Assembly (NCBI RefSeq): GCF_016907715.1
Contig: NZ_JAFBCM010000001.1
Location: 5,890,001 to 5,954,000, forward strand
Reading direction: 5' to 3'
DNA: 64,000 bases
DNA from: Tenggerimyces flavus
GTDB taxonomy: Bacteria > Actinomycetota > Actinomycetes > Propionibacteriales > Actinopolymorphaceae
Position numbers and translations under genes: made by a program. The notes below the pieces were generated by a model. The model did no database searches and was not told the DNA's origin. It saw nothing but the letters and a program-made list of their open reading frames with translations. Below are positions 1 to 64,000 of the stretch, piece by piece; within the stretch, counting starts at the first letter, position 1, and each line of letters starts with the position of its first letter.

Positions 1-2
1 TG

Positions 3-419
3 CTCAGGCCCATCGGCCGCTCCGCGCCGGAGCGGACGGAGGATCGGCTGGCGGACTTTCGCGCCGCGCGTAAGGCCGTTCAGGACCTCCTCGACGATCC
101 CGCGGTCGCCGGGCAGGAGGTCGAGACGCCCACCGGGAAGATGACGTTCGCCGCGCAGATCGACGGCGTCGTCAGCGACGACCTTCCCCTGCACGGGTGG
201 GATCTCGCCCGGGCGACCGGGCAGGACGAGACCATCGATCCGGTCGACGTCGAACGACTCTGGGCCAGCACCACCGCGACTCCGGCCGAGCTGATGGAGC
301 AGTACCGCACGCCCGGCGCGTTCGGGCCCGATGTCGAGGTCTTCGGCGCGGAGGTGTCGGTCCCGGCAGACGCATCCCTCCAGGACCGCCTGCTGGGCCT
401 GATAGGCCGCCAGCCCTAG
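3..419 (+). CDS. Mycothiol maleylpyruvate isomerase-like (TIGR03086-type) protein, 3' part
   Basis: The frame is open from the left edge, so the start lies outside the window; about 138 codons remain. The visible part carries the motif DLPLHGWDLARATGQ, typical of the C-terminal half of DinB-fold, TIGR03086-type metal-binding proteins. In that family an N-terminal helical bundle holds a divalent metal and some members use mycothiol as cofactor. The substrate of this one cannot be told. Its TAG stop is the second to fourth base of the CTAG end of the repeat at 416-574. Family assignment is moderately sure. Confidence 0.65.
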   Translation, partial: LRPIGRSAPERTEDRLADFRAARKAVQDLLDDPAVAGQEVETPTGKMTFAAQIDGVVSDDLPLHGWDLARATGQDETIDPVDVERLWASTTATPAELMEQYRTPGAFGPDVEVFGAEVSVPADASLQDRLLGLIGRQP

Positions 420-574
420 CCTCGGAATTTCGGGGGTCGCCTTACCCGGCCAGTGCCCGCTCTACCTGGCGTCCACCCCACGTAAAGCGGCCAATGATCA
501 TGTCAACATGATCGTTGGCCCCGGGGCGGGGCGGGACCGGGCGAACCCACGGCCGGACGAAAGATCGAGGCTAG
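416..574. repeat. CTAG-bounded inverted-repeat element, copy 1
   Basis: The left end (416-431, CTAGCCTCGGAATTTC) and right end (559-574) are inverted copies matching at 13 of 16 positions. The centre is a hairpin with 15-bp arms at 489-503 and 506-520 (core GGCCAAYGATCATGT, one T-G mismatch). The interior from about 440 matches the element at 5669-5942 closely. Copy 1 fills nearly the whole gap between the upstream stop codon, which it supplies, and the VOC gene. No target-site duplication is evident. It looks like a non-autonomous mobile (MITE-like) or terminator-type dispersed repeat. Confidence 0.75.
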
Positions 575-577
575 GGT
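572..577 (+). promoter_or_regulatory. Possible -10 box of a leaderless VOC transcript
   Basis: TAGGGT sits six bases before the ATG at 584. Actinobacterial leaderless genes often have a TANNNT hexamer at this distance. Its first bases belong to the terminal CTAG of the repeat. No clear -35 box and no good Shine-Dalgarno sequence are seen. Confidence 0.35.
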
Positions 578-583
578 GCAGCC

Positions 584-1072
584 ATGGCAGAGATCGACCT
601 GGACCGCATCGAGGCCGAGCGGGACCGTATTCGCACGACTTATATCAAGTCCGAACGCTCCACGTCCGCGCGCGGAGTCCACCACGTGGCGCTGCTGTCC
701 TCCGACGTCGAGCAGACGGTCCGCTTCTACCAGGACATCCTCGGCTTCCCGTTGACCGAGATCTTCGAGAACCGCGACTACCGCGGCTCGAACCACTTCT
801 TCTTCCACCTCGGCAACGGCAACCTGCTCGCGTTCTTCGACTTCCCCGGGCTCGATCTCGGCCCGTACGCGGAGGTGCTCGGCGGCCTGCACCACCTGTG
901 CATCTCGATGGAGCCCGAGCAGTGGGCACAGGCCAAGCAGCGGCTCGACGACGCGGGCGTGAAGTACCTCGAGGAGAGCGGCACCTCCCTCTACCTCAGC
1001 GACCCCGACGGAGCCCGGGTGGAGCTGATCGCCGACCCGTTGGGCGAGATGTACGGCAACGAGGTTCTCTAA
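584..1072 (+). CDS. VOC (glyoxalase/dioxygenase superfamily) protein
   Basis: This 162-aa protein has one vicinal-oxygen-chelate module of two beta-alpha-beta-beta-beta repeats. The first starts near residue 30 with [20 protein letters not shown], and the second near residue 104 with LHHLCISME. The end [15 protein letters not shown] is the usual metal-ligand region with its terminal glutamate. Family members are metal-dependent lyases, isomerases or dioxygenases, or resistance proteins; the substrate is not predictable here. An N-terminal extension of about 28 residues precedes the fold. It lies 70 bp before the sugar ABC operon on the same strand, which hints at but does not prove a shared role. 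Confidence 0.85.
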
Positions 1073-1142
1073 CGGTCCAACCTTCCGCTCGGGGGTGGTC
1101 TTGCGACTAGTCTTGGCGATCACCGAGGAGGAGGGGCTGCAG

Positions 1143-2243
1143 ATGGACATGGGTACCCGTCGTCCCTACCGGGTGACGTTGAGTGCGGCGTTCGCCGTCT
1201 CTGTCATGGCGCTGGCGGCGGCATGCAGCGGCGGTGGCGGCTCGACCAACACCGGTACTGGGAGCGGTAGTGGCAGTGGCGCCGGCGACAAGAAGTACGT
1301 GATCGGGGTCAGCAACACGCTCGTCGGCAACGGCTGGCGCGAGGAGATGATCTGCGCCGTCAAGGCGGAGTCGTTGGCCAGCAAGAAGGTCAGCAAGGTC
1401 GTCGTGACCAACCGCAACGGCGGGCCGACCGAGCAGATCGCCGACCTGCGCAGCCTGATCTCCCAAGGCGTGAACGCGATCATCGTGAACCCGTCGGACC
1501 GGGAGAAGCTCAACCCGGTCATCAAGCAGGCCACCGCGAAGGGGATCGTGGTCGTCTCGGTCGACCAGGCCGTGACCGAGCCGAGCGCCCACGTCGCGAC
1601 CAACGACCAGGTCGCGTACGGCCGGCTCGGCGGCGAATGGCTCGCCAAGGCGATCGGCGGCAAGGGCAACGTGGTCGAGATGCGCGGCATCGCGGGCGTT
1701 CCGGCCGACGACGACCGGCACAAGGGCTTCACCGAGGCTCTCGCGAAGTACCCCGACATCAAGGTCGTCAAGGAAGTCTTCACAGGCTGGGACTTCTCCA
1801 AGGGCGGCCAGCAGGCACTCGACCTGCTGAACACCTCGACGAAGGTCGACGGCATCTGGACGTCCGGCATCGACTACACCGTGGTGAACGCTTTCCAGAC
1901 GCTGAAGAAGCCGCCCGTACCGGTCGTCGGCGCGGACAACAACGAATTCCTCAACCAGCTGCTCAACCAGTACGACAAGGGCGTACGCGGCGCGGCCGTC
2001 ACCAACCCGGCGACGATCGGCGGCGTGGGCGCGTCCCTCGCGATCGATGTTCTCGACGGCAAGGAAGTCCCGCGCGAGACCACGCTGACCCCGCAGGTGT
2101 GGGACTACGACACCACCAAGTCCGAGCTGGAGAAGAACTACTTCCCCGACCGCGACCCGACCTACAGCTCGCAGGTCGAGGTGAAGCCGCACACGGACTA
2201 CACGCCGGAGCAGTTGTTCGCGTGCAAGGGTCCCGGGGAGTGA
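1143..2243 (+). CDS. Sugar ABC transporter substrate-binding lipoprotein (CUT2/RbsB type)
   Basis: This 366-aa exported lipoprotein starts at ATG 1143 behind the purine-rich GAGGAGGAGG run. The signal peptide ends in a lipobox (ALAAAC, Cys28), followed by a Gly/Ser/Thr linker. The mature part is a periplasmic-binding-protein type 1 fold: [17 protein letters not shown] opens lobe 1, and INVPSD-like (IIVNPSD) and VSVDQ strands follow. It should deliver a pentose, hexose or related polyol to the permeases encoded downstream. The stop overlaps the GTG of the ATPase gene. The family is sure; the ligand is unknown. Confidence 0.9.
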
Positions 2244-3736
2244 CGGACACACCCCTCCTGCACACGAGCGAGATCGCCAAGCGGTACGGGTCGGTCGTCG
2301 CGTTGCGTTCGGTCGACCTGGTCGTCGGGCGCGGTGAGGTGCACGGCCTGGTCGGTGCGAACGGAGCGGGCAAGAGCACGCTGGTGAAGATCCTCACCGG
2401 CGTGCTCCGCCCGGACTCCGGCGTCGTCGAGGTCGACGGGAAGCGCGTACGGCTGCGTTCTCCGGCGCACGCTCGGGCCGCGGGACTGGCGCCGGTGTTC
2501 CAGGATCCGGCGTTCGCTCGCGACCTCACCCTCGCTGACAACCTGAAGTTGACAGGAACGTCGCACGCCGGGTTCCGGCGCCAGCTCGAGCTGTTGGAGA
2601 TCCGCGACGTCGACCTGGGTGCGCGGGCTGGCGAGCTCGCTCTGCCGTTGCTGCGCATGCTGGATCTCGCGCGCAGTCTCGCGCACGACCCGCGGCTGAT
2701 CCTGCTGGACGAGATCACCGCGGCTCTCCCCGCCGACTACGCGCAGCAGGTGTTCGGGGCGATCGCTCGGGCGAAGGCGGACGGCAGGTCAGTGCTGTTC
2801 ATCTCGCACCGGCTGCTCGAGGTGCAGGAGCTGTGCGACCAGGTGACCGTGCTGCGGGACGGGCGGAACGTCGTCACGCACGCGCGGGCGGAGGACCTGG
2901 AACAGCGGATCGTCGCCGCGATGTTGGGCGAACGGGCGGCGCTCGCTGTCACCGAGCCCGCCAAGGTCGCGCCGGTGCGCTCGGTTGTGCCCGGCGAGCC
3001 GGCGCTGTCCGTACGCAACCTGTCCGACGGTCATCGGGTACGGGACGTCTCGTTCTCGATCGCGAAGGGCGAGGTGCTCGGCATCACCGGGCTGGAGGGG
3101 CAGGGGCAGGACGAGCTGTTCGCCCTGCTCTCCGGGGATCGGCGCGCGTCCGGCGGCGAGATCGTCGTCGCCGGGCAACCGCTGTCCGCCCGGCACCCGG
3201 TGGATGCGATCCGGCGCGGGCTGGCGCTCGTGCCCGGCGACCGGCTGGAGGCGTTGCTGCCGCAGCGTCCCGTCGCGGAGAACCTCGCGACGCCGACGTA
3301 CGCACGGCCGAGCAAGTGGGGCTGGATCAACGCCGATCGCGAACGCCAGAAGGTGTCCGACGCGATCAAGCGGCTGTCGATCGACACGCGCGCGCAGGCG
3401 CAGGTGAAGCGACTGTCCGGCGGCAACCAGCAGAAGGTCGCGATCGGCCGGTGGCTGGTGGCGGGCTTCGACACGTTGCTCTGCTTCGACCCGACGCGAG
3501 GCATCGACGTCGGGACGAAGCACCAGATCTACGACCTGTTCCGGGAGCTCGCCGACGCGGGGCGGTCGGTGCTGATGTTCACGTCGGAGCTGCGCGAGGT
3601 ACCGCTGGCGTGTGACCGAGTGCTGGTGATGTACGGCGGGCGGATCGTCGCTGAGATGCCATCCGCCGAGGCCGACGAGGCGACGTTGCTCAACTCCGCA
3701 CACGGGTTGGCCGAGACGTTGGCGGACCAGGCATGA
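2240..3736 (+). CDS. Sugar ABC transporter ATP-binding protein, two NBDs (RbsA type)
   Basis: This 498-aa cytoplasmic ATPase has two fused nucleotide-binding domains. GTG 2240 overlaps the upstream TGA in a GTGA arrangement. NBD1 has Walker A at 39-47 (GANGAGKST) and Walker [10 protein letters not shown], but in place of an LSGGQ signature it has a run like [19 protein letters not shown]2 has the degenerate Walker A usual for this family (GLEGQGQDE), an intact LSGGNQQK signature and [10 protein letters not shown] instead of [10 protein letters not shown]. Half-sites of this kind are asymmetric, so the NBD2 signature with the NBD1 P-loop may make the single active site. It energises the two permeases that follow. 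Confidence 0.9.
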
Positions 3737-4692
3737 CACGTACTCTTCGGCGTTCCGCGTGGACCGGCGCGGTCACGGTGATCTTCGCGCTGCTGTTGGT
3801 GTGGAACATCACGCAGGTGCCGACGTTCGGCGCGTTCGAGATCCAGACGCTGCTCGCATCGACGCTTGCCCTTGCGTACTTGGCGATGGCGCAGTCGGTC
3901 GTCGTGATCGGCGGCGGCATCGACCTGTCCGTCGGCGCGATGCTGGTGCTGATCAACTGCCTGTCGGCCCGGTTCATGGAGGGAACGTCGTTCGGCGGCT
4001 CGCTCCTGGTGGCCGCTGGCTGCCTGGCCGTCGCCGCGGGGATCGGGGCTCTGACCGGGTTCGTCATCAACGTGTCGAAGGTGCCGGACATCATCGTCAC
4101 GCTCGCGACGTCGTTCGTGCTCGGTGGTGTGGCTCTGTTCGTGCTGCCGTCGCCGGGTGGCGGGGCCTCCCCCGGCTTCCAGGCTTTGGTGTTGGGTGCG
4201 GACGGGACGGCCTGGTGGCCAGCGCTCGCGTGCCTGGTCGTTCCGCTGTTGGTGATCTGGCTGCCGTTGCGTCGTTCGAAGGCGGGCATCGCGATCTTCG
4301 CGGTCGGCAGTGACTCGAACGCGGCGTTCCTGTCGGGGGTCAATCCCCTGCAGACGAAGGTGGTCTCGTACACGGTGTCGGGGTTGTTCTGCGGGCTCGC
4401 GGGCCTCGCGTCGACGGCGTTCACCGCGGGTGGGAGCCCGCAGGCGACGATCGCGGTGACCTCGACGCTGGCGTCGGTCGCGGCGATCGTGCTCGGCGGC
4501 GTGGCGCTGACCGGCGGCGTGGGCGGGCTGGTCGGGCCGGTGATCGCGGTGTGGTGCCTGTACCTGATCCCGAACATCATGCTCGGGCTCGGCGTCGACC
4601 CGTCGTACGGCCAGGTCGTCGGCGGCGTGGTCGTGGTGGTCGTGGTGATGGTCGGCGGCTGGCTCCGGCTGGGAAGGGGCAAGCCGGCATGA
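3733..4692 (+). CDS. Sugar ABC transporter permease 1 (RbsC/BPD_transp_2 family)
   Basis: This 319-aa inner-membrane protein has about nine to ten hydrophobic segments. Two family landmarks are visible: VVIGGGIDLSVGAMLVL near residue 56 and the C-terminal LGGVALTGGVGGLVGPV near residue 253. Both belong to the BPD_transp_2 permeases of CUT2 importers. The start overlaps the ATPase stop (ATGA), so translation is probably coupled. With the second permease it should form a heterodimeric channel. Confidence 0.9.
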   Translation: MTRTLRRSAWTGAVTVIFALLLVWNITQVPTFGAFEIQTLLASTLALAYLAMAQSVVVIGGGIDLSVGAMLVLINCLSARFMEGTSFGGSLLVAAGCLAVAAGIGALTGFVINVSKVPDIIVTLATSFVLGGVALFVLPSPGGGASPGFQALVLGADGTAWWPALACLVVPLLVIWLPLRRSKAGIAIFAVGSDSNAAFLSGVNPLQTKVVSYTVSGLFCGLAGLASTAFTAGGSPQATIAVTSTLASVAAIVLGGVALTGGVGGLVGPVIAVWCLYLIPNIMLGLGVDPSYGQVVGGVVVVVVVMVGGWLRLGRGKPA

Positions 4693-5672
4693 CCGATGTC
4701 GACGCGCGGCAGCGTTCGTTCGTGACCCGGGTCGTCTCTGGCGATCGTTCGCTGCTTGCCCTGTTGGGGATTCTCGTTCTGCTGGTCGTGGCGAACACGA
4801 TCATCGACTCCAGCTTCGCGTCAGCCGGGCAGTTGCGGAACACGTTGCTGGTGACGGCGCCGTTGGCCTTGCTGGCGGGCGGGCAGACGTTGTGCATGCT
4901 CACCGGTGGGATCGACCTGTCGGTGGCGATGACGGCCACCGCGGCGGCGTACGTGACGGGAGTCCTGTCCGCGTCGGGGAGCCCGGCGGTGGCGATCCTC
5001 GCCGGTCTGGGCGTGGGGCTCGTGGTGGGATTGGTGAACGGGCTCGCCGTCGGTGTCTTTCGGGTGAACCCGTTGATCATGACTTTGGGGATGGCCGGGA
5101 TCCTGACCGGGCTGCTGACGGTGGGGTCGCAGTCGTTCCTCTCGGGAGCGACGCGGATGTCGCCGCTGGTGTTGGAGCTGGGGCGCGGGACGATCGTCGG
5201 CTTCGTACCGTGGAACCTGCTGGTGTGGCTGGTGCTCGGCTGCGTCCTGGTGTTCGGGCTGCGGCGGACGGGGTTGGGGCGGCTGGTCTACGCGGTCGGC
5301 GACAACCGCGTCGCGGCACGGCTGGCCGGGGTGCGGGTGTGGCAGGTCGAGACCGCGGTCTACACGGCGTGCGGTCTGCTGGCCGCGGTGGCGGGGATCC
5401 TGATCGGCGGCCGGTCGGGGTCGGTCGACCTCCAACTCGCCGGCTCGTTCCTGCTGCCGTCCGTGGCGGCGGCGGTGATCGGTGGGACCTCGATCCTCGG
5501 CGGGATCGGCGGCTACACGGGCACGATCCTCGGCGCGCTGATCCTCGCGGTGCTGGACACGATGCTGAACCTGCTGACGGTCGACGAGCCGGTGAAGCAG
5601 GTCCTGTACGGCTGCATCATCCTCGGCCTCGCCTGGCTCTACGCGCGGGGAACGTCGCGGGACACCACCTAG
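4689..5672 (+). CDS. Sugar ABC transporter permease 2 (RbsC/BPD_transp_2 family)
   Basis: This 327-aa membrane protein, the second permease of the importer, starts at ATG 4689 in an ATGA overlap with permease 1. It carries TLCMLTGGIDLSVAMT and IGGTSILGGIGGYTG, the paired family motifs. The two permeases are clearly paralogous, as is usual for heterodimeric CUT2 systems in actinobacteria. Its TAG stop is provided by the left end of repeat copy 2. It is the last gene of the operon. Confidence 0.9.
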   Translation: MTDVDARQRSFVTRVVSGDRSLLALLGILVLLVVANTIIDSSFASAGQLRNTLLVTAPLALLAGGQTLCMLTGGIDLSVAMTATAAAYVTGVLSASGSPAVAILAGLGVGLVVGLVNGLAVGVFRVNPLIMTLGMAGILTGLLTVGSQSFLSGATRMSPLVLELGRGTIVGFVPWNLLVWLVLGCVLVFGLRRTGLGRLVYAVGDNRVAARLAGVRVWQVETAVYTACGLLAAVAGILIGGRSGSVDLQLAGSFLLPSVAAAVIGGTSILGGIGGYTGTILGALILAVLDTMLNLLTVDEPVKQVLYGCIILGLAWLYARGTSRDTT

Positions 5673-5942
5673 CCTCGGGATTTCAGGTGTTGGTGGGCGA
5701 CATTGGCCTGTGAAAGACGGAAGTGCCTGTCCTGCTGGGGAACTTGGGATTGCGACATCTCGAGTGATCCGAGCGGGAAGGCACTCCATGGGTGAGCGTC
5801 GTGGCCGCCTTACGCGGCCAGTGGCCCCATTACCTGGCGTCCACCCCACGTAAAGGGGCCAACGATCATGTAAACCTGATCGTTGGCCCCAGGTCGGCCT
5901 GGACCGGGCGAACCAAACCGCCGGACGAAAGATCGAGGCTAG
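5669..5942. repeat. CTAG-bounded inverted-repeat element, copy 2, with an extra insert
   Basis: The left end 5669-5684 (CTAGCCTCGGGATTTC) and right end 5927-5942 match the ends of copy 1 at 416-574. The central hairpin has perfect 14-bp arms at 5855-5868 and 5877-5890 (GGGGCCAACGATCA). About 115 bp at 5685-5800 has no counterpart in copy 1. That insert has its own inverted ends, GGAAGTGCCT at 5719-5728 and AGGCACTCC at 5779-5787, so a small element may have landed inside the repeat. As in copy 1, the left CTAG supplies the stop codon of the upstream gene. Confidence 0.75.
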
Positions 5943-6242
5943 CCCCTTCGACAAAGGGCCTCTCCCGAGGCGGCGCGTTCTCGCCGAACCTCACCGGGCG
6001 GTGCATGTAACGCGACCGCCTCAAGAGCTCCCTCGCCCTGCTCGGTCTGCCCGAAGCCGTGCATTCCGCCGCGGGCGGACGCCTATCCGACTTATGCTGT
6101 GATAGCCCGAGCACACGATGACTTGGCCGTGGCCGGGACGTGGTGGGCTGAGGCTCGGATCGCCAACCGATCGTCTCGACCGCACCGTTGACGGACACCA
6201 CATCGGGTGGTCGTCGACATCTATTTCCCTGAGGACAACGGA
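5943..6242 (+). other. 300 bp between the repeat and the GIY-YIG gene
   Basis: No convincing gene is seen here. Base composition becomes less GC-rich towards 6090 and codon structure is absent. A TTATGCTGTGATAG stretch near 6090-6105 could hold a promoter, but no matched -35 box is obvious. The stretch probably belongs to the same acquired islet as the gene that follows. Confidence 0.4.
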
Positions 6243-6818
6243 ATGGGTCAGGACGATCTCGAGCGGCAAGCAACTTCGAAGGCTGGCTTCATTCGTGCCT
6301 ACGGAATGCATTGGCAGGCCGACGAAGTCGACTGGAAAGGTAGCGAGACTGGCCGTTACAGAGAGATCCTCGGGCGGATCGGCATTAACCGCCCCGGACT
6401 GAAGGTGGCCAACTTCTGGCACCAACGGGGCATCTATGTGCTGCATAGCGCGCACGGGCCGTACTACGTCGGCCAGACCATCGCCGGGGGGATGAGTCTT
6501 GGGATGCGCCTTCGGCAGCACTACTTGGGGAAAAACCGAAGCCCGCATGCTGGAAAGTGGGACAGATTCTCCTGGTTCGGATGGCGCGGCACGTTATCAA
6601 GCACAGATGATCGAGGCCTTCAACGGCTGCGAAACCATCCGCGTCAACTGCTCACCGGATCGCGCAATACGGTGCAGGACATCGAGAGCTTGCTGATCCA
6701 CACCCTCGGAACACTGAATGCTGGAAACTCGCGTCGAGAAGGATTCGTAGCCGCAGCTCAGTGGGAGCAGATTTGGTGGTCTGAACGCGACCACTATCTT
6801 GAGAAAATTGCACCTTAG
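6243..6818 (+). CDS. GIY-YIG nuclease-family protein
   Basis: This 191-aa protein starts at ATG 6243, behind GAGGAC at 6231-6236; a GTG at 6207 is the alternative. Residues 63-79 read GIYVLHSAHGPYYVGQT, the two-strand GIY...YVG signature, followed by a conserved Arg in RLRQHY. A later ESLLIHTLGTLNAGN segment supplies the family glutamate and asparagine. These are the catalytic elements of GIY-YIG endonucleases, so the fold may be active on DNA. No DNA-binding domain is evident and the target is unknown. Codon use looks clearly AT-richer than the neighbours, and the gene lies between a repeat and a complex terminator, which suggests horizontal gain. Confidence 0.8.
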   Translation: MGQDDLERQATSKAGFIRAYGMHWQADEVDWKGSETGRYREILGRIGINRPGLKVANFWHQRGIYVLHSAHGPYYVGQTIAGGMSLGMRLRQHYLGKNRSPHAGKWDRFSWFGWRGTLSSTDDRGLQRLRNHPRQLLTGSRNTVQDIESLLIHTLGTLNAGNSRREGFVAAAQWEQIWWSERDHYLEKIAP

Positions 6819-6820
6819 AT

Positions 6821-6906
6821 CAAGCAGCGGATCCTCTTCATCCTCGTCAGTCTAGGTCCGACCGTGGTAGGTCGGTCGACGAGAGTGTCGAGGATCCGGC
6901 TGCTTG
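6821..6906. terminator. Three-tier palindrome between convergent genes
   Basis: Nested arms pair as follows: 6821-6836 with 6890-6906 (CAAGCAGCGGATCCTC, one bulged base), 6843-6848 with 6878-6883 (CTCGTC/GACGAG) and 6858-6863 with 6870-6875 (CCGACC/GGTCGG). It lies between the 3' ends of the GIY-YIG gene and the flotillin gene, so a bidirectional terminator is the likely job. There is no clear T tract. Confidence 0.6.
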
Positions 6907-6930
6907 CTTGTTCCGGTTGAACGAACCCGT

Positions 6931-8424
6931 CTAGCTCGCCGGCGGGACGGCCGGCGGGTCGATGGTGGACGACAGGATCGCCTCGGTGGGCTTGCCGTTC
7001 TCCACCGCCTTGTCCTTGTCCTTCGTCGTGCTCATCGCGTCGAGCATCTGCTTGGCGAGCCCGAGCCCGGTCCCACCCATCGTCAGCGCCTTGGTCAGCA
7101 GATCCGACACACCGTCCGCACCGTTCATCACGATCATGTGGTCGACGTTGCTGAACGCGCCGGCGCCGGCCTTGACGATCTCCGGCCACTTCTCCGCCAG
7201 CTGCTGGGCGACGACCGCGTCCTGGTTCTCCGCCAGCGCCGCGGCCCGAGCCTTGATCGCCTCGGCCTCCGCGAGACCCTTCGCCCGCGCCGCCTCCGCC
7301 AACGCGAGACCCTGGGCCTTCGATGCGTCCGCCTCGGCCTCACCGGTCGCGCGCGTCGCCGACGCCTCGGCCTCACCGCGCATGCGGGTCGCCTCGGCCT
7401 GGGCGGTCGCTGCCGTCTTCACCTGGGTCGCGTCGGCCTGGGCGCGCAGCTCGGTCTCCTGTGCCTGCGCCTGAGCCGCCGAGATCCGCGCGTCACGGTC
7501 CGCCTCGGCGATCGTCCGGGTCTCGTACGCCCGGGCGTCCGCCGGCTTGCGGACCTCCGACTGCAGCTTCTGCTCGGCCAGGTTCGCGGCGAGCTGGGCG
7601 GCCTCGGTCTCGGCCCGGATGACGTCCTGCTTCGCCGAAGCGTCGGCCAACGGACCCGCCTGCTTCGACGTCGCGGCGGCCTGGTCGACCTCGGCCTGGT
7701 ACTCCGCCTGCCGGATCTGGCTCGCACGTACGGCGGCGGCCTTCTCCGCGTTAGCGGCCTGCTCGGCGAGCGTCGCCTCCTGGTCACGCTGCGCCTCGGC
7801 AGCACGTGCAAGCGCCGCGATGGCCGCGGCGTGCGGCTTGCCCAGGTTGGCGATGTAGCCGGTGGTGTCGTCGATCTCCTGAATCTGCAGCGAGTCCACC
7901 ACGAGACCGAGCTTGCTCATCTCGTCTGCCGACGAGCCGCGGATCTCCGACGTCAGCCGCTCGCGGTTGAGCACCAGGTCCTCGACGGTCAGGTTGCCGA
8001 TGATCGAACGCAGGTGACCCGCGAACAGCTCGTGGATCTTGGCGTCCATCGTGTCCTGCTGGTCGAGGAATCGCCTTGCCGCGTTGGCGATCGACGCGAA
8101 GTCGTCCCCGACCTTGTAGATGACGACACCGCGTACCTGCACCGGGATGCCCTGCTTGGTGACACAGCCGACCTGCAGCGTCGCCGCGCGCGAGTCGAGC
8201 AGCAGCCGCCGCGAGGTCTGGAACCCGGGCAGCACGAGCGTGCCCGTTCCCGTCACGATCTTGAAGATCAAACTTTCCGCCGTATCGGCGTTCTTACTGC
8301 GTGCCCAGAGACCGGAGATGATCAGCGCCTCGTTGGGCTCCGCCACCTTCCAGATCGTTCGGAACAGGAGCGCGACCACCAAGATCGCTCCTGCCGCGAT
8401 GCCCAACAGCACGTACCACTCCAT
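6931..8424 (-). CDS. Flotillin-like SPFH-domain membrane protein
   Basis: This 497-aa protein has an N-terminal membrane hairpin or anchor (WYVLLGIAAGAILVVALLF, residues 3-21). A prohibitin-type SPFH domain follows at roughly 22-210 (GVVIYKVGDDFASIANAARRFLD). Then comes a long Ala/Glu/Gln-rich coiled coil to about 400 and a short C-terminal region. Flotillins oligomerise at the membrane and organise lipid microdomains. The 65-aa OB-fold-like gene just upstream on the same strand matches the usual flotillin/NfeD pairing. Length is normal for the family. Confidence 0.9.
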   Translation of the reverse strand: MEWYVLLGIAAGAILVVALLFRTIWKVAEPNEALIISGLWARSKNADTAESLIFKIVTGTGTLVLPGFQTSRRLLLDSRAATLQVGCVTKQGIPVQVRGVVIYKVGDDFASIANAARRFLDQQDTMDAKIHELFAGHLRSIIGNLTVEDLVLNRERLTSEIRGSSADEMSKLGLVVDSLQIQEIDDTTGYIANLGKPHAAAIAALARAAEAQRDQEATLAEQAANAEKAAAVRASQIRQAEYQAEVDQAAATSKQAGPLADASAKQDVIRAETEAAQLAANLAEQKLQSEVRKPADARAYETRTIAEADRDARISAAQAQAQETELRAQADATQVKTAATAQAEATRMRGEAEASATRATGEAEADASKAQGLALAEAARAKGLAEAEAIKARAAALAENQDAVVAQQLAEKWPEIVKAGAGAFSNVDHMIVMNGADGVSDLLTKALTMGGTGLGLAKQMLDAMSTTKDKDKAVENGKPTEAILSSTIDPPAVPPAS

Positions 8425-8494
8425 TGAACCGGCTCCCCTCGCCAGATCCTCCCCTGATGGGGGCTACGACGCGTCAGCGGTGGATTTGGATCCG

Positions 8495-8692
8495 TCACAC
8501 CGCAGCGGCAACGTACACCGTGCGGGGCGCGTGGTACTCGACGACGACCACCAGGTCGCCGAGCCCGAACTCTTGGCCGGGGAGGCTCGAGTACGCGTAG
8601 AACGCCTCGACACCGCCGCGGATGGACAACATCACTTCGCCGACGAGACCCGGCCCGATCGTCCCGGTGACCCTGCCCTGTTTGCCGATCAT
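8495..8692 (-). CDS. Small NfeD-like OB-fold protein
   Basis: This 65-aa protein begins MIGKQGRVTGTIGPGLVGEV and continues GLGDLVVVVEYHAPRTVYV. That resembles the soluble C-terminal OB domain of NfeD without its membrane part. It precedes the flotillin gene by 70 bp on the same strand, the classic NfeD/SPFH arrangement. It probably binds or regulates the flotillin. Membrane segments are absent, so it is a minimal member. Confidence 0.7.
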   Translation of the reverse strand: MIGKQGRVTGTIGPGLVGEVMLSIRGGVEAFYAYSSLPGQEFGLGDLVVVVEYHAPRTVYVAAAV

Positions 8693-8745
8693 CGCTCCCC
8701 TTCGCCAACCTTTCGGCTGACCCTACCGGCGGACGGGTCGTCTCG

Positions 8746-8751
8746 TAGCCT
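8746..8751 (+). promoter_or_regulatory. Possible leaderless -10 box of the GNAT gene
   Basis: TAGCCT lies seven bases before the GTG at 8759, and no Shine-Dalgarno sequence is visible. The spacing fits a leaderless actinobacterial promoter (TANNNT). The divergent NfeD-like gene starts at 8692, so the gap is only 66 bp. Confidence 0.3.
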
Positions 8752-8758
8752 TCTCCCC

Positions 8759-9241
8759 GTGCCTGAACTCCAGCGTCTCCGCGCCGACCACGCCCCGGCC
8801 CTCCTCGAGTTCGAACGGGAGAACCGCGCCTACTTCGCCGCGTCGATCCCCGACCGGGGCGACGCGTTCTTCGCGAGCTTCGACCAGCGGCATCGCGATC
8901 TGCTCGCTCTCCAGGACGCCGGGACCGACCATTTCCACGTCCTCGTCGAGCCGGACGGCTCGATCGTCGGGCGTGTCAACCTCGTCTACGTGACGGAGGA
9001 CGGGTCGGCCGACCTCGGCTATCGGATCGCCGAACACGCCGCCGGCCGCGGCCTCGCGACCGCCGCCGTCCGCGAGGTGCTGGAGCTGGCGCCGACGTAC
9101 GGGCTCACCTCGATCCGGGCCGAGACGACGCTCGACAACGCCGCTTCGCGGGTCATCCTCGGGCGCGTCGGCTTCGAACCGACCGGCGACGTCACGCTCA
9201 GCGGCAAGCCGGGCATCAGCTTTCTGTTGAAACTCGCCTGA
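8759..9241 (+). CDS. GNAT-family N-acetyltransferase (RimJ-like)
   Basis: This 160-aa protein starts at GTG 8759 (PELQRLRADHAPALLEF); longer upstream in-frame sequence lacks family similarity. It contains the GNAT core, with DLGYRIAEHAAGRGLATAAVREVLELA giving the RxxGxA-type acetyl-CoA loop. The strand-helix end LDNAASRVILGRVGFEPTGDV is typical of RimJ/RimL acetyltransferases. The acceptor may be a protein N terminus or a small amine; it cannot be predicted. Confidence 0.85.
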   Translation: MPELQRLRADHAPALLEFERENRAYFAASIPDRGDAFFASFDQRHRDLLALQDAGTDHFHVLVEPDGSIVGRVNLVYVTEDGSADLGYRIAEHAAGRGLATAAVREVLELAPTYGLTSIRAETTLDNAASRVILGRVGFEPTGDVTLSGKPGISFLLKLA

Positions 9242-9305
9242 GTCCTGTCGATCCGGGCGGACGCTGTTCGTGTGAGCGGTGTCAGCAGTGTCGAAGGGAG
9301 AAAGC

Positions 9306-9713
9306 ATGGCGTTCAGCGAGGACGAAGCCGCCTACCTCCGCGCGCACACGCTCGGACGGCTCGCGACGCTCGGGGAGGACGGGCAGCCGGACGTGATGCC
9401 GGTCGCGGTGGAGTACGACGGCACCCACCTGTGGGTCGGCGGACCGCCGGGGATCGTCAAGACCCGAAAGTTCCGGAATCTCGCCGCCGGCAGGACGAAG
9501 GTCGCGGTGGTGGTGGACGACCACCCCTCGTTCGACCCGTTCGTCGCCCGGGGGATCCGGATCTATGGGATCGGGGAGCAGCCTTTCGAACGTACCGGCA
9601 TGGTCGGCCCTGGGGTTTATCTGCGGATCACGCCGACGGTCTCCTGGAGCTGGAACCTTGCAGGGGAACCTGTCGGTGAGACCTGGTATCCATCCACGAA
9701 GACCGTCCACTAG
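9306..9713 (+). CDS. PPOX-class F420-dependent oxidoreductase
   Basis: This 135-aa split-beta-barrel flavin/F420-binding protein starts at ATG 9306 behind GGGAGAAAG. It opens with FSEDEAAYLRAHTLGRLATLGEDGQPDVMPVAVEYDG, the typical start of the actinobacterial PPOX/F420 family. RKFRNLAAGRTKVAVVVDD follows, in the cofactor-binding strand. Members reduce diverse substrates with F420H2 or FMN. It is 12 bp upstream of the peptidase E gene and may be co-transcribed with it. Confidence 0.8.
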   Translation: MAFSEDEAAYLRAHTLGRLATLGEDGQPDVMPVAVEYDGTHLWVGGPPGIVKTRKFRNLAAGRTKVAVVVDDHPSFDPFVARGIRIYGIGEQPFERTGMVGPGVYLRITPTVSWSWNLAGEPVGETWYPSTKTVH

Positions 9714-9725
9714 GAAGGGAGAACC

Positions 9726-10460
9726 GTGCGAGTCCTACTCACCTCGTCCGGGATCAGGAACGGAACCATCGAGGACGCGCTGGTCGAGCTGCTGGGCAAG
9801 CCGATCGCCGAGTGCGACGCCCTCTACATCCCCACCGCCATCTATCCGTTCCCCGGCGGGGGCGGGCACGTGCTGCGGACGATGTCCGGTGGGAGTCCGG
9901 CGCGGTTGGCCGACCTGGGGTGGAAGTCGTTGGGCCTGCTGGAGCTGTCGGTGCTGCCCAGCATCGAGGAGGACGCGTGGGTCCCGACGGTCCGGGACGC
10001 CGACGCCCTACTGGTCGGGGGCGGCGACCCGCTGTTCCTCGCCAACTGGATGCGGCGCTCCGGGCTGACCGAGCTGCTGCCGACGCTGCGTTCCGAGGCG
10101 GTTTATGTGGGGGTGAGTGCCGGGAGCATCGCCGCGACCTCGACGTTCGTCGAGACGTTCGTGGACCCGCCCCGCGAGAGCGACGGACCGCTGAAGTCCG
10201 AGCCTGTCGTCTTCGCCACGCCGCAAGGGGACGTGGACAGGATCCTGGTCACGGGACAGGGCGCGGGGCTCGTCGACTTCGGGGTGATCCCGCACTTCGA
10301 GAACCCGGACCATCCCGACGCCTCGTTGCCGAACGCCGAGCTGTGGGCGGCGCGGATTCCCGCGCCGACGTACGCGATCGACGACGACTCCGCGATCAAG
10401 GTGGTCGACGGCGTCGCCGAGGTCGTCTCCGCGGGGCAGTGGAAGCTGTTCCAGCCCTAG
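9726..10460 (+). CDS. Peptidase E-like (S51 family) protein
   Basis: This 244-aa protein starts at GTG 9726 behind AAGGGAG. It has the class I glutamine-amidotransferase-like fold of S51 peptidases. ALLVGGGDPLFLANWMR is the family Gly-rich turn and VGVSAGSIAA is the nucleophile elbow with the catalytic serine. Peptidase E cleaves Asp-Xaa dipeptides; close relatives include cyanophycinase. The stop overlaps the convergent PHP gene by 4 bp. Confidence 0.85.
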   Translation: MRVLLTSSGIRNGTIEDALVELLGKPIAECDALYIPTAIYPFPGGGGHVLRTMSGGSPARLADLGWKSLGLLELSVLPSIEEDAWVPTVRDADALLVGGGDPLFLANWMRRSGLTELLPTLRSEAVYVGVSAGSIAATSTFVETFVDPPRESDGPLKSEPVVFATPQGDVDRILVTGQGAGLVDFGVIPHFENPDHPDASLPNAELWAARIPAPTYAIDDDSAIKVVDGVAEVVSAGQWKLFQP

Positions 10461-11491
10461 TCGACGGAGTGCTGCTCGGTCCAGGCGAGGAGGTCGTCGA
10501 GCTCCATCGTGTTGACGATCCGGTCGCCGGGGACGCCGCACTCCTCGGCGCGGAGGCAGCCGTACGGTTGCCAGTCCAGCTGTCCGGGCGCGTGCGCGTC
10601 GGTGTCGAGGGAGAAGACGCAGCCCATCTCCTCGGCCAGCCGGAGCAGGCGCTTCGGCGGGTCGAGGCGCTCCGGCCGGGAGTTGATCTCGACGGCCACG
10701 TCGAAGCGGCGGCAGGCCTCGAACACGATCTCGGCGTCGAACGTCGACTCTGGCCGCGTTCCTCGTCCGCCGGTGATGAGGCGACCGGTGCAGTGGCCGA
10801 GGACGTCGACGTTCGGGTTGGCGATCGCGATCACCATCCGCCGCGTCATCTCGTCGGACTCCATGCGCAGCTTCGAGTGCACGCTCGCGACCACGAGGTC
10901 GAGCTCGGCGAGGATCTCCGGTGACTGGTCGAGGCGGCCGTCTTCGAGGATGTCGACCTCGATGCCGGTGAGGATCCGGAACGGTGCCAACTCGGCGTTG
11001 ACACGCTTGACAACGTCGAGCTGCTCGCGGAGGCGTTCGATCGACAGGCCGTTCGCGACCTTCAACCGGGGCGAGTGATCGGTCAGCGCCATGTAGTCGT
11101 GGCCGAGCTCGATCGCGGTCTCGGCCATCTCCTCGATCGGGCTGCCGCCGTCGGACCACTCCGAGTGGGTGTGCAGATCGCCGCGCAGCATCGAGCGCAG
11201 CGCGTCTCCCCCGGCGACGAGTGGGCCAACGACCGACTCGAGCTTCGCCAGGTAGTCGGCGGTCCTGCCCTCGGCCGCCTCCATGACGACCTTGGCCGTG
11301 GTCTTGCCGACGTCGGGTACGTCGGTCAGCGATCCTGCGGCGACGTGGGCGTCCAGCTCCTTGGGCGACAGCTTCTGCAACGCCCACGCTGCTTTGCGAA
11401 ACGCCCGGACCCGGTGCGTCTCCTCGCGCTTGCGTTCGAGCAGGAACCCGATCCGCTGCAGCTGCCGGATCGGAGGCAGAACGTCGTTCAC
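10457..11491 (-). CDS. PHP-domain phosphoesterase (PolX-like) protein
   Basis: The first part (about residues 5-85) is a helix-hairpin-helix region like the PolX lyase domain (RIGFLLERKREETHRVRAFRKA, then LTDVPDVGKTTAKVV). The rest is a PHP metal-dependent phosphoesterase: GDLHTHSEWSDGG carries the first metal ligands, ALTDHSP the second set and SLDTDAHAPG the late ligands. There is no polymerase palm. Such proteins act on DNA ends or small phosphates. The start is uncertain: GTG 11491 fits homologues; GTG 11497 is also possible and neither has a strong ribosome-binding site. Confidence 0.85.
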   Translation of the reverse strand: MNDVLPPIRQLQRIGFLLERKREETHRVRAFRKAAWALQKLSPKELDAHVAAGSLTDVPDVGKTTAKVVMEAAEGRTADYLAKLESVVGPLVAGGDALRSMLRGDLHTHSEWSDGGSPIEEMAETAIELGHDYMALTDHSPRLKVANGLSIERLREQLDVVKRVNAELAPFRILTGIEVDILEDGRLDQSPEILAELDLVVASVHSKLRMESDEMTRRMVIAIANPNVDVLGHCTGRLITGGRGTRPESTFDAEIVFEACRRFDVAVEINSRPERLDPPKRLLRLAEEMGCVFSLDTDAHAPGQLDWQPYGCLRAEECGVPGDRIVNTMELDDLLAWTEQHSVD

Positions 11492-11631
11492 AGGCACGTG
11501 TCTACCACGTGGGTGGGGTTGGAGCGGGCGCCGCCGACCCCCAGTACGCCGGCGCCCGCCCGTACCGGAGAAGAGACGCCGCCAGACCATGAAGCGGTTC
11601 CCACCAGCACTCTCGTGGCAGACTCCACGGC

Positions 11632-12807
11632 ATGCCGAGGAGCCGGGCGACGACCGCAGCGCATCTGGAACGCGCCTCCGGCATGCTCGCCTCCGCGACG
11701 ATCGACCGGATGCAGGACCGGCTGGACTGGTTCCGCGGCATGAACCCGCAGGACCGCTCCTGGATCGGTCTGGTCGCGCAGACCTTCATCGCCGCGTTCG
11801 TCGCCTGGTTCCGCGATCCCGGTCCCGGTCCGATCGTCACCGCCGATGTGCTCGGTACGGCGCCGCGCGAGATCGCGCGCAAGGTGACCTTGCATCAGAC
11901 CGTCGAGATGATCCGGATCGGCATCGAGGTCGTCGAGGAGAAGGTCGTCGACATCGTCCCGAAGGACGACGTACCGACCGTCCGCGAGGCCGTGCTGCTC
12001 TACTCCCGCGAGATCGCGTTCGCCGCGGCCGCCGTGTACGCGCGGGCGGCCGAGCAGCGCGGTGCGTGGGACGCCCGGCTCGAGGCGTTGATCGTCGACT
12101 CGATCCTGCGTGGCGAGGCCGACGAGGCCATCCGGTCCAGAGCCGCCGCGCTCGGCTGGTCGGAGTCGAGCCAGGTGCTCGTCGTCGTCGGCCGTACTCC
12201 CGGCGGCGACACCGAGACGGTCGTCGCCCGCATGCGCCGGGACGGCCGACACGCCGGGCTCGACGTCCTCACCGGCGTCCAGGGCGACCGCATGGTCGTG
12301 ATCCTCGGAGGCGTGGAAGATCCACAAAAATCCGCCGGCCGCGTCGCCAGCCACTTCGGCCAGGGCGCGGTCGTCTTCGGAACGATCGTCGCCGACCTGC
12401 TCGCCGCCTCCACATCCGCGCGAACGGCGATCGCCGGTCTCCGCGCGGCCCCCGCTTGGCCCGACGCGCCGCGCCCAGTGGCGGCCGAGGACCTGCTCCC
12501 CGAGCGCGCGCTGTCCGGAGACGGCCACGCCCGGCGGCAGCTCGTACGCGACGTTTACGCCCCACTCGCGGCTACCGGACCGGTGTTGCTGGAGACGCTC
12601 GCCGCGTTCTTCGAGACCGGAGGCTCGGTCGAGGCGACCGCACGCCTGCTGTTCGTGCACGCCAACACCGTGCGTTACCGGCTCAGGCGCATCACCGAGC
12701 TGTCCGGTTACAGCCCGTCGAACCCGCGGCACGCCTACACCCTCCGGATCGCCCTCACGCTCGGCCGATTGCTCGCTCCGGAAGAACAGGCGCCCGAGGC
12801 GCGCTAG
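11632..12807 (+). CDS. fasR: FasR-like PucR-family regulator of fatty acid synthesis
   Basis: This 391-aa regulator ends in the PucR-type helix-turn-helix: TGGSVEATARLLFVHANTVRYRLRRI, around residues 333-360. The preceding portion is the divergent sensor region of this class. In Streptomyces coelicolor, FasR is a regulator of this type encoded directly before fabD that activates the fabDHPF operon. Here the gene is also immediately upstream and co-oriented with fabD, fabH, acpP and fabF. The symbol therefore rests on family plus position. Confidence 0.85.
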   Translation: MPRSRATTAAHLERASGMLASATIDRMQDRLDWFRGMNPQDRSWIGLVAQTFIAAFVAWFRDPGPGPIVTADVLGTAPREIARKVTLHQTVEMIRIGIEVVEEKVVDIVPKDDVPTVREAVLLYSREIAFAAAAVYARAAEQRGAWDARLEALIVDSILRGEADEAIRSRAAALGWSESSQVLVVVGRTPGGDTETVVARMRRDGRHAGLDVLTGVQGDRMVVILGGVEDPQKSAGRVASHFGQGAVVFGTIVADLLAASTSARTAIAGLRAAPAWPDAPRPVAAEDLLPERALSGDGHARRQLVRDVYAPLAATGPVLLETLAAFFETGGSVEATARLLFVHANTVRYRLRRITELSGYSPSNPRHAYTLRIALTLGRLLAPEEQAPEAR

Positions 12808-13056
12808 GTCGCAAGAGAGTCGGCGGCGGCGTTCCTGTCCAGACACCAACGCGCCGACGGCGCTCACCGCGGCGGCGACATGTTCGGACATTCCGGGCGC
12901 CGTCGTCGCGCGGGGGTGGCTGGACGGGGACGCCTTATGCCGCCGACCGGTGCGACCTTCTGAAAGCTACTTGTAGGAACCCCACAGCAACCCACCGCAA
13001 ATCTTCGTCTCCTCAGGATGCCCGTCACCCACCGTTCACTTGCGATCGTGGAAGGC
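12808..13056 (+). promoter_or_regulatory. fasR-fabD intergenic region, probable fab operon promoter
   Basis: This 249-bp gap has no gene. It probably holds the fabD promoter and FasR sites. A small dyad CTACTTGTAG at 12967-12976 is the only symmetric element I see; assigning it to FasR is a guess. Confidence 0.4.
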
Positions 13057-14259
13057 ATGCTGGTCGTCGTAGCGCCCGGGCAAGGGGCGCAAACCCCTGG
13101 ATTCCTCGAACCGTGGCTCGAGGACCCCACCTTTGCCGAACGTATGCGTTGGTTGTCGGCGGTTTGCGACATCGACCTCGTGCACTACGGCACCAAGGCC
13201 GACGCCGAGACGATCCGCAACACCGCCATCGCGCAGCCGCTGCTCGTGGCCTCCGGGCTCGTCGCGGCCCTCGCGCTGTTCCCCCATCCCTCCGCGTCCG
13301 CGTTCCGCCGGATCGACCTCGCCGCCGGCCACAGCGTCGGTGAGGTCACCGCGGCCGCCGGCGTCGGCGTGATCACCGCCGAGCAGGCGATGGTGTTCGT
13401 TCGCGAACGCGGCAAGGCGATGGCCGAGGCCGCCGCGAAGACCCCCACCGGGATGATGGCCGTCCTCGGCGGCGACCCCGAAGAGGTCCTCGACGCGATC
13501 GCGAAGCACGGCCTCACCGCCGCGAACAACAACGGTCCCGGCCAGGTCGTCGCCGCCGGCACGCTGGAGGACCTGGAGAAGTTCAGCGCGAACCCGCCCG
13601 CGAAGACCCGGCTCGTCCCGCTGCAGGTCGCCGGCGCGTTCCACACCCACTACGTCCACCACGCGGTCGAGCTGCTCGGCGGGTACGCCCGCGCGATCAG
13701 CACCCACGACCCCCGTACTCGGCTGCTGTCCAACCGCGACGGCCACGTCGTGCACAACGGCCGCGAGGTGCTCGACCGGATCGTCAAGCAGGTCAGCTCC
13801 CCCGTCCGCTGGGACCTGTGCATGCAGGCGATGCAGGACCTCGGCGTCACCGGCATGCTGGAGATCCCGCCCGCCGGCACGTTGACCGGCATCGCCCGGC
13901 GCGCGCTGCGCGGCGTCGAGACGTTCGCGCTCAAGACCCCGGACCAGCTCGACGACGCCCGCGCGTTCGTCGAGAAGCACGGTGAACGCAGCCCGCTGGA
14001 GGGCAACCCGACCTGGCGGCTGCTCGTGTCGCCGGTCAAGGGCACGTTCAGCGTGGCCCAAGACCACCCTTCTACCGGCACCGAGCTCCAACCCGGCGCT
14101 CTGGTCGGCAGCGTGCACAGCCTGCGGGACGACCTCCCCGTGGCGGCACCGCACGGAGGCACGATCGTGGAATGGCTCGTGGAGGACGGCGATCCCGTCT
14201 CACCGGGCCAACCCATCGTCCGGTTGCACCCGCATCCGGCCGGGGTGGGGACCCCGTGA
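13057..14259 (+). CDS. fabD: Malonyl-CoA:ACP transacylase with C-terminal biotinyl/lipoyl-like domain
   Basis: This 400-aa protein starts at ATG 13057 (MLVVVAPGQGAQTPG), matching FabD N termini. The transacylase domain covers about residues 1-300, with the nucleophile elbow GHSVGE (Ser93) and conserved FHTHYV (His). FabD normally ends near residue 310. Here residues of about 325-395 form an extra domain beginning LLVSPVKGTF that lines up with biotin carboxyl carrier domains through GGTIVEWLVEDGDPVSPGQP. At the attachment site SLRD replaces AMKM, so Arg357 stands where the modified lysine should be. It supplies malonyl-ACP for chain elongation. Its stop overlaps the fabH start (GTGA). Confidence 0.92.
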   Translation: MLVVVAPGQGAQTPGFLEPWLEDPTFAERMRWLSAVCDIDLVHYGTKADAETIRNTAIAQPLLVASGLVAALALFPHPSASAFRRIDLAAGHSVGEVTAAAGVGVITAEQAMVFVRERGKAMAEAAAKTPTGMMAVLGGDPEEVLDAIAKHGLTAANNNGPGQVVAAGTLEDLEKFSANPPAKTRLVPLQVAGAFHTHYVHHAVELLGGYARAISTHDPRTRLLSNRDGHVVHNGREVLDRIVKQVSSPVRWDLCMQAMQDLGVTGMLEIPPAGTLTGIARRALRGVETFALKTPDQLDDARAFVEKHGERSPLEGNPTWRLLVSPVKGTFSVAQDHPSTGTELQPGALVGSVHSLRDDLPVAAPHGGTIVEWLVEDGDPVSPGQPIVRLHPHPAGVGTP

Positions 14260-15254
14260 CGGCGGTGATCCGCCCGGTACGAGGAGCAGACAACGCCAAG
14301 ATCCTGGGCGTCGGTGGCTACCGCCCCGCCCGGGTCGTCCCCAACTCCGAGATCGTCGACCGGATCGACTCCTCCGACGAGTGGATCCGGACCCGGTCCG
14401 GGATCGTCAGCCGGCGCGTCGCCGGGCCTGAGGAGACCGTTCGCTGGATGGCCGTGCAGGCCGGCGGCAAGGCGCTCGCGTACGCGGGCATCTCCCCCGA
14501 CCAGATCGGCTGCGTCCTCATCTCGACCGTGTCGCACCTGATCCAGACGCCGGCGATCGCGCCGGCGATCGCGACCGACCTCGGCTCGCACGACGCCGCC
14601 GCGTTCGACATCGGCGCCGGCTGCGCGGGCTTCTGCTACGGCGTGGAGCTCGCCCAGGGCATGGTGCGGAACGGGTCCGCCGAGTACGTCCTCGTGATCG
14701 GCGTCGAACGGCTCTCCGACATCGCCAACCCCGACGACCGGACGACCGCGTTCCTGTTCGGCGACGGCGCGGGCGCGGCGGTCGTGGGTCCGTCGGACGA
14801 GCCGGGCATCGGACCGGTCGTCTGGGGCTCGGACGGCTCGCAGGACAAGACGATCGAGCAGCCGGTGGCGTGGGACGCCGCGATGGAAGAGGGCGCGTAC
14901 CCGTACCTCGTCATGCAGGGCAACGCGGTGTTCCGGTGGGCTTCGTACTCGATGGCGAAGGTCGCGCAGGAGGCGCTCGACCGCGCCGGAGTGGCGGCGG
15001 CCGACCTGGACGCGTTCATCCCGCACCAGGCCAACATGCGCATCACCGACGCGATGGTGAAGGCGCTGAAACTGCCCGAGCACGTGGTGATCGCGCGCGA
15101 CATCGCCGAGCAGGGCAACACGTCGGCGGCGTCGATCCCCTTGGCAATGGAGCGAATGCTGCAAACCGGCGAGGTGAGGAGCGGCGATACGGCGTTGCTC
15201 ATCGGGTTCGGCGCGGGGCTGGTCTATGCGGCCCAGGTCGTCACAATCCCCTAG
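14256..15254 (+). CDS. fabH: Beta-ketoacyl-ACP synthase III
   Basis: This 332-aa thiolase-fold enzyme starts FAS-II by condensing an acyl-CoA starter with malonyl-ACP. GTG 14256 overlaps the fabD stop. The triad is complete: Cys123 in GAGCAGF, His257 in IPHQAN and Asn288 in EQGNTSAAS. The DEWIRTRSGI segment near residue 43 is the CoA-binding tryptophan/arginine region. In actinobacteria the preferred starters are usually branched-chain acyl-CoAs; selectivity cannot be read directly here. Confidence 0.95.
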   Translation: MTAVIRPVRGADNAKILGVGGYRPARVVPNSEIVDRIDSSDEWIRTRSGIVSRRVAGPEETVRWMAVQAGGKALAYAGISPDQIGCVLISTVSHLIQTPAIAPAIATDLGSHDAAAFDIGAGCAGFCYGVELAQGMVRNGSAEYVLVIGVERLSDIANPDDRTTAFLFGDGAGAAVVGPSDEPGIGPVVWGSDGSQDKTIEQPVAWDAAMEEGAYPYLVMQGNAVFRWASYSMAKVAQEALDRAGVAAADLDAFIPHQANMRITDAMVKALKLPEHVVIARDIAEQGNTSAASIPLAMERMLQTGEVRSGDTALLIGFGAGLVYAAQVVTIP

Positions 15255-15328
15255 TCTCGCTACCTAATCGCCCGGGTCCAAGGAATGGGCGCGGAAGTAC
15301 ATCCGACGAAGAAGGAGCACCAAGGCAC

Positions 15329-15574
15329 ATGGCCACCACCGAGGAGATCCGCGCCGGGCTCGCGGACATCGTGAACGAGGTCGCGGGAATCCCGACCGAG
15401 GACGTCCAGCTGGACAAGTCGTTCACCGACGACCTGGACGTCGACTCGCTGTCGATGGTCGAGGTCGTCGTCGCGGCTGAGGAGAAGTTCGGCGTGAAGA
15501 TCCCCGACGACGAGGTGAAGAACCTCAAGACCGTCGGCGACGCCGTCGCCTACATCGAGCGTTCGCAGGGCTAG
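15329..15574 (+). CDS. acpP: Acyl carrier protein
   Basis: This 81-aa acidic four-helix protein starts at ATG 15329 behind AAGGAGCACCAAGG. The phosphopantetheine site is Ser40 in DVDSLSM. PDDEVKNLKTVGDAVAYI forms the last helix. It carries the growing acyl chain between the Fab enzymes. The separation from fabH (74 bp) and fabF (91 bp) leaves room for its own translation signals, as expected for the most abundant product of the operon. Confidence 0.95.
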   Translation: MATTEEIRAGLADIVNEVAGIPTEDVQLDKSFTDDLDVDSLSMVEVVVAAEEKFGVKIPDDEVKNLKTVGDAVAYIERSQG

Positions 15575-15665
15575 TTCGCTCTTTCGTACGTACGTCAGGG
15601 GCCGGGTGGGTCGATCCTCACCCGGCACTCGACACCAGTTTTGAACACCACCGGAGGAGATCCCG

Positions 15666-16904
15666 ATGAGCACCAAGGTTGTCGTGACGGGCGTGGGGGC
15701 GACGACCCCTGCCGGCGGCGATGTTCCGTCGACGTGGAAGGGAATGCTCGACGGGCGCTCCTACGGCGGCAAGCTGACCGAGGAGGAGTTCTCGCTCCTC
15801 CCCTCGCGGATCGCCGCGCGCGCCGCGGTCGAGCCGGCCGAGGTCATGAAGCGGGTCGAGGCGCGCAAGCTCGACCGGTTCGAGCAGTTCGCGCTGATCG
15901 CCTCGCGGGAGGCGTGGCAGGACGCGGGCCTGTATGAGGCCGAGGTGCCGGGCGAGCGCATCGCGGTCTCGGTCGCGTCGGGCATCGGCGGCGTGATCAG
16001 CCTGCTGACCGCCTGGGACATGCTGAAGGAGAAGGGCCCCCGGCACGTCACCCCGTTCATGATCCCGATGATCATGCCGAACGGTGGCGCCGCCTGGGTG
16101 GGCCTGGAGTTCGGTGCGCAGGCCGCCGTGCAGACGCCGGTCGCCGCGTGTGCGTCCGGCAACGAGGCGATCCGGCACGGCGTGGAGCTGATCCGCGCGG
16201 GCAAGGCCGACGTGGCGCTCGTCGGTGGTGCCGAGGCGGCGATCCACCCGCTGCCGCTCGCGGCGTTCGGCGCGATGATGGCGGTCTCGCGGCGCAACGA
16301 CGACCCGGAGCACGCTTCGCGCCCGTTCGACAAGGGCCGCGACGGGTTCCTGCTCGGTGAGGGCGCGGGCATGCTCGTGCTGGAGAACGAGGAGACCGCG
16401 CGGGCCCGGGGCGCGCGGATCTACTGCGAGGTCGCGGGTACTGGCGCGTCCGGCGACGCGCATCACATCGTCGCGCCGCACCCGGAGGGCCGGGGCAACG
16501 CGGCGGCGATGCGTGAGGCGCTGAAGGACTCTCAGCTGACGCCGCAGGACATCGTGCACATCAACGCGCACGCGACGTCGACGCCGGTGGGCGACATCGC
16601 CGAGAACGTCGGCATCCGCGCGGTCTTCGGCGAGCACGCCTCGAAGATCGTCGTCACCGCGCCGAAGGGCGGCATCGGCCACCTGCTCGGCGCTGCCGGC
16701 GCGGTCGAGTCGATCGCCACGATCCTCGCGCTGCACCACCGCGTGGTGCCGCCGACGGTCAACCTCGAGGAGCAGGACGAGCAGATCGACCTCGACGTCG
16801 CGGTCAAGCCGCGCGAGCTCCCGGCGACCGGGCAGCTCGCCGCGATCAACAACTCGTTCGGCTTCGGCGGGCACAACCTGGTCATCGCGTTCCGTACGGT
16901 CTGA
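15666..16904 (+). CDS. fabF: Beta-ketoacyl-ACP synthase II
   Basis: This 412-aa elongating condensing enzyme starts at ATG 15666 behind GGAGGAGAT. Active-site residues are Cys162 in VAACASGNEA, His in NAHATSTPVGD and His in GIGHLLGAAGAVES. The C terminus NNSFGFGGHN is the usual gating loop. It extends acyl-ACP chains and completes the fabD-fabH-acpP-fabF order. The final base of its TGA is the first base of the following ATG. Confidence 0.95.
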   Translation: MSTKVVVTGVGATTPAGGDVPSTWKGMLDGRSYGGKLTEEEFSLLPSRIAARAAVEPAEVMKRVEARKLDRFEQFALIASREAWQDAGLYEAEVPGERIAVSVASGIGGVISLLTAWDMLKEKGPRHVTPFMIPMIMPNGGAAWVGLEFGAQAAVQTPVAACASGNEAIRHGVELIRAGKADVALVGGAEAAIHPLPLAAFGAMMAVSRRNDDPEHASRPFDKGRDGFLLGEGAGMLVLENEETARARGARIYCEVAGTGASGDAHHIVAPHPEGRGNAAAMREALKDSQLTPQDIVHINAHATSTPVGDIAENVGIRAVFGEHASKIVVTAPKGGIGHLLGAAGAVESIATILALHHRVVPPTVNLEEQDEQIDLDVAVKPRELPATGQLAAINNSFGFGGHNLVIAFRTV

Positions 16905-17677
16905 TGGGCGTCCTGGACTCGTTCTCGCTGGCCGGCCGCGTCGCTCTGGTGACGGGCGGGTCGCGCGGGTTGGGCTTCGCGATCGCCCGTGCCCTGGGCG
17001 AGGCGGGCGCTGCTGTGGGATTGGTGGCGCGCGACGGTGCCGCTGTTGCTTCGGCCGCGGAGTCGCTTGCGGCGTTGGGGATTCGTACGTTCGCAACTTC
17101 GGCGGACGTGCGCTCAGCGTCGTCGGTGGACGCCGCCGTGTCCGCCGTCTCGGACGCGCTCGGAGCTCCGGTGTCGGTGCTGGTGAACAACGCGGGGATC
17201 TCGATCCCGGGGCGGGCGCTGGAGGTGGAGCCGTCGGACTGGTCGGACGTGCTGTCGACCAACCTGGACGGGGTGTTCCACTGCTCGCGGGCGGTGTGCT
17301 CGCGGCTGGTGGCTGCGGGCATGCCGGGGACGATCGTCAACGTGGGCTCGATGTCCGCGTTCATCGTCAACCAGCCACGGTGGCAGCCTGCCTACCTCGC
17401 CTCGAAGGCAGCGGTGCACCAACTGACCCGCGCGCTGGCCGCCGAGTGGGCGCCGCACGGGGTGCGCGTGAACGCGATCGCCCCGGGCTACTTCCTCACC
17501 GAACAGTCGCCGGTCGATCAACCGGAGTTCCGCGCAACCTGCGTCGAGCCCGCAGCCCTGAAGCGCTGGGGCGAACCCCACGAGCTCGGCCCCGCCGTGA
17601 CCTTCCTCGCCAGCGAGGCCTCCAGCTTCATGACCGGCTCCATCGTCGTCATCGACGGCGGCTTCACCCTGTTCTGA
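16904..17677 (+). CDS. SDR-family oxidoreductase (FabG-like)
   Basis: This 257-aa classical short-chain dehydrogenase has the cofactor motif TGGSRGLGFAIA near residue 17, NNAG and the catalytic YLASK (Tyr164, Lys168). ALAAEWAPHGVRVNAIAPGYF and a SFMTGSIVVIDGG end are typical. TGATG coupling to fabF suggests a role with the fatty acid cluster, for example as 3-oxoacyl reductase. Gluconate or sugar dehydrogenase relatives look alike, so the substrate is open. Confidence 0.85.
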   Translation: MGVLDSFSLAGRVALVTGGSRGLGFAIARALGEAGAAVGLVARDGAAVASAAESLAALGIRTFATSADVRSASSVDAAVSAVSDALGAPVSVLVNNAGISIPGRALEVEPSDWSDVLSTNLDGVFHCSRAVCSRLVAAGMPGTIVNVGSMSAFIVNQPRWQPAYLASKAAVHQLTRALAAEWAPHGVRVNAIAPGYFLTEQSPVDQPEFRATCVEPAALKRWGEPHELGPAVTFLASEASSFMTGSIVVIDGGFTLF

Positions 17678-17757
17678 TACGGACCTGCCTGTCCGACCGC
17701 GCCGTTGACCTAGTTGCAGGCCCGCCGGCACATGCGCGGCGAGGCAATGAAGCCATC

Positions 17758-18630
17758 TCAGCGGCGTTGGCCATGGTGGGTAGTGCGATGTTCAAGAGCA
17801 CGTTGGAGGAGTGCTCGGGCTTCGGCGCCGTAGACGGCAGCGTCCGCGAGACGGCTGAAGACGCGGAGATAGGTGGAGATCTCCGCGCTGTTGGTGATGG
17901 TCAACTCGGCCGTATAGAGCTCGACGAGCACCGAGTCCGCGTCGAAGACGAAGAAGCCATGCAGCGGAGGCGTGTGGCATTCGTTGTCGAACGGAAGAAC
18001 TCCGAGTCGGATGGTTTGCAGAGTGGTCATGCTGATGAGGTGGCCGAGTTGGCCGACCATGACGTCAGCGGGACAGACGAGGGAGCGTGCCACGGCTTCG
18101 GCGATGACGAAGTGGAACATCTTGCCGGGCCGATAGAGGGCTTGTTGGCGTTGCATGCGCGCAGCCACAGCTTCTTCGAGTTCTGCCTCGGAGCGGGGAA
18201 CGCCGCGGTCCTCGTCGCCTTCGTCTCCTTCGGCGAAGCGACACTTCGCGTACTCGGCGGTTTGCAGGAGGCCGGGGACGACGGCGGGTTCAAAGTTGCG
18301 GGTGAGGGTGGTCGTGTTCTCGATCGCGGCGATGGATTGTTGTCGGCTGGGTAGCCCGGTGCGGAACATGCGGCGGTGCTCGACGTACATCTCTTCGAGC
18401 GAGCGTAGGGCGGCCGTCAGGTCGGGGATGCGTTGTGGCTTGCCGCAGATCTGTGCCCAGGTTTCGAGGTCGGCTGTGGTGGGGGTTTGCTGGCCTTGTT
18501 CGATCTTGGAGACCTTGGAGCCGACCCAGCCGGCCTCGGTGGCGAGGGCACGGCCGGTGAGGTGGGCGTCCTGACGTAGTTCGCGCAGACGTACGCCGAG
18601 TGATTCGCGTGCGCGTTGGAACGAGGACAC
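17758..18630 (-). CDS. XRE-family regulator with DUF5753 (Scr1-type antitoxin-like)
   Basis: This 290-aa protein has an N-terminal helix-turn-helix at about residues 10-65 (LRELRQDAHLTGRALATEAGWVGSKVSKIEQG). The DUF5753 domain follows from about 100 to 275 (PAVVPGLLQTAEYAK). GTG 18630 is preceded by AAAGGTGG. Proteins of this kind are abundant actinobacterial regulators, some linked to development or to toxin-antitoxin-like pairs with DUF397. Here the partner 20 bp upstream is a DUF6879 protein rather than DUF397. Confidence 0.85.
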   Translation of the reverse strand: MSSFQRARESLGVRLRELRQDAHLTGRALATEAGWVGSKVSKIEQGQQTPTTADLETWAQICGKPQRIPDLTAALRSLEEMYVEHRRMFRTGLPSRQQSIAAIENTTTLTRNFEPAVVPGLLQTAEYAKCRFAEGDEGDEDRGVPRSEAELEEAVAARMQRQQALYRPGKMFHFVIAEAVARSLVCPADVMVGQLGHLISMTTLQTIRLGVLPFDNECHTPPLHGFFVFDADSVLVELYTAELTITNSAEISTYLRVFSRLADAAVYGAEARALLQRALEHRTTHHGQRR

Positions 18631-18650
18631 CCACCCACCTTTTCAGTTGT

Positions 18651-19202
18651 TCACTTCTGCTCGTGGCTGGTCTGATCGTGACTCACCGCGTGCATCAGGT
18701 ATGCGGCGCGAGGCAGCGCGTGGTGGCGTGCGATTTCCCTGTAGTGGTGGAGTTCGACGATCGTGGCCGGGTCGTCGAGGAGTTCGCCGCCGAGGAAGGC
18801 GCCGTCGGCGGCGAACCGGAGGGTGCAGGCTCGGTCGCCGTCGATCAGCCAGTAGTCGAAGTCCGGCAGTCCCAGCTTGTCCGCCTGGGAGCGGGCGAGG
18901 TAGCGGATGTCTTCACCTGCTGCGACGTTGAGGCGCGAGAGGTGAAGTCCGAGTCGGGTGTAGTCGGACCACGGCTCGGACACCACGCGCACACGTTCCA
19001 TCTGTGCGCCGAGCACCTTCTTGCGGACGACCAGTCCCAGCCAGTCGTCCAACCAGGACTCGTCATGAAGCTCACCGACCAGGAACGCGTCCAACTTCGC
19101 CTGCGGTGGGCTGGAGTAGGACTCGCGGTTCTCGAGGCGGTAGGCGGTGAACTGGTAGCTCTCGACGAACGCGCCGAACGCCGCCGGATCCAGCAGCGTC
19201 AC
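18651..19202 (-). CDS. DUF6879-family protein
   Basis: This 183-aa protein is taken to start at GTG 19202 (TLLDPAAFGAFVESYQFTAYRLENRE), which matches the usual start of the family. The end is DDPATIVELHHYREIA. Such proteins usually sit beside DUF5753 regulators in actinobacteria, as here. Their biochemistry is unknown. The start overlaps the stop of a 31-aa ORF in a GTGA arrangement, suggesting translational coupling. Confidence 0.75.
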   Translation of the reverse strand: MTLLDPAAFGAFVESYQFTAYRLENRESYSSPPQAKLDAFLVGELHDESWLDDWLGLVVRKKVLGAQMERVRVVSEPWSDYTRLGLHLSRLNVAAGEDIRYLARSQADKLGLPDFDYWLIDGDRACTLRFAADGAFLGGELLDDPATIVELHHYREIARHHALPRAAYLMHAVSHDQTSHEQK

Positions 19203-19294
19203 TGCGTCTCGTGGGACCGGATCAGGTCGACCAGCGCCTGGCTGACTACCACCGCGTCCTCGCGGTCGGCCGGGAAGTTCACGAGCACCAGCAT
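19199..19294 (-). CDS. 31-aa ORF upstream of the DUF6879 gene
   Basis: ATG 19294 opens a 31-codon frame beginning MLVLVNFPADRED and ending LIRSHETQ. Its TGA lies inside the GTGA that starts DUF6879. An upstream in-frame stop excludes a longer form. The ribosome-binding site is weak. It may be a leader peptide for coupled translation, or chance. Confidence 0.4.
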   Translation of the reverse strand: MLVLVNFPADREDAVVVSQALVDLIRSHETQ

Positions 19295-19407
19295 CTTCGG
19301 CGGCCTGCAACCCCGTCAACACCTCTTCGAGAAAACCGAAGAAAACTTCTTCCTCGCCGGTCGGCGCCGCTCCTAGCGTTCCCAGCATCAGAGCCAGAGG
19401 AGGGCCA

Positions 19408-19674
19408 ATGTGCGAGCCGCTCGCAGACGACAGGGCAAAGCTGAGCGGCAACGGCAGCGCAGGCATGGACGAGTACGAAGAGGCCGCCCAAGAGCGGAAG
19501 AGACTTCTGAGTACGTCGTGCGGGTTCTGCGGTCAGGCGCCGGGCTTTTGGTGTGTGGATGCCGGCGGCCGCGAGATCCGCAACGTGCACCGACAACATG
19601 TCATCCGCTACAGCCAGTCTGGCGTTAGACGAGGTGTGCTGCGGGCTCTGCTGGTCAAGGCGCGGCTCCTGTAA
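19408..19674 (+). CDS. Small zinc-finger protein
   Basis: This 88-aa protein starts at ATG 19408 with a strong AGAGGAGG seven bases upstream or less. The middle has CGFCGQAPGFWC followed by a histidine pair in NVHRQH. The C-x2-C-x7-C...H pattern is that of the short zinc fingers found in actinobacteriophage and Streptomyces regulatory loci. It is divergent from the DUF6879/XRE operon and may be part of the same regulatory module. It is probably nucleic-acid binding. Confidence 0.65.
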   Translation: MCEPLADDRAKLSGNGSAGMDEYEEAAQERKRLLSTSCGFCGQAPGFWCVDAGGREIRNVHRQHVIRYSQSGVRRGVLRALLVKARLL

Positions 19675-19732
19675 ACATCACGTCCGCATCCTCACGGGAA
19701 AGAACGCCTACCGCACTGGCCCTCACGTCGCG

Positions 19733-19763
19733 ATAGTTGCCATGGCTATAGTTGCCATATACT
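19733..19763 (+). promoter_or_regulatory. Promoter and tandem operator of the MarR genes
   Basis: ATAGTTGCCAT occurs twice, at 19733-19743 and 19748-19758, in direct repeat with a 15-base period. TATACT at 19758-19763 is a good -10 box, and the ATG at 19772 follows after eight bases, so the mRNA is probably leaderless. A repressor bound to the repeats would cover the promoter, as expected for MarR autoregulation. Confidence 0.55.
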
Positions 19764-19771
19764 GTATCCGC

Positions 19772-20215
19772 ATGACACGGCACGAGCCCACGGCAGGAGC
19801 GCTGTTGTGGCGGCTCACGAACAAGTGGCGCGCCGCGGTGGACAAGGCGGTCGCGCCGCTCGGGCTCACCCATGCGCAGTACTCGTTGCTCGCCACGCTC
19901 TACGGGCAGTCGCTCGCCGGCGCCAAGCCGAGCCAGCGCGAGCTCGCGGACGTGTCCGGGATGGAGCCGATCTACGTCTCCAAGCTGGCCAGGACGCTCG
20001 AGCAGAACGGGCTCGTACGTCGCAGCACCCACCCGAGCGACCCACGCGCCGTGCAGCTCGAGCCGACTCCGCGCGGCGTCGAGGTGGCGCGCGAGGCGGT
20101 CGCGATCGTCCGCACCCTGCACGAGCAGCTCACCGCGTCGATCGGCGGCACGAAGAGCGCCCGGTACGGCGACCTCGTCCGCACCCTGCGAGACCTCCTG
20201 GGAGACCAGCCATGA
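19772..20215 (+). CDS. MarR-family transcriptional regulator
   Basis: This 147-aa winged-helix protein reads MTRHEPTAGALLWRLTNKW, then a recognition region at SQRELADVSGMEPIYVSKLARTLEQNGLVRR and the wing DPRAVQLEPTPRG. It probably forms a dimer that represses its own promoter at the tandem repeats just upstream. The stop overlaps the start of a second winged-helix gene (ATGA). The effector is unknown. Confidence 0.85.
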   Translation: MTRHEPTAGALLWRLTNKWRAAVDKAVAPLGLTHAQYSLLATLYGQSLAGAKPSQRELADVSGMEPIYVSKLARTLEQNGLVRRSTHPSDPRAVQLEPTPRGVEVAREAVAIVRTLHEQLTASIGGTKSARYGDLVRTLRDLLGDQP

Positions 20216-20628
20216 CCCCACCCCTCACCGGACAGGACATCGCCGAAGCGAACGGCGCGGTGAACGCCCTGCTCGACCACCAGCTGCAGGGCACCGGCGT
20301 CACTGCCAGGCAGTTCGTCATCCTCCGCGTCATCGCGGTCCGCGGACCGTGGTCGCGCCACGCACTGGAGGAGTTCCTCGTCTCGCAACGCCAGCTGACG
20401 CTTGACGCCAATGGCGCGGCGGCCGAGCTCGACACGCTCGCGGCGAAGGGGCTCGTCACGGAAGCCGAGCTCACGACGGCCGGCGAAGCGGAGTACGAAC
20501 GGCTGCAAGCGGTGGCGAACGCGACCGCCGCCGAGCTCTACGCGGAGTTCGCGCCCGAGGAGCTGGCGACGACGAGGTCCGTTCTGCGACGCGTGATCGA
20601 GCGAGCCCAGCAGCTAAGCGCGGTCTGA
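20212..20628 (+). CDS. Second MarR-like winged-helix protein
   Basis: This 138-aa protein begins MTPPLTGQDIAEANGAVNALLDHQL and has VTARQFVILRVIAVRG, the second-helix region of MarR folds. AAELDTLAAKGLVTEAELTTAGEAEYERLQ forms the degenerate recognition and wing part. Basic DNA-contact residues are few, so it might heterodimerise with the first MarR rather than bind DNA itself (inference). It overlaps the upstream gene by 4 bp and the convergent ion-channel gene by 15 bp. Confidence 0.7.
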   Translation: MTPPLTGQDIAEANGAVNALLDHQLQGTGVTARQFVILRVIAVRGPWSRHALEEFLVSQRQLTLDANGAAAELDTLAAKGLVTEAELTTAGEAEYERLQAVANATAAELYAEFAPEELATTRSVLRRVIERAQQLSAV

Positions 20629-21420
20629 CACGTGCTCGCGCAGGTCGGCGAGCTCGCGTCGTAGCGCGCGCACCTCGTCGAGCAGGAGCTGGTCCCGTTC
20701 TCTCTCGGCCTTGTCGTGCTCGGCCTCCTCGGCCCGCCGCTCGTCGGCGATCTGCTCCTCCATCGCGCTGACGACGACGGCGATGAACAGGTTGAGTACA
20801 GCGAAGCTCGAGATCAGGATGTAGATCACGAAGAAGATCCACGCGAACGGCACCGTCTGCATCAGTTCGCGCGCGATGTCCGGCCACGCCTCGCCGGTCA
20901 TGATCTGGAACAGCGTGAAGAGCGTGGTGCCGAGGTCGCCGAAGTTCTCCGGCAGCGCCGCGCCGAACAGGTTCGTGGCGATGACCGCGGCGACGTAGAT
21001 GATCAGCCCCAGCAGGGCTCCGGTCGACGCCATGCCCGGCATCGCGGTGAGCAGCCCCGACACCACGCGGCGCATCGAGCGCAGTTGGGAGATGAGCCGC
21101 AGCACCCGGAGGACGCGGAGCGCGCGGACGACGGCGAACGGGCCGGACGCGGGGACCAGCGCGATCGCGACGACGACGAGGTCGAAGACACCCCAGGAGT
21201 CCTTGAAGAAGTCCTTGCCGTACGCGTAGATCCTCAGCACCAACTCGATGACGAAGATGGCGAGCATGAGGCGGTCGGCGAAGTGCAGGATGTCGCCAAC
21301 GGACTCGCGGATGGCTTGGGAGGTCTCGAGTCCGAGCGTGATCGCGTTGGCCACGATGACGGCGGTGATGAACCGTTGGAAGGACGGCTTCTCGACGAAC
21401 CGCCGTACGTTCTCGCGCAT
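20614..21420 (-). CDS. Voltage-gated ion channel subunit (NavBac-like)
   Basis: This 268-aa protein has six transmembrane segments. S4 at about residues 99-119 has arginines at every third position (RALRVLRVLRLISQLRSMRR). The pore has the filter TGEAWPDI at 175-182, and S6 is followed by an acidic coiled coil (221-268) that would form a tetramer bundle. The layout matches homotetrameric bacterial sodium or calcium channels, although the filter differs from TLESW of NaChBac. ATG 21420 (MRENVRRFVE) is the best start. Confidence 0.85.
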   Translation of the reverse strand: MRENVRRFVEKPSFQRFITAVIVANAITLGLETSQAIRESVGDILHFADRLMLAIFVIELVLRIYAYGKDFFKDSWGVFDLVVVAIALVPASGPFAVVRALRVLRVLRLISQLRSMRRVVSGLLTAMPGMASTGALLGLIIYVAAVIATNLFGAALPENFGDLGTTLFTLFQIMTGEAWPDIARELMQTVPFAWIFFVIYILISSFAVLNLFIAVVVSAMEEQIADERRAEEAEHDKAERERDQLLLDEVRALRRELADLREHVSDRA

Positions 21421-21445
21421 GCGTGGATGATGCCGGACGAAACGA

Positions 21446-21790
21446 TCAGGCGAACGGCCGGACTCCGGTCTCGTCCGCATCGGTGTAGATCGCCATCGCC
21501 CCGATGCTGGCGCCGAGACCGTCCGTCAGCACGAGCAGGCGTCCCGCGAAGAACCGCTCCGAACCGTCGGCGCACCGGACCGGCAGATCGGCGGCGAGAT
21601 CCCTGATCACCGGCTCGCCCATGGCCCGGCGGAAGCCCGCCCAGTGCGCCTCACGCCATCGCTCGGGAACGAGTAGATCGACCTTCTGCCCGACCGCCTC
21701 CTCCGCGGCGTAGCCGAACATCGCGGCCGCGCCCTCGTTCCACTACGTGATGACGCCCTCGGTGTCGGCTACCACGATCCCGTGAACCAT
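21446..21790 (-). pseudogene. PAS-domain protein interrupted by one amber codon
   Basis: Reading from ATG 21790, the frame gives MVHGIVVADTEGVIT, then TAG (21745-21743), then WNEGAAAMFGYAAEEAVGQ and onward to 21446 without further damage. The two parts together make one intact PAS core: a strand ending before WN, then the FGY..EE helix, and DGSERFF for the last strands. The residue lost usually is Y, F or another aromatic, so one TAC-to-TAG change would explain it. Shortened translation could restart at the internal ATG before FGY. A sequencing error is the other explanation. Confidence 0.7.
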
Positions 21791-21862
21791 CCGGCCATCC
21801 TGGCCCAGAACAGGCCGAAGCCGCTCCTCACCCACGACCGCGCCACCAGGTCCGGACGATCC

Positions 21863-21937
21863 GTGATCATGTACGTGATCATGAAGCCAAACCCGTCGTA
21901 TACGCCGCTTGGCCTTCATGATCACGTACATGATCAC
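21863..21937. repeat. TGATCA long hairpin, copy A
   Basis: Arms 21863-21890 and 21909-21937 pair over 28 bases with one bulge; the 18-base loop contains GTATAC. Each arm holds two GTGATCATG units. The same structure recurs at 28939-29014 with the same loop core. It ends 27 bp before the DinB start codon, so it could act as attenuator or operator there, or be a dispersed repeat. Confidence 0.75.
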
Positions 21938-21964
21938 GAGCTGGAGCTGGGTAGGGTCGACAGC

Positions 21965-22477
21965 ATGACGAGTGCGGAGATCTTGGTCGATGGGTTCATG
22001 CGGGTGCAGGAGGAGGTTCACGCGGCGGTCGAGGGGCTCAGCCTCGAGGAGCTGACGTTCCGGGTCGACGAGGAGGCGAACTCCATCTCGTGGGTCATCT
22101 GGCATCTCACCCGGGTCCAGGACGACCACGTGGCCGACGCGTTCGGGCTCGAGCAGGTGTGGCTGAGGGACGGGTGGCAGGAGCGCTTCGGGCTCCCGTT
22201 CAGCCCCGACGCCCATGGGTACGGGCAGAGCAGCAACGACGTCGCCGAGGTACGTGCCGACAAAGACATACTCACCGGCTACTACGACGCCGTGCACGCG
22301 CAGACGATCCAGCAGGTGGAGAAGCTCACCGACGCCGATCTTCCAAGGGTGGTCGACCAGAACTGGACTCCCCCAGTCACCCTCGCCGTCAGGCTGGTCA
22401 GTGTGATCTCAGACGACCTGCAACACGTCGGACAGGCCGCGTTCGTCCGCGGCGTCGTTCTCCGCAGAAGGGGTTGA
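21965..22477 (+). CDS. DinB-fold (DUF664-type) putative metal-dependent protein
   Basis: This 170-aa four-helix-bundle protein starts at ATG 21965. VIWHLTRVQDDH near residue 45 supplies the first metal-binding histidines and SDDLQHVGQAAF near residue 153 the last. These are hallmarks of DinB/DUF664 proteins, many of which are thiol (mycothiol or bacillithiol) transferases. The substrate is unknown. It heads a three-gene run with the TIM-barrel protein and the epoxide hydrolase. Confidence 0.8.
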   Translation: MTSAEILVDGFMRVQEEVHAAVEGLSLEELTFRVDEEANSISWVIWHLTRVQDDHVADAFGLEQVWLRDGWQERFGLPFSPDAHGYGQSSNDVAEVRADKDILTGYYDAVHAQTIQQVEKLTDADLPRVVDQNWTPPVTLAVRLVSVISDDLQHVGQAAFVRGVVLRRRG

Positions 22478-22483
22478 CCCCAC

Positions 22484-23932
22484 TTGTCAGATCCTCTCGT
22501 CGCGATGCAGATCGGTGCGATCTCGTTCCTCGACGAAGGCGTCGAAGAAACCCTCGACATCCTGGCCGGGCAGGGCGCGGTGAACGCGCTCTTCCTCGCC
22601 ACTCCCACCTGGACCCGCGGTACGGGCGGCCGCCAGGTCCCCGGTTACGAGCTCCCCGACCACGGTGTCCAGGAGTACGACCTCGGCTGGCGCGGCGGCA
22701 ACTACGCCACACCCCACCCGGAGCACTACGGCAACACCGCCCTCGGACACGCAGGACGGGCCGAGGAGCACCCGGACCTCGACCTGTTCGACCTCGTGCT
22801 CCCCGCGGCGAAGCAACGTGGCATGAAGTCGTACGCCTGGATGGAGGAGAGCAGCTCCGCCAAGCATCTCCGCACGTACCCGAACTTCGCCAAGACCCTC
22901 GAGGTCGACGCCTGGGGAAGACCCGGCGCGCGGCCGTGTTTCAACAACCCTGACTACCGAAACTGGCACCTCGGCTTCGTCGAGGACTACGCCAGCAACT
23001 ACGAGCTCGACGGCCTCGCGTGGTGCTCCGAACGCGCCGGCCCGCTGAACGCGCTGATGCAGGGCCCTGTCCAGGTCCAGGACATCGGCTGTTTCTGCCA
23101 GCACTGCAAGGCGTTCGCGCGCAACCGCGGCATCAACGTCGAGCGCGCTGTCGAAGGCTACCGTGCCGCCGTCGACTGGAATCACAAGGTGGGCAAGGGC
23201 GAACGTCCACGCGACGGCGCGTTCGTCACGTTCTGGCGGCTGCTCCTCACCTACCCCGAGCTGCTCGCCTGGCAGACCGTCTGGACCGAGAGCCAACGCA
23301 ACCTCTACCGCGACATCTACGGCGTCGCCAAGGCGTGCGCGCCGGAGATCCAGGTCGGCTGGCACGTCTACCACAACATCTCGTTCAGCCCGTTCTACCG
23401 GGCCGACCAGGACTACGCCGAGATGGCGAAGTTCAGCGACTTCGTCAAGGTCGTGATCTACAACAACTGCGCCGGCCCGCGCTACCACACCTGGATCGGC
23501 AACATCTGCAACGCGCTCTTCGCCGACGCGTCGCCGGACGAGGTCTACCCGTTGATGCTCAAGCTGCTCCAGATCGACGAGGGCGCGTACGAGTCGCTGC
23601 CACAAAGCGGTTTCTCGGCCGAGTACGTACGCCGCGAGACCGAGCGCGCCGTCGAGGGCGTCGCGGGGCAGAGCAAGATCTACCCGGGCATCGACATCGA
23701 CATCCCCGTCGGCCAGCCGAAGGAGCGGCTCGAGCCGTCGCCGCACGTCGGTACGATCAACTGGGACGCGACCCAGGGCGAGCTCACCCAGTGCACCCCC
23801 GAGTCCGTCCGCGACGCGACCGCCGCAGCGTTCGCGGGCGGCGCCCAGGGCGTCGTACTTAGCCGCAAGTACTCCGAGATGCGCCTCGCCAACCTGGCCG
23901 GCGCAGGGGACGCCATACGATCGTTGGCGTGA
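22484..23932 (+). CDS. Putative TIM-barrel glycosyl-hydrolase-like protein
   Basis: The protein is 482 aa if it starts at TTG 22484, which has AAGGGG ten bases upstream; ATG 22505 is the alternative. It has no signal peptide. Motifs are MKSYAWMEE, NNPDYRNWHLGFVEDYASNY, a CFCQHCKAFAR cysteine pair near residue 205, and GWHVYHNISFSPFYRAD. The Cys pair and barrel-like strand pattern recall hypothetical glycosyl hydrolases of the GHL6 kind, but catalytic residues cannot be assigned safely. It lies between DinB-like and epoxide-hydrolase genes and overlaps the latter by 4 bp, so the three may form one degradative pathway. Confidence 0.55.
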   Translation: MSDPLVAMQIGAISFLDEGVEETLDILAGQGAVNALFLATPTWTRGTGGRQVPGYELPDHGVQEYDLGWRGGNYATPHPEHYGNTALGHAGRAEEHPDLDLFDLVLPAAKQRGMKSYAWMEESSSAKHLRTYPNFAKTLEVDAWGRPGARPCFNNPDYRNWHLGFVEDYASNYELDGLAWCSERAGPLNALMQGPVQVQDIGCFCQHCKAFARNRGINVERAVEGYRAAVDWNHKVGKGERPRDGAFVTFWRLLLTYPELLAWQTVWTESQRNLYRDIYGVAKACAPEIQVGWHVYHNISFSPFYRADQDYAEMAKFSDFVKVVIYNNCAGPRYHTWIGNICNALFADASPDEVYPLMLKLLQIDEGAYESLPQSGFSAEYVRRETERAVEGVAGQSKIYPGIDIDIPVGQPKERLEPSPHVGTINWDATQGELTQCTPESVRDATAAAFAGGAQGVVLSRKYSEMRLANLAGAGDAIRSLA

Positions 23933-25113
23933 CGATCGACAACCTGGAACAGCAGCCGATCCACGTGCCAGACGAGGTCCTCACCGACCTCGTCCGGCGG
24001 CTCCTGGCCACGAAATGGCCGTGGGACAACGGCAACGAGGACAGCTTCTACGGGCTGCGGCGCGAGGTGATGCAGCCGCTGGTGGAGTACTGGATCGACG
24101 GCTTCGACTGGCGCAAGGCCGAGCAGAGGATCAACGCGTACGAGCACTACACCGTCGACGTGAACGGCGTCCCCGTCCACTTCATGCGCAAGCCCGGCAG
24201 AGGAACGAACCCCACGCCGCTGATCTTGTTGCACGGTTGGCCGTGGACGTTCTGGCACTGGTCGAAGGTCGTCGACCAACTGGCCGCGGACTTCGACGTG
24301 ATCGTGCCGTCGCTGCCCGGCTTCGGCTTCTCGACGCCGCTTCCTCAAGCGGACATGAACTTCTGGCGGATGGCAGACGTCTTCCACACCTTGATGACCG
24401 ACGTCCTCGGACACGACCGCTACGCCGTCGGCGGCTGCGACGTCGGCGCGCTCGTCGCGGGACAGCTCGGGCACAAGTACGCGGACGAGCTGTACGGGAT
24501 CCACATCGGATCGGCGCTGAAGCTCTCGTTCTTCAACGGCAACCGGGGCTGGGACCTGTCCGGCGGCAACCCGCTGCCCGACAACCTGCCGCCCGAGATC
24601 CTGCAGCGCATCCTCACCGTGGAGAAGCGCTTCGCCGTCCACCTCGCCGCGCACGTGCTCGACCCCAGCACGTTGGCCTACGGCCTCCAAGACTCCCCCG
24701 CCGGCATGCTCGCCTGGATCCTGGAGCGCTGGTCGAACTGGTCCGCCGGCGAGCTCGAGGACGCGTTCAGCAAGGACGAGCTGCTCACGCACGCGATGAT
24801 CTACTGGGCCGGCGGCTCGATCGCGAGCAGCATCCGCACGTACGCCAACAACAACCGCTACCCCTGGCAGCCCGAGCACGACCGCTGGCCCGTGGTGGAG
24901 GCGCCGACCGGCGTCACGTTCGTCGGCTACGAGAACCCGCCCGGCGTGCACACCACGGACGAACGCGTCGCGCACTTCCTCGCCAGCGACCGGGCGGCCT
25001 GGTACCACCACGTGAACGTCACCGCACACGACGAGGGCGGCCACTTCATCCCGTGGGAGATCCCGAACGAGTGGGTGGCCGACCTCCGCCGCACCTTCCG
25101 CGACCGGGTCTAA
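23929..25113 (+). CDS. Epoxide hydrolase-like alpha/beta hydrolase
   Basis: This 394-aa protein has an N-terminal EHN domain (residues about 5-115) and an alpha/beta hydrolase fold. LILLHGWPWTFWHW gives the HGWP oxyanion motif, GGCDVGA the nucleophile Asp171, and DEGGHFIPWE the catalytic His372. This is the layout of microsomal-type epoxide hydrolases, which form an ester at Asp and release a diol. GTG 23929 overlaps the TIM-barrel gene stop. The substrate is unknown. Confidence 0.85.
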   Translation: MTIDNLEQQPIHVPDEVLTDLVRRLLATKWPWDNGNEDSFYGLRREVMQPLVEYWIDGFDWRKAEQRINAYEHYTVDVNGVPVHFMRKPGRGTNPTPLILLHGWPWTFWHWSKVVDQLAADFDVIVPSLPGFGFSTPLPQADMNFWRMADVFHTLMTDVLGHDRYAVGGCDVGALVAGQLGHKYADELYGIHIGSALKLSFFNGNRGWDLSGGNPLPDNLPPEILQRILTVEKRFAVHLAAHVLDPSTLAYGLQDSPAGMLAWILERWSNWSAGELEDAFSKDELLTHAMIYWAGGSIASSIRTYANNNRYPWQPEHDRWPVVEAPTGVTFVGYENPPGVHTTDERVAHFLASDRAAWYHHVNVTAHDEGGHFIPWEIPNEWVADLRRTFRDRV

Positions 25114-26267
25114 CGCGAGTCGAACAAGGCGCCCAGGGGTGCCGGCAGCTCCGAGGCCGTCAGGGGCCGGGCGCCGACGAACTTGCGCACCTCGTCCTCC
25201 GTCAGCCCCCAGTCCGACCCCGCCACCGCTTCGGCCTGTGCCGCGGGCAGCGAGTTGAACCACCGGAGCTGGAACGCCTCGCGCCCCTCCGACGACAGCG
25301 CGCCGTACAGCCGCAACCGAGCCATCCCGCCGTCCGGGAAGACGTTCAGCAGCACGTGCGTGGCCTCGCGGTCCGACCCCACCACGAACCGGTGCCGGGT
25401 GTCGGGCTGCAGCCGCGTCCGTGGCATCAGGTCGAACCAGCCCGACCCCTCCACGTCGTCGGAGAGCCGCGCGTCCCGTGCCCGCAGCGACGCGAAGCCC
25501 GGCGCGTTCCCCACGAAGTGGGACGTGTCGATCTCCGCCAGCCACACCGAGCCCGGACCGGCCAGCCGGATCGCCACCCAGTCGTTGCCGTCGTCGCGCC
25601 GCCGCGACGTCTCCCACCCGTCGCCCATCGACGACGCGAGCCCGGGCGAGATCAGGTTCGTGGGCGAGGAGTAGAACATGTTGCTGCAGTGCGTGACGTA
25701 CCCGCCGTTCTCCAGCGCCGCCAGGTCGAACGACGACAGGTCGACGAGCCGCGGGTCCGGGATCGGGTCGCCGTGGACGCGGAACCGTGCAACTCCGCCG
25801 TCCGGGAAGATCGACAACCGGACGTGGGTGAAACGGGTCTCCGACTTCACCGGGAACGCGTTGGTGGCATCGCCCTGCAGCGGCGACTGCTCCAGCAACG
25901 GGGTCCACGTCGCCGCGGCGAGCTCCTCGGCGGACGGGTAGCCCTCCAGCCCGCATCCCTCCACCGCGATGTACGGCGGGTAGTTGCCGGTGAAGAACGC
26001 CGTGTCGACGACGACGCCACGCACGACACCGGGAACGCCGAGCCGCAGCACGGCCCAGTCGTGTCCGGAGGAACGGCGTCGCCGGGTCTCCCAGCCGTCG
26101 TAGACCTGCCCTTTCGGACCGAACGTTCCGGCCCGAAAGGTCGGTGCTTCCGGCTTGATCAGGTTCTCCTTGTCGGCGAACGTCTCGTCGTTCGCGGACA
26201 CCACGCTGCCACCGAGCCGCCGTGAGGCGAGGTCGGGCAACGACAGGAACGTCTGCGGTTCGGTCAT
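25110..26267 (-). CDS. alc: Allantoicase
   Basis: This 385-aa enzyme hydrolyses allantoate to ureidoglycolate and urea. The two tandem allantoicase jelly-roll repeats are plain: GQVYDGWETRRRR and later SMGDGWETSRRRDDGNDWVAIRL. Each is followed by a TGNYPP / VGNAPG turn and THVRLSIFPDGGVARFRVHG / THVLLNVFPDGGMARLRLYG. A C-terminal stretch of about 50 residues (EAFQLRWFNSLPAAQAEAV) resembles the start of an OHCU-decarboxylase-like region. ATG 26267 lies 4 bp after the allantoinase stop. Its 3' end overlaps the epoxide hydrolase end. Confidence 0.92.
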   Translation of the reverse strand: MTEPQTFLSLPDLASRRLGGSVVSANDETFADKENLIKPEAPTFRAGTFGPKGQVYDGWETRRRRSSGHDWAVLRLGVPGVVRGVVVDTAFFTGNYPPYIAVEGCGLEGYPSAEELAAATWTPLLEQSPLQGDATNAFPVKSETRFTHVRLSIFPDGGVARFRVHGDPIPDPRLVDLSSFDLAALENGGYVTHCSNMFYSSPTNLISPGLASSMGDGWETSRRRDDGNDWVAIRLAGPGSVWLAEIDTSHFVGNAPGFASLRARDARLSDDVEGSGWFDLMPRTRLQPDTRHRFVVGSDREATHVLLNVFPDGGMARLRLYGALSSEGREAFQLRWFNSLPAAQAEAVAGSDWGLTEDEVRKFVGARPLTASELPAPLGALFDSR

Positions 26268-26271
26268 GCGG

Positions 26272-27603
26272 TCATGCGTCCCCTCGGGCCAGGAAACGGC
26301 CATGCGGCCGCTCATCGCTTTCGGAAATCTCCATTCCCCGCAGCCAGGTCCGCTGGACTCTCCCGGCCAGCCGGCGGCCGTCGTACGGCGTGATCGGGTG
26401 CTTGTGCAGGAGTCGCGCAGCCTCGACCACCAGTGATTCCTCCACGCCAAAGGCGCAGAGATCCGCATCGTACCCCAGCGCGATGCGCCCCTTGCGACGG
26501 AATCCGGCAACCTCCGCCGGCCGGACCGCCAACCAGCGCACGACGTCGGCCAGCGCGAAGCCGCGCGCACGGGCACCGGTCCAGATCGCCGGCAGTCCGA
26601 GCTGGAGCGACGCGATGCCGCCCCATGCCGCGCCGAAGTCGCCGGTGTCCAGGCGTTTCATGGCCGGCGGGCACGGTGAGTGATCGGAGCCGATGCCGTC
26701 GATCGTGCCCTCGGCGAGGCCCTGCCAGAGCGCCTCGCGGTTCGCGGCGGTACGGATCGGCGGGCAGCACTTGTACTGCGTCGCCCCGTCCGGGATCTCC
26801 TCGGCGGCGAACGTGAGGTAGTGCGGGCAGGTCTCCGCGGTGATCCTTACGCCGTTCGCGCGGGCCGCCGCGATCATCGGCAGGGCGCTCGCGCTGGACA
26901 GGTGCAGGATGTGCACCCGGCAGCCGGTCGTTCGCGCCAGCTCGATCACCCGCGCGATCGCCCGGTCCTCCGCTTCTGGCGGTCTCGAAGCGAGGAACGC
27001 GGCGTACGAACGGCCGTCCGGCACCGGCGCGTGGTCGATCGTCGACGCGTCCTCGGCATGGACGATCAGCAGGCCGTCGAACGTCGCCAGCTCCCGCATC
27101 GCGGCCTCGACACCCGCGGCGTCCAGCGGCGGGAACTCGTCGACGCCGGAGTGCAGCAGGAAGCACTTGAAGCCGAACACCCCGGCGTCGTGCAACGGCT
27201 TCAACGACGCGACGTTCCCCGGCACGGCGCCGCCCCAGAAGCCGACGTCGACGTACGCCTGGTCGCGCGCCGCCGCCTGCTTGGCCTCGAGCGCGGCGAC
27301 GTCGACGGTCGGCGGGATCGAGTTCAGCGGCATGTCGACGATCGTGGTGACTCCCCCGGCGGCGGCCGCGCGGGTCGCCGTCGCGAAGCCCTCCCACTCG
27401 GTGCGTCCCGGCTCGTTCACGTGGACGTGGGTGTCGACCAGCCCGGGCAGCAGAACGACGTCGGTGCCGAGCTCGATCGCCAGGTCGAGCGTGCCGTACT
27501 CCACGATCGCCGCGATCTGTCCGTCCCGGATGCCAAGGTCGCAAGACCGCTCGGCACCGTCGACGATCGCGCGGCGGGCGCCGATGACGAGGTCGTACGT
27601 CAT
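26272..27603 (-). CDS. allB: Allantoinase
   Basis: This 443-aa cyclic amidohydrolase opens the hydantoin ring of allantoin to allantoate. GLVDTHVHVNEPGRTEWEGF holds the first metal-binding His pair, FKCFLLHSGV the carboxylated-lysine region, and HAEDAS, HILHLSSA and GIGSDHSPCP the remaining ligands. Its ATG overlaps the stop of the DUF6986 gene (ATGA), and it is followed by allantoicase, so the three are co-translated. Length is normal. Confidence 0.93.
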   Translation of the reverse strand: MTYDLVIGARRAIVDGAERSCDLGIRDGQIAAIVEYGTLDLAIELGTDVVLLPGLVDTHVHVNEPGRTEWEGFATATRAAAAGGVTTIVDMPLNSIPPTVDVAALEAKQAAARDQAYVDVGFWGGAVPGNVASLKPLHDAGVFGFKCFLLHSGVDEFPPLDAAGVEAAMRELATFDGLLIVHAEDASTIDHAPVPDGRSYAAFLASRPPEAEDRAIARVIELARTTGCRVHILHLSSASALPMIAAARANGVRITAETCPHYLTFAAEEIPDGATQYKCCPPIRTAANREALWQGLAEGTIDGIGSDHSPCPPAMKRLDTGDFGAAWGGIASLQLGLPAIWTGARARGFALADVVRWLAVRPAEVAGFRRKGRIALGYDADLCAFGVEESLVVEAARLLHKHPITPYDGRRLAGRVQRTWLRGMEISESDERPHGRFLARGDA

Positions 27604-28820
27604 CGCGGGTTGGCGAGCGCGGCTAGCTTCTTGGCGTCCAGCCCGGTGCGCTCGTGCACCTCGCCGTCGTCCAGCGCGCCGCAGTTCAGGCCCCTACGCA
27701 GGAACCCGGCGAGCGCGGCGGCGGTCGCCGGCTCGTCCAGGAAGCCGGACGCCTGGCGCCCCACGTACGCTCTTAGTCGGTCTGCCGCTTCGGGGAATCC
27801 CGAACGGAAGAAGGCGAAAGTCGCGACGTATCGCGTCGGCAGCTGCCCGGGATGCAGGTCCCAGCCCTGATAGAAACCGCGCGCGAGCGAACGAAGCACC
27901 AGCCTCAGGTGCTCGCGCAAGGCGGCCTTGACAGCTTGGTCGTCGCCGATCGGGAGCCGGTTCGTCGAGCCGTCGGACAGCCGTACGCCGGTGCCCGCGG
28001 CCGCCGCCTGCATGACGGACTTCGCGTAGTCGGCGCCGGGGTGGTCGAGGCTCTGGTGCGCGGCGGCGATGCCCAGCGCCGCCGAGTAGTCGTAGGTCCC
28101 GTAGTGCAGGCCGGTGCAGCGCCCCTCGGCGGCATGGATCAGCCTTGCGACCGGAACGGTGCCGTCGGCGGCGACGATCGCCTGCGGCAGCTCGATCTGG
28201 AGCTCGAACGCGAGCCGCGATATGCCGTGCTTGGCCTCCATCGCCTTGCACACCTGGACCATCGCCTCGACCTGCTCGACCGCGCTCACCTTCGGCAAGG
28301 TGACGACGAACCCGCTCGGCGGCGGCCAGTCGTGGGTGAACGTGCCGAGGAACAGGTCGAGCGTCTTCAAGCCCCGCTTGCGCGTCGCGAGCTCGAGGGA
28401 CTTGAACCGGATGCCGGTGAACGGGGTACGCGTACCGCCGGCGAGCGCGTGCGCGGCGTCGGTCGCGGCCCGGTCCTCCTCGTCGTCGGGACGGTTGCCG
28501 TACCCGTCCTCGAAGTCGATGCGCAGGTCCTCGATCGGCTCGCGTTCGAGCTTGGCCCGTACCCTTCCCAGGACCTGGGCGACGACGAGCGGGTCGAGGC
28601 CGAGCTCCTGGGTCGCGTCGACGATCGACCGGCCGTGCGCCTTGAGCAGGTCGCGGGCAGCGGCGCCCCACTCGCCGACGATGCCGCCGTGGTACTGGTC
28701 CGCGGGGATGTAGACGGTGTGCACCGGTTGCCTGGTGCCGGGGTCGCCGGGGAACTGCTCGCGGAGCCGTTGGTCGACCGGGCGCAGGAGGTCGTCGAGT
28801 CGCTCGTCCAGCTCACCCAT
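27600..28820 (-). CDS. DUF6986 aldolase/citrate-lyase-like protein of the allantoin operon
   Basis: This 406-aa protein has the look of the HpcH/HpaI and citrate-lyase-beta barrel superfamily: LRIDFEDGYGNRP, GIRFKSLE, VVTLPKVSAVEQVEAMV, FELQIELPQAIV and LHYGTYDYSAALGIAA. These match the DE and Q-x-E metal/substrate loops of that fold. It is first in the DUF6986-allB-alc operon. No ureidoglycolate lyase is visible nearby, so a role in handling ureidoglycolate or glyoxylate is an attractive but unproven idea. Confidence is good for the fold and low for the function. Confidence 0.75.
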   Translation of the reverse strand: MGELDERLDDLLRPVDQRLREQFPGDPGTRQPVHTVYIPADQYHGGIVGEWGAAARDLLKAHGRSIVDATQELGLDPLVVAQVLGRVRAKLEREPIEDLRIDFEDGYGNRPDDEEDRAATDAAHALAGGTRTPFTGIRFKSLELATRKRGLKTLDLFLGTFTHDWPPPSGFVVTLPKVSAVEQVEAMVQVCKAMEAKHGISRLAFELQIELPQAIVAADGTVPVARLIHAAEGRCTGLHYGTYDYSAALGIAAAHQSLDHPGADYAKSVMQAAAAGTGVRLSDGSTNRLPIGDDQAVKAALREHLRLVLRSLARGFYQGWDLHPGQLPTRYVATFAFFRSGFPEAADRLRAYVGRQASGFLDEPATAAALAGFLRRGLNCGALDDGEVHERTGLDAKKLAALANPR

Positions 28821-28855
28821 CGCCTATCCTCCCACACCGCGGCCCGACTGGGTCA

Positions 28856-28894
28856 GGGGCACCCTGGTCCCAACCTAGGGGACCAGGGTGCCCC
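28856..28894. terminator. Perfect 16-bp stem hairpin
   Basis: Arms GGGGCACCCTGGTCCC (28856-28871) and its complement (28879-28894) enclose a seven-base loop containing CTAG. It lies after the LuxR gene (minus strand) and before the DUF6986 start. It is probably a factor-independent-like terminator, although no U tract follows. A palindromic operator is less likely. Confidence 0.55.
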
Positions 28895-28938
28895 CCACCC
28901 AGAAACCGCCGCGACCACCCTGGCTGGGCGCCGCGCTG

Positions 28939-29014
28939 GTGATCATGAACGTGATCATGAAGGCAAACCCGCCGTATACGACCAGTTTGGCTTCATGATC
29001 ACGCTCATGATCAC
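28939..29014. repeat. TGATCA long hairpin, copy B
   Basis: Arms 28939-28968 and 28985-29014 match at 28 of 30 positions; the loop again contains CCGTATACG as in copy A at 21863-21937. The right end runs through the TGA stop codon (29011-29013) of the LuxR gene. Together with the 16-bp hairpin downstream it could end that transcript. Confidence 0.75.
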
Positions 29015-30051
29015 GCGGCGTGGTGGAACAGGCCGGAGACCAGTTCGCGCCGGCTGCGGACGCCGGTCTTCGCGAACACCGACTTGAGGTGGTCCTGCAC
29101 GGTGTACGTCGAGATGGACAGCCGCTCGGCGAGCTCCTTGGTGTCGAGCCCGCTGACGACCAGGCGGACGAGCTCGCCCTCGCGAACGCTCAGCCCGTAC
29201 GCGCGGGCGAGCAGCTCGAGGACCTCGTCGACGCCGGCTTGGCGGATCGTGACAGCAATCCCGCCGGCGCCGAGGCGGTCGGCCTCGATGACCGCGTACG
29301 TGCCGTCGTCCGCGCGGACGCGGGCCTTCACCGGTCGCGCGTAGCCGCGCTCGGCCGCGAGCAGCGAGCCGACGACGCCCCAGACGGGCGCGGGTACGGC
29401 CTCGCCGGCGCCGAGCGCGTCGCACCAGGCGCGCGCCGCGGCGGTCTGGTCGTACAGCCGCAGGTCGTCTCCGACCAGGAGAACGCCGGGCAGCCGTTCG
29501 GTCCGTTGAGTCTCGGTCGGGCGTACGGCATCGCGCCGCAACGGGGCGGCGAGCAGCCCGGAGACCGTACCCAGCAACGCTCGTTCGTCCTCGGAGAACG
29601 CGGGATCGCCCGCGCTGTTGAAGAACATCACCGAGCCCCAGACACCGCTGCCGTCGGCGACCAGCACGCGCAGCTCGTCGCTGATCCCGAGCGGCTCGTA
29701 GATCTCCCGCCAGCGCACGGCTCGTTCCAGGTGGCCGCCGGTCGACTCCCGGAGAGTCACCGCACGAGTCTCGGCGCTCACCATGGCCGGCGTTGTGCTG
29801 AGGTCTCCGAGCCCGGCGTCGAGCACGATCAGCTTGGGGACCTCGCGATGGTGCTCGATCGGGTAGTCCCCGATGCCCGAGTAGCCGGTGAGCGAGTCGG
29901 GATCGACGCGCAGCGCGCACCACCGGTCGAACGTGAGCACGCGGCCGAGCTCGGCGACGGCCTCGAGCCAGAGCGTGTCGGCGTCGGCCGCTGACCCGGC
30001 CAGCCGCTCCACGCGCTCCAGCGCGCGGGCCCTCGCCCGATGACTCCCCAT
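29011..30051 (-). CDS. LuxR-family regulator with GAF-like sensor domain
   Basis: This 346-aa protein has a C-terminal LuxR helix-turn-helix at about residues 283-340: LSVREGELVRLVVSGLDTKELAERLSISTYTVQDHLKSVFAKTGVRSRRELV. The N-terminal two thirds carry a GAF-like sensor region (WGSVMFFNSAGDPAFSEDERALLGTVSGLLA). No receiver domain or phospho-site is present. The nearby divergent SnoaL-like gene, 70 bp away, is a possible target. The ligand is unknown. Confidence 0.85.
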   Translation of the reverse strand: MGSHRARARALERVERLAGSAADADTLWLEAVAELGRVLTFDRWCALRVDPDSLTGYSGIGDYPIEHHREVPKLIVLDAGLGDLSTTPAMVSAETRAVTLRESTGGHLERAVRWREIYEPLGISDELRVLVADGSGVWGSVMFFNSAGDPAFSEDERALLGTVSGLLAAPLRRDAVRPTETQRTERLPGVLLVGDDLRLYDQTAAARAWCDALGAGEAVPAPVWGVVGSLLAAERGYARPVKARVRADDGTYAVIEADRLGAGGIAVTIRQAGVDEVLELLARAYGLSVREGELVRLVVSGLDTKELAERLSISTYTVQDHLKSVFAKTGVRSRRELVSGLFHHAA

Positions 30052-30121
30052 GGGACAAGGCTAGCTAAGTCCCAGCTTTGTGGGATGTCCCTGACCAGGG
30101 CGTCTTCCGCACCATGACCAG

Positions 30122-30499
30122 GTGACTACCGAACTGACCCGCAAAGTGTTCGCCGCCGTCGACGCGCTCGACAGCGACGCCCTACTCGCGCTGTTGGCGC
30201 CGAACGCCGTTCAGGTGTTCGGCAACCAGGAGCCGCTGATCGGCCACGCCGAGATCGGCGCCGCGAACAAGGCGTTCACCACGATGGTCGCCGGCGTCCG
30301 GCACCAGATCACCCGCGAGTGGTACCAGGGCAACGACGCGATCGTCGAGACCAACGTGACGTACCACCGCCTCGACGGCGGCTTCGTCAACCTCCCCGTC
30401 GTGTCGATCTACCGCACCGACGAGAACGGCCTGATCGAGGACTACCGCGTCTTCTACGACCCGTCGCCGGTCTTCGCCCCCGCGAACGAGCAGGCATAG
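30122..30499 (+). CDS. SnoaL/NTF2-like protein
   Basis: This 125-aa alpha+beta-barrel protein starts at GTG 30122: LTRKVFAAVDALDSDALLALLAPNAVQVFGNQEPLIGHAEI, then VETNVTYHRLDGG and VSIYRTDENGLIEDYRVFYD. This is the nuclear-transport-factor-2-like fold of SnoaL-type cyclases and ketosteroid-isomerase relatives. Function cannot be assigned. An upstream ATG at 30114 is out of frame and leads to a stop after three codons. Confidence 0.8.
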   Translation: MTTELTRKVFAAVDALDSDALLALLAPNAVQVFGNQEPLIGHAEIGAANKAFTTMVAGVRHQITREWYQGNDAIVETNVTYHRLDGGFVNLPVVSIYRTDENGLIEDYRVFYDPSPVFAPANEQA

Positions 30500-30509
30500 G
30501 CCCGATGGC

Positions 30510-30827
30510 CTACAGACCCAGCGCGTGGCGGAGTCCGTCTGCCACGCGCTCCATCGTCGGAGGACTCAACGCACCAGCGTCGTCGACGATCTCGTCGTTC
30601 CACAGTTGCATCACTTCGTCACAGAGCACCCGGCCGACCAACGGGTCGTCTGGACCAAGTTCCACAATCGAGGGAAGAGAAGGCTTCGAGCTCGTCGTGA
30701 CGCGTGCCGCGAGCACGCTGTCCATGGCCTCGTTGCGGCGATTGTTGGAGACGATCAGATAGGGCTTACGCCCCACCTGCTCATCGAGAACTGCCCACAC
30801 CATTCGGCCTCGACCTGCTGCCCTCAT
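30510..30827 (-). CDS. MazF/PemK-type toxin
   Basis: This 105-aa protein reads GRMVWAVLDEQVGRKPYLIVSNNRRNEAMDSVLAARVTTS, which fits the beta-barrel start of MazF/PemK mRNA interferases. CDEVMQLWNDEI is the later dimer segment. The start overlaps the stop of the upstream gene by 4 bp (ATGA), the classic antitoxin-toxin order. MazF toxins cut RNA at short motifs; the specificity here is unknown. Confidence 0.75.
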   Translation of the reverse strand: MRAAGRGRMVWAVLDEQVGRKPYLIVSNNRRNEAMDSVLAARVTTSSKPSLPSIVELGPDDPLVGRVLCDEVMQLWNDEIVDDAGALSPPTMERVADGLRHALGL

Positions 30828-31135
30828 GTCTCGTCTCGATCAAGATGGTGCCGACGCGTACGGCGCCGCAGGGCGGCCACGTACTCCCGCTCATCTGCCG
30901 ACTCGTAAGAGGCAGCGAGCTTGGCATATCCCTTCGCGAGTGCCTCGTCCCTCAATCGCTCGAGACCAAGCGTGAGGACCGCGTGAAGAATCGCTGCATC
31001 GCTGTTGAACTCACTGACACCAAGATGCTCCCGTAGGAGCTGCTGCCACGCGCTCTCGCGATCGCGAAGCACCTTGAGATCGGCGACGTCGCGTTCGGTA
31101 AGCGGGACGCTTGCGCGCCGGGCGGCGTTCGACAT
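30824..31135 (-). CDS. Antitoxin-like partner of the MazF-type toxin
   Basis: This 103-aa protein starts at ATG 31135: SVPLTERDVADLKVLRDRESAWQQLLREHLG, then NSDAAILHAVLTLGLERLRDEALAKGYAKLAASYESADERE. The middle looks like a ribbon-helix-helix or related short DNA-binding fold, with an acidic C-terminal tail that could wrap the toxin. Gene order and overlap support the antitoxin role. Confidence 0.65.
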   Translation of the reverse strand: MSNAARRASVPLTERDVADLKVLRDRESAWQQLLREHLGVSEFNSDAAILHAVLTLGLERLRDEALAKGYAKLAASYESADEREYVAALRRRTRRHHLDRDET

Positions 31136-31149
31136 ACACCTAGCGTGAA

Positions 31150-31197
31150 GCACTAAAGTGCGGCAGTCAAGTGCAGCATCCGAGCGCTGCACTTGAC
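31150..31197. promoter_or_regulatory. Paired palindromes between malate synthase and the toxin-antitoxin genes
   Basis: A perfect hairpin has 12-bp arms GTCAAGTGCAGC at 31166-31177 and 31186-31197 with an eight-base loop. A shorter dyad GCACTAAAGTGC lies at 31150-31161. They share the AAGTGC half-site. The site is 15 bp upstream of the antitoxin ATG and 9 bp beyond the malate synthase stop. It can be the TA autoregulatory operator, the aceB terminator, or both. Confidence 0.55.
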
Positions 31198-31205
31198 GCG
31201 ACAGA

Positions 31206-32798
31206 TCAGTCGATCAGCGCGTACGCCGGGATCGTCAGGAAGTCCTCGTAGTCGTCGGCGAGGGCGACCTGCTCGAAGAGCTGGCGGGCCTGGGCGAAGC
31301 GCTGCTCGTCGAACGCGTCGCCGTATGACGCGCGGATCTTCGCCAGTTCCTCGTCGCCGATCTGGCGGACCAGGTCGGCGGTGACGACGGCGCCGGTGTC
31401 GAGCTTCACGTCGTTGCGGATCCACTGCCAGATCTGCGACCGGGAGATCTCGGCGGTGGCCGCGTCCTCCATGAGGTTGAAGATCGCCACCGCGCCGTTG
31501 CCGCCGAGCCAGGCCGCGAGGTACTGCAGGGCCACGGAGACGTTGTTGCGCAGCCCCGCCTCGGTCACGTCGCCCGGCGTCGCCTTGATGTCGAGCAGCT
31601 GGTCCGCGGTCACGGACACCTCGGAGCGGAGCCGCGCGAGCTGGTTCGGCGACGACCCGAGCGCAGCGTCGAAGACCTCCTTGCAGATCGGCACCAGGTC
31701 GGGGTGCGCGACCCAGGATCCGTCGAAGCCGTCGCCGGCCTCACGTTCCTTGTCCGCACGCACCTTCGCCAGCGCCTGCTCGGTGACCTCCGGGTCCTTC
31801 CGGGTCGGGATGAACGCGGCCATCCCGCCCATCGCGAACGCCCCGCGCTTGTGGCACGTCCGGACGAGCAGTTCGGTGTACGCGCGCATGCACGGCGCGG
31901 TCATCGTGACCGCGTTCCGCTCCGGCAGGATGAAGTCGGCACCGGCGTCGCGGAAGTTCTTGATGATGCTGAACAGGTAGTCCCAGCGGCCCGCGTTCAG
32001 CCCCGACATGTGCGTACGGAGCTCGTAGAGGATCTCCTCCATCTCGAACGCCGCCGGGATCGTCTCGATCAGCACCGTCGCGCGCACGGTCCCGTCCGCA
32101 ATCCCCAACGTGGACTCGGCGAACGAGAACACGTCGTTCCACAGCCGGGCCTCGAGGTGGCTCTCCATCTTCGGCAGATAGAAGTACGGCCCACTCCCCC
32201 GCGACAGCAGCTCGGCCGCGTTGTGGAAGAAGTGCAGGCCGAAGTCGACCAGGGCCCCCACGACAGGGCGCCCGTCGACGAGCACATGCCGCTCGTCGAG
32301 GTGCCAGCCGCGCGGCCGCACCACGATCGTCGCCAACGGCCCGTCGGAGCGGAGGGCGTACGACTTGTCCCCCTGCGAGAACGAGATCGTGCGGCGGACC
32401 GCGTCGTACAGGTTGACCTGCCCGGACACGACGTTCGCCCAGTGCGGGGTGTTCGCGTCCTCGAGGTCGGCAAGCCAGACGTTCGCGCCGGAGTTCAGCG
32501 CGTTGATAGTCATCTTCCGCTCGGTCGGGCCGGTGATCTCCACCCGCCGGTCCGTCAACGCCGGCGGCGCCTCCGCGACGCGCCACGACGGGTCCGAACG
32601 TACGGACGCCGTCTCCGGCAGGAAGTCGAGGCGACCGGTACGCGCGATCTCCTCGCGCCGCGCCCGCCGCCGTTCGAGCAGCTCGTCTCGCCGCGCGCCG
32701 AACCGCGACTGCAACTCGCCCACGAACGCCAACGCCTCCGGCGTCAGGATCTCCTCGGAACGGTCGACGGGACCACCCGTCACCTCGACACCAGCCAT
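31206..32798 (-). CDS. aceB: Malate synthase A
   Basis: This 530-aa enzyme condenses glyoxylate with acetyl-CoA to malate. ATG 32798 follows AGGAGG. Signature regions are [65 protein letters not shown] and [33 protein letters not shown], all typical of the A isoform; late [10 protein letters not shown] matches the catalytic-acid region. It lies 12 bp after malic enzyme on the same strand. Here it is positioned to consume glyoxylate from allantoin and glycolate. Confidence 0.95.
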
Positions 32799-32810
32799 CA
32801 AGCAGTCCTC

Positions 32811-34193
<1,383 letters not shown>

Positions 34194-34215
34194 CAGCCTC
34201 AAACCATCCTGTCGG

Positions 34216-34230
34216 TTTCTACGTTGTGGA
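34216..34230. promoter_or_regulatory. Candidate IclR-type operator between malic enzyme and iclR genes
   Basis: TTTCTACGTTGTGGA is an imperfect dyad (CTAC...GTGG) in the 146-bp divergent region. A TAGGCT hexamer at 34294-34299 could be the -10 box of the regulator gene. IclR proteins commonly bind such sites at divergent promoters. This assignment rests on position and partial symmetry only. Confidence 0.4.
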
Positions 34231-34339
34231 TGCTAACTTCCAGGAAGCGAAAGAAGCAAGGCCCGCGATCATCGACACCGCGAGGTCCCACGTCTAGGCT
34301 TCGCCACTGGGAAGACCAACAAACCTAGCCGGAGGTCGG

Positions 34340-35104
34340 ATGGCTGCGAAGGCGGGCAGCGTGCAGTCGCTCGAGCGCTCGTTCGAGCTGCTCGAGCACA
34401 TGGCCGACGCCGGCGGCGAGGTCGCGCTGAGCCAGCTCGCGACCGTCTCCGGACTCCCGCTGCCGACGATCCACCGGCTGATGCGCACGCTGGTCAACCT
34501 CGGGTACGTACGCCAGGAGCCGTCGCGCCGTTATGCGCTCGGGCCGCGGCTGATCCGGCTCGGCGAGACCGCCAGCCGGCTGCTCGGGAGCTGGGCCCGC
34601 CCCCACCTCGCCGAGCTCGTCGACACCCTCGGCGAGACCGCCAACCTCGCGATGCTCGACGGCGACGAGATCGTCTACATCGCCCAGGTCCCGTCGCGGC
34701 ACTCGATGCGGATGTTCACCGAGGTCGGCCGCCGCGTCTCCCCGCACTGCACCGGCGTCGGCAAGGTGCTACTCGCGCGGCTGCCGAACGACCAGGTGAA
34801 GTCGCTGCTCGCCCGGACTGGGATGCCCGCGATGACGCCGCACACGATCACCGGCATCCGCAAGTTCCTCGCCGCGCTGGACCAGGTCCGCGCGGACGGG
34901 TACGCGGTCGACGAGGGCGAGCAGGAGGTCGGCGTCCGCTGCGTCGCCGTCCACATCCCGGGCGCACCGACGCTCACCGCGATCTCGATCTCGGGGCCGG
35001 CGGGGCGGATGACCGACGACGCGGTCCAGCAGGCGGTGCCCGTGCTGCTGCGGGTGGCACGCGAGCTGGGTGCGGAGATCTCGTACCAGGAGTCGACGGC
35101 GTGA
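34340..35104 (+). CDS. IclR-family regulator (AllR-like position)
   Basis: This 254-aa protein has the N-terminal winged helix SVQSLERSFELLEHMADAGGEVALSQLATVSGLPLPTIHRLMRTL and a C-terminal GAF-like effector domain (SRHSMRMFTEVGRRVSPHCTGVGKVLLA, AVDEGEQEVGVRCVAVHI). In Streptomyces an IclR protein, AllR, controls allantoin and glyoxylate genes including a malate synthase. The position here, between malic enzyme/malate synthase and glcDEF, suggests the same kind of role with glyoxylate, glycolate or allantoate as effector. The GTGA overlap with glcD suggests co-transcription. Confidence 0.88.
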   Translation: MAAKAGSVQSLERSFELLEHMADAGGEVALSQLATVSGLPLPTIHRLMRTLVNLGYVRQEPSRRYALGPRLIRLGETASRLLGSWARPHLAELVDTLGETANLAMLDGDEIVYIAQVPSRHSMRMFTEVGRRVSPHCTGVGKVLLARLPNDQVKSLLARTGMPAMTPHTITGIRKFLAALDQVRADGYAVDEGEQEVGVRCVAVHIPGAPTLTAISISGPAGRMTDDAVQQAVPVLLRVARELGAEISYQESTA

Positions 35105-36555
35105 GCGACCTGGGGAAGCTGCGGCGCGAGCTCGAGGACCTGCTCGGCGCTGACGGCGTGATCAGCGACCCGGTGCAGCTGCGGACGTACGAGTGCGACG
35201 GGCTCGCGGGCTACCGGGTCACGCCGTCGCTGGTCGTGCTGCCCACGACGTCGGAGCAGGTCGCGGAGAGCGTCGCCGCCGCGCATCGCGCCGGCGTCCC
35301 GTTCGTCGCCCGCGGCGCGGGGACGGGCCTGTCCGGCGGCGCGCTCCCCGTGGCCGAGGGCATCGTGATCGGTCTGCAGCGGATGCGCGCGATCCTCGAG
35401 ATCGACCCGGTCAACCGGCGCGCGGTCGTCGAGCCCGGCGTCACGAACCTCGCGATCAGCAAGGCCGCGGCACCGTACGACCTCTACTACGCGCCCGACC
35501 CGTCCAGCCAGCAGGTGTGCACGATCGGCGGGAACGTCGCGGAGAACTCCGGCGGCGCGCACTGCCTGAAGTACGGCTTCACCACCAACCACGTGCTCGC
35601 GATGGAGGTCGTGCTCCCCGACGGCACCCGCACCTGGCTCGGCGGCCCGTCGCCCGAGGTCGCCGGCCCCGATCTGCGCGGCGTCGTGATCGGCTCGGAG
35701 GGCACGGTCGCGCTGGTGACGAAGGTGGTCGTCCGGCTGCTGCGCAAGCCCGAGTCCGTACGTACGCTGCTCGCCGACTTCCCCTCGATCGAGCAGGCCG
35801 GCGACACCGTCACCGACGTGATCGGCGCGGGGATCGTGCCGGCGGCGATGGAGATCATGGACCAGCTCGCGATCGAGGCGTCCGAGGCAGCGGTCGGCGC
35901 CGGCTACACGCTCGACACCCCGGCGGCGCTGGTCGTCGAGCTGGACGGGCCGAACGAGGAGTGCGCGCTGCTGTTCGACGCGGTGCGCGAGATCTGCCAG
36001 CGCAACGGGACGACGAAGATCCGCGTCGCCGCCGACGACGCCGAACGGTTGATGATCTGGACCGGACGCAAGGCGGCGTTCGCGGCGGTCGGCCGGATCA
36101 GCCCGGACTACTTCGTGCAGGACGGCGTCGTCCCGCGGACCCGGCTCGCCGAGGCGCTGTCGCGGATCGGCGCGATGGGCCGCGCGGCGGGCATCCGGGT
36201 CGCGAACGTGTTCCACGCCGGCGACGGCAACCTGCATCCGCTGGTGCTCTACAGCGAGGAGGCGGGCGAGCACGGCCGCGCCGAGAAGCTGTCGAAGGAG
36301 ATCGCCGAACTCTGTGTGGAGCTTGGCGGTTCGCTGTCCGGCGAGCACGGGATCGGGACCGACAAGGCGTGCTCGATGCCGACGATGTTCACCGAGGACG
36401 ACCTCGCGACGATGGACAAGGTGAGGCGCGCGTTCGACCCGGAGAACCTCTGCAACCCGGGCAAGCTGCTGCCGACGCCGCGGCTGTGCGGCGAACGTCC
36501 GGGCAAGTACCGACCCCACCCGTTGGAGCAGGCCGGTGTCATCGACCGCCTCTGA
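35101..36555 (+). CDS. glcD: Glycolate oxidase FAD-binding subunit GlcD
   Basis: This 484-aa FAD-dependent oxidase starts at GTG 35101, overlapping the iclR stop. The FAD_binding_4 core is VPFVARGAGTGLSGGALPVAEGIVIGLQRM, RAVVEPGVTNLAIS and PDPSSQQVCTIGGNVAENSGGAHCLKYG. The C-terminal FAD-oxidase domain ends GTDKACSMPTMF... FDPENLCNPGKLLP. Together with GlcE and GlcF it oxidises glycolate (or D-lactate) to glyoxylate (or pyruvate). Gene order and completeness favour glycolate. Confidence 0.92.
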   Translation: MSDLGKLRRELEDLLGADGVISDPVQLRTYECDGLAGYRVTPSLVVLPTTSEQVAESVAAAHRAGVPFVARGAGTGLSGGALPVAEGIVIGLQRMRAILEIDPVNRRAVVEPGVTNLAISKAAAPYDLYYAPDPSSQQVCTIGGNVAENSGGAHCLKYGFTTNHVLAMEVVLPDGTRTWLGGPSPEVAGPDLRGVVIGSEGTVALVTKVVVRLLRKPESVRTLLADFPSIEQAGDTVTDVIGAGIVPAAMEIMDQLAIEASEAAVGAGYTLDTPAALVVELDGPNEECALLFDAVREICQRNGTTKIRVAADDAERLMIWTGRKAAFAAVGRISPDYFVQDGVVPRTRLAEALSRIGAMGRAAGIRVANVFHAGDGNLHPLVLYSEEAGEHGRAEKLSKEIAELCVELGGSLSGEHGIGTDKACSMPTMFTEDDLATMDKVRRAFDPENLCNPGKLLPTPRLCGERPGKYRPHPLEQAGVIDRL

Positions 36556-36600
36556 AACCACCCCACGAAATCGCTCCGTCGCCAGAACGGTGCCGTCGCC

Positions 36601-37767
36601 ATGACAGGCCACGATTCCGCGGGGACCCCGGAAAGGCAGCTTCGTCCTACCGACCTGCGGTCCGCGCGCGACCTGCTCCTCGCGGCGGCTAAGGACGGGC
36701 TGCGACTGGGCATCCGCGGCGGCGGCACCGCGCAGGGCTGGGGCGCGCCGCTGGAGCGGGTCGACGCGGTCGTCGACACGACGGGGATAGCCGACCTGCT
36801 CGCGTACAACCCGGCGGACATGACCGTCGCGGTCGGCGCAGGCATGCGGCTTCGCGACCTGCAGGCGAAACTCGACGGGCAGCGCGTCGCGCTCGATGCG
36901 GCGCGCATCCCCCATGGGGCAACGGTGGGTGGGCTGCTCGCGACCGGCGACGGCGGCCCGATCCGCCCGATATACGGGACGTTGCGCGACCTCGTCATCG
37001 GCGTCACCGTCGTGCTCGCCGACGGCACCGTCTCGCAGTCCGGTGGACATGTCATCAAGAACGTCGCGGGCTACGACCTCGCGAAGCTGTTCGCCGGCTC
37101 GCTCGGCACGTTCGGGCTCATCACCGAGGTCGTGCTGCGCGTCCACCCCTTGCCGGAGGCCTCGGGGACGGTGGCGGTGGCGTGCGACGCGCCGACCGCG
37201 TTCGAACGCGTCACCGACCTGCTGGGCTCGACGATGGAACCCGTCTCGGTGGACTGGATCGACGGTCGCCTGCTGGTCCGGGTCGAGGGCACCGAGCAGA
37301 GTGTTCGCCACCGGCTCGGCGTGATCGCGACCGTCACCGGCGGCGAGCCGGCGGACGACGCGGCGTGGGACGAGGTCGCCGACGTCGTGTACGGCGCCGA
37401 AGGAGACACGATCCTGCGCGCCGGGACCCGGCCGGATCGCTTTCCCGCATTGGCGATGAGCCTTGCGTCCTTGGCCGCGCAGTACGACGTCAACGCGTCC
37501 TTGACATCGAGCGTCGGGATCGGCGTGCACACCGTACGGCTTCGCGGCGGCACCGCGGCCGCGCACGCGAACGTCTTGCAGGCTTGGCGTTCCGACGCGC
37601 AGTGTCAGGGTGGCAGCGTCACCGTGCACCGCCGCCTCGAAGGCGTCGACGAGCTCACCGCGTCGTGGGGCAAGGCGCCCGGCGCGGTGCACGTGCTGCA
37701 AGCGGTGAAGAAGGAGCTCGACCCCGACGCGCGGTTGTCCCCCGGCCGCTTCGCCCCCTGGTTCTAG
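36601..37767 (+). CDS. glcE: Glycolate oxidase FAD-binding subunit GlcE
   Basis: This 388-aa shorter paralogue of GlcD starts at ATG 36601. It carries LRLGIRGGGTAQGWGAPLERVDAVVDTTGI, the FAD cradle, and HGATVGGLLATGDGGPIRPIYGTLRDLVIGVTVVLADGTVSQSGGHVIKNVAGYDLAKLFAGSLGTFGLITEV. It lacks the GlcD C-terminal domain, as expected. It lies between glcD and glcF, with 45 bp and 8 bp gaps. Confidence 0.92.
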   Translation: MTGHDSAGTPERQLRPTDLRSARDLLLAAAKDGLRLGIRGGGTAQGWGAPLERVDAVVDTTGIADLLAYNPADMTVAVGAGMRLRDLQAKLDGQRVALDAARIPHGATVGGLLATGDGGPIRPIYGTLRDLVIGVTVVLADGTVSQSGGHVIKNVAGYDLAKLFAGSLGTFGLITEVVLRVHPLPEASGTVAVACDAPTAFERVTDLLGSTMEPVSVDWIDGRLLVRVEGTEQSVRHRLGVIATVTGGEPADDAAWDEVADVVYGAEGDTILRAGTRPDRFPALAMSLASLAAQYDVNASLTSSVGIGVHTVRLRGGTAAAHANVLQAWRSDAQCQGGSVTVHRRLEGVDELTASWGKAPGAVHVLQAVKKELDPDARLSPGRFAPWF

Positions 37768-37775
37768 GAGCTTGG

Positions 37776-39092
37776 ATGACCGACGCGCTCGCTGTCGACT
37801 TCGGGAACTTCGACGAGCATCACCCGCCGTCGAAGGACCTGCTCGACGACTGCGTGCACTGCGGGTTCTGCCTGCCGACCTGCCCGACGTACGTGCTGTG
37901 GGGCGAGGAGATGGACTCGCCGCGGGGCCGCATCTACCTGATGAACCTCGTGCACGAGGGCGCGGCCACGTTCGACGACACGCTCACCACGCACTTCGAC
38001 CGCTGCCTCGGCTGCATGGCGTGCGTGACGTCGTGCCCGTCGGGCGTGCAGTACGACCGGCTGATCGAGACCATGCGGCCGCAGATCGAGCGGAATCACT
38101 CGCGTGGGAAGGGCGATCGGCTGTTCCGGCGGCTGGTGTTCTCGCTGTTCCCGTACCCGAACCGGCTGCGCGTCGCGGCGCTCGGCGGCATCGCGTACCA
38201 GCGACTGCGGATCGGCAAGCTGCTCAGGAGGATCGGGCTACTCGACCGGCTCCCGAAGCGGCTGCAGGCGCTGGAGGCGCTGCTGCCGGACGTACGGCTG
38301 CGCGACCTCGCCGCCCGCGCGCCGGAACGCGTCGCGGCGGTAGGCACGCCGCGGAAGCGGGTCGCGATGCTGGCCGGCTGCGTGCAGCAGGTGTTCTTCA
38401 ACCCGGTGAACGCCGCGACCGTGCGGGTGCTCGCCGCCGAGGGGTGCGACGTGTTCGTCCCCGTCGAGCAGGACTGCTGCGGCGCGCTGTCCACGCACAC
38501 CGGACGGGAGCCCGAAGGACTGGCGCGGGCGCGGCGGACGATCGACGTGTTCGAGCACTACGACGTGGACGCGATCGTGGTGAACGTCGCCGGCTGCGGC
38601 TCGACGATGAAGGACTACGGCGTGCTGCTCGCCGACGATCCTCGCTACGCCGAACGCGCCGCGGCGTTCTCGGCGAAGGTGCGCGACGTCACCGAGGTGC
38701 TGGCGGAACTGCCGCCGCAGGCCGCGCGGCATCCGATCCCGGCGCGGGTGGCGTACCACGACGCCTGCCACCTCGGGCACGCACAGAAGGTGCGATCCCA
38801 GCCGCGAGCGGTGCTGCGGACGATCCCCGAGCTGACCGTCGTCGACCTGCCGGAGGCCGAGCTGTGCTGCGGTTCGGCCGGCGTCTACAACCTGCTCGAG
38901 CCCGAGGCGGCGAACGACCTCGGCGAACGGAAGGCGGCGAACGTACGGTCGGTCCAACCGGACGCGGTCGCGACGGCCAACCCCGGTTGCCTGTTGCAGC
39001 TCCGCAAACACCTCGGCGAGGACGAGCTCCCACTGTTCCACCCGGTCGAGCTGATCGACGCCTCGATCCGCGGCGTCAACCCGCTGGCCTGA
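37776..39092 (+). CDS. glcF: Glycolate oxidase iron-sulfur subunit GlcF
   Basis: This 438-aa protein starts at ATG 37776. Two 4Fe-4S clusters are evident: DCVHCGFCLPTCPTY near residue 27 and RCLGCMACVTSCPSG near residue 77. Two cysteine-rich CCG domains follow (CCGALSTHTG; later CCGSAGVYNL). This subunit passes electrons from GlcDE to the membrane quinone pool. It is the last gene of the iclR-glcDEF run. Confidence 0.93.
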   Translation: MTDALAVDFGNFDEHHPPSKDLLDDCVHCGFCLPTCPTYVLWGEEMDSPRGRIYLMNLVHEGAATFDDTLTTHFDRCLGCMACVTSCPSGVQYDRLIETMRPQIERNHSRGKGDRLFRRLVFSLFPYPNRLRVAALGGIAYQRLRIGKLLRRIGLLDRLPKRLQALEALLPDVRLRDLAARAPERVAAVGTPRKRVAMLAGCVQQVFFNPVNAATVRVLAAEGCDVFVPVEQDCCGALSTHTGREPEGLARARRTIDVFEHYDVDAIVVNVAGCGSTMKDYGVLLADDPRYAERAAAFSAKVRDVTEVLAELPPQAARHPIPARVAYHDACHLGHAQKVRSQPRAVLRTIPELTVVDLPEAELCCGSAGVYNLLEPEAANDLGERKAANVRSVQPDAVATANPGCLLQLRKHLGEDELPLFHPVELIDASIRGVNPLA

Positions 39093-39108
39093 TCACCGGG
39101 TGCCGGGT

Positions 39109-39139
39109 GCCGTGTCAGGGCGGTGACACGGCCGTGTCA
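39109..39139. promoter_or_regulatory. Palindromic operator upstream of the CPBP gene
   Basis: TGACACGGCCGTGTCA at 39124-39139 is a perfect 16-bp palindrome. A third half-site, CCGTGTCA, is at 39110-39117, so 39109-39117 can also pair with 39124-39132 as a hairpin. It sits 23 bp before the CPBP start codon and 17 bp after the glcF stop. Either a repressor site or a glcF terminator is possible. Confidence 0.5.
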
Positions 39140-39162
39140 GCGGGCCGCCCGAGCTTGGTCCC

Positions 39163-39981
39163 ATGGAGAGCACCCGAACCCCGCTGACCACCGCGGCAGA
39201 CACCCGACCGAACGGCCTCGCGGGGCGGCTGCTGGCCGACCGCCACTCGCTGCCGCTGTCCATCGCCTTACACCTGCTTCCCGGCATCCCCATCGTCGGC
39301 GTCTACCTGTTGTTCGCGCAGCCGCTCATGCGGGCGCTGGAGCTTCCGTCGTTCCTGGGTTGGGCGATCTCGATGGTCGTCGCCCTCGCGCCGATCCAGC
39401 TCGGCCTGCTGGTGTGGCTCGGCTACCGACGCAACGGCCGGCTGTCCCTGCGTGGCGTCGTGAACTACCTCGACAAGCCCACCCCACGCGGCAGGCTCGT
39501 GCTGATCGTCACCGTTCTGATCGTGCAGTTCCTGGGGCTGAGCACCGCGCTCGTCACGCTGGACAACGCCGTCTACGAGGCGTTCTTCTCCTGGGTTCCG
39601 TTCGACGGTTCGGGCGGGGGCGGCCTGACGTACATCGGGGGCTTCCCGCAGTCGGTCATGGTCATCACGCTCGCCGTGTGCATCCCGCTGACCGGCTTCT
39701 CGCTCCCGCTGATCGAGGAGCTCTACTTCCGCGGCTTCCTGCTGTCCCGCCTCCCCCAGCTGGGCGGGTGGGCGCCGCTGGTCAACACGGCACTGTTCTC
39801 GATCTACCACTTCTGGTCGCCGTGGGCGATCTTGTCCAGGATCATCTTCGCGTTCGCGGGCTTCTGGCTGGCCTGGAAGAAGCAGGACCTCCGGTTGTCG
39901 ATCGGCATGCACGTGGGCTCGGCGTTCATCCTGCAGACGCTCGGAACCGTTGCCCTGTTGCTGAACGTCATGCCTACCTGA
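39163..39981 (+). CDS. CPBP-family intramembrane metalloprotease
   Basis: This 272-aa membrane protein has about seven to eight hydrophobic segments. LIEELYFRGFLL at 183-194 gives the E-E-x-x-x-R motif (Glu185, Glu186, Arg190) and later conserved histidines occur in IYHFWSPW and IGMHVGSAF. This is the Rce1/Abi fold. In bacteria such proteases act in peptide self-immunity or membrane protein turnover. The palindromic operator just upstream suggests regulated expression. No bacteriocin gene is visible nearby. Confidence 0.85.
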   Translation: MESTRTPLTTAADTRPNGLAGRLLADRHSLPLSIALHLLPGIPIVGVYLLFAQPLMRALELPSFLGWAISMVVALAPIQLGLLVWLGYRRNGRLSLRGVVNYLDKPTPRGRLVLIVTVLIVQFLGLSTALVTLDNAVYEAFFSWVPFDGSGGGGLTYIGGFPQSVMVITLAVCIPLTGFSLPLIEELYFRGFLLSRLPQLGGWAPLVNTALFSIYHFWSPWAILSRIIFAFAGFWLAWKKQDLRLSIGMHVGSAFILQTLGTVALLLNVMPT

Positions 39982-41104
39982 GCAGTCGGCTCGCGAACAA
40001 CGCGTAGCCCGCGGCGACGCGATGGAGGGCCGCCTCCTCGACGTACTCGTGCGGTCCGTGGGAGACCTCCATCGTGCCGGGGCCGTAGCCGAACGCTGGT
40101 ATGCCGAGCTCGGCGTACCAGCGGGTGTCGAGGCAGCCGGGACACTGCTCCAGCCGTACGGGTGTCCCGGCGATCTCCTCGATCGCGCCGGCGAGCAGCT
40201 TCGCGGTCGGGTGGTCCGGCGGAGTGTGGGCGGGCGGGGCGACCTGGGTGACCTCGAGGTCGACGTTCGCGCCGGCCCGTTCGGCGGCCTCGTGGACGAT
40301 CGCTCTGATGCTGGCGAGCTCGCCGTCGAGGTCCTCCTCGGGATCGAAGCGGCCGTCCACGGTGAACCAGGTGTGCTCGGGAACGACATTGAAGTTGGAG
40401 CCCCCGCCGGACTGCCCGCCGACGACGATCGTGCGGCCGTTCGCGTACTCCCCAAGCGGGGTGGCGATCTGGAGCATGCGCAGGAACGAGTTGACACCCT
40501 GCGGCGCTTGGCCGACGTGCATGGGCTTCCCGTGCACGTCGACGCGCAGCGAGAGCGCGCCCTTGGCTGCGTGCCAGACCACCTCGCCGCTCTGCTCGGC
40601 GGTGAGCATGGCGAGCGCGGACGGGTCGATGAGGTCGTTCGCGCGGAGGTAGCCGGCGCCGGCCGCACTGCCGGTCTCCTCGTCGCAGACGAGGTGGATC
40701 ACGACGCGGCCGTTGCCGAGCAGGCCGAGGTCCTGCGCGGCGGCGGCGCCGTACAGCATGCTGACGATGCCGCCCTTCATGTCGGCGGTGCCGCGGCCGA
40801 CGATCCGCCCGTCCGCGCGGCGAGCGGTGAACTGGTCGCGGGACTGGGCCGGAACGACGTCGAAGTGGCCGTGGAAGTAGACGATCCCGTCGCCGGCGCC
40901 GTCGGTGCCGGCGGTGCCGCGGACGACGGGCGGCTCGAGCACCTCGGGTCGCAGACCGAGCCGGTCCATCGCGTCGCGGAGCACCTCGGCGCACTCGGCG
41001 AGGCCGCGGCCAGGCGGGTTCTCGGTCTCGCAGGCGACCAGCCTGGTGAGCAGGTCGGCCATGGCGTCGGCACGTTCTTCGATCCATTCGCGGACGGCGT
41101 TCAT
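39974..41104 (-). CDS. M20-family peptidase/deacetylase (ArgE/DapE-like)
   Basis: This 376-aa zinc hydrolase has YFHGHFDVVPA (first metal His-x-Asp), GRGTADMKGGI (bridging Asp), CDEETGSAAGAGYL (Glu-Glu base) and a late HGPHEYVEE (His). A dimerisation domain lies between (HVGQAPQGVNSFLRML). It resembles succinyl-diaminopimelate desuccinylase or acetylornithine deacetylase, but substrate cannot be read. It is divergent from an AsnC regulator 84 bp away, so regulation by an amino acid is plausible. Confidence 0.87.
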   Translation of the reverse strand: MNAVREWIEERADAMADLLTRLVACETENPPGRGLAECAEVLRDAMDRLGLRPEVLEPPVVRGTAGTDGAGDGIVYFHGHFDVVPAQSRDQFTARRADGRIVGRGTADMKGGIVSMLYGAAAAQDLGLLGNGRVVIHLVCDEETGSAAGAGYLRANDLIDPSALAMLTAEQSGEVVWHAAKGALSLRVDVHGKPMHVGQAPQGVNSFLRMLQIATPLGEYANGRTIVVGGQSGGGSNFNVVPEHTWFTVDGRFDPEEDLDGELASIRAIVHEAAERAGANVDLEVTQVAPPAHTPPDHPTAKLLAGAIEEIAGTPVRLEQCPGCLDTRWYAELGIPAFGYGPGTMEVSHGPHEYVEEAALHRVAAGYALFASRLLR

Positions 41105-41187
41105 GGTCGAGAAGGCTATGGCGGATCGGCCGGAAGGTGGTGCCAACTTCGGCCCGTCTCGGCGGCGTACGTGGAAGACTCTGCGCC

Positions 41188-41640
41188 GTGGACGTGATCG
41201 ACCGGAAGATTCTTGCCGAGCTGCAGGCGGACGGCCGGCTCACGGTGACCGAGCTGGCCGCCAAGATCGGCCTCAGCCTCTCGCCGTGCCACCGGCGGCT
41301 GCGCGAGCTCGAACGTTCGGGCGTCATCACCGGCTACCGCGCCCTCGTCGACCCCGCCTCGGTCGGCCTCGGCTTCCAGGCGCTGGTGTTCGTGACCATG
41401 CGCCAGGAGGACCGCGACACCCTGCTCGCCTTCGAGGCGGCGGTCGCGAAGATCCCGAACGTTCTCCAAGCCCAGCGCCTCTTCGGCGACCCCGACTACC
41501 TGCTCCGCGTCGTGACCACCGACCTCGACGCCTACGCCAGCCTGGAGGACGAAAGCCTCGCCGCCCTCCCCGGCGTCCAGCGCCTCACGTCGACGCTGGT
41601 CATGAAGCAGATCGTCACCGACCGCCCTCTTCCGACCTAG
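41188..41640 (+). CDS. Lrp/AsnC-family regulator
   Basis: This 150-aa protein starts at GTG 41188 (DVIDRKILAELQADGRLTVTELAAKIGLSLSPCHRRLRELERSG), the classic AsnC helix-turn-helix start. The RAM ligand-binding domain follows (GFQALVFVTMRQEDRDTLLAFEAAV, DYLLRVVTTDLDAY). It probably controls the divergent M20 peptidase gene in response to an amino acid. The 3' end overlaps the convergent TetR gene by 26 bp. Confidence 0.9.
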   Translation: MDVIDRKILAELQADGRLTVTELAAKIGLSLSPCHRRLRELERSGVITGYRALVDPASVGLGFQALVFVTMRQEDRDTLLAFEAAVAKIPNVLQAQRLFGDPDYLLRVVTTDLDAYASLEDESLAALPGVQRLTSTLVMKQIVTDRPLPT

Positions 41641-42391
41641 AGCGCATCAGCAGCTCAAGGCCGTCGAGGATGCGGTCGAGGCCCCACTCGAAGTTGTTGT
41701 GGTCCGGCGGCGGCGAGGCGGCCAGCTCGGTGAGCGCGGGGTACTTGGCGCCGTGCTCGTCGCGGAGGGTGTCCAGCATCGCCGTGTTCGGCAGGTCGAT
41801 CGTCCAGGGCAGCACGCCGTACGCGGTCATCGCCAGCGTCGCGCGCAGGTGCGCGCTCACGATGAACACCGCGTCCAGCTGCTCCGCCAGCGTCAGCCCT
41901 GTGCCCTCCATCGAGCGGACGGCGAGCTCGACCCAGCCCACCTCGTTCGGCCCCATGGCCCGCTCCCCCGACGTCGGCCGCACCGCGCCAGGGCGACTCT
42001 GCCACTCGCTGACATGCGGGAGCCAGGGATGGCGGAACCAGCCCTCGCGGATGAGCCGCGCCCAGCCGGTCACGCGTTCCCGCCAGCCCTCGCCGAGCGA
42101 CTCCAGCGTCGGTGGGTCGTCGATCGCGAGGTCGGTCATCGCCGCGAGCAGCTCACCTTTGCTCTTGACGTACCGGTACAGCGACATCTTGGTGAAGTTC
42201 AGCTCGCTGGCGATCCGCTGCATGGAGATCGCCGCGAGCCCCTCGCTGTCGGCGATCGAGATGCCCATCTCGGCGATCTGACGCACGCTCAGGGCACGCT
42301 TCGGCCCACGGCTGGGAGGCTCCCGCAGGCCCCACAGCAGCTCAAGTGTTCCGAACTCGTCCTCCGCTGGACGGTCGTCGGAAATCGCCAA
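41615..42391 (-). CDS. TetR-family regulator (TetR_C_1 type)
   Basis: This 258-aa protein starts at TTG 42391 behind GAGGAG. The helix-turn-helix is ALSVRQIAEMGISIADSEGLAAISMQRIASELNFTKMSLYRYVKSKGEL. The all-helical C-terminal domain is of the tetracycline-repressor type (WGLDRILDGLELLM). It faces a DHFR-like gene across a promoter with a 21-bp dyad, the likely target. Ligand unknown. Confidence 0.88.
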   Translation of the reverse strand: MAISDDRPAEDEFGTLELLWGLREPPSRGPKRALSVRQIAEMGISIADSEGLAAISMQRIASELNFTKMSLYRYVKSKGELLAAMTDLAIDDPPTLESLGEGWRERVTGWARLIREGWFRHPWLPHVSEWQSRPGAVRPTSGERAMGPNEVGWVELAVRSMEGTGLTLAEQLDAVFIVSAHLRATLAMTAYGVLPWTIDLPNTAMLDTLRDEHGAKYPALTELAASPPPDHNNFEWGLDRILDGLELLMRSRSEEGGR

Positions 42392-42411
42392 TGCACTCCT
42401 CGAATTCGGTC

Positions 42412-42447
42412 TTGCACGCCCCTGGAACTGTGTCTATGGTACACAGT
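42412..42447 (+). promoter_or_regulatory. Promoter with overlapping TetR operator
   Basis: TTGCAC at 42412-42417 and TATGGT at 42435-42440 are separated by 17 bases, a consensus-like sigma-70/HrdB promoter. ACTGTGT (42427-42433) and ACACAGT (42441-42447) form a dyad with a seven-base spacer that straddles the -10 box. Binding by the divergent TetR protein would block transcription of the DHFR-like gene. Confidence 0.65.
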
Positions 42448-42506
42448 GTCCGGCGGACGCAGTTAGGAAACACGCCGGGAAGTACGGAAAGGAAAGGGGC
42501 AGACAC

Positions 42507-43085
42507 ATGGGCAGGGTGGTCTTCGACACCTCGATGTCGCTCGATGGGTACATGACCGCGGCCAACCGCACACCCGAGGAGCCTATGGGGCCGGGCGGTC
42601 TCCGCTTGATGGACTGGGCGTTCAACGACGAACGTGGCGCGCAGGTCCTCCGCGACGGTGTCGCCGGGTTGGGCGCCGCGATCGCCGGCCGGGAGACGTA
42701 CGACACCTCGCTCCCCTGGTGGGGCGCGAACGGACCGTCCGGCGACGCGCGGATGCCGCTGTTCGTCGTCACCCACAAGGCGCCCGACACCTCACCGGAG
42801 AACGGCGTCTACACGTTCGTCACCGACGGCATCGAGAGCGCGCTCGAGCAGGCCCAGAAGGTGGCCGGCGACCGCGACGTCTGCGTCATGGGCGGCGCGA
42901 ACCTCGGCCAGCAGTACATCGCGGCCGGACTGGTCGACGAGCTCTCGATCCACCTGGTGCCGGTGTTGTTCCACGGCGGTACGCGGATGTTCGCGCACCT
43001 GGGCGTCGACCACACCGACCTCGAGGTCCTCGATGTCGTCTCGACCCCCGCCGCGACCCACTTCCGCTACGCGATCAAGAAGTAG
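42507..43085 (+). CDS. DHFR-family protein (RibD C-terminal-like), paralogue 1
   Basis: This 192-aa protein has the dihydrofolate-reductase/RibD reductase fold. It opens VVFDTSMSLDGYMTAANRTPEEP and ends with VMGGANLGQQYIAAGLVDELSIHLVPVLFHGGTRMF. Such proteins are common in actinobacteria near TetR regulators and are probably NADPH-dependent reductases of unknown substrate. ATG 42507 has AAAGGGG upstream. It is similar in length and pattern to the protein at 47537-48115. Confidence 0.85.
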   Translation: MGRVVFDTSMSLDGYMTAANRTPEEPMGPGGLRLMDWAFNDERGAQVLRDGVAGLGAAIAGRETYDTSLPWWGANGPSGDARMPLFVVTHKAPDTSPENGVYTFVTDGIESALEQAQKVAGDRDVCVMGGANLGQQYIAAGLVDELSIHLVPVLFHGGTRMFAHLGVDHTDLEVLDVVSTPAATHFRYAIKK

Positions 43086-44255
43086 CTAGCGATGAGCACC
43101 CGCACGGATGTAATCGCCGGCCTTCTCGAGAGCGGTCGCCGCCTCGGGCAGGAACGGCCAGAACAGCTGGAAGACATGCGCGGCGAGCGGATAGTCGTCG
43201 ACCACCACCTTGACGCCATGCGCTCGCGCGTGCGCGATGAGGTCGGCGGCCTGCGCGTACATCAGGTCCTGCGTCCCGGCCTGGACGAACAGCTCCGGCA
43301 GGCCGGTGAAGTCGGCCAGCAACGGGTGGACGAGCGGGTCGTTCGCCGGCCGGTCGCCGAGGTAGGCGGCACCGAAGCCGCGGATCACCTCGGCGGCGCC
43401 GCGATCGACCTGGTCGGGCGGCGTGAACTCCACCCCCGGCGACATCAGCACCAGACGGCCGGGCAGGGGGACACCGTCGTCGCGCAGCTTGAGCACCATC
43501 GAGAGCGTGAGATGGGCGCCCATCGAATCGGTCGCGACGCTGATGGTCCTGGGCGGGACACCGCGCGAGAGCATCCACTCGTAGGCACTGACAGCGTCGT
43601 CCAGTGCCGCGGGGAACGGATGCTCCGGGGCCAGCCGGAAGTCCGGGATGACGACCGTGGCCCCGGCTGCCGCGGCCAGCGCTCCGGCGAGCGAACGGTA
43701 GCCGTACGCCGAGCCGAGCGCCATGCCACCACCGTGCAGGAACAGCACCGTGGCTGGCTGTTCGGGGTCCGGCGACACCGACAGCCCGACGACGCCACCG
43801 GTGTTGGCCGGACGTACGACGATGCCCTCCGGCACCGGGAACATGGCGGACACCGACTCGTACGCGGCCCGCAGCTCGTCCAGACCCGCCGAACTGGCCG
43901 CCAGGTCGCTCACCGGCGCCCAGATCCGGGCGGCGCGCTCCTCGAGCTCGTCCCCCACCGAACGGGTCATCGTGACGGCCTCGTGCAGGTCGTGCAGCAG
44001 GTCCTTGGCCCGGGTCAGGAGCACCTCACCGGGCAACGTCAGCTCGACGCTGCGCGTGGAACGGCGCAGCAGCTGACAGCCCACCAGCCGTTCCAGACCA
44101 CCGATCTGCCGGCTCAGCGCTGGCTGCGTCACGTACAACCGGGTGGCGGCACGCCCGAAGTTGAGCTCCTCCGCGACAGCGACGAACGCCCTGAGGTGGC
44201 GCACCTCGATCGCCTCCGCCGACGCGGGAAGCCGCAACACGTTGTCTTCCATCAT
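43086..44255 (-). CDS. LysR-type HTH fused to an HSL-type alpha/beta hydrolase
   Basis: One uninterrupted 389-aa frame joins two domains. Residues 16-75 are a LysR DNA-binding domain (VRHLRAFVAVAEELNFGRAATRLYVTQPALSRQIGGLE), followed by a linker helix to about 100. Instead of the usual LysR periplasmic-binding-like effector domain, residues of about 110-389 are a hormone-sensitive-lipase-type hydrolase. It has HGGG (174-177), Ser244 in ATDSMG, Asp330 in GTQD and His360 in AAHV, so the catalytic set looks complete. It probably acts as a one-component regulator whose sensor binds or cleaves an ester-like ligand. It is divergent from the operon at 44501. Confidence 0.88.
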   Translation of the reverse strand: MMEDNVLRLPASAEAIEVRHLRAFVAVAEELNFGRAATRLYVTQPALSRQIGGLERLVGCQLLRRSTRSVELTLPGEVLLTRAKDLLHDLHEAVTMTRSVGDELEERAARIWAPVSDLAASSAGLDELRAAYESVSAMFPVPEGIVVRPANTGGVVGLSVSPDPEQPATVLFLHGGGMALGSAYGYRSLAGALAAAAGATVVIPDFRLAPEHPFPAALDDAVSAYEWMLSRGVPPRTISVATDSMGAHLTLSMVLKLRDDGVPLPGRLVLMSPGVEFTPPDQVDRGAAEVIRGFGAAYLGDRPANDPLVHPLLADFTGLPELFVQAGTQDLMYAQAADLIAHARAHGVKVVVDDYPLAAHVFQLFWPFLPEAATALEKAGDYIRAGAHR

Positions 44256-44500
44256 CGAGCCACGATCCTCGTACCCACCCCTAGATCCGGCAATGTCCGG
44301 GCGGCATCACAGCGATACCGGATCGGCATTTCCCCCTCACGTCAGTCGTCGCAAGACTGAACGTACCAACTTCTCCACCACGCCAGGGCCCCCCGCGGAG
44401 GCACTGGCCCGAAGTTCCCCATCGCTGTTGTCGATTCCGACCTTCGACCGTTCGTCGGATCAGCAGAACGACCTTCACCACGCCAGCAAGGAGTACACCT
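44256..44500. promoter_or_regulatory. Divergent intergenic region of the fusion regulator
   Basis: This 245-bp region should hold promoters for both directions and the sites of the LysR-type regulator. GATCCGG at 44284-44290 and CCGGATC at 44318-44324 are inverted copies about three helical turns apart. The 11-mer CACCACGCCAG occurs twice, near 44380 and 44476. No gene is seen. Confidence 0.4.
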
Positions 44501-44602
44501 ATGCCTCAGCCGAGCGCTCAGGCCAGGTCGATCCGCGACGACGTCGTCACCCACGGTCCGTACGTCGAAGTGCGCGAGCTGTTCGGCCCGCCCGTCGAGT
44601 AA
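44501..44602 (+). CDS. 33-aa small ORF at the head of the MFS operon
   Basis: ATG 44501 follows AAGGAG with ideal spacing and opens a 33-codon frame: MPQPSAQARSIRDDVV, then THGPYVEVRELFGPPVE. It lies 38 bp before the MFS gene on the same strand. The sequence is neither hydrophobic nor repetitive and has no signal peptide. It may be a leader peptide, a small regulatory protein, or a precursor exported or modified by its neighbours. It is a prediction only. Confidence 0.5.
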   Translation: MPQPSAQARSIRDDVVTHGPYVEVRELFGPPVE

Positions 44603-44640
44603 CACCCACCTTCCGCAACGTCACGAAGGAGCTCAGCCCC

Positions 44641-46221
44641 ATGTCAGCATCGACCGTTCCCCAGCTCGCGACCCGTCGCGAGTGGATCGGCCTCGCGATC
44701 CTCGCGCTGCCGACCTTGCTGCTGTCGTTGGACATCAGCGTTCTCTATCTCGCCCTGCCCATCCTCAGCAGCGACCTGCACGCGAGCAGCAACGAGCAGC
44801 TGTGGATCCTCGACATCTACTCGTTCCTGCTCGCCGGCTTCCTGGTCACGATGGGAACGTTGGGCGACCGGATCGGCCGCCGCAAGCTGCTGCTGATCGG
44901 CGGCGCCGCGTTCGGCGTCGCGTCGATCGTCGCCGCGTACTCCACCAGCGCCGAGATGCTGATCGTGTCGCGTGCGTTGCTCGGTGTGGCCGGCGCGACG
45001 CTGATGCCCTCGACGATGGCGCTGATCCGCAACATGTTCCACGACCCGAAGCAGATGGGTCAGGCGATCGGCGTCTGGTTCTCCTGCTTCATGGGCGGCA
45101 TGCTGCTCGGCCCACTGGTCGGCGGCATCCTGCTCGAGCACTTCTGGTGGGGATCGGCGTTCCTGCTCGGCGTCCCGTTCATGGTGCTGCTGCTGATCGT
45201 CGGCCCGATCCTGCTGCCGGAGTACCGCGACGCGAACGCCGGCAAGCTCGACCTGACCAGTGTTGCCCTGTCCCTGTTGGCGATTCTGCCCGTCATCTTC
45301 GGCGTGAAGTCGGTGACGCGGAGCGGTCTCGACCTGGTGGCGGGGGTGACGATCGTGGCTGGCTTGGCGTTCGGTGCGGCGTTCGTCCTGCGCCAGCGCA
45401 AGCTCGAGCACCCGCTGCTCGACCTGAAGCTGTTCACCAACCGCAAGTTCAGCACCGCGCTGTCGACGATGTGGTTCGGCGGCGTGATCATGGCCGGCGT
45501 CAGCCTGGTGGCGGCGATGTACCTGCAGCTCGTTCTCGGGTACGACCCGCTGACGGCTGGGCTGCTGATCCTCCCGCAGAACGTGGTCATGCTGATCGGC
45601 TACCAGCTGGCGCCGCGACTGGCCGCGAAGTTCGGCAACCCGCGGCTCATCACGGGCGGCCTGCTCATCTGCGGCCTCGGGTTCGTCGTCATGACGTTCA
45701 TCCAGCCAGGAAGCAGCCTGGCCCTGCTGCTGGTCGGCATGTGTGTCGCGGCGCTCGGCATGAGCTTCCCGATGGCGCTGACCGCGAACATCATCCTGGG
45801 CTCGGCTCCGCCGGAGAAGGCGGGCTCGGCGGCCGCGGTGATGGAGACCAGCGGCGAGTTCGGGATCGCCGTCGGCATCGCCGCGCTCGGCAGCCTCGCC
45901 GCTGTGGTCTACCGCGGCGAGATCGCCGACGCGGTCCCCGCGGGCCTGCCGGCCGACGCGGCGGCAGCGGTGCACGAAGGCATCGCCACGGCGACCGCGT
46001 ACGCCTCACAGCTCGGGCCGGAAGTGGTCCGCGCGGTGAACGCCTCGTTCACCACCGGAATGAACGCCGTGACCGCGGTCGGGGCGGCGATCTTCATCGC
46101 CCTCGCCGTGCTCTGCGCGGTCGTTTTGCGGAAGTCCGATGAGTCTTCCGCGTCCGAACCGTCTACCACCTCGACGACCGACGAAGCAGTGCCGGTCGCG
46201 GCTGGTGCGACCGAACACTGA
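44641..46221 (+). CDS. MFS drug exporter (DHA2/EmrB type, 14 TM)
   Basis: This 526-aa transporter starts at ATG 44641 (AAGGAG upstream). It has motif A as GTLGDRIGRRKLL, LDISVLYLALPILSSDL in TM1, and motif C-like GPLVGGILLEHF. About fourteen hydrophobic segments and a Ser/Thr-rich C-terminal tail fit the DHA2 family of proton-driven exporters of drugs or natural products. It lies in one operon with a BBE oxidoreductase and a DHFR-like enzyme, facing the LysR-hydrolase fusion, which suggests inducible export or detoxification. Confidence 0.88.
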   Translation: MSASTVPQLATRREWIGLAILALPTLLLSLDISVLYLALPILSSDLHASSNEQLWILDIYSFLLAGFLVTMGTLGDRIGRRKLLLIGGAAFGVASIVAAYSTSAEMLIVSRALLGVAGATLMPSTMALIRNMFHDPKQMGQAIGVWFSCFMGGMLLGPLVGGILLEHFWWGSAFLLGVPFMVLLLIVGPILLPEYRDANAGKLDLTSVALSLLAILPVIFGVKSVTRSGLDLVAGVTIVAGLAFGAAFVLRQRKLEHPLLDLKLFTNRKFSTALSTMWFGGVIMAGVSLVAAMYLQLVLGYDPLTAGLLILPQNVVMLIGYQLAPRLAAKFGNPRLITGGLLICGLGFVVMTFIQPGSSLALLLVGMCVAALGMSFPMALTANIILGSAPPEKAGSAAAVMETSGEFGIAVGIAALGSLAAVVYRGEIADAVPAGLPADAAAAVHEGIATATAYASQLGPEVVRAVNASFTTGMNAVTAVGAAIFIALAVLCAVVLRKSDESSASEPSTTSTTDEAVPVAAGATEH

Positions 46222-46234
46222 AGGAGACATAGCG

Positions 46235-47521
46235 ATGACCATCGTGCAGAGCTTCACTCGCGAACTCGCTCCCCTGGTGACCGCCGAGAAGGCGTTGGCC
46301 GCGACCGCGGTGCCGCGTACGCCGGTGGGCATCGAGGCCACGAACGCCGCGGACGTGCAGGCCGCCGTGCGGATGGCGCGCGAGCTGGACGTACCGCTGG
46401 CGGTCCACGCGACCGGACACGGCTCGTTCGTCGCCCCACAAGGGGGATTCCAGCTCGAGACGGCCGGGCTGGGTGGGGTCACGATCGACCCCACCCGCCA
46501 GGTCGCCCGCGTCGGCGCCGGTGCTCGCTGGGGCGAGGTGCTGGCGGCCGCTTCGCCGTACGGACTGGCCGGGCTGTCCGGCACCTCGCCAGCCGTCGGC
46601 GTCACCGGCTACACGCTCGGCGGCGGGCTGTCGTGGCTGTCCCGCAAGTACGGGTTCGCCGCCGACAACCTGCTCTCGGCCGACGTGGTGACCGCCGACG
46701 GATCCCTGCTCACCGTCGACGCGGACCAGCACGCGGACCTGTTCTGGGCGCTGCGGGGCGGCGGCGCGAACTTCGGCGTCGTGACCTCGTTGACGTTCCG
46801 GCTGTTCCCGGTCGCCAACGTGTACGCGGGGACCGCCTACTTCCCGTTCAGCCGTGCGGCCGACCTGCTGGTGAAGTTCCGTACCTGGGCGGAGACGCGG
46901 GAGCCCGACGAGCTGACGACGTCCATCGTGCTGATCCGGTCGGCGGCGCACTCGCCGGTGTCCGGTCCGGTCGTGGCCGTGCGCGGTATGTACGTGGGGA
47001 CGCCGGAGGAGGGTCGCCGCGCGCTCGCCCCGCTGTGGAAGGTGGCCGGCGAGCCGCTCGCGGACACCTGGCGTTCGATGCCGTACGCGGAGTCCGGGAC
47101 GATCGGCGGCATCGCGCCGCGGCGGTTCGAGACGTTCCGTTCGTTGTCCGGCCCGGTGATCGAGACGGCGCTGTCGCTCGTCTCGGATCCCGAGGTGGAC
47201 GAGCTCGAGGTCCGGCACTGGGGCGGCGCCATGCGGCGCTCGGTCGGTCGCGGGCCGGTCGGACACCGCAACGTGCCGTTCTCGATCGCGATCAATGGCA
47301 CGCCGTCCGCTTCGGACGGGCTCGCGCAGTACGCGACGGGTGGCGCGTTCCTGAACTTCCTCAAAGACCCGTCGCGGACCGCTTCGGCGTACACCACGGC
47401 GAACTGGCGGCGGCTCCGTGAGCTGAAGCGGACGTACGACCCGACCAACCTGTTCGGCCTGACCCACAACATCCGCCCCGGCAGCGACACCGTCGCTCGC
47501 GACGGGTACCCGCTGCAGTAG
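46235..47521 (+). CDS. FAD-binding oxidoreductase (berberine-bridge type)
   Basis: This 428-aa protein starts at ATG 46235 behind AAGGAG. The FAD_binding_4 fold is clear: VPLAVHATGHGSF (His for covalent FAD), GTSPAVGVTGYTLGGGLSWLSRKYG and FWALRGGGANFGVVTSLTFRLFPV. The C-terminal BBE motif is YDPTNLFGLTHNIRP. The second flavin-linking Cys of bicovalent members is not evident. Such enzymes oxidise natural products or sugars with O2. Its place in the MFS operon suggests a tailoring or detoxifying reaction. Confidence 0.88.
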   Translation: MTIVQSFTRELAPLVTAEKALAATAVPRTPVGIEATNAADVQAAVRMARELDVPLAVHATGHGSFVAPQGGFQLETAGLGGVTIDPTRQVARVGAGARWGEVLAAASPYGLAGLSGTSPAVGVTGYTLGGGLSWLSRKYGFAADNLLSADVVTADGSLLTVDADQHADLFWALRGGGANFGVVTSLTFRLFPVANVYAGTAYFPFSRAADLLVKFRTWAETREPDELTTSIVLIRSAAHSPVSGPVVAVRGMYVGTPEEGRRALAPLWKVAGEPLADTWRSMPYAESGTIGGIAPRRFETFRSLSGPVIETALSLVSDPEVDELEVRHWGGAMRRSVGRGPVGHRNVPFSIAINGTPSASDGLAQYATGGAFLNFLKDPSRTASAYTTANWRRLRELKRTYDPTNLFGLTHNIRPGSDTVARDGYPLQ

Positions 47522-47536
47522 CTGGAGGTCCTGACT

Positions 47537-48115
47537 GTGTCCACGTCTGTGCTCTATATGTCGATGTCCCTCGACGGGTTCATCTGCGGTCCGAACGACA
47601 CGCCGGAGAATCCAGGCGGCGATGACTTCGATCGCCTCCATGAGTGGATCTTCCATGCAGGAACCTTCGACGTCCGGCCCGGAGTCGCGCGCGAGTTCAT
47701 GGACGAGTTCACCGCATGTGGAGCGATCCTGGCCGGCCGGCGAACGGTCGAACAGGTCGACCACTGGGGCGGCGACCACAACGGCCTGCCGATCTTCGTG
47801 CCGAGCCACCGGCCACCGGGTCCGACGGTCGCGAACTACCCGTTGGTGACGTACGTGCTCGACGGGATCGAGAGCGCGATGGCGCAGGCGAAGGCGGTGG
47901 CTGGCGACAAGAACGTGGCGATGCACGGCGCGTACACGGGTCAGAAAGCGCTCGAGGCGGGCGTGCTGGACGAGATCCAGATCCACCAGGTTCCGGTGCT
48001 GTTCGGCTCGGGGCGGCGGCTGTTCGAGGTGCTGCCCGATCGAGTCGAGCTGGAGGTCGTTCGCGTGATCGACACTCCTGAGGTCACCCATCTTCGCTAC
48101 CGCGTCCAGCGGTAA
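47537..48115 (+). CDS. DHFR-family protein (RibD C-terminal-like), paralogue 2
   Basis: This 192-aa protein starts at GTG 47537 with GGAGG eight bases upstream. It has SVLYMSMSLDGFICGPNDTPENPGG at the N terminus and the same overall pattern as the protein at 42507-43085. The end is IHQVPVLFGSGRRLFEVLPDRVELEVV. It is probably an NAD(P)H-dependent reductase of unknown substrate. It is the last gene of the MFS operon; an efficient terminator lies downstream, after a repeat. Confidence 0.83.
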   Translation: MSTSVLYMSMSLDGFICGPNDTPENPGGDDFDRLHEWIFHAGTFDVRPGVAREFMDEFTACGAILAGRRTVEQVDHWGGDHNGLPIFVPSHRPPGPTVANYPLVTYVLDGIESAMAQAKAVAGDKNVAMHGAYTGQKALEAGVLDEIQIHQVPVLFGSGRRLFEVLPDRVELEVVRVIDTPEVTHLRYRVQR

Positions 48116-48121
48116 CAAGGC

Positions 48122-48291
48122 CGTGTCTGGCAAAGATCGCCTGGCGCGCGACACCCCGCATCCCGTCTGGCCGCGGTGCACCTCGTCACCCATATAACCA
48201 ATATGAGTTCCTCCTGCACCACGCCCATACGGGCGGGGGCGCCGCGCGCCATCGCGCTACGCGCGATGACCGGCGCTATTCGCCAGACACG
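48122..48291. repeat. 170-bp MITE-like element with 10-bp terminal inverted repeats
   Basis: CGTGTCTGGC (48122-48131) and GCCAGACACG (48282-48291) bound the segment. It contains a GCGCGAT/ATCGCGC mini-hairpin near 48250-48267 and no complete gene. It begins seven bases after the DHFR-like stop. No target-site duplication is plain. Small non-autonomous transposon remnant is the leading interpretation. Confidence 0.55.
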
Positions 48292-48302
48292 ACCCCGCGC
48301 CT

Positions 48303-48338
48303 GAGGCGCCGCGACCACCTGCCCGGTCGCGGCGCCTC
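48303..48338 (+). terminator. Rho-independent-type terminator
   Basis: Perfect 14-bp arms GAGGCGCCGCGACC (48303-48316) and its complement (48325-48338) enclose an eight-base loop and are followed by TTGCTCGTTCT. It would end the MFS/BBE/DHFR-like operon. The intervening MITE-like segment may have been inserted between gene and terminator. Confidence 0.75.
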
Positions 48339-48355
48339 TTGCTCGTTCTCGGCCG

Positions 48356-48370
48356 ATTGTTGTAGACAAT
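48356..48370. promoter_or_regulatory. GntR-like operator upstream of the CoA-transferase gene
   Basis: TTGTAGACAA (48360-48369) is a TTGT-N2-ACAA dyad, extended as ATTGT/ACAAT, about 40 bp before the start codon. GntR/FadR-type regulators of catabolic operons bind sites of this shape. No GntR gene is in the window. Confidence 0.4.
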
Positions 48371-48408
48371 AGACCAGGTTGCCTTGCCTCGCCTGCCGAA
48401 GGAGCGCG

Positions 48409-49635
48409 ATGAACCCCTCTGCCCTGGCCGGCATCCGCGTCGTGGAGATCGGTCAGTTCATGGCCGCCCCGTTCGCCACCATGCAGCTCGCGGACCTCGG
48501 GGCCGAGGTGATCAAGATCGAGAACCCGGCTGGCGGCGATCCGACGCGTTCGACGGGGCCGTTCCTGGACGGGGAGAGCTCGCCGTTCGTTCGGCTGAAC
48601 CGGAACAAGCGGTCGGTCGCTCTGGATCTCAAGTCTTCGGAGGGTCGGGCCGCTCTGCTGCGGCTGCTCTCCACGGCGGACGTGCTGGTGGAGAACCTGC
48701 GGCCGGGGGCGCTGGAGCGGCTGGGGCTGTCGTACGCCTCGCTGTCGGCGTCGCTCCCCCGGCTCGTGTACGTGTCCGCGTCGGGATGGGGGCAGGACGG
48801 GCCGCTCGCGAGCCTGCCGGGGCTGGACATCATGGCGCAGGCGCGCGGCGGGCTGATGAGCATCACCGGGACGCCGGAGGGATCGCCGGTCAAGGTGGGC
48901 GTGCCGATCTGCGATCTGGTGTGCGGGCTGTACGGGGCCATGGGTGCTCTGGCGGCTTTGTCCGCGCGGGCTCAGACCGGGGTGGGACAGCACGTCGATG
49001 TGTCGCTGTACGAGGCCGGGGTGTCGTTCGCGATCTGGGAGGCGGGGATGTTCTTCGCCACCGGCGAGGTCGGGCGGCCGCACGGGTCGGCGCATCAGAA
49101 CTCCGCGCCATACCAGGCGTTGCGGTGCTCGGACGGCTGGATCACGGCGGGTGCGGTGACGCCGAAGACGTGGACCTCGTTCTGCTCCGTACTGGGGTTG
49201 GAGTCCTTGGTTTCCGATGCGCGGTTTGGGACGAGTTATCAGCGTCAACAGCACGTTGACGTGTTGATTCCGTTGATCGAGGCCGCGACTTCTGTTCGTA
49301 CTGTTGCCGATCTGGTCGCTTCGCTCGATGCGGCGGGGGTGCCTTGCGCGCCGATCAACCGCTACGACTCGGTGTTCGAGGATCCGCATCTGGCCGCGCG
49401 TGACTTCTTCTGGGACGCGCCGCATCCGACGTTGCCGCCGGTGCGGCAGCTGGGGTCGCCGATGCGGCTGTCGTCGAGTCCTGCTCGGCGTGACTCCGCT
49501 GGGCCTCTGTTGGGGTTCGATACGGCTGCTGTGCTTGGCTCTCTGGGGTACTCCGCTGCCGAGGTGCGTGCCTTGGAGTCGGCGGGGGCTGTTCTTTGTT
49601 GGCACGAGGAAGGGGTTGTGGATGGCCACGTCTGA
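48409..49635 (+). CDS. CoA-transferase family III (CaiB/BaiF)
   Basis: This 408-aa protein starts at ATG 48409 behind GAAGGAG. It has VVEIGQFMAAPFATMQLADLGAEVIKIENPAGGDPTR at the N terminus and LPGLDIMAQARGGLMSITG with the catalytic Asp. The small domain follows with AHQNSAPYQALRCSDGWI. Family III enzymes move CoA between carboxylic acids by an intramolecular mechanism. It heads an operon with enoyl-CoA hydratase and a gamma-carbonic-anhydrase-like protein (14-16 bp overlaps), resembling carnitine or aromatic acid CoA-ester pathways. Confidence 0.9.
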   Translation: MNPSALAGIRVVEIGQFMAAPFATMQLADLGAEVIKIENPAGGDPTRSTGPFLDGESSPFVRLNRNKRSVALDLKSSEGRAALLRLLSTADVLVENLRPGALERLGLSYASLSASLPRLVYVSASGWGQDGPLASLPGLDIMAQARGGLMSITGTPEGSPVKVGVPICDLVCGLYGAMGALAALSARAQTGVGQHVDVSLYEAGVSFAIWEAGMFFATGEVGRPHGSAHQNSAPYQALRCSDGWITAGAVTPKTWTSFCSVLGLESLVSDARFGTSYQRQQHVDVLIPLIEAATSVRTVADLVASLDAAGVPCAPINRYDSVFEDPHLAARDFFWDAPHPTLPPVRQLGSPMRLSSSPARRDSAGPLLGFDTAAVLGSLGYSAAEVRALESAGAVLCWHEEGVVDGHV

Positions 49636-50398
49636 GCTGTTGACGTCGTTGGAGGACGGCGTGCTGACGGTGACGTTCAATCGGCCGGAGCAGCGGAACG
49701 CGATGACGTGGGCGATGTACGAGGGGCTGGTTTCGGCTTGTTCGCAGGCGGATGCGGATCCTTCCGTACGGGTGCTGGTGCTGCGCGGGGCTGGCTCCAA
49801 GGCGTTCGTGGCCGGGACCGACATCTCGCAGTTCTCCTCGTTCGCGTCGGGCGATGACGGGGTGGCGTACGAACACCGGATCGCTGGCGTGCTGGACCGC
49901 CTCGAGTCCGTGACGAAGCCGACGTTGGCGGTGGTGCGGGGCTATTGCGTGGGTGGAGGTCTGGGGCTCGCCGGCGTGTGCGACCTGCGGGTGGCGTCGT
50001 CGGACGCCCAGTTCGGGGTGCCGATCGCGCGGACGTTGGGGAACTGTCTGTCGATGAACGGCTACTCGTTGCTGGTGGCGAACCTCGGGCGCGCTCGTAC
50101 GTTGGACCTGCTGCTGCGGTCGCGGCTGTTGTCGGCTTCGGAGGCCCTTTCTGCCGGGTTCGTGTCGGAGGTGTGTGAGCCTTCCGAGCTGGATGCGCTT
50201 GCCTCGCGGGTGATTGGTGAGCTGTTGTCGCACTCGCCGTTGTCGATGTGGGCGGCGAAGGAGGCGCTGGGGCGGCTGCGGCGTTCGTCGCTGCCGGACG
50301 GGGACGACATCGTGGCTAGGGTGTTCGGGAGCGAGGACTTCCGTTCGGCTGTGCAGTCGTTCGTGGCTAAGGAGAAACCGACGTGGACCGGCCGCTGA
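49622..50398 (+). CDS. Enoyl-CoA hydratase/isomerase (crotonase) family protein
   Basis: This 258-aa protein starts at ATG 49622, 14 bp inside the CoA-transferase gene. LEDGVLTVTFNRPEQRNAMTWAMYEGL and KAFVAGTDISQF form the oxyanion and adenine loops, and YCVGGGLGLAGVCDLRVAS the second oxyanion loop. Instead of the paired glutamates of classical hydratases it has G/N at parts of the active site, so isomerase, hydrolase or lyase activity is possible. Substrate is presumably the CoA ester made by the preceding enzyme. Confidence 0.88.
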   Translation: MATSELLTSLEDGVLTVTFNRPEQRNAMTWAMYEGLVSACSQADADPSVRVLVLRGAGSKAFVAGTDISQFSSFASGDDGVAYEHRIAGVLDRLESVTKPTLAVVRGYCVGGGLGLAGVCDLRVASSDAQFGVPIARTLGNCLSMNGYSLLVANLGRARTLDLLLRSRLLSASEALSAGFVSEVCEPSELDALASRVIGELLSHSPLSMWAAKEALGRLRRSSLPDGDDIVARVFGSEDFRSAVQSFVAKEKPTWTGR

Positions 50399-50907
50399 TC
50401 CTGCCCGTCAACGGGCACACACCCTCGATCGCCGCCTCGGCGTTCGTGGCCCCCGGTGCGGTGGTGACCGGGCAGCTGACGCTGGCCGAGCAGTCGTCGG
50501 TCTGGTTCGGCGTGACGATCCGCGCCGACTCCGCGCCGATCTCGATCGGAGCGTCGACCAACGTGCAGGACGGCTCCGTACTCCATGCCGACCCCGGCCA
50601 CCCGTGCCACGTCGGAGCCCGCGTGACCATCGGCCACGCCGCCGTCGTCCACGGCGCGGTGGTGGAGGACGACTGCCTCATCGCCATCGGCGCCCGCGTG
50701 TTGAACGGAGCCGTCATCGGCGCCGGCTCCCTCGTGGGGGCCGGCGCGGTGGTGTCGGAGGGCGCCCTCATCCCACCCGGCTCCCTGGTGCTTGGCGTCC
50801 CGGGCAAGGTCCGCCGCGACGTGTCCGACGCCGAACGCGAACGCATGGCCCGCGGCGTCGCGAACTACGTGAAGCTCGCGGAGACGTACCGAGCCGCCCT
50901 GGCGTAA
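50383..50907 (+). CDS. Gamma carbonic anhydrase-like hexapeptide-repeat protein (CaiE/PaaY type)
   Basis: This 174-aa left-handed beta-helix protein starts at GTG 50383, overlapping the crotonase gene by 16 bp. Histidines in SVLHADPGHPCHVGARVTIGHAAVVHG fit the three metal ligands at the trimer interface. CaiE and PaaY of this family are found with CoA-transferases and crotonases in carnitine and phenylacetate pathways, where PaaY is a thioesterase. The context suits that type more than bulk CO2 hydration. Confidence 0.88.
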   Translation: MDRPLILPVNGHTPSIAASAFVAPGAVVTGQLTLAEQSSVWFGVTIRADSAPISIGASTNVQDGSVLHADPGHPCHVGARVTIGHAAVVHGAVVEDDCLIAIGARVLNGAVIGAGSLVGAGAVVSEGALIPPGSLVLGVPGKVRRDVSDAERERMARGVANYVKLAETYRAALA

Positions 50908-50927
50908 CTCCGGCACACTGGTGCCTC

Positions 50928-51878
50928 GTGTCGGATGACCTGGTCGACTACTACCGCACCTTCTTGGTCGAGAGCGGCATGGAGATCGCCATGTCGTGGA
51001 CCGTGGTGCGCGGGCTGAGCAAGCCGGTCACGATCGAGGATGTCGTTCGCCGCATGGGCGGCGACCTGTCGACGCTGGCGGAGCGACCGCTCGAGGCGGC
51101 CTATGACGAGTACGACACCAGCCGACCGATGGTGCATATCGCGCAGCCCGGCCCGGCCGTGTCCATCATCGAGAACAACGGCTTCCAGGGGACGCGCAAC
51201 GAGATGATGCGCGCGTTGAGCCAGGATGCTGTGCTGCACAACGTCTACTGGCAGGTGAACGGCCAGGACCGCATCCACTACGCGGTGCGCGGTCGTCAGC
51301 TGGCCGGCGCCGAGCTCGTCGACCGCGACGGCATGTTCTGGTGGGGCGACGATCCACCGACACTCGCACCCGAGGTCGAGGCGTTGATGGACGCCGATCC
51401 AGGACCGCAGCGCGCGGTCGGCATGGCCGTCATCGAGGCACGGACCGGTGTCCAGCTGGAGAAGGCCTGGTTCAAGCTTCCACAGTTGAGCTTCCTCATC
51501 CCTGATCCGACGGTCGTCGATGCGACTCCGGAGCCACCGCGCGATGAGGGCGATCCCGATCTGGTGGCCTGGTTGACGTTCGCCGACACCGTCCAGCGAA
51601 CCAGGGTGCGGGAGCTGCTCGTCGACTTGCTGGCCGATCGATTCGACCTCGAGCGCGGGCGATTCCATCCCGACTCTTTCGACGATCACCGCGCTCTCGT
51701 CGCGGACCTGGAGTCGTCCGGTGAACCGGAGCAGCTCGCGGCCGCACGGACGGTCGAGGTGGTGGACGACGAGCCTGCCAACTTCGACGCGGCGATCGTC
51801 CATTCTCGTTCGGCATTCGCCGAGATGTGGCCGGACGTTCGGGCGGCGATCGTCGCTATCGCGCGTGGGAGTTCGTGA
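50928..51878 (+). CDS. DUF6461-like protein
   Basis: This 316-aa protein starts at GTG 50928. The N-terminal half carries the phrase PGPAVSIIENNGFQGTRNEMMRALS and NVYWQVNGQDRIHYAVRGRQLAG. This matches the DUF6461 pattern of actinobacterial proteins, in which a variable reporter-like strand is followed by an EENG.QG turn. The C-terminal part (about 180-316) is acidic and helical. Function is unknown. It is separated from the CoA operon by 20 bp and may or may not belong to it. Confidence 0.65.
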   Translation: MSDDLVDYYRTFLVESGMEIAMSWTVVRGLSKPVTIEDVVRRMGGDLSTLAERPLEAAYDEYDTSRPMVHIAQPGPAVSIIENNGFQGTRNEMMRALSQDAVLHNVYWQVNGQDRIHYAVRGRQLAGAELVDRDGMFWWGDDPPTLAPEVEALMDADPGPQRAVGMAVIEARTGVQLEKAWFKLPQLSFLIPDPTVVDATPEPPRDEGDPDLVAWLTFADTVQRTRVRELLVDLLADRFDLERGRFHPDSFDDHRALVADLESSGEPEQLAAARTVEVVDDEPANFDAAIVHSRSAFAEMWPDVRAAIVAIARGSS

Positions 51879-51964
51879 CCGCGTTCACGAATCGCTAAGT
51901 GGACAAGGGAAAACGGACGTGTCTATCTTCCATGGAAGTTCTTGGTTGGACCTCTAGACAGAGC

Positions 51965-51997
51965 TAGGGCGTGGCCAGCGATGGTGGCCACGCCCTA
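51965..51997 (+). terminator. 13-bp stem hairpin after the DUF6461 gene
   Basis: TAGGGCGTGGCCA (51965-51977) pairs perfectly with 51985-51997 around a seven-base loop. It lies 87 bp after the stop codon. The remaining bases of the intergenic region separate it from the convergent DUF3145 gene, so it may end transcription in either direction. Confidence 0.6.
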
Positions 51998-52230
51998 CGT
52001 GGTGCGGCCGCGTTCCCGGCTGCCGAGGTCGCCCCTGTCGGCGCCGCGCGGCCACGTCTTGTGCCCTGCGGTGAACCTTGCGAAGTGCCTGAGCTTAGCC
52101 CCTGAGAGCCCTGAGAGTTGAGCCCTGCGTCACCAGAACGTTACCCATTCACACCGGGTTCCGGTCAAGACCTAACGGCATCGAGTTCCGGGCAATTTCT
52201 CCTTCCGACACCATGATCACCGTTAGTCGA
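51998..52230. other. Gene-free stretch between convergent genes
   Basis: I see no open frame with codon bias, no RNA gene and no strong hairpin. The only pattern is a short imperfect repetition of GAGCCCTGA-like words near 52100-52125. Confidence 0.5.
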
Positions 52231-52725
52231 TCACACAACTTGGTGCAGCCAGCGCACCGGAGCGCCTTCGCCGGCGTAGCGGAAGGGCTCGAGCTCGTCG
52301 TCCCAGGCCTTGCCGAGGAGCTTCACGATCTCCTGTTCGAGCGTCAGCTCCCCCAGCGCGGACTTGAGCACGGCGGCCTTGAGCCGGTCCTCGGGGATCA
52401 GGATGTCGCCGTGCGGACCGGTGACGGCATGGAACAGGCCGAGGTTGGGCGTGTACGAGTACCGCGCGCCCTCACAGCCGGGACTGGGCTCCTCAGTGAC
52501 CTCGTACCGCAGCTGTTGCCACCCGCGCAGCGCGCTCGCCAGCGCCGCGGCGCTGCCGGAGTCGCCCTGCCAGGACAGCTCGGTGCGGTAGTGCCCGACC
52601 GCGGCTGGTTGGCCGATCCAGTCCAGGTTGATACGCGCGCCAAGAACGCCGGCGACTGCCCACTCGATGTGCGGGCACAACGCCGACGGCGCGGAATGCA
52701 CGAACAGCACGCCTCGTGTTGCCAC
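52231..52725 (-). CDS. DUF3145-family protein
   Basis: This 164-aa protein starts at GTG 52725 (ATRGVLFVHSAPSALCPHIEWAVAGVLG), behind AAAGGTGAG. The family is widespread and almost confined to actinobacteria. ARYSYTPNLGLFHAVTGPHGDILIPEDRLKAAV and AWDDELEPFRYAGEGAPVRWLHQVV are conserved-looking blocks. No catalytic motif is recognised and function is unknown. An upstream GTG at 52734 is a weaker alternative start. Confidence 0.85.
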   Translation of the reverse strand: MATRGVLFVHSAPSALCPHIEWAVAGVLGARINLDWIGQPAAVGHYRTELSWQGDSGSAAALASALRGWQQLRYEVTEEPSPGCEGARYSYTPNLGLFHAVTGPHGDILIPEDRLKAAVLKSALGELTLEQEIVKLLGKAWDDELEPFRYAGEGAPVRWLHQVV

Positions 52726-52865
52726 CGGTCTCACCTTTCTCGGTTGAGGGAGCGCCTTCCCCAGCGTCCTCAACCCGGCAGGCCACACCGGCGTACGTGA
52801 TCATTGTGCCCCACGCATCACTCCAACACCACCCGCCCCGCGCGTGTCGCATCCCGCATCGCGGC

Positions 52866-52935
52866 ACTTCCCTTCTCGGAACGGGGTTTGCGAGCGCTCC
52901 CACGCGCTCCCAAACCCCGTTCCGAGAAGGGAAGT
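52866..52935. repeat. Perfect 25-bp-arm hairpin upstream of the AbiEi-type gene
   Basis: The arm 52866-52890 (starts ACTTCCCTTCTCGG, ends GGGGTTTG) is repeated exactly in reverse complement at 52911-52935. The 20-base loop contains two GCGCTCC words. It lies 67 bp before the start of the gene at 53002. A related hairpin, also beginning ACTTCCCT, occupies 54019-54088 at the other end of that gene. Confidence 0.8.
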
Positions 52936-53001
52936 CGCGAAGCCTGTGGAAGCTGTGGATGGTGCCAGCACGGGGAGCGCGGAAGCGTGCAGGCTCGGGG
53001 C

Positions 53002-54099
53002 ATGGAGGAACGACTCGCTCGCCTGATCGCTGGCCGGCAGGGTGCGTTCAGAGCCGCGGAGGCCAGGACGGCCGGGTACTCCAGCGAGGAAGTCCGGGCG
53101 CGGCTCGCGTCCGGACGCTGGCTCGCGCTACGGCGCGGCGTGTACGTCGACAGCCACCTGGCCGAGCGAGCTGTCCACGACGAGGTCCGCTGGCACCTGC
53201 TCGTGGCGGAGGGTGTGGCTGCCGCCGCCTCCGAGCGACTGACGTTCAGCCACGGCACCGCTGTGCGGTTCCATGGCCTCGCGCATCTGCGCGACACCGG
53301 GTCGCAGGTCCACATCACGAGGGCGAAGCGAACGGACATTCACGGATTGATCGCCAACGGCATCGACCTCCACGTGGCCGGACTCCCGTCCCACCACGTG
53401 ATGCCGACGCCGTTGTTCGACGTCACGACGCCAGCGCGCACGGTCGCCGACATGGCCCGCTACAGCTCGCCACGCAACGCGATCGTGATCGGCTGCCACG
53501 CGCTCGTCCGACGGCTCACGACGCGACGTGCGGTCGACCAGGTCGTTCGCACGATGACTCGATGGCCAGGGGTTCGAAAGGCACGGGTGGTCACTGAGCT
53601 GCTGGACGCCCGAGCTGAGACCGCCATCGAGTCTCTCGCCCTGGCGATCTGGCACGAGCAGGGCCTTCCCCATCCTCACCTTCAGGTCTGGGCGTATGAC
53701 AGCCATGGATTCATCGGCATCGTGGACGGTGCGTGGATCGATCGCGGAACGGTCTACGAGACGGACGGCTTGGTGAAGTACCGCGAGCTCGGCGGCGACA
53801 TGCTCACTCGCGAGAAACTTCGGCAGGAACGCCTCGAGCAAGCGGGACTTCAGGTCCGGCGGCTGACCTGGTCCGAGCTCTGGAACGGTGGTCAGCTCAT
53901 CGCCGTACGTCTGAAGCGGGCCTTCGATCGAGCGGCGGTCTCTCCCCGACCGAGGGTGCGGCTGTACGTCGGCCATCCCGATCGCTCGCGCCCCGTCCAC
54001 ATATCCCCAGTTGACGAGACTTCCCTAACCCAGCTGGGGTTTGAGCTGGCCTACGACGGGCTGTCAACCCCAGTCGGGTTAGGGAAGTGGGCGGGTTAG
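53002..54099 (+). CDS. AbiEi-type antitoxin-domain protein with Vsr/DUF559-like C-terminal region
   Basis: This 365-aa protein starts at ATG 53002 (EERLARLIAGRQGAF). The N-terminal wing reads TAGYSSEEVRARLASGRWLALRRGVYV, as in AbiEi_4 antitoxin domains. A middle region has TFSHGTAVRFHGL and TTPARTVADMAR. The C-terminal part IVDGAWIDRGTVYETDGLVKY retains a D...ExD..K series like DUF559/Vsr-type nuclease folds. No AbiEii nucleotidyltransferase lies nearby, so it is an orphan. Its last 26 codons run through the hairpin at 54019-54088, and its stop overlaps that of the VWA gene. Confidence 0.7.
   Translation: MEERLARLIAGRQGAFRAAEARTAGYSSEEVRARLASGRWLALRRGVYVDSHLAERAVHDEVRWHLLVAEGVAAAASERLTFSHGTAVRFHGLAHLRDTGSQVHITRAKRTDIHGLIANGIDLHVAGLPSHHVMPTPLFDVTTPARTVADMARYSSPRNAIVIGCHALVRRLTTRRAVDQVVRTMTRWPGVRKARVVTELLDARAETAIESLALAIWHEQGLPHPHLQVWAYDSHGFIGIVDGAWIDRGTVYETDGLVKYRELGGDMLTREKLRQERLEQAGLQVRRLTWSELWNGGQLIAVRLKRAFDRAAVSPRPRVRLYVGHPDRSRPVHISPVDETSLTQLGFELAYDGLSTPVGLGKWAG
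54019..54088. repeat. Hairpin overlapping the 3' end of the AbiEi-type gene
   Basis: Arms 54019-54041 (ACTTCCCTAACCC...GGGGTT) and 54066-54088 match at 21 of 23 positions. The outer end and the GGGGTT inner end are shared with the hairpin at 52866-52935. It lies inside the last codons of the AbiEi-type gene and directly after the VWA gene, whose terminator it could be. Confidence 0.75.
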
Positions 54100-55049
54100 G
54101 GGAGGCGGCCGAAGAAGAGGAGGGAGACGGCGGCGGCGGCGAGGGCGGCGAGGAGGGCGAAGCCGGTCCAGCGGGCGGTGACCTCTTGTTCCTCGGTCGT
54201 GTAGCCCACCGAGGAACCTACGTCGGCGTAGACCTCGTCGAGCTCCGTGCTCGACTCGGCGGTGTACGAGCTGCCGCCGGTCTCGTCGGCGATCTTGCGC
54301 ATCGTGTCGACGTCGACGGGCACGTTCGTCCGTTGCCCCTGGATCTCGACGGTCCCCCACTGGGTGCCGAACGCGATCGTGTAGATCGGCACGCCGGCCT
54401 GGTTGGCCGCGCCGATCGCGTCCTCGACGCCGCGGCCGACGTTCTTGTAGCCGTCGGACATCAGCACGATCCGGGCCGGCGGGCGCTCGTCGGGGTTCGC
54501 GGGATCGGTGGGGACCTGCTTGACCGCCTCGAGCGCGGTGTAGATGGCCTCGCCGGTCGCGGTCGACTCGGCGAGCTGCAGGTTGTCGATCGCGCGGATC
54601 ACCGGTGGCCGGTCGGTCGTCGGCGAGACGAGGATGCTGGCCGAGCCGGCGAACGACACCAACGACACGTTGAACTTCTCCGGCAACGACTCCACGAACC
54701 GCTTCGCCGAGTCCTGCGCCGCCTTGATCCGGGACGGCTCCACGTCGTCGGCGAGCATCGACAGGGACACGTCGACCACCACCACGATCGTCGCCCGCTC
54801 GCGCGGCACCTCCACCTCGGTCTGCGGCCGGGCGAACGCGGTCACGAGCAGCGCGACCGTCACCATCGTCAACACCGCCGCGACGTGCCGGCGCCACGAC
54901 GGACGCTTCGGAGCGACCCGGCCGAGCAACGCGAGGTTGGTGAACCGCAGCGCGTACTTCTTCCGCCGCCACTGCAGGAGGACGTACCCGACCACGAGTA
55001 CCGGCACCAGGAGCAACAGCCACAGCCGCCCCGGCGCGAGGAAACTCAT
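54096..55049 (-). CDS. VWA-domain membrane protein (BatA-like)
   Basis: This 317-aa protein has two N-terminal hydrophobic segments (10-25, 57-72), a von Willebrand A domain from about 85 to 285 and a C-terminal membrane helix. The MIDAS motif is DVSLSM (93-98), with later TATGEAIYTAL and VLMSDGYKNVG. Proteins of this type work with MoxR ATPases and DUF58 proteins, encoded directly upstream here (ATGA overlap), in assembly or stress functions. Its stop overlaps the convergent AbiEi-type gene. Confidence 0.9.
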   Translation of the reverse strand: MSFLAPGRLWLLLLVPVLVVGYVLLQWRRKKYALRFTNLALLGRVAPKRPSWRRHVAAVLTMVTVALLVTAFARPQTEVEVPRERATIVVVVDVSLSMLADDVEPSRIKAAQDSAKRFVESLPEKFNVSLVSFAGSASILVSPTTDRPPVIRAIDNLQLAESTATGEAIYTALEAVKQVPTDPANPDERPPARIVLMSDGYKNVGRGVEDAIGAANQAGVPIYTIAFGTQWGTVEIQGQRTNVPVDVDTMRKIADETGGSSYTAESSTELDEVYADVGSSVGYTTEEQEVTARWTGFALLAALAAAAVSLLFFGRLP

Positions 55050-56077
55050 CCCGAAACCCCTCTCACCGGCGCATGCAGCTTCGCCGCGACACGGCGATGC
55101 CCGAGGACGAACCGCGCCGTGTCCGCCACCCAGTCCCGATCGGTCCGCAGCGTCAGATGCGCCGCACCCGAACGGCGAAGCGCGATCCGTACCCGCTCCC
55201 GGTGCTCCGCCGCGCCGGCGGCGTACTGGGAACGGAGCTCCGCGCTCGCGGTGTTCACCTCACGAGTCTCACCCGTCTCGGGGTCGGTCAGCCAGACCAC
55301 GCCCACATCCGGCAGCTCCAGCTCGCGCGGATCGAGGATCTCGACCGCGAGGACCTGGTGCCGCGTCGACAGCCGCCGCATCGCCCGCTCCCACGTCGGC
55401 GGAACGGTCGGGTCGAGATCGCCGGACCCGTCCAGGAAGTCCGACACCACGACCCGCAGCCCGCGGCGCTGCTGTGCCCGGGACAGCTGTTCCAGGGACG
55501 AGGTGAAGTCGTCGTCCGGCTCCTCGACCGCGGTGCGTGGCTCGGCGAGCAGCGACCGCAGCAGCCCGTACAAGGCCAGCCGGCCCGACCGCGCCGGCCA
55601 GCGCCTCAACCGTCCGCCGCGGACGACGAAGCCGCCGAACCGGTCCCCCAGCCGCTGCGTCAGGAACCCCACCGTCGCGACCGCGGCTACCGCGAGGTCG
55701 CGCTTCTCCAACGCCGCCGTGCCGAAGTCCATCGACGCCGACAGGTCGACCATCGCCCACGTCTCGAGCTCGCGGTCCGCGATCACGTCGCGGACGTGCG
55801 GAACGGTCGTCCGCGCGGTCACCGACCAGTCCATCCGGCGGACGTCGTCCTCCCCCGGCCGGTACATCCGCGCCTCGGCGAGCTCGGTCCCCGGACCTGG
55901 CAAGAGGCCGAGGTGCTCGCCGTGCAGGAAGCCCTCGAGCTTGCGCACGATCGCCAGCTCCAACCGGCGCAGCGCCGCCTCGGGGGCGAGGTGCGCGATC
56001 GACAGCCGCGTCGGATCAGCCCCGTCCACCGGCAACGACGGTGGCGGGCCCACTCCGGGCGGGAACGTCGCGCTCAC
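55046..56077 (-). CDS. DUF58-domain protein
   Basis: This 343-aa protein starts at GTG 56077 in a GTGA overlap with the truncated copy before it. MYRPGEDDVRRMDWSVTART is the DUF58 signature, and VDLSASMDFG recalls a VWA-like MIDAS fold. It is the middle partner of MoxR-DUF58-VWA systems, whose ATPase is thought to act on metal-dependent VWA proteins. The first 66 residues are duplicated, amino acid for amino acid, in the ORF at 56074-56319. Confidence 0.9.
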   Translation of the reverse strand: MSATFPPGVGPPPSLPVDGADPTRLSIAHLAPEAALRRLELAIVRKLEGFLHGEHLGLLPGPGTELAEARMYRPGEDDVRRMDWSVTARTTVPHVRDVIADRELETWAMVDLSASMDFGTAALEKRDLAVAAVATVGFLTQRLGDRFGGFVVRGGRLRRWPARSGRLALYGLLRSLLAEPRTAVEEPDDDFTSSLEQLSRAQQRRGLRVVVSDFLDGSGDLDPTVPPTWERAMRRLSTRHQVLAVEILDPRELELPDVGVVWLTDPETGETREVNTASAELRSQYAAGAAEHRERVRIALRRSGAAHLTLRTDRDWVADTARFVLGHRRVAAKLHAPVRGVSG

Positions 56078-56322
56078 TGGTCGCCCTCCCCCGGCCGGCA
56101 CATCCGCGTCTGTGCCACCACGAGCTCGGTCCCCGGACCTGGCAAGAGGCCGAGGTGCTCGCCGTGCAGGAAGCCCTCCAGCTTGCGCACGATCGCCAAC
56201 TCCAACCGACGCAGCGCCGCCTCCGGCGCGAGGTGGGCGATCGACAGCCGCGTCGGATCCGCCCCGTCCACTGGCAATGAGGGTGGCGGGCCCACTCCGG
56301 GCGGGAATGTCGCGCTCACTGG
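55850..56322. repeat. Tandem duplication inside the moxR-DUF58 operon
   Basis: Unit A (about 55850-56080) and unit B (about 56086-56322) are direct repeats of roughly 230 bp, both covering a GTGA start and the first 66 codons of DUF58 plus a few more. Divergence is limited to about 11 silent positions in the shared codons and a short indel near the end. Confidence 0.85.
56074..56319 (-). CDS. Truncated tandem duplicate of the DUF58 N terminus
   Basis: This 81-codon frame starts at GTG 56319 inside the moxR stop (GTGA) and ends in the TGA that overlaps the DUF58 start (GTGA). Residues 1-66 (SATFPPGVGPPPSLP... to GPGTEL) are identical to the DUF58 protein, then it ends VVAQTRMCRPGEGDQ. By eye 11 nucleotide differences separate the copies over these 66 codons and every one is synonymous. 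The tail has drifted (Tyr to Cys) and lacks the DUF58 core. It looks translated and constrained rather than decaying, unless gene conversion keeps it alike. Confidence 0.7.
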   Translation of the reverse strand: MSATFPPGVGPPPSLPVDGADPTRLSIAHLAPEAALRRLELAIVRKLEGFLHGEHLGLLPGPGTELVVAQTRMCRPGEGDQ

Positions 56323-57338
56323 AACTCCGGGCGCCCGGTCGCGACGGCGTCGTTGCGCCACACCGGCCTCGGCGGCGGCACGGCCTGCAGCACCCGGTCG
56401 ACGACCGCCGCCGCGCTGACGCCGTCGGCGACCGCGTCGAAGCTCAGCACCAGCCGGTGCGGTACGACGTCCAGCGCGACCTCCTGAACGTCCTGCGGCA
56501 GCACGTAGTCCCGCCCGCGCAGCAGCGCGAGCACGCGCGCGGCGGCGACCAGACCCAGCGTGGCGCGTGGGCTCGCTCCGACCTCGATCACGCGGGCGAG
56601 CTCCGGCACGTGGTACTCGACCGGCCGCCGCGTCGCGAGCACGAGCCGAACGATGTAGTCGGCGACCAGCCGGTGCACGAAGATCCGGTCCGCCGCAGCT
56701 TGCAGGGCGAGGATCTTGTCCGGGTCGAGGATCCGTCGCGGCGACGGCGGGTCGACGCTCATCCGGTCGAGGATCAGGTACTCCTCCTCGGCGTCGGGCA
56801 ACTGCACGTCGACCTTCAGCAGGAACCGGTCGCGCTGCGCCTCAGGGAGCGGATAGACGCCCTCGGACTCGATCGGGTTCTGCGTCGCGATCACGATGAA
56901 CGGCGACGGCAGCGGGTGCGTGTGCCCGCCGATCGAGACCTGTCGCTCGGCCATCAGCTCCAGCATCGCCGACTGCACCTTCGCCGGAGCCCGGTTGACC
57001 TCGTCTGCCAAGACGAAGTTGACAAACACCGGCCCGAGCTCGACGTCGAAGGATTCCTTGCTGGGTTGGTAAATCCGGGTGCCGACGATGTCGGACGGAA
57101 CGAGGTCGGGCGTGAACTGCAGCCGCGCGAACTCCCCACCCACGACCGTCGCGAACGTCCGGACAGCCAACGTCTTCGCCACACCGGGCACACCCTCGAG
57201 CAGGCAGTGCCCGCGGGCGAGCAGCGCGACCATCAGACGTTCGACCATGTGTTCCTGGCCGACGATGACGCGCTTGACCTCGTTGGTCGCTTCCGCGATC
57301 AACGCGGCCTCAGCGGTCGTCCCCGCGGTGGTCGTCAT
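56316..57338 (-). CDS. MoxR-family AAA+ ATPase
   Basis: This 340-aa ATPase starts at ATG 57338. Walker A is GVPGVAKT (49-56), Walker B is LADEVNRAP and sensor 1 is VIATQNPIE; the C-terminal lid ends QEVALDVVPHRLVLSFDAVADG. It leads the operon with the truncated DUF58 copy, DUF58 and VWA genes. MoxR ATPases are chaperone-like and often serve metal insertion or envelope stress functions. Confidence 0.93.
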   Translation of the reverse strand: MTTTAGTTAEAALIAEATNEVKRVIVGQEHMVERLMVALLARGHCLLEGVPGVAKTLAVRTFATVVGGEFARLQFTPDLVPSDIVGTRIYQPSKESFDVELGPVFVNFVLADEVNRAPAKVQSAMLELMAERQVSIGGHTHPLPSPFIVIATQNPIESEGVYPLPEAQRDRFLLKVDVQLPDAEEEYLILDRMSVDPPSPRRILDPDKILALQAAADRIFVHRLVADYIVRLVLATRRPVEYHVPELARVIEVGASPRATLGLVAAARVLALLRGRDYVLPQDVQEVALDVVPHRLVLSFDAVADGVSAAAVVDRVLQAVPPPRPVWRNDAVATGRPEFQ

Positions 57339-57523
57339 GGTGAACGGTCCTCTCCTACCCGGATGCTTCGGTGCTGCCCGGACATTCCATCAAGCTTTCC
57401 TGGGAACTGCACATCGCGGTCCGTGACCTGTGGAAATCCGGGGCTGTGGAAGAAACCTGGCCACAAGATCGCGAGGATCCGCAACCTGGGGACAGCCTCG
57501 ACCGTCTGATCCGCGATTCGGGA

Positions 57524-57529
57524 TAGGTT
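57524..57529 (+). promoter_or_regulatory. Possible -10 box for the pseudokinase-like gene
   Basis: TAGGTT lies about 37 bp before ATG 57566. Transcription from it would start near 57536, downstream of the GTG at 57530, which favours the ATG as the true start. No clear -35 box is seen. The rest of the 227-bp divergent gap shows nothing distinct. Confidence 0.35.
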
Positions 57530-57565
57530 GTGCGCCGTGCAGTGCAGGAACGGGGGTTCGACGAG

Positions 57566-58789
57566 ATGACTGAGGCTTTGCGGCCGGGAGATCCGCCGGT
57601 GCTGGGACCGTTCACGCTCAGTGGACGACTGGCCGAGCACGACGCCGGCGTGGTGTTCCTTGGCGCCGACGGCAGCGGCAGACGAGCCGCGGTCGCGGTG
57701 CTGCATGCCGCGGCCGCGAGCGACGCGGCGGTACGCGACCGGCTGGCCGGCGCGATCGAGACGCTGTCCGCCGAGCAGCCCGACAGGGTGCTCGGCTCGG
57801 CGCCGCGCGACACCGTCCCCTGGGTCGCGACACCGTACGAGGACGGCGATCCCGCCGACGCGCAAGCGCTGCTCGACAACGCCGCGCTCACCCAGGCTGT
57901 CGCCAGTACGACGACCCGCGCGGCAGGCCCGGACTTCGCGCCGCACTGGTCCGGCGCCCCCGGCGCGGGAGCGGTCGGCAGCCTGCCGACCGCCCTGCCT
58001 CCGGCGCCGTACTCGGCGCCGAGGAACACGACCAGCGTCCGCTCGATCGTGCTGCTCGCGGTCGGCATCGTGCTGTGCCTCGGCGTGATCGTCGGCGGCG
58101 GCGTGGCGATGTACATGATCAGCGACAACCGGAAGCAGGACGACCCGGTCGCCCAGCCGACGACCAACCCCGACCCCGACCCCACGACGGGCACGGGAAC
58201 AGGTACCGAAACGGGCGGGACACCGCCGCCCACGCCGCCGATCCCCGGCTGGCCGACGCCGGAGCCGGCGTGGACCGGACCGGACGGCCCCAACGGCCCG
58301 CTCGGCGGCCCGACGTTCGGCGAGGGCGAGCCGACGTACTTCATGGACCTCAAGGACTTCTCGTTCGACTTCCGCGTCCCCAAGACCTGGGGCTGCATGC
58401 GCAGCGGGAAGGTCGTCGCGCCGACGGTCCGCTGGATCTGCCTCGACGACGCGTGGGCGTTCGGCGGCAAGCCGGGCAGCGCACCGGGCGGCATCGTCCA
58501 GACCGACCCCTGCCCGGCGCCGTGCGGGCCGCAGGAGTGGCGGGCGATCCGGGAAAGGACCGAGACGCCGCCGACGCCGTGGCGGAGCACCGACGCGTCG
58601 ACGTTCTTCGCCGACGGCCAGGTCGTCGACGGTACGGAGATCGAGTGGCAGCTGATGGTCAGCCACGTCTTCGCGTCGAAGCCGGGCGGGCCGCTGGACA
58701 CGCACCTGTTCCTCCGCCTGACCGGACCGATGTCGGAGAAGGAGAACCTGCAGAAGACCGCGAACGAGATCCGGATCAAGACACCTTAG
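57566..58789 (+). CDS. Single-pass membrane protein with degenerate kinase N-lobe
   Basis: This 407-aa protein starts at ATG 57566. Residues 12-95 follow the N-lobe of actinobacterial Ser/Thr kinases (LGPFTLSGRLAEHDAGVVFLGADGSGRRAAVAVLH, then VPWVATPYEDG). The glycine loop is lost and the ATP lysine is Ala44 (VAVLH for VKVLH); no C-lobe follows. A linker, one membrane helix (about 159-182), a Pro/Thr-rich stalk and an extracytoplasmic domain with paired cysteines (about 255-407) complete it. It is probably a sensor or scaffold without kinase activity. The 3' end overlaps the SARP gene by 14 bp. Confidence 0.7.
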   Translation: MTEALRPGDPPVLGPFTLSGRLAEHDAGVVFLGADGSGRRAAVAVLHAAAASDAAVRDRLAGAIETLSAEQPDRVLGSAPRDTVPWVATPYEDGDPADAQALLDNAALTQAVASTTTRAAGPDFAPHWSGAPGAGAVGSLPTALPPAPYSAPRNTTSVRSIVLLAVGIVLCLGVIVGGGVAMYMISDNRKQDDPVAQPTTNPDPDPTTGTGTGTETGGTPPPTPPIPGWPTPEPAWTGPDGPNGPLGGPTFGEGEPTYFMDLKDFSFDFRVPKTWGCMRSGKVVAPTVRWICLDDAWAFGGKPGSAPGGIVQTDPCPAPCGPQEWRAIRERTETPPTPWRSTDASTFFADGQVVDGTEIEWQLMVSHVFASKPGGPLDTHLFLRLTGPMSEKENLQKTANEIRIKTP

Positions 58790-61589
58790 ACAGGTCGCGC
58801 AGCTTGGTCCGGAGCCGTTCGGCGTCGGAGGAGTCGAGCCCGTCGAGGATGTCCAACGCCTCCTTGCGGGCCAGGTCGGCCTTCGCCGGCATGCCGGCCG
58901 CCACGTGCGTGGCGCCGATCCGTACCAACGTGTCGGCCTGGGCGAACGCGTCGCCCAGCCGGCGCAGCATCAGCAACGCCCGGTCGTAGCAGGCGAGCGC
59001 GTCGGCGTACTGACCGAGCTGGTGGTGCGCGTGCCCCATCGTGTCCCAGGCGTGCGCCTCCGCGTCCTGGTACTGGTGCTGCTGCAGGACGGGAACGGCC
59101 TGCCGGCAGCAGTCCAATGCCGACCGGTAGTCCCCCTGCAGCGCGTAGCACCACCCCAACGCGCTGAGTAGCTCCGCCGTCGAGGCCACTGTCAGCGGGC
59201 TCTCCGTCGCCCGCCGGCTCAGCTCGACCGCGAGCTTGGTCTCCTCGAACGCCGTACGCAGGTCCGACTCGCGCTCGGCGATCCAGCCCAACGCGCGCCG
59301 GCAGCGGGACTGCCCGACCAGGTCGCCGAGCTTCCCGCACAGCTCGTACGCCCGTTCCAGGTGCCAGCGCCCCTCGTCGTTGAGGTCCACCCGGCCCAGC
59401 GCCCGGCCGTACGCGGCGTGCTCGAACGCCAGCAGATCCGGCTCCCCGAACTGCTCCGCCTCCTCGAGCAGGAACGCCTGCAGCTCGACGTAGTCGTGCC
59501 AGCGCCCGCGCCGGTCGAAGAACTTGCCGAGATGCCAGGCGAGCTCGCACGCCGCCCGCACGCGGCCGAGCCGCACGGCGTACTCGACGATCCGCTGCAA
59601 CGTCTGCCGCTCCCGGTCGAACCAGGTCATCGCGTCCCCGAGCGTCTCGAACCGCTCGGCGACGACCTCGGGCACCGGATCATGGAACGGCGGCGACCAC
59701 CCGTACGGCGCGCTCAGGCTCGCCGCCGCGATCCCCGCCTGCAGGTAGTGGTCGAGCAGGCGCCCGACGGAGGCGTCGCGCTCCTCGACGGAGTCCGCTG
59801 CCTCGGACAGCTCGCCGGCGTAGGTCCGCAGCAGGTCGTGCAGCCGGTAGCGGCCGGCCACGATCTCGTTCGCGAGCTGGGCGTCGCACAGCTCGACCAT
59901 CAGCCGCAGAGCCTCGGAAGGAGTCAGTCCGGCGAGGCTCGCGACGGCCGCGAGCCCCACGTCCGGGCCGGGATGCGCGCCGAGCAGGCGGAACAACCGC
60001 GCCGCCGCCGGGCTCAGCCGCCCGTACGACCAGGAGAACACCGACCGCACGTCCGCGTTGGCGTCGGTCGAGGCGAACCCGTCCAACCCCCGGCTCAGCC
60101 GCAGGTCGGCGGCGACCGATTCGAGCGGGAACGTCGGATGCGCGGTGGTGCGCGCGGCGACGATCGCGACCGCGAGCGGCAGCCCCGCACAGTGCGAGAG
60201 CACATCTGCCGCGGCGTCGGGCTCGGCGGCGATCCGGTCCTCGCCGATCCGGCTGGTCAGCAGCTGCCAGGCGTCGCCGGTCTCGAACGGTTCGAGCATG
60301 ATCGCCTGCGCGCTCTCCCCGGCGACCAGCCCGGTGAGGCTGCTCCGGCTGGTGACGATCGCGACGCTTCCGGCCGCGCCCGAGCCGGGCAGCAGCGCAC
60401 GCACCTGGCCGGCGTCGCGTGCGTTGTCGAGCACGATCAGCATCCGCTTGCCCGCGAGCAACGAGCGGTAGAGCCCGATCTGCGCGTCGACGTCGGCGGG
60501 AATCCGTTCCGGCGGCACGCGCATCGCCGCGAGGAACCCGCGCACGACCTCCGACGGGTCCATCACCTGACCGCTGGGATCGAAGCCGCGCAGGTTCGTG
60601 TAGAGCTGGCCGTCGGGGAACCGGTGCATGACCTGCCGCGCCCAGTGCACCGCGAGCGTGGTCTTGCCGACGCCGGGCGGCCCCGAGATCGTCGCGAGCA
60701 CGACCCGGTCGGCCTCGGCGTCGAGCAGCCGGTCCAGCCGGCCGAGGCTGTCCGTACGTCCGACGAAGTCACCGATGCCGCCGGGCAGCTGGCGCGGCAG
60801 CGGTGCGTCGAAGCTCGGGCTCACCGCGGCGGAGTCGAGGTCGGGAGCGCTGGCGAGGATGCGTTGGTGCAGCTCGCGCGCGGACTGCGAGGGCCGTACG
60901 CCGAGCTCGCGGTCGAGCCGGCGGAACAGCTGCTGGTACGTCGCGAGCGCGTCCGCTCGACGGCCGGCGCGGTACTGCGCCTTCATCAACAGCTCGGCCG
61001 GCCGTTCCCGCAACGGATGCGCGGCCGCGAGCGCCTTCAGCTCGCCGAGCACGGCGGTCGTGTGCCCCAGCTCGAGCTCGACGGCGAGGCACTGCTCGAC
61101 CAGGTCCAGGCGGCGCTCGTCCAGGCGCCGGGCGTGGTCACGGATCGCGTGCAGCGTGATGTTGCCGAACGCCTCCCCGCGCCAGAGCGCCGTCGCGGCG
61201 CGCAGCTGGGGAACGGCCGCGCTCGGACTGATCGCCATCGTCTGGAGCCCGACCTCGGCGAGCTGGTCGAACCGGCGCGCGTCGACGGAGTCCGGCGGGA
61301 TCTCGAGCAGGTAGCTGCTCCCCCGGGTCGACAACGTGACGTCGGCATGCGCCTCGAAGACCTTGCGCAGCCTGTACACGCACGACTGCAGCGTCGTCCG
61401 GGCAGCTGGCGGCGGCGCGCCGTCCCAGAGCGCGTCGATCAACCAGTCCCGGTCGACCGGAGTTCCCGGCCGCGCGAGAAGCAACGCGAGCAGATCACGC
61501 TGCCGCGTCGCCCCGATCTCTACCTGCTTGCCTGCGTGCCAGAGTTCGACCGGCCCTAGGACCCTGAACTCCACCACGACCACCCCCAC
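58776..61589 (-). CDS. AfsR/SARP-family regulator (BTAD-NB-ARC-TPR)
   Basis: This 937-aa STAND regulator has a winged-helix OmpR-type DNA-binding domain at about 5-98 (RQRDLLALLLARPGTPVDRDWLIDALWDG) and a BTAD domain to about 250. The NB-ARC ATPase follows, with Walker A GPPGVGKT (303-310), Walker B ILIVLDNARDAGQVR and the GLPLA motif. A TPR region runs from about 650 to the end. This is the AfsR layout, and such proteins activate secondary metabolism or development. No biosynthetic cluster adjoins it here. GTG 61589 is used; GTG codons a few residues downstream are equally possible. Confidence 0.9.
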   Translation of the reverse strand: MGVVVVEFRVLGPVELWHAGKQVEIGATRQRDLLALLLARPGTPVDRDWLIDALWDGAPPPAARTTLQSCVYRLRKVFEAHADVTLSTRGSSYLLEIPPDSVDARRFDQLAEVGLQTMAISPSAAVPQLRAATALWRGEAFGNITLHAIRDHARRLDERRLDLVEQCLAVELELGHTTAVLGELKALAAAHPLRERPAELLMKAQYRAGRRADALATYQQLFRRLDRELGVRPSQSARELHQRILASAPDLDSAAVSPSFDAPLPRQLPGGIGDFVGRTDSLGRLDRLLDAEADRVVLATISGPPGVGKTTLAVHWARQVMHRFPDGQLYTNLRGFDPSGQVMDPSEVVRGFLAAMRVPPERIPADVDAQIGLYRSLLAGKRMLIVLDNARDAGQVRALLPGSGAAGSVAIVTSRSSLTGLVAGESAQAIMLEPFETGDAWQLLTSRIGEDRIAAEPDAAADVLSHCAGLPLAVAIVAARTTAHPTFPLESVAADLRLSRGLDGFASTDANADVRSVFSWSYGRLSPAAARLFRLLGAHPGPDVGLAAVASLAGLTPSEALRLMVELCDAQLANEIVAGRYRLHDLLRTYAGELSEAADSVEERDASVGRLLDHYLQAGIAAASLSAPYGWSPPFHDPVPEVVAERFETLGDAMTWFDRERQTLQRIVEYAVRLGRVRAACELAWHLGKFFDRRGRWHDYVELQAFLLEEAEQFGEPDLLAFEHAAYGRALGRVDLNDEGRWHLERAYELCGKLGDLVGQSRCRRALGWIAERESDLRTAFEETKLAVELSRRATESPLTVASTAELLSALGWCYALQGDYRSALDCCRQAVPVLQQHQYQDAEAHAWDTMGHAHHQLGQYADALACYDRALLMLRRLGDAFAQADTLVRIGATHVAAGMPAKADLARKEALDILDGLDSSDAERLRTKLRDLSKVS

Positions 61590-61675
61590 CCAACTTGTGC
61601 CCGAGATGTCGGAGCGGTGGCTGACCTGAGCGCCTTCGGTGGTCGACGAAGATCACCGGCGCCTGGTGGAACACC

Positions 61676-63112
61676 CTACGGCACAGGCAGGCAGGTGGGG
61701 GTAGGCGATGGGGTCGGCTCGTCCTCGGTTGGCACCAAGGACGCGGACTGAACCGCGGCACCGGTCGCTGTCGCCACCGGGCTGGGAGCGACCTCGCCGG
61801 ACGGACTGGGCGACGGGGTGTCCGTTCCGTCCGAAGTGGGCGGCGTCGTGGGCGGGGTCGTCGGGGCAGGTGAGCAGGTCGGCGCGGGCGTAGGCGACTC
61901 GTTCGGCTCTGGCGAGGGCGACTCACTCGGTTCTGGCGTCGGCGACGGCGAGGGCGAGTCACTCGGCGTCGGCGAGGGTGAGGGCGACGGCGACTGGCTG
62001 GGCGAAGGCGACGAGGTCGGTGTCGGCGATGCCGTCGGCTTGGGCGTGCTCGAAGTCGTAGGCCTCGGCTTCGGCGTCGATGGCGTCGGCGAAGGCTCCG
62101 GGGAGCTCGGTATCAGCGTCGGAGCCGGATCGGGAGACGGTTCCGTCGGCGGCGGCTTGGGCTTCGGCGTCGTGGACGGCTCGGGGTCCGGCGCCGGGTC
62201 GCTGGGATCCGGATCCGGCGGCTCGGGCGTCGGGTCGGGCGACGCGAGCCACGGTCCGGGCGCGGGGCCGGAGCCGTCGATCGGCCGAGCCCCGCCCGAC
62301 GTGTAGCCGTCGATCCAGCCGAGCACCCGACGGACGTAGGAGTTGGAGTGGTTGTAGCTGTAGATCGCCGCGATCAGATCCGAGCGCAGGCCGAGCGTCC
62401 GGCTGCCGTTGCACAGGTACTTGGCTGTCGCCACCGACGCGTCGAACACGTTGTGCGGGTTGGACAGGCCGTCCGCGTTCCCATCGGAGGCGTAGATCTG
62501 CCAGGAGCTCGGAATGAACTGCATCGGCCCGACCGCGCGGTCCCAGCTGCTGTTGCCGTCCAGCGCGCCGTTGTCGGTGTCGGAGATCGCCGCCCAGCGG
62601 GAGCCGTTCAGCACGGGTCCGAGGATGCGCTGTGAGGTGTCGCCGTTCGACGCGACCGCGCCCCACGCGTGGTTCGACTCGACCTTGCCGATCCCGGCGA
62701 TCATCTGCCAGGTGATCTGGCAGGTCGGGTCGGCGAGCGCGAGGTTGCTGGCGGCGTTCTGGTACGCGGTGAGCACGATGCCCGGAATGCCGAGGCTCGC
62801 GCTGCCAGCCGTGGTCCCGCCGCCGGGGATCGGCGTGGACATCGGGTACAGCGGGTTGATGTCCGGCGTCGAGTACGGGCGATCGGGCGATCGGGGATAC
62901 CCGGCGGGCGGTGCGTCGGGCCCGGGGAGCCCGTTCGACCCCGTGCCGCGGTCGCCGTTGTCGGCAGGGCCGGTCGGGCGCGAGTCGTCCTGCGCCACGA
63001 TGTTCCGGATCTCGCTCGACGTGGGAAGGGTCGGTGGTGCCGAGGGAGTCAAGGACGCGGCCGTTGTCGCTATCGCGACAAGCCCGACGTTGACAGCACT
63101 CGGACGCCCCAT
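61676..63112 (-). CDS. Secreted lytic transglycosylase-like protein with Pro/Ser/Thr-rich tail
   Basis: This 478-aa protein starts at ATG 63112 with a signal-peptide-like N terminus (AVNVGLVAIATTAASLTPSAPP). The SLT-like domain covers about residues 108-265: MIAGIGKVESNHAWG holds the catalytic Glu145, and VGPMQFIPSSWQIY and AAIYSYNHSNSYVRRVLGW complete the fold. Residues from about 275 to the end are a low-complexity Pro/Ser/Thr/Glu tail, mostly PSPSP- and EPSP-like repeats, probably a wall-spanning stalk. It should cleave peptidoglycan glycan strands at the cell surface. No sortase signal or membrane anchor closes the tail. Confidence 0.85.
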   Translation of the reverse strand: MGRPSAVNVGLVAIATTAASLTPSAPPTLPTSSEIRNIVAQDDSRPTGPADNGDRGTGSNGLPGPDAPPAGYPRSPDRPYSTPDINPLYPMSTPIPGGGTTAGSASLGIPGIVLTAYQNAASNLALADPTCQITWQMIAGIGKVESNHAWGAVASNGDTSQRILGPVLNGSRWAAISDTDNGALDGNSSWDRAVGPMQFIPSSWQIYASDGNADGLSNPHNVFDASVATAKYLCNGSRTLGLRSDLIAAIYSYNHSNSYVRRVLGWIDGYTSGGARPIDGSGPAPGPWLASPDPTPEPPDPDPSDPAPDPEPSTTPKPKPPPTEPSPDPAPTLIPSSPEPSPTPSTPKPRPTTSSTPKPTASPTPTSSPSPSQSPSPSPSPTPSDSPSPSPTPEPSESPSPEPNESPTPAPTCSPAPTTPPTTPPTSDGTDTPSPSPSGEVAPSPVATATGAAVQSASLVPTEDEPTPSPTPTCLPVP

Positions 63113-63300
63113 CACCTACGCACCTCCCCGCGGACCACGATGGCACGAACGGCGTGTTTAGGGGACCCCGATGGCAAGGATGGGACGCGAATCCTGCCCG
63201 AACGGGCGGTAACACCTCGGTGGTTCCCGAGGCGTCCCGGACCATCCCAGGATCTGGAGAACGGTCCCGCTATGCGGTCCGTACCTGGCAGGATCGAGTC

Positions 63301-63834
63301 GTGCCACAAGCTGACGCCGTGCGAGTGATTCTGTCCTCCACGCCCGATCTGCAGCAGGAACGCTCCGAGCTGACCAAGCTCGTGCTGCCCGAGGTGCGCC
63401 AGCTCGCCGAGAAGCGCGGCCTCGCGTGGATCGACGACGCGGCCGTCGACGAGGGTGCGCAGACCGTTCTGCTCGGCCTGCTCGGCCAGCGGTACGGCTG
63501 GGCCATCGGCGAACGCGAGCTCGTGCACGACGCCGCACTCGGTCAGGCTGACGGGCGCGCGTACTTCTACCTGCGCGACATGGCCTGGGTCGACTCGCTG
63601 CCGTTGTCGCAGCGGATCGGGTACGTCGAGACGCCGACCCCGGAGGAGAACGCGCTGCTCGGCCAGGTCGCCGCCGGCATGGTCGCCGCCGGCAGGCGAG
63701 GCCAGCTCGACGAGCTCAAGACGCGCGTACGAGCCTCCGGCCACCCGGTCCGCGACTTCACCGACGCGGCCTCGCTGACCGCGCTCGTCCGCGCGGACCT
63801 GCTCGCCCTCGTCGAGGAGCTCGCCGACAGTTAG
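63301..63834 (+). CDS. Solitary DUF4062-like protein
   Basis: This 177-aa protein starts at GTG 63301 (PQADAVRVILSSTPDLQQERSELTKLVLPEVRQLAEKRGLAWIDDAAVDEG). VRVILSST...ERSELTKLV and VLLGLLGQRYGWAIG match the start and middle of the DUF4062 domain that normally precedes NACHT/TPR or WD40 repeats in STAND proteins. AYFYLRDM is also typical. Here no ATPase or repeat region follows in the same frame. Function is unknown; a partner may be encoded by the next gene, cut by the window edge. Confidence 0.6.
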   Translation: MPQADAVRVILSSTPDLQQERSELTKLVLPEVRQLAEKRGLAWIDDAAVDEGAQTVLLGLLGQRYGWAIGERELVHDAALGQADGRAYFYLRDMAWVDSLPLSQRIGYVETPTPEENALLGQVAAGMVAAGRRGQLDELKTRVRASGHPVRDFTDAASLTALVRADLLALVEELADS

Positions 63835-63944
63835 CCGGCTCAGGAGGTCCTAGGACCATCGGACGAGTCCATCCCGACGTCGGTCCGATGTGCGTGGTCG
63901 GCGTGCACCGATAGCGTCACAGGCATGCTTCAGAAGGGGTGGTC

Positions 63945-64000
63945 ATGACGGTGTCGGTGGACAGTCCGGCGGAGGGCACGCCCGTTGCGACGGACGACCG
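63945..64000 (+). CDS. Start of an unidentified gene (truncated by window edge)
   Basis: ATG 63945 is preceded by AGAAGGGG and opens a frame reading MTVSVDSPAEGTPVATDD to the edge. Eighteen codons are too few to assign a family. Confidence 0.45.
   Translation, partial: MTVSVDSPAEGTPVATDD

Follow-up and report, generated by a model that had tools for sequence, protein, structure and literature searches.

Type II fatty-acid synthases are treated as sets of separate soluble enzymes that meet via the acyl carrier protein (ACP). In true biotin carboxyl carrier proteins (BCCPs) the tip of a hairpin bears the biotin that enters active sites, and barrel-sandwich domains that lack a carrier lysine form a known kind as well, to which we take those of CphZ, the aspartoacylase-type 3cdx, BesA and HlyD to belong. 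Searches of open-licence PMC papers turned up no description of such a tail beside the malonyl-CoA:ACP transacylase (FabD), and domain-architecture databases may already show the fusion with FabD. The S. coelicolor enzyme (1nm2) is a protein of 317 residues without a C-terminal domain. The FabD described here, which is encoded in a 64 kb window (the whole stretch of DNA that was analysed) from an 8.5 Mb single-contig genome, has a similar core but continues into a C-terminal barrel-sandwich domain.

The fabD gene occupies positions 13057–14259 (400 aa, stop codon included in the coordinates), its frame being open from the ATG at 13057 to the TGA at 14257–14259, and this gene and the fatty-acid synthesis genes that follow it all lie on the forward strand. 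The acyltransferase core (residues 1–308; 13057–13980) aligned with S. coelicolor MCAT 1nm2 at 54% identity over 309 columns (E 1.4e-42), and the match to this structure (TM 0.96 on the target) placed it in the acyltransferase fold. GHSVG, GAFHT and Arg118 are present, giving a Ser-His-Arg active site with Ser93, Arg118 and His196 at the catalytic-residue positions. These three residues, which we take to be the catalytic residues of the malonyltransferase, were unchanged in 244 FabDs from five groups, with one gap at Ser93 as the sole exception, and because they are kept so widely FabD itself is, on sequence grounds, an enzyme that stays active. The NCBIfam fabD model TIGR00128 scored the window FabD at 170.5 bits against an annotation threshold of 260.9, slightly below the score from the MdcH model (173.4 bits, cut-off 297.9), and all 52 members of set A2 matched both models.

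Directly downstream, the tetranucleotide GTGA (14256–14259) forms a 4-nt overlap between the presumed fabH start and the fabD stop. Next come fabH (14256–15254, identified by a gene order as in related genomes), a gene for an ACP of 81 aa (15329–15574) and fabF (15666–16904), names that we assigned from the sequences. The order fabD-fabH-acp-fabF was found in the window and in all eleven loci of the window's class that were read (L286–L295, L300). Upstream of fabD lies a regulator-like gene (11632–12807), presumably of the PucR type, to which there were partial matches upstream of fabD at 4 of 23 loci (L286, L288, L291, L292), most of the 23 stopping short of this position.

Behind the core, a linker (residues 309–317; 13981–14007) of low model confidence (mean pLDDT 59 over residues 311–320) leads into a lysine-less biotinyl-type barrel-sandwich domain at residues 318–392 (14008–14232), as assigned by profile, predicted fold and structure comparison. 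A model of full-length FabD contained well-predicted domains and a weak linker (pTM 0.79), and the tail domain predicted alone, with 72 aligned sequences as input, reached a mean pLDDT of 90.1. Structurally, this isolated domain matched the E. coli AccB biotinyl domain 1bdo best (Foldseek E 4.2e-06; VIA-align Z 12.5, rmsd 1.9 over 74 residues), and further BCCPs came next. The original prediction, that FabD here is fused to a C-terminal biotinyl-like domain, is thus borne out, and structure prediction returned the barrel-sandwich hybrid on which that claim depended. The span that had been proposed for the domain, 14032–14247 (residues 326–397), does fall in the tail, but its boundaries differ from those of the whole domain given above.

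The window sequence scored higher with each of three Pfam profiles when the domain was taken alone than within FabD: 21.1 against 17.9 bits for PF00364, which just missed the cut-off of 22.1; 29.8 against 27.6 bits for PF13533 (cut-off 29.8); and 18.6 against 15.8 bits for PF13437 (HlyD / membrane-fusion adaptor), below the cut-off of 22.2. Among the family members, 53 of 54 matched PF00364 at E ≤ 0.01, and a profile built from all 54 matched 1o78, the BCCP of 1.3S transcarboxylase, with E 6e-15 for the whole sequence and 8e-10 for the best single stretch. The motifs VSPVKGTF and SLRD are present in the tail as described, SLRD (14119–14130) replacing AMKM, and Arg357 (codon CGG, 14125–14127) does stand where the modified lysine would be: its column, position 38 of the 54-member profile, falls on the lysine of AMKM in 1o78. 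Arg357 also occupies the column of the lipoyl attachment lysine (DKA/DKV), which is absent. As a control from the same genome, seven other PF00364 domains all have the lysine (AMKM, SMKM, TDKV or TAKA).

Family and class searches yielded 94 distinct homologues (from 104 loci before identical proteins were removed, two of them N-terminally cut), in which residue 357 was Arg in 82, Gln in four, Ser in three, Asp in two, and Thr, Gly and Ala in one each, with no Lys, counts that do not represent natural frequencies because the set was partly chosen for diversity. Named contigs supplied loci for 80 of 284 relatives; eight of these were incomplete or had other boundaries and were excluded, leaving 72 loci and 71 distinct proteins, of which 13 sequences overlapped with the first set. 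Here Arg was found in 70 and Gly in one (RNRGDS, with the Arg shifted by one place), again with no Lys. The survey of homologues therefore sided with the original prediction: the biotin-attachment lysine was absent from the hairpin site in every homologue of both sets (0/94 and 0/71), which rules out a chance mutation or sequencing error, and a wrong frame or non-coding tail is ruled out by the open frame together with the dN/dS values given below. Other parts of the domain are strongly conserved, with E372, G329 and G384 found in 94 of 94 homologues and W320, R321, W373 and R389 each retained by 90 to 92. Since the BCCP fold lacks its attachment lysine and the domain is kept under selection, the tail would not be a biotin carrier; indeed, as far as sequence can tell, the lysine-less tail is a carrier of neither biotin nor lipoyl, in agreement with the claim that it cannot carry biotin.

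Tailed FabDs had named hosts in Actinopolymorpha, Kribbella, Nocardioides, Jiangella, Phytoactinopolyspora, Knoellia and Microlunatus, and further hosts among MAGs labelled Nanopelagicales and Acidothermales. The domain was also borne by four contigs titled Bifidobacterium breve and one titled Rubrivirga (L142, L158, L166, L176, L192), titles that look wrong, and Kribbella jiaozuonensis had two domain loci on two scaffolds (L178, L179), reflecting either duplication or assembly overlap.

Of 394 genomes of the class, 356 gave a FabD match (E ≤ 1e-60) and at least 123 a domain match (E ≤ 2e-8), the latter being a lower bound because it comes from a one-sequence search that may miss divergent tails; the 123 count domain matches whether or not a FabD was seen in front, some of them (e.g. 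G303, G030) lying at contig ends. Many actinomycetes thus manage without the domain. Several genomes of the window's order (G033, G111, G122, G235 and others; family f2, genus g4) had no FabD match at E ≤ 1e-60, and G033 had none even at 1e-25; these genomes may use a type I synthase. Nineteen tail-less FabDs terminate shortly behind the helix in front of the linker, and a twentieth (L215) is truncated where its contig ends; families f15, f19 and f21 are among those without a tail. When 84 FabD cores (65 tailed and 19 tail-less) were placed on a tree, tail presence changed at least six times, compared with 17.4 times in shuffles; starred branches force three of the six changes. Gain and loss are generally inseparable on this tree because its root was not inferred; the tail-less cores L198, L201 and L196, which are nested among tailed ones, are most simply read as losses, and one tailed core (L107) is placed among tail-less cores.

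To the extent that rough estimates allow, the synonymous distances being 0.4–1.1, dN/dS was 0.16–0.28 for the linker and domain and 0.11–0.22 for the core (Nei-Gojobori with Jukes-Cantor, against eight rows of the window's family representing seven distinct relatives). The fabD DNA of L012, from genome G004 in the window's family, was identical to that of Actinopolymorpha rutila (L116), which would make the window's family that of Actinopolymorpha. These ratios indicate that the tail domain is under purifying selection and support the earlier suggestion that the fold was retained.

Three tail-less FabDs were compared with tailed relatives. In G052, from the window's order, the core was 61% identical to that of the window against 72–74% in four tailed relatives from its family, with FabH from the same operon at 64% against 63–65%. 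The corresponding values for G280 were 58% against 62–64% (core) and 58% against 56–59% (FabH), and for G270, where all values were lower, 58% against 71% (core), 55 against 60 (FabH), 62 against 82 (ACP) and 51 against 56 (FabF). About 120 core positions with a conservation of at least 90% among tailed FabDs served as reference; of these, 10 were altered in G052, 13 in G270 and 3 in G280, against 1 to 4 in six tailed relatives; three tailed members of the G052 family had one each, and the tailed relatives of G280 had 3 and 4, so that G280 is no higher. Judged by these figures, divergence that is specific to FabD and goes with absence of the tail is clear in G052 only (one of the three cases), slight in G280 and confounded in G270. 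The G052 pattern agrees with contact between tail and core, as one clear case and not as proof. Within the class, Trp32 (13150–13152) was found in 159 of 165 tailed FabDs against 5 of 19 tail-less ones, and both Trp32 and Pro78 (13288–13290) were nearly fixed in tailed and variable in untailed FabDs, which makes the pair a possible contact site, seen within the class alone. As a general docking signature the pair was dropped, having no association with the tail outside the class.

A search of 246 genomes from the phylum gave FabD-like matches at E ≤ 1e-25 in 128, of which 108 were outside the class; 48 of these 108 were left out of the reading of tails and loci. Fourteen of the 108 outside-class FabDs aligned over their full length, tail included, and these deep tails begin much as the window's does, with RLVVSP or a close variant, and are related to it in their closing half. 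In 11 of the 14 the part of the hairpin where the lysine would sit is deleted, and the other three have Ala there; given these deletions and the 12 of 94 homologues that differ at the site, Arg is not the essential feature. Arg357 is instead a feature of the window's class, and the pattern of a lysine-less domain beside FabD is wider. An earlier phylum search with the domain profile alone was dominated by true biotin proteins; it also contained tailed FabDs (e.g. G429, G474), as well as matches adjoining fabD in six genomes.

We read 46 outside-class fabD loci, six of them picked for an adjoining domain match and 40 taken regardless of the downstream gene. A separate small gene for a lysine-less domain lay just 3′ of fabD in 13 of the 46 (the six picked and 7 of the 40 unpicked, four of these seven being weak profile matches at 16.9–21.5 bits), and the letter at the site in the 13 domains was Ser, Gly, Asp, Pro, Arg or Tyr, never Lys. 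The stand-alone gene of L240 overlaps both fabD and fabH by 4 nt each and that of L242 overlaps fabD by 4 nt. Gene order in L241, L242 and L297 (from the same genome as L240) was fabD, domain, fabH, fabG-like SDR and acp; in L241 and L242 fabF comes next. The occurrence of tails and stand-alone genes in other classes of the phylum rules out an oddity of one class. A fabG-like SDR between fabH and acp was seen outside the class (L241, L242, L297, L299, L301–L305) and is missing at that place in the window operon.

Profile scores gave a mixed picture of the kinship between fused tails (set A), stand-alone domains (set S) and deep tails (set C). With a comparison set of 15 rows, comprising 14 lysine-bearing domains and L224, a misplaced stand-alone domain, the median scores from the S profile were 41.6 for A and 32.2 for the lysine set, and the C profile gave 40.5 for A, 29.7 for S and 14.2 for the lysine set; the class profile A1, however, scored the lysine set at 48.4, above S (33.9) and C (37.4). 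Because the profiles do not firmly separate them from true BCCPs, the stand-alone domains and deep tails may be separate recruitments. Their position and common N-terminal motif speak for a single family, and the simplest reading, although not proven, would be one old accessory domain that is either fused or free. Repeated recruitment of lysine-less BCCPs beside FabD, if true, would be equally notable.

On balance, we think that the FabD tail is a pseudo-BCCP with a structural and protein-docking role in the type II fatty-acid synthesis of actinobacteria. It is probably a docking or structural piece and not a carrier, because relatives keep such a domain, either fused or as a small adjoining gene. 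We propose that a biotinyl-type domain lost its biotin and was retained for structure and docking, and that it would pack onto the FabD surface, in-chain where the two are fused and as a small subunit where they are not. There it could keep FabD in register with its neighbours ACP and FabH and thereby bring malonyl transfer close to the first condensation. The Arg357 tip would be an elaboration made in the window's class, not the functional core. Domains that are fused in some genomes and encoded adjacently in others are a classical sign of physical partners, and the fusion in some genomes, the neighbouring or overlapping genes in others and the operon position would make FabD itself the most likely partner, with FabH possibly the next candidate. 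More tentatively, the lysine-less BCCP could be an old accessory subunit of the actinobacterial type II synthase, separate or fused, that physically ties malonyl transfer to its neighbours.

Other readings of the domain were weighed against this docking role. One is that it binds ACP or FabH, Arg357 touching the acidic ACP and malonyl-ACP being passed to FabH. Conservation of Arg357 (82/94 and 70/71) would fit, as would the stand-alone gene between fabD and fabH where it was read (L240, L241, L242); the site, however, was not Arg in 26 of 27 outside-class domains aligned, and the net charge of the domain is negative (window −4, median −2, n = 94). Net charge gave no support for ACP binding: with the window ACP at −12 both partners are acidic, so overall charge does not favour the interaction, and we regard this reading as unlikely. 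Docking of FabD on acyl-CoA carboxylase (carboxyltransferase or biotin carboxylase) through the BCCP mimic, channelling malonyl-CoA, which like docking of ACP had been put forward originally, draws on the AccB biotinyl domain as the closest fold and on the fact that malonyl-CoA is the FabD substrate. Yet no carboxylase gene was seen by eye among the ORFs at 9–20 kb of the window, and the tip that in a true BCCP would present the biotin is deleted in 11 of the 14 deep tails. The carboxylase epsilon subunit, present in 261 of 296 class genomes, tailed (G000, G070) and tail-less (G052, G025) alike, and with five tailed genomes among the misses listed, is near universal and thus non-discriminating; it was dropped as a correlate of the tail. 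We consider carboxylase docking distinctly unlikely.

The domain might also be a dispensable relic, an ex-carrier that aids only folding or solubility and is being lost. Purifying selection (dN/dS 0.16–0.28), residues that stay invariant over deep divergence and association with FabD in other classes too all argue against this, even though the core tree needs six changes in tail presence (84 rows, at least three forced) and S. coelicolor FabD (1nm2) and several families (f15, f19 and f21 among those read) manage without a tail; we rank it below carboxylase docking. That the tail carries another group elsewhere, for instance on Lys328 of PVKGT, is very improbable: this residue is Lys in 67 of 94 homologues but in the remaining 27 it is replaced by Ala, Gly, Ser, Arg or Val, it is not Lys in any of the 27 outside-class domains aligned, and it lies outside the hairpin that known ligases presumably use.

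If the docking reading is correct, the domain would provide a scaffold within a pathway that is usually drawn as freely diffusing enzymes. A conserved, non-catalytic domain of carrier fold on or beside FabD offers a handle on whether FabD sits in a complex, points to a component of an essential pathway in which actinobacterial groups differ, and illustrates how a carrier domain can be retained after loss of its cofactor site. Among known systems, the AccB biotinyl domain (1bdo) has its fold in common with the FabD tail, but the tail is without the biotin lysine and is fused to a malonyltransferase. The 1.3S transcarboxylase subunit (1o78/1dcz) is matched by profile, the tail again differing in its missing biotin lysine. 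CphZ, 3cdx and the membrane-fusion proteins BesA and HlyD have a similar fold but other hosts and functions, with no FabD partner.
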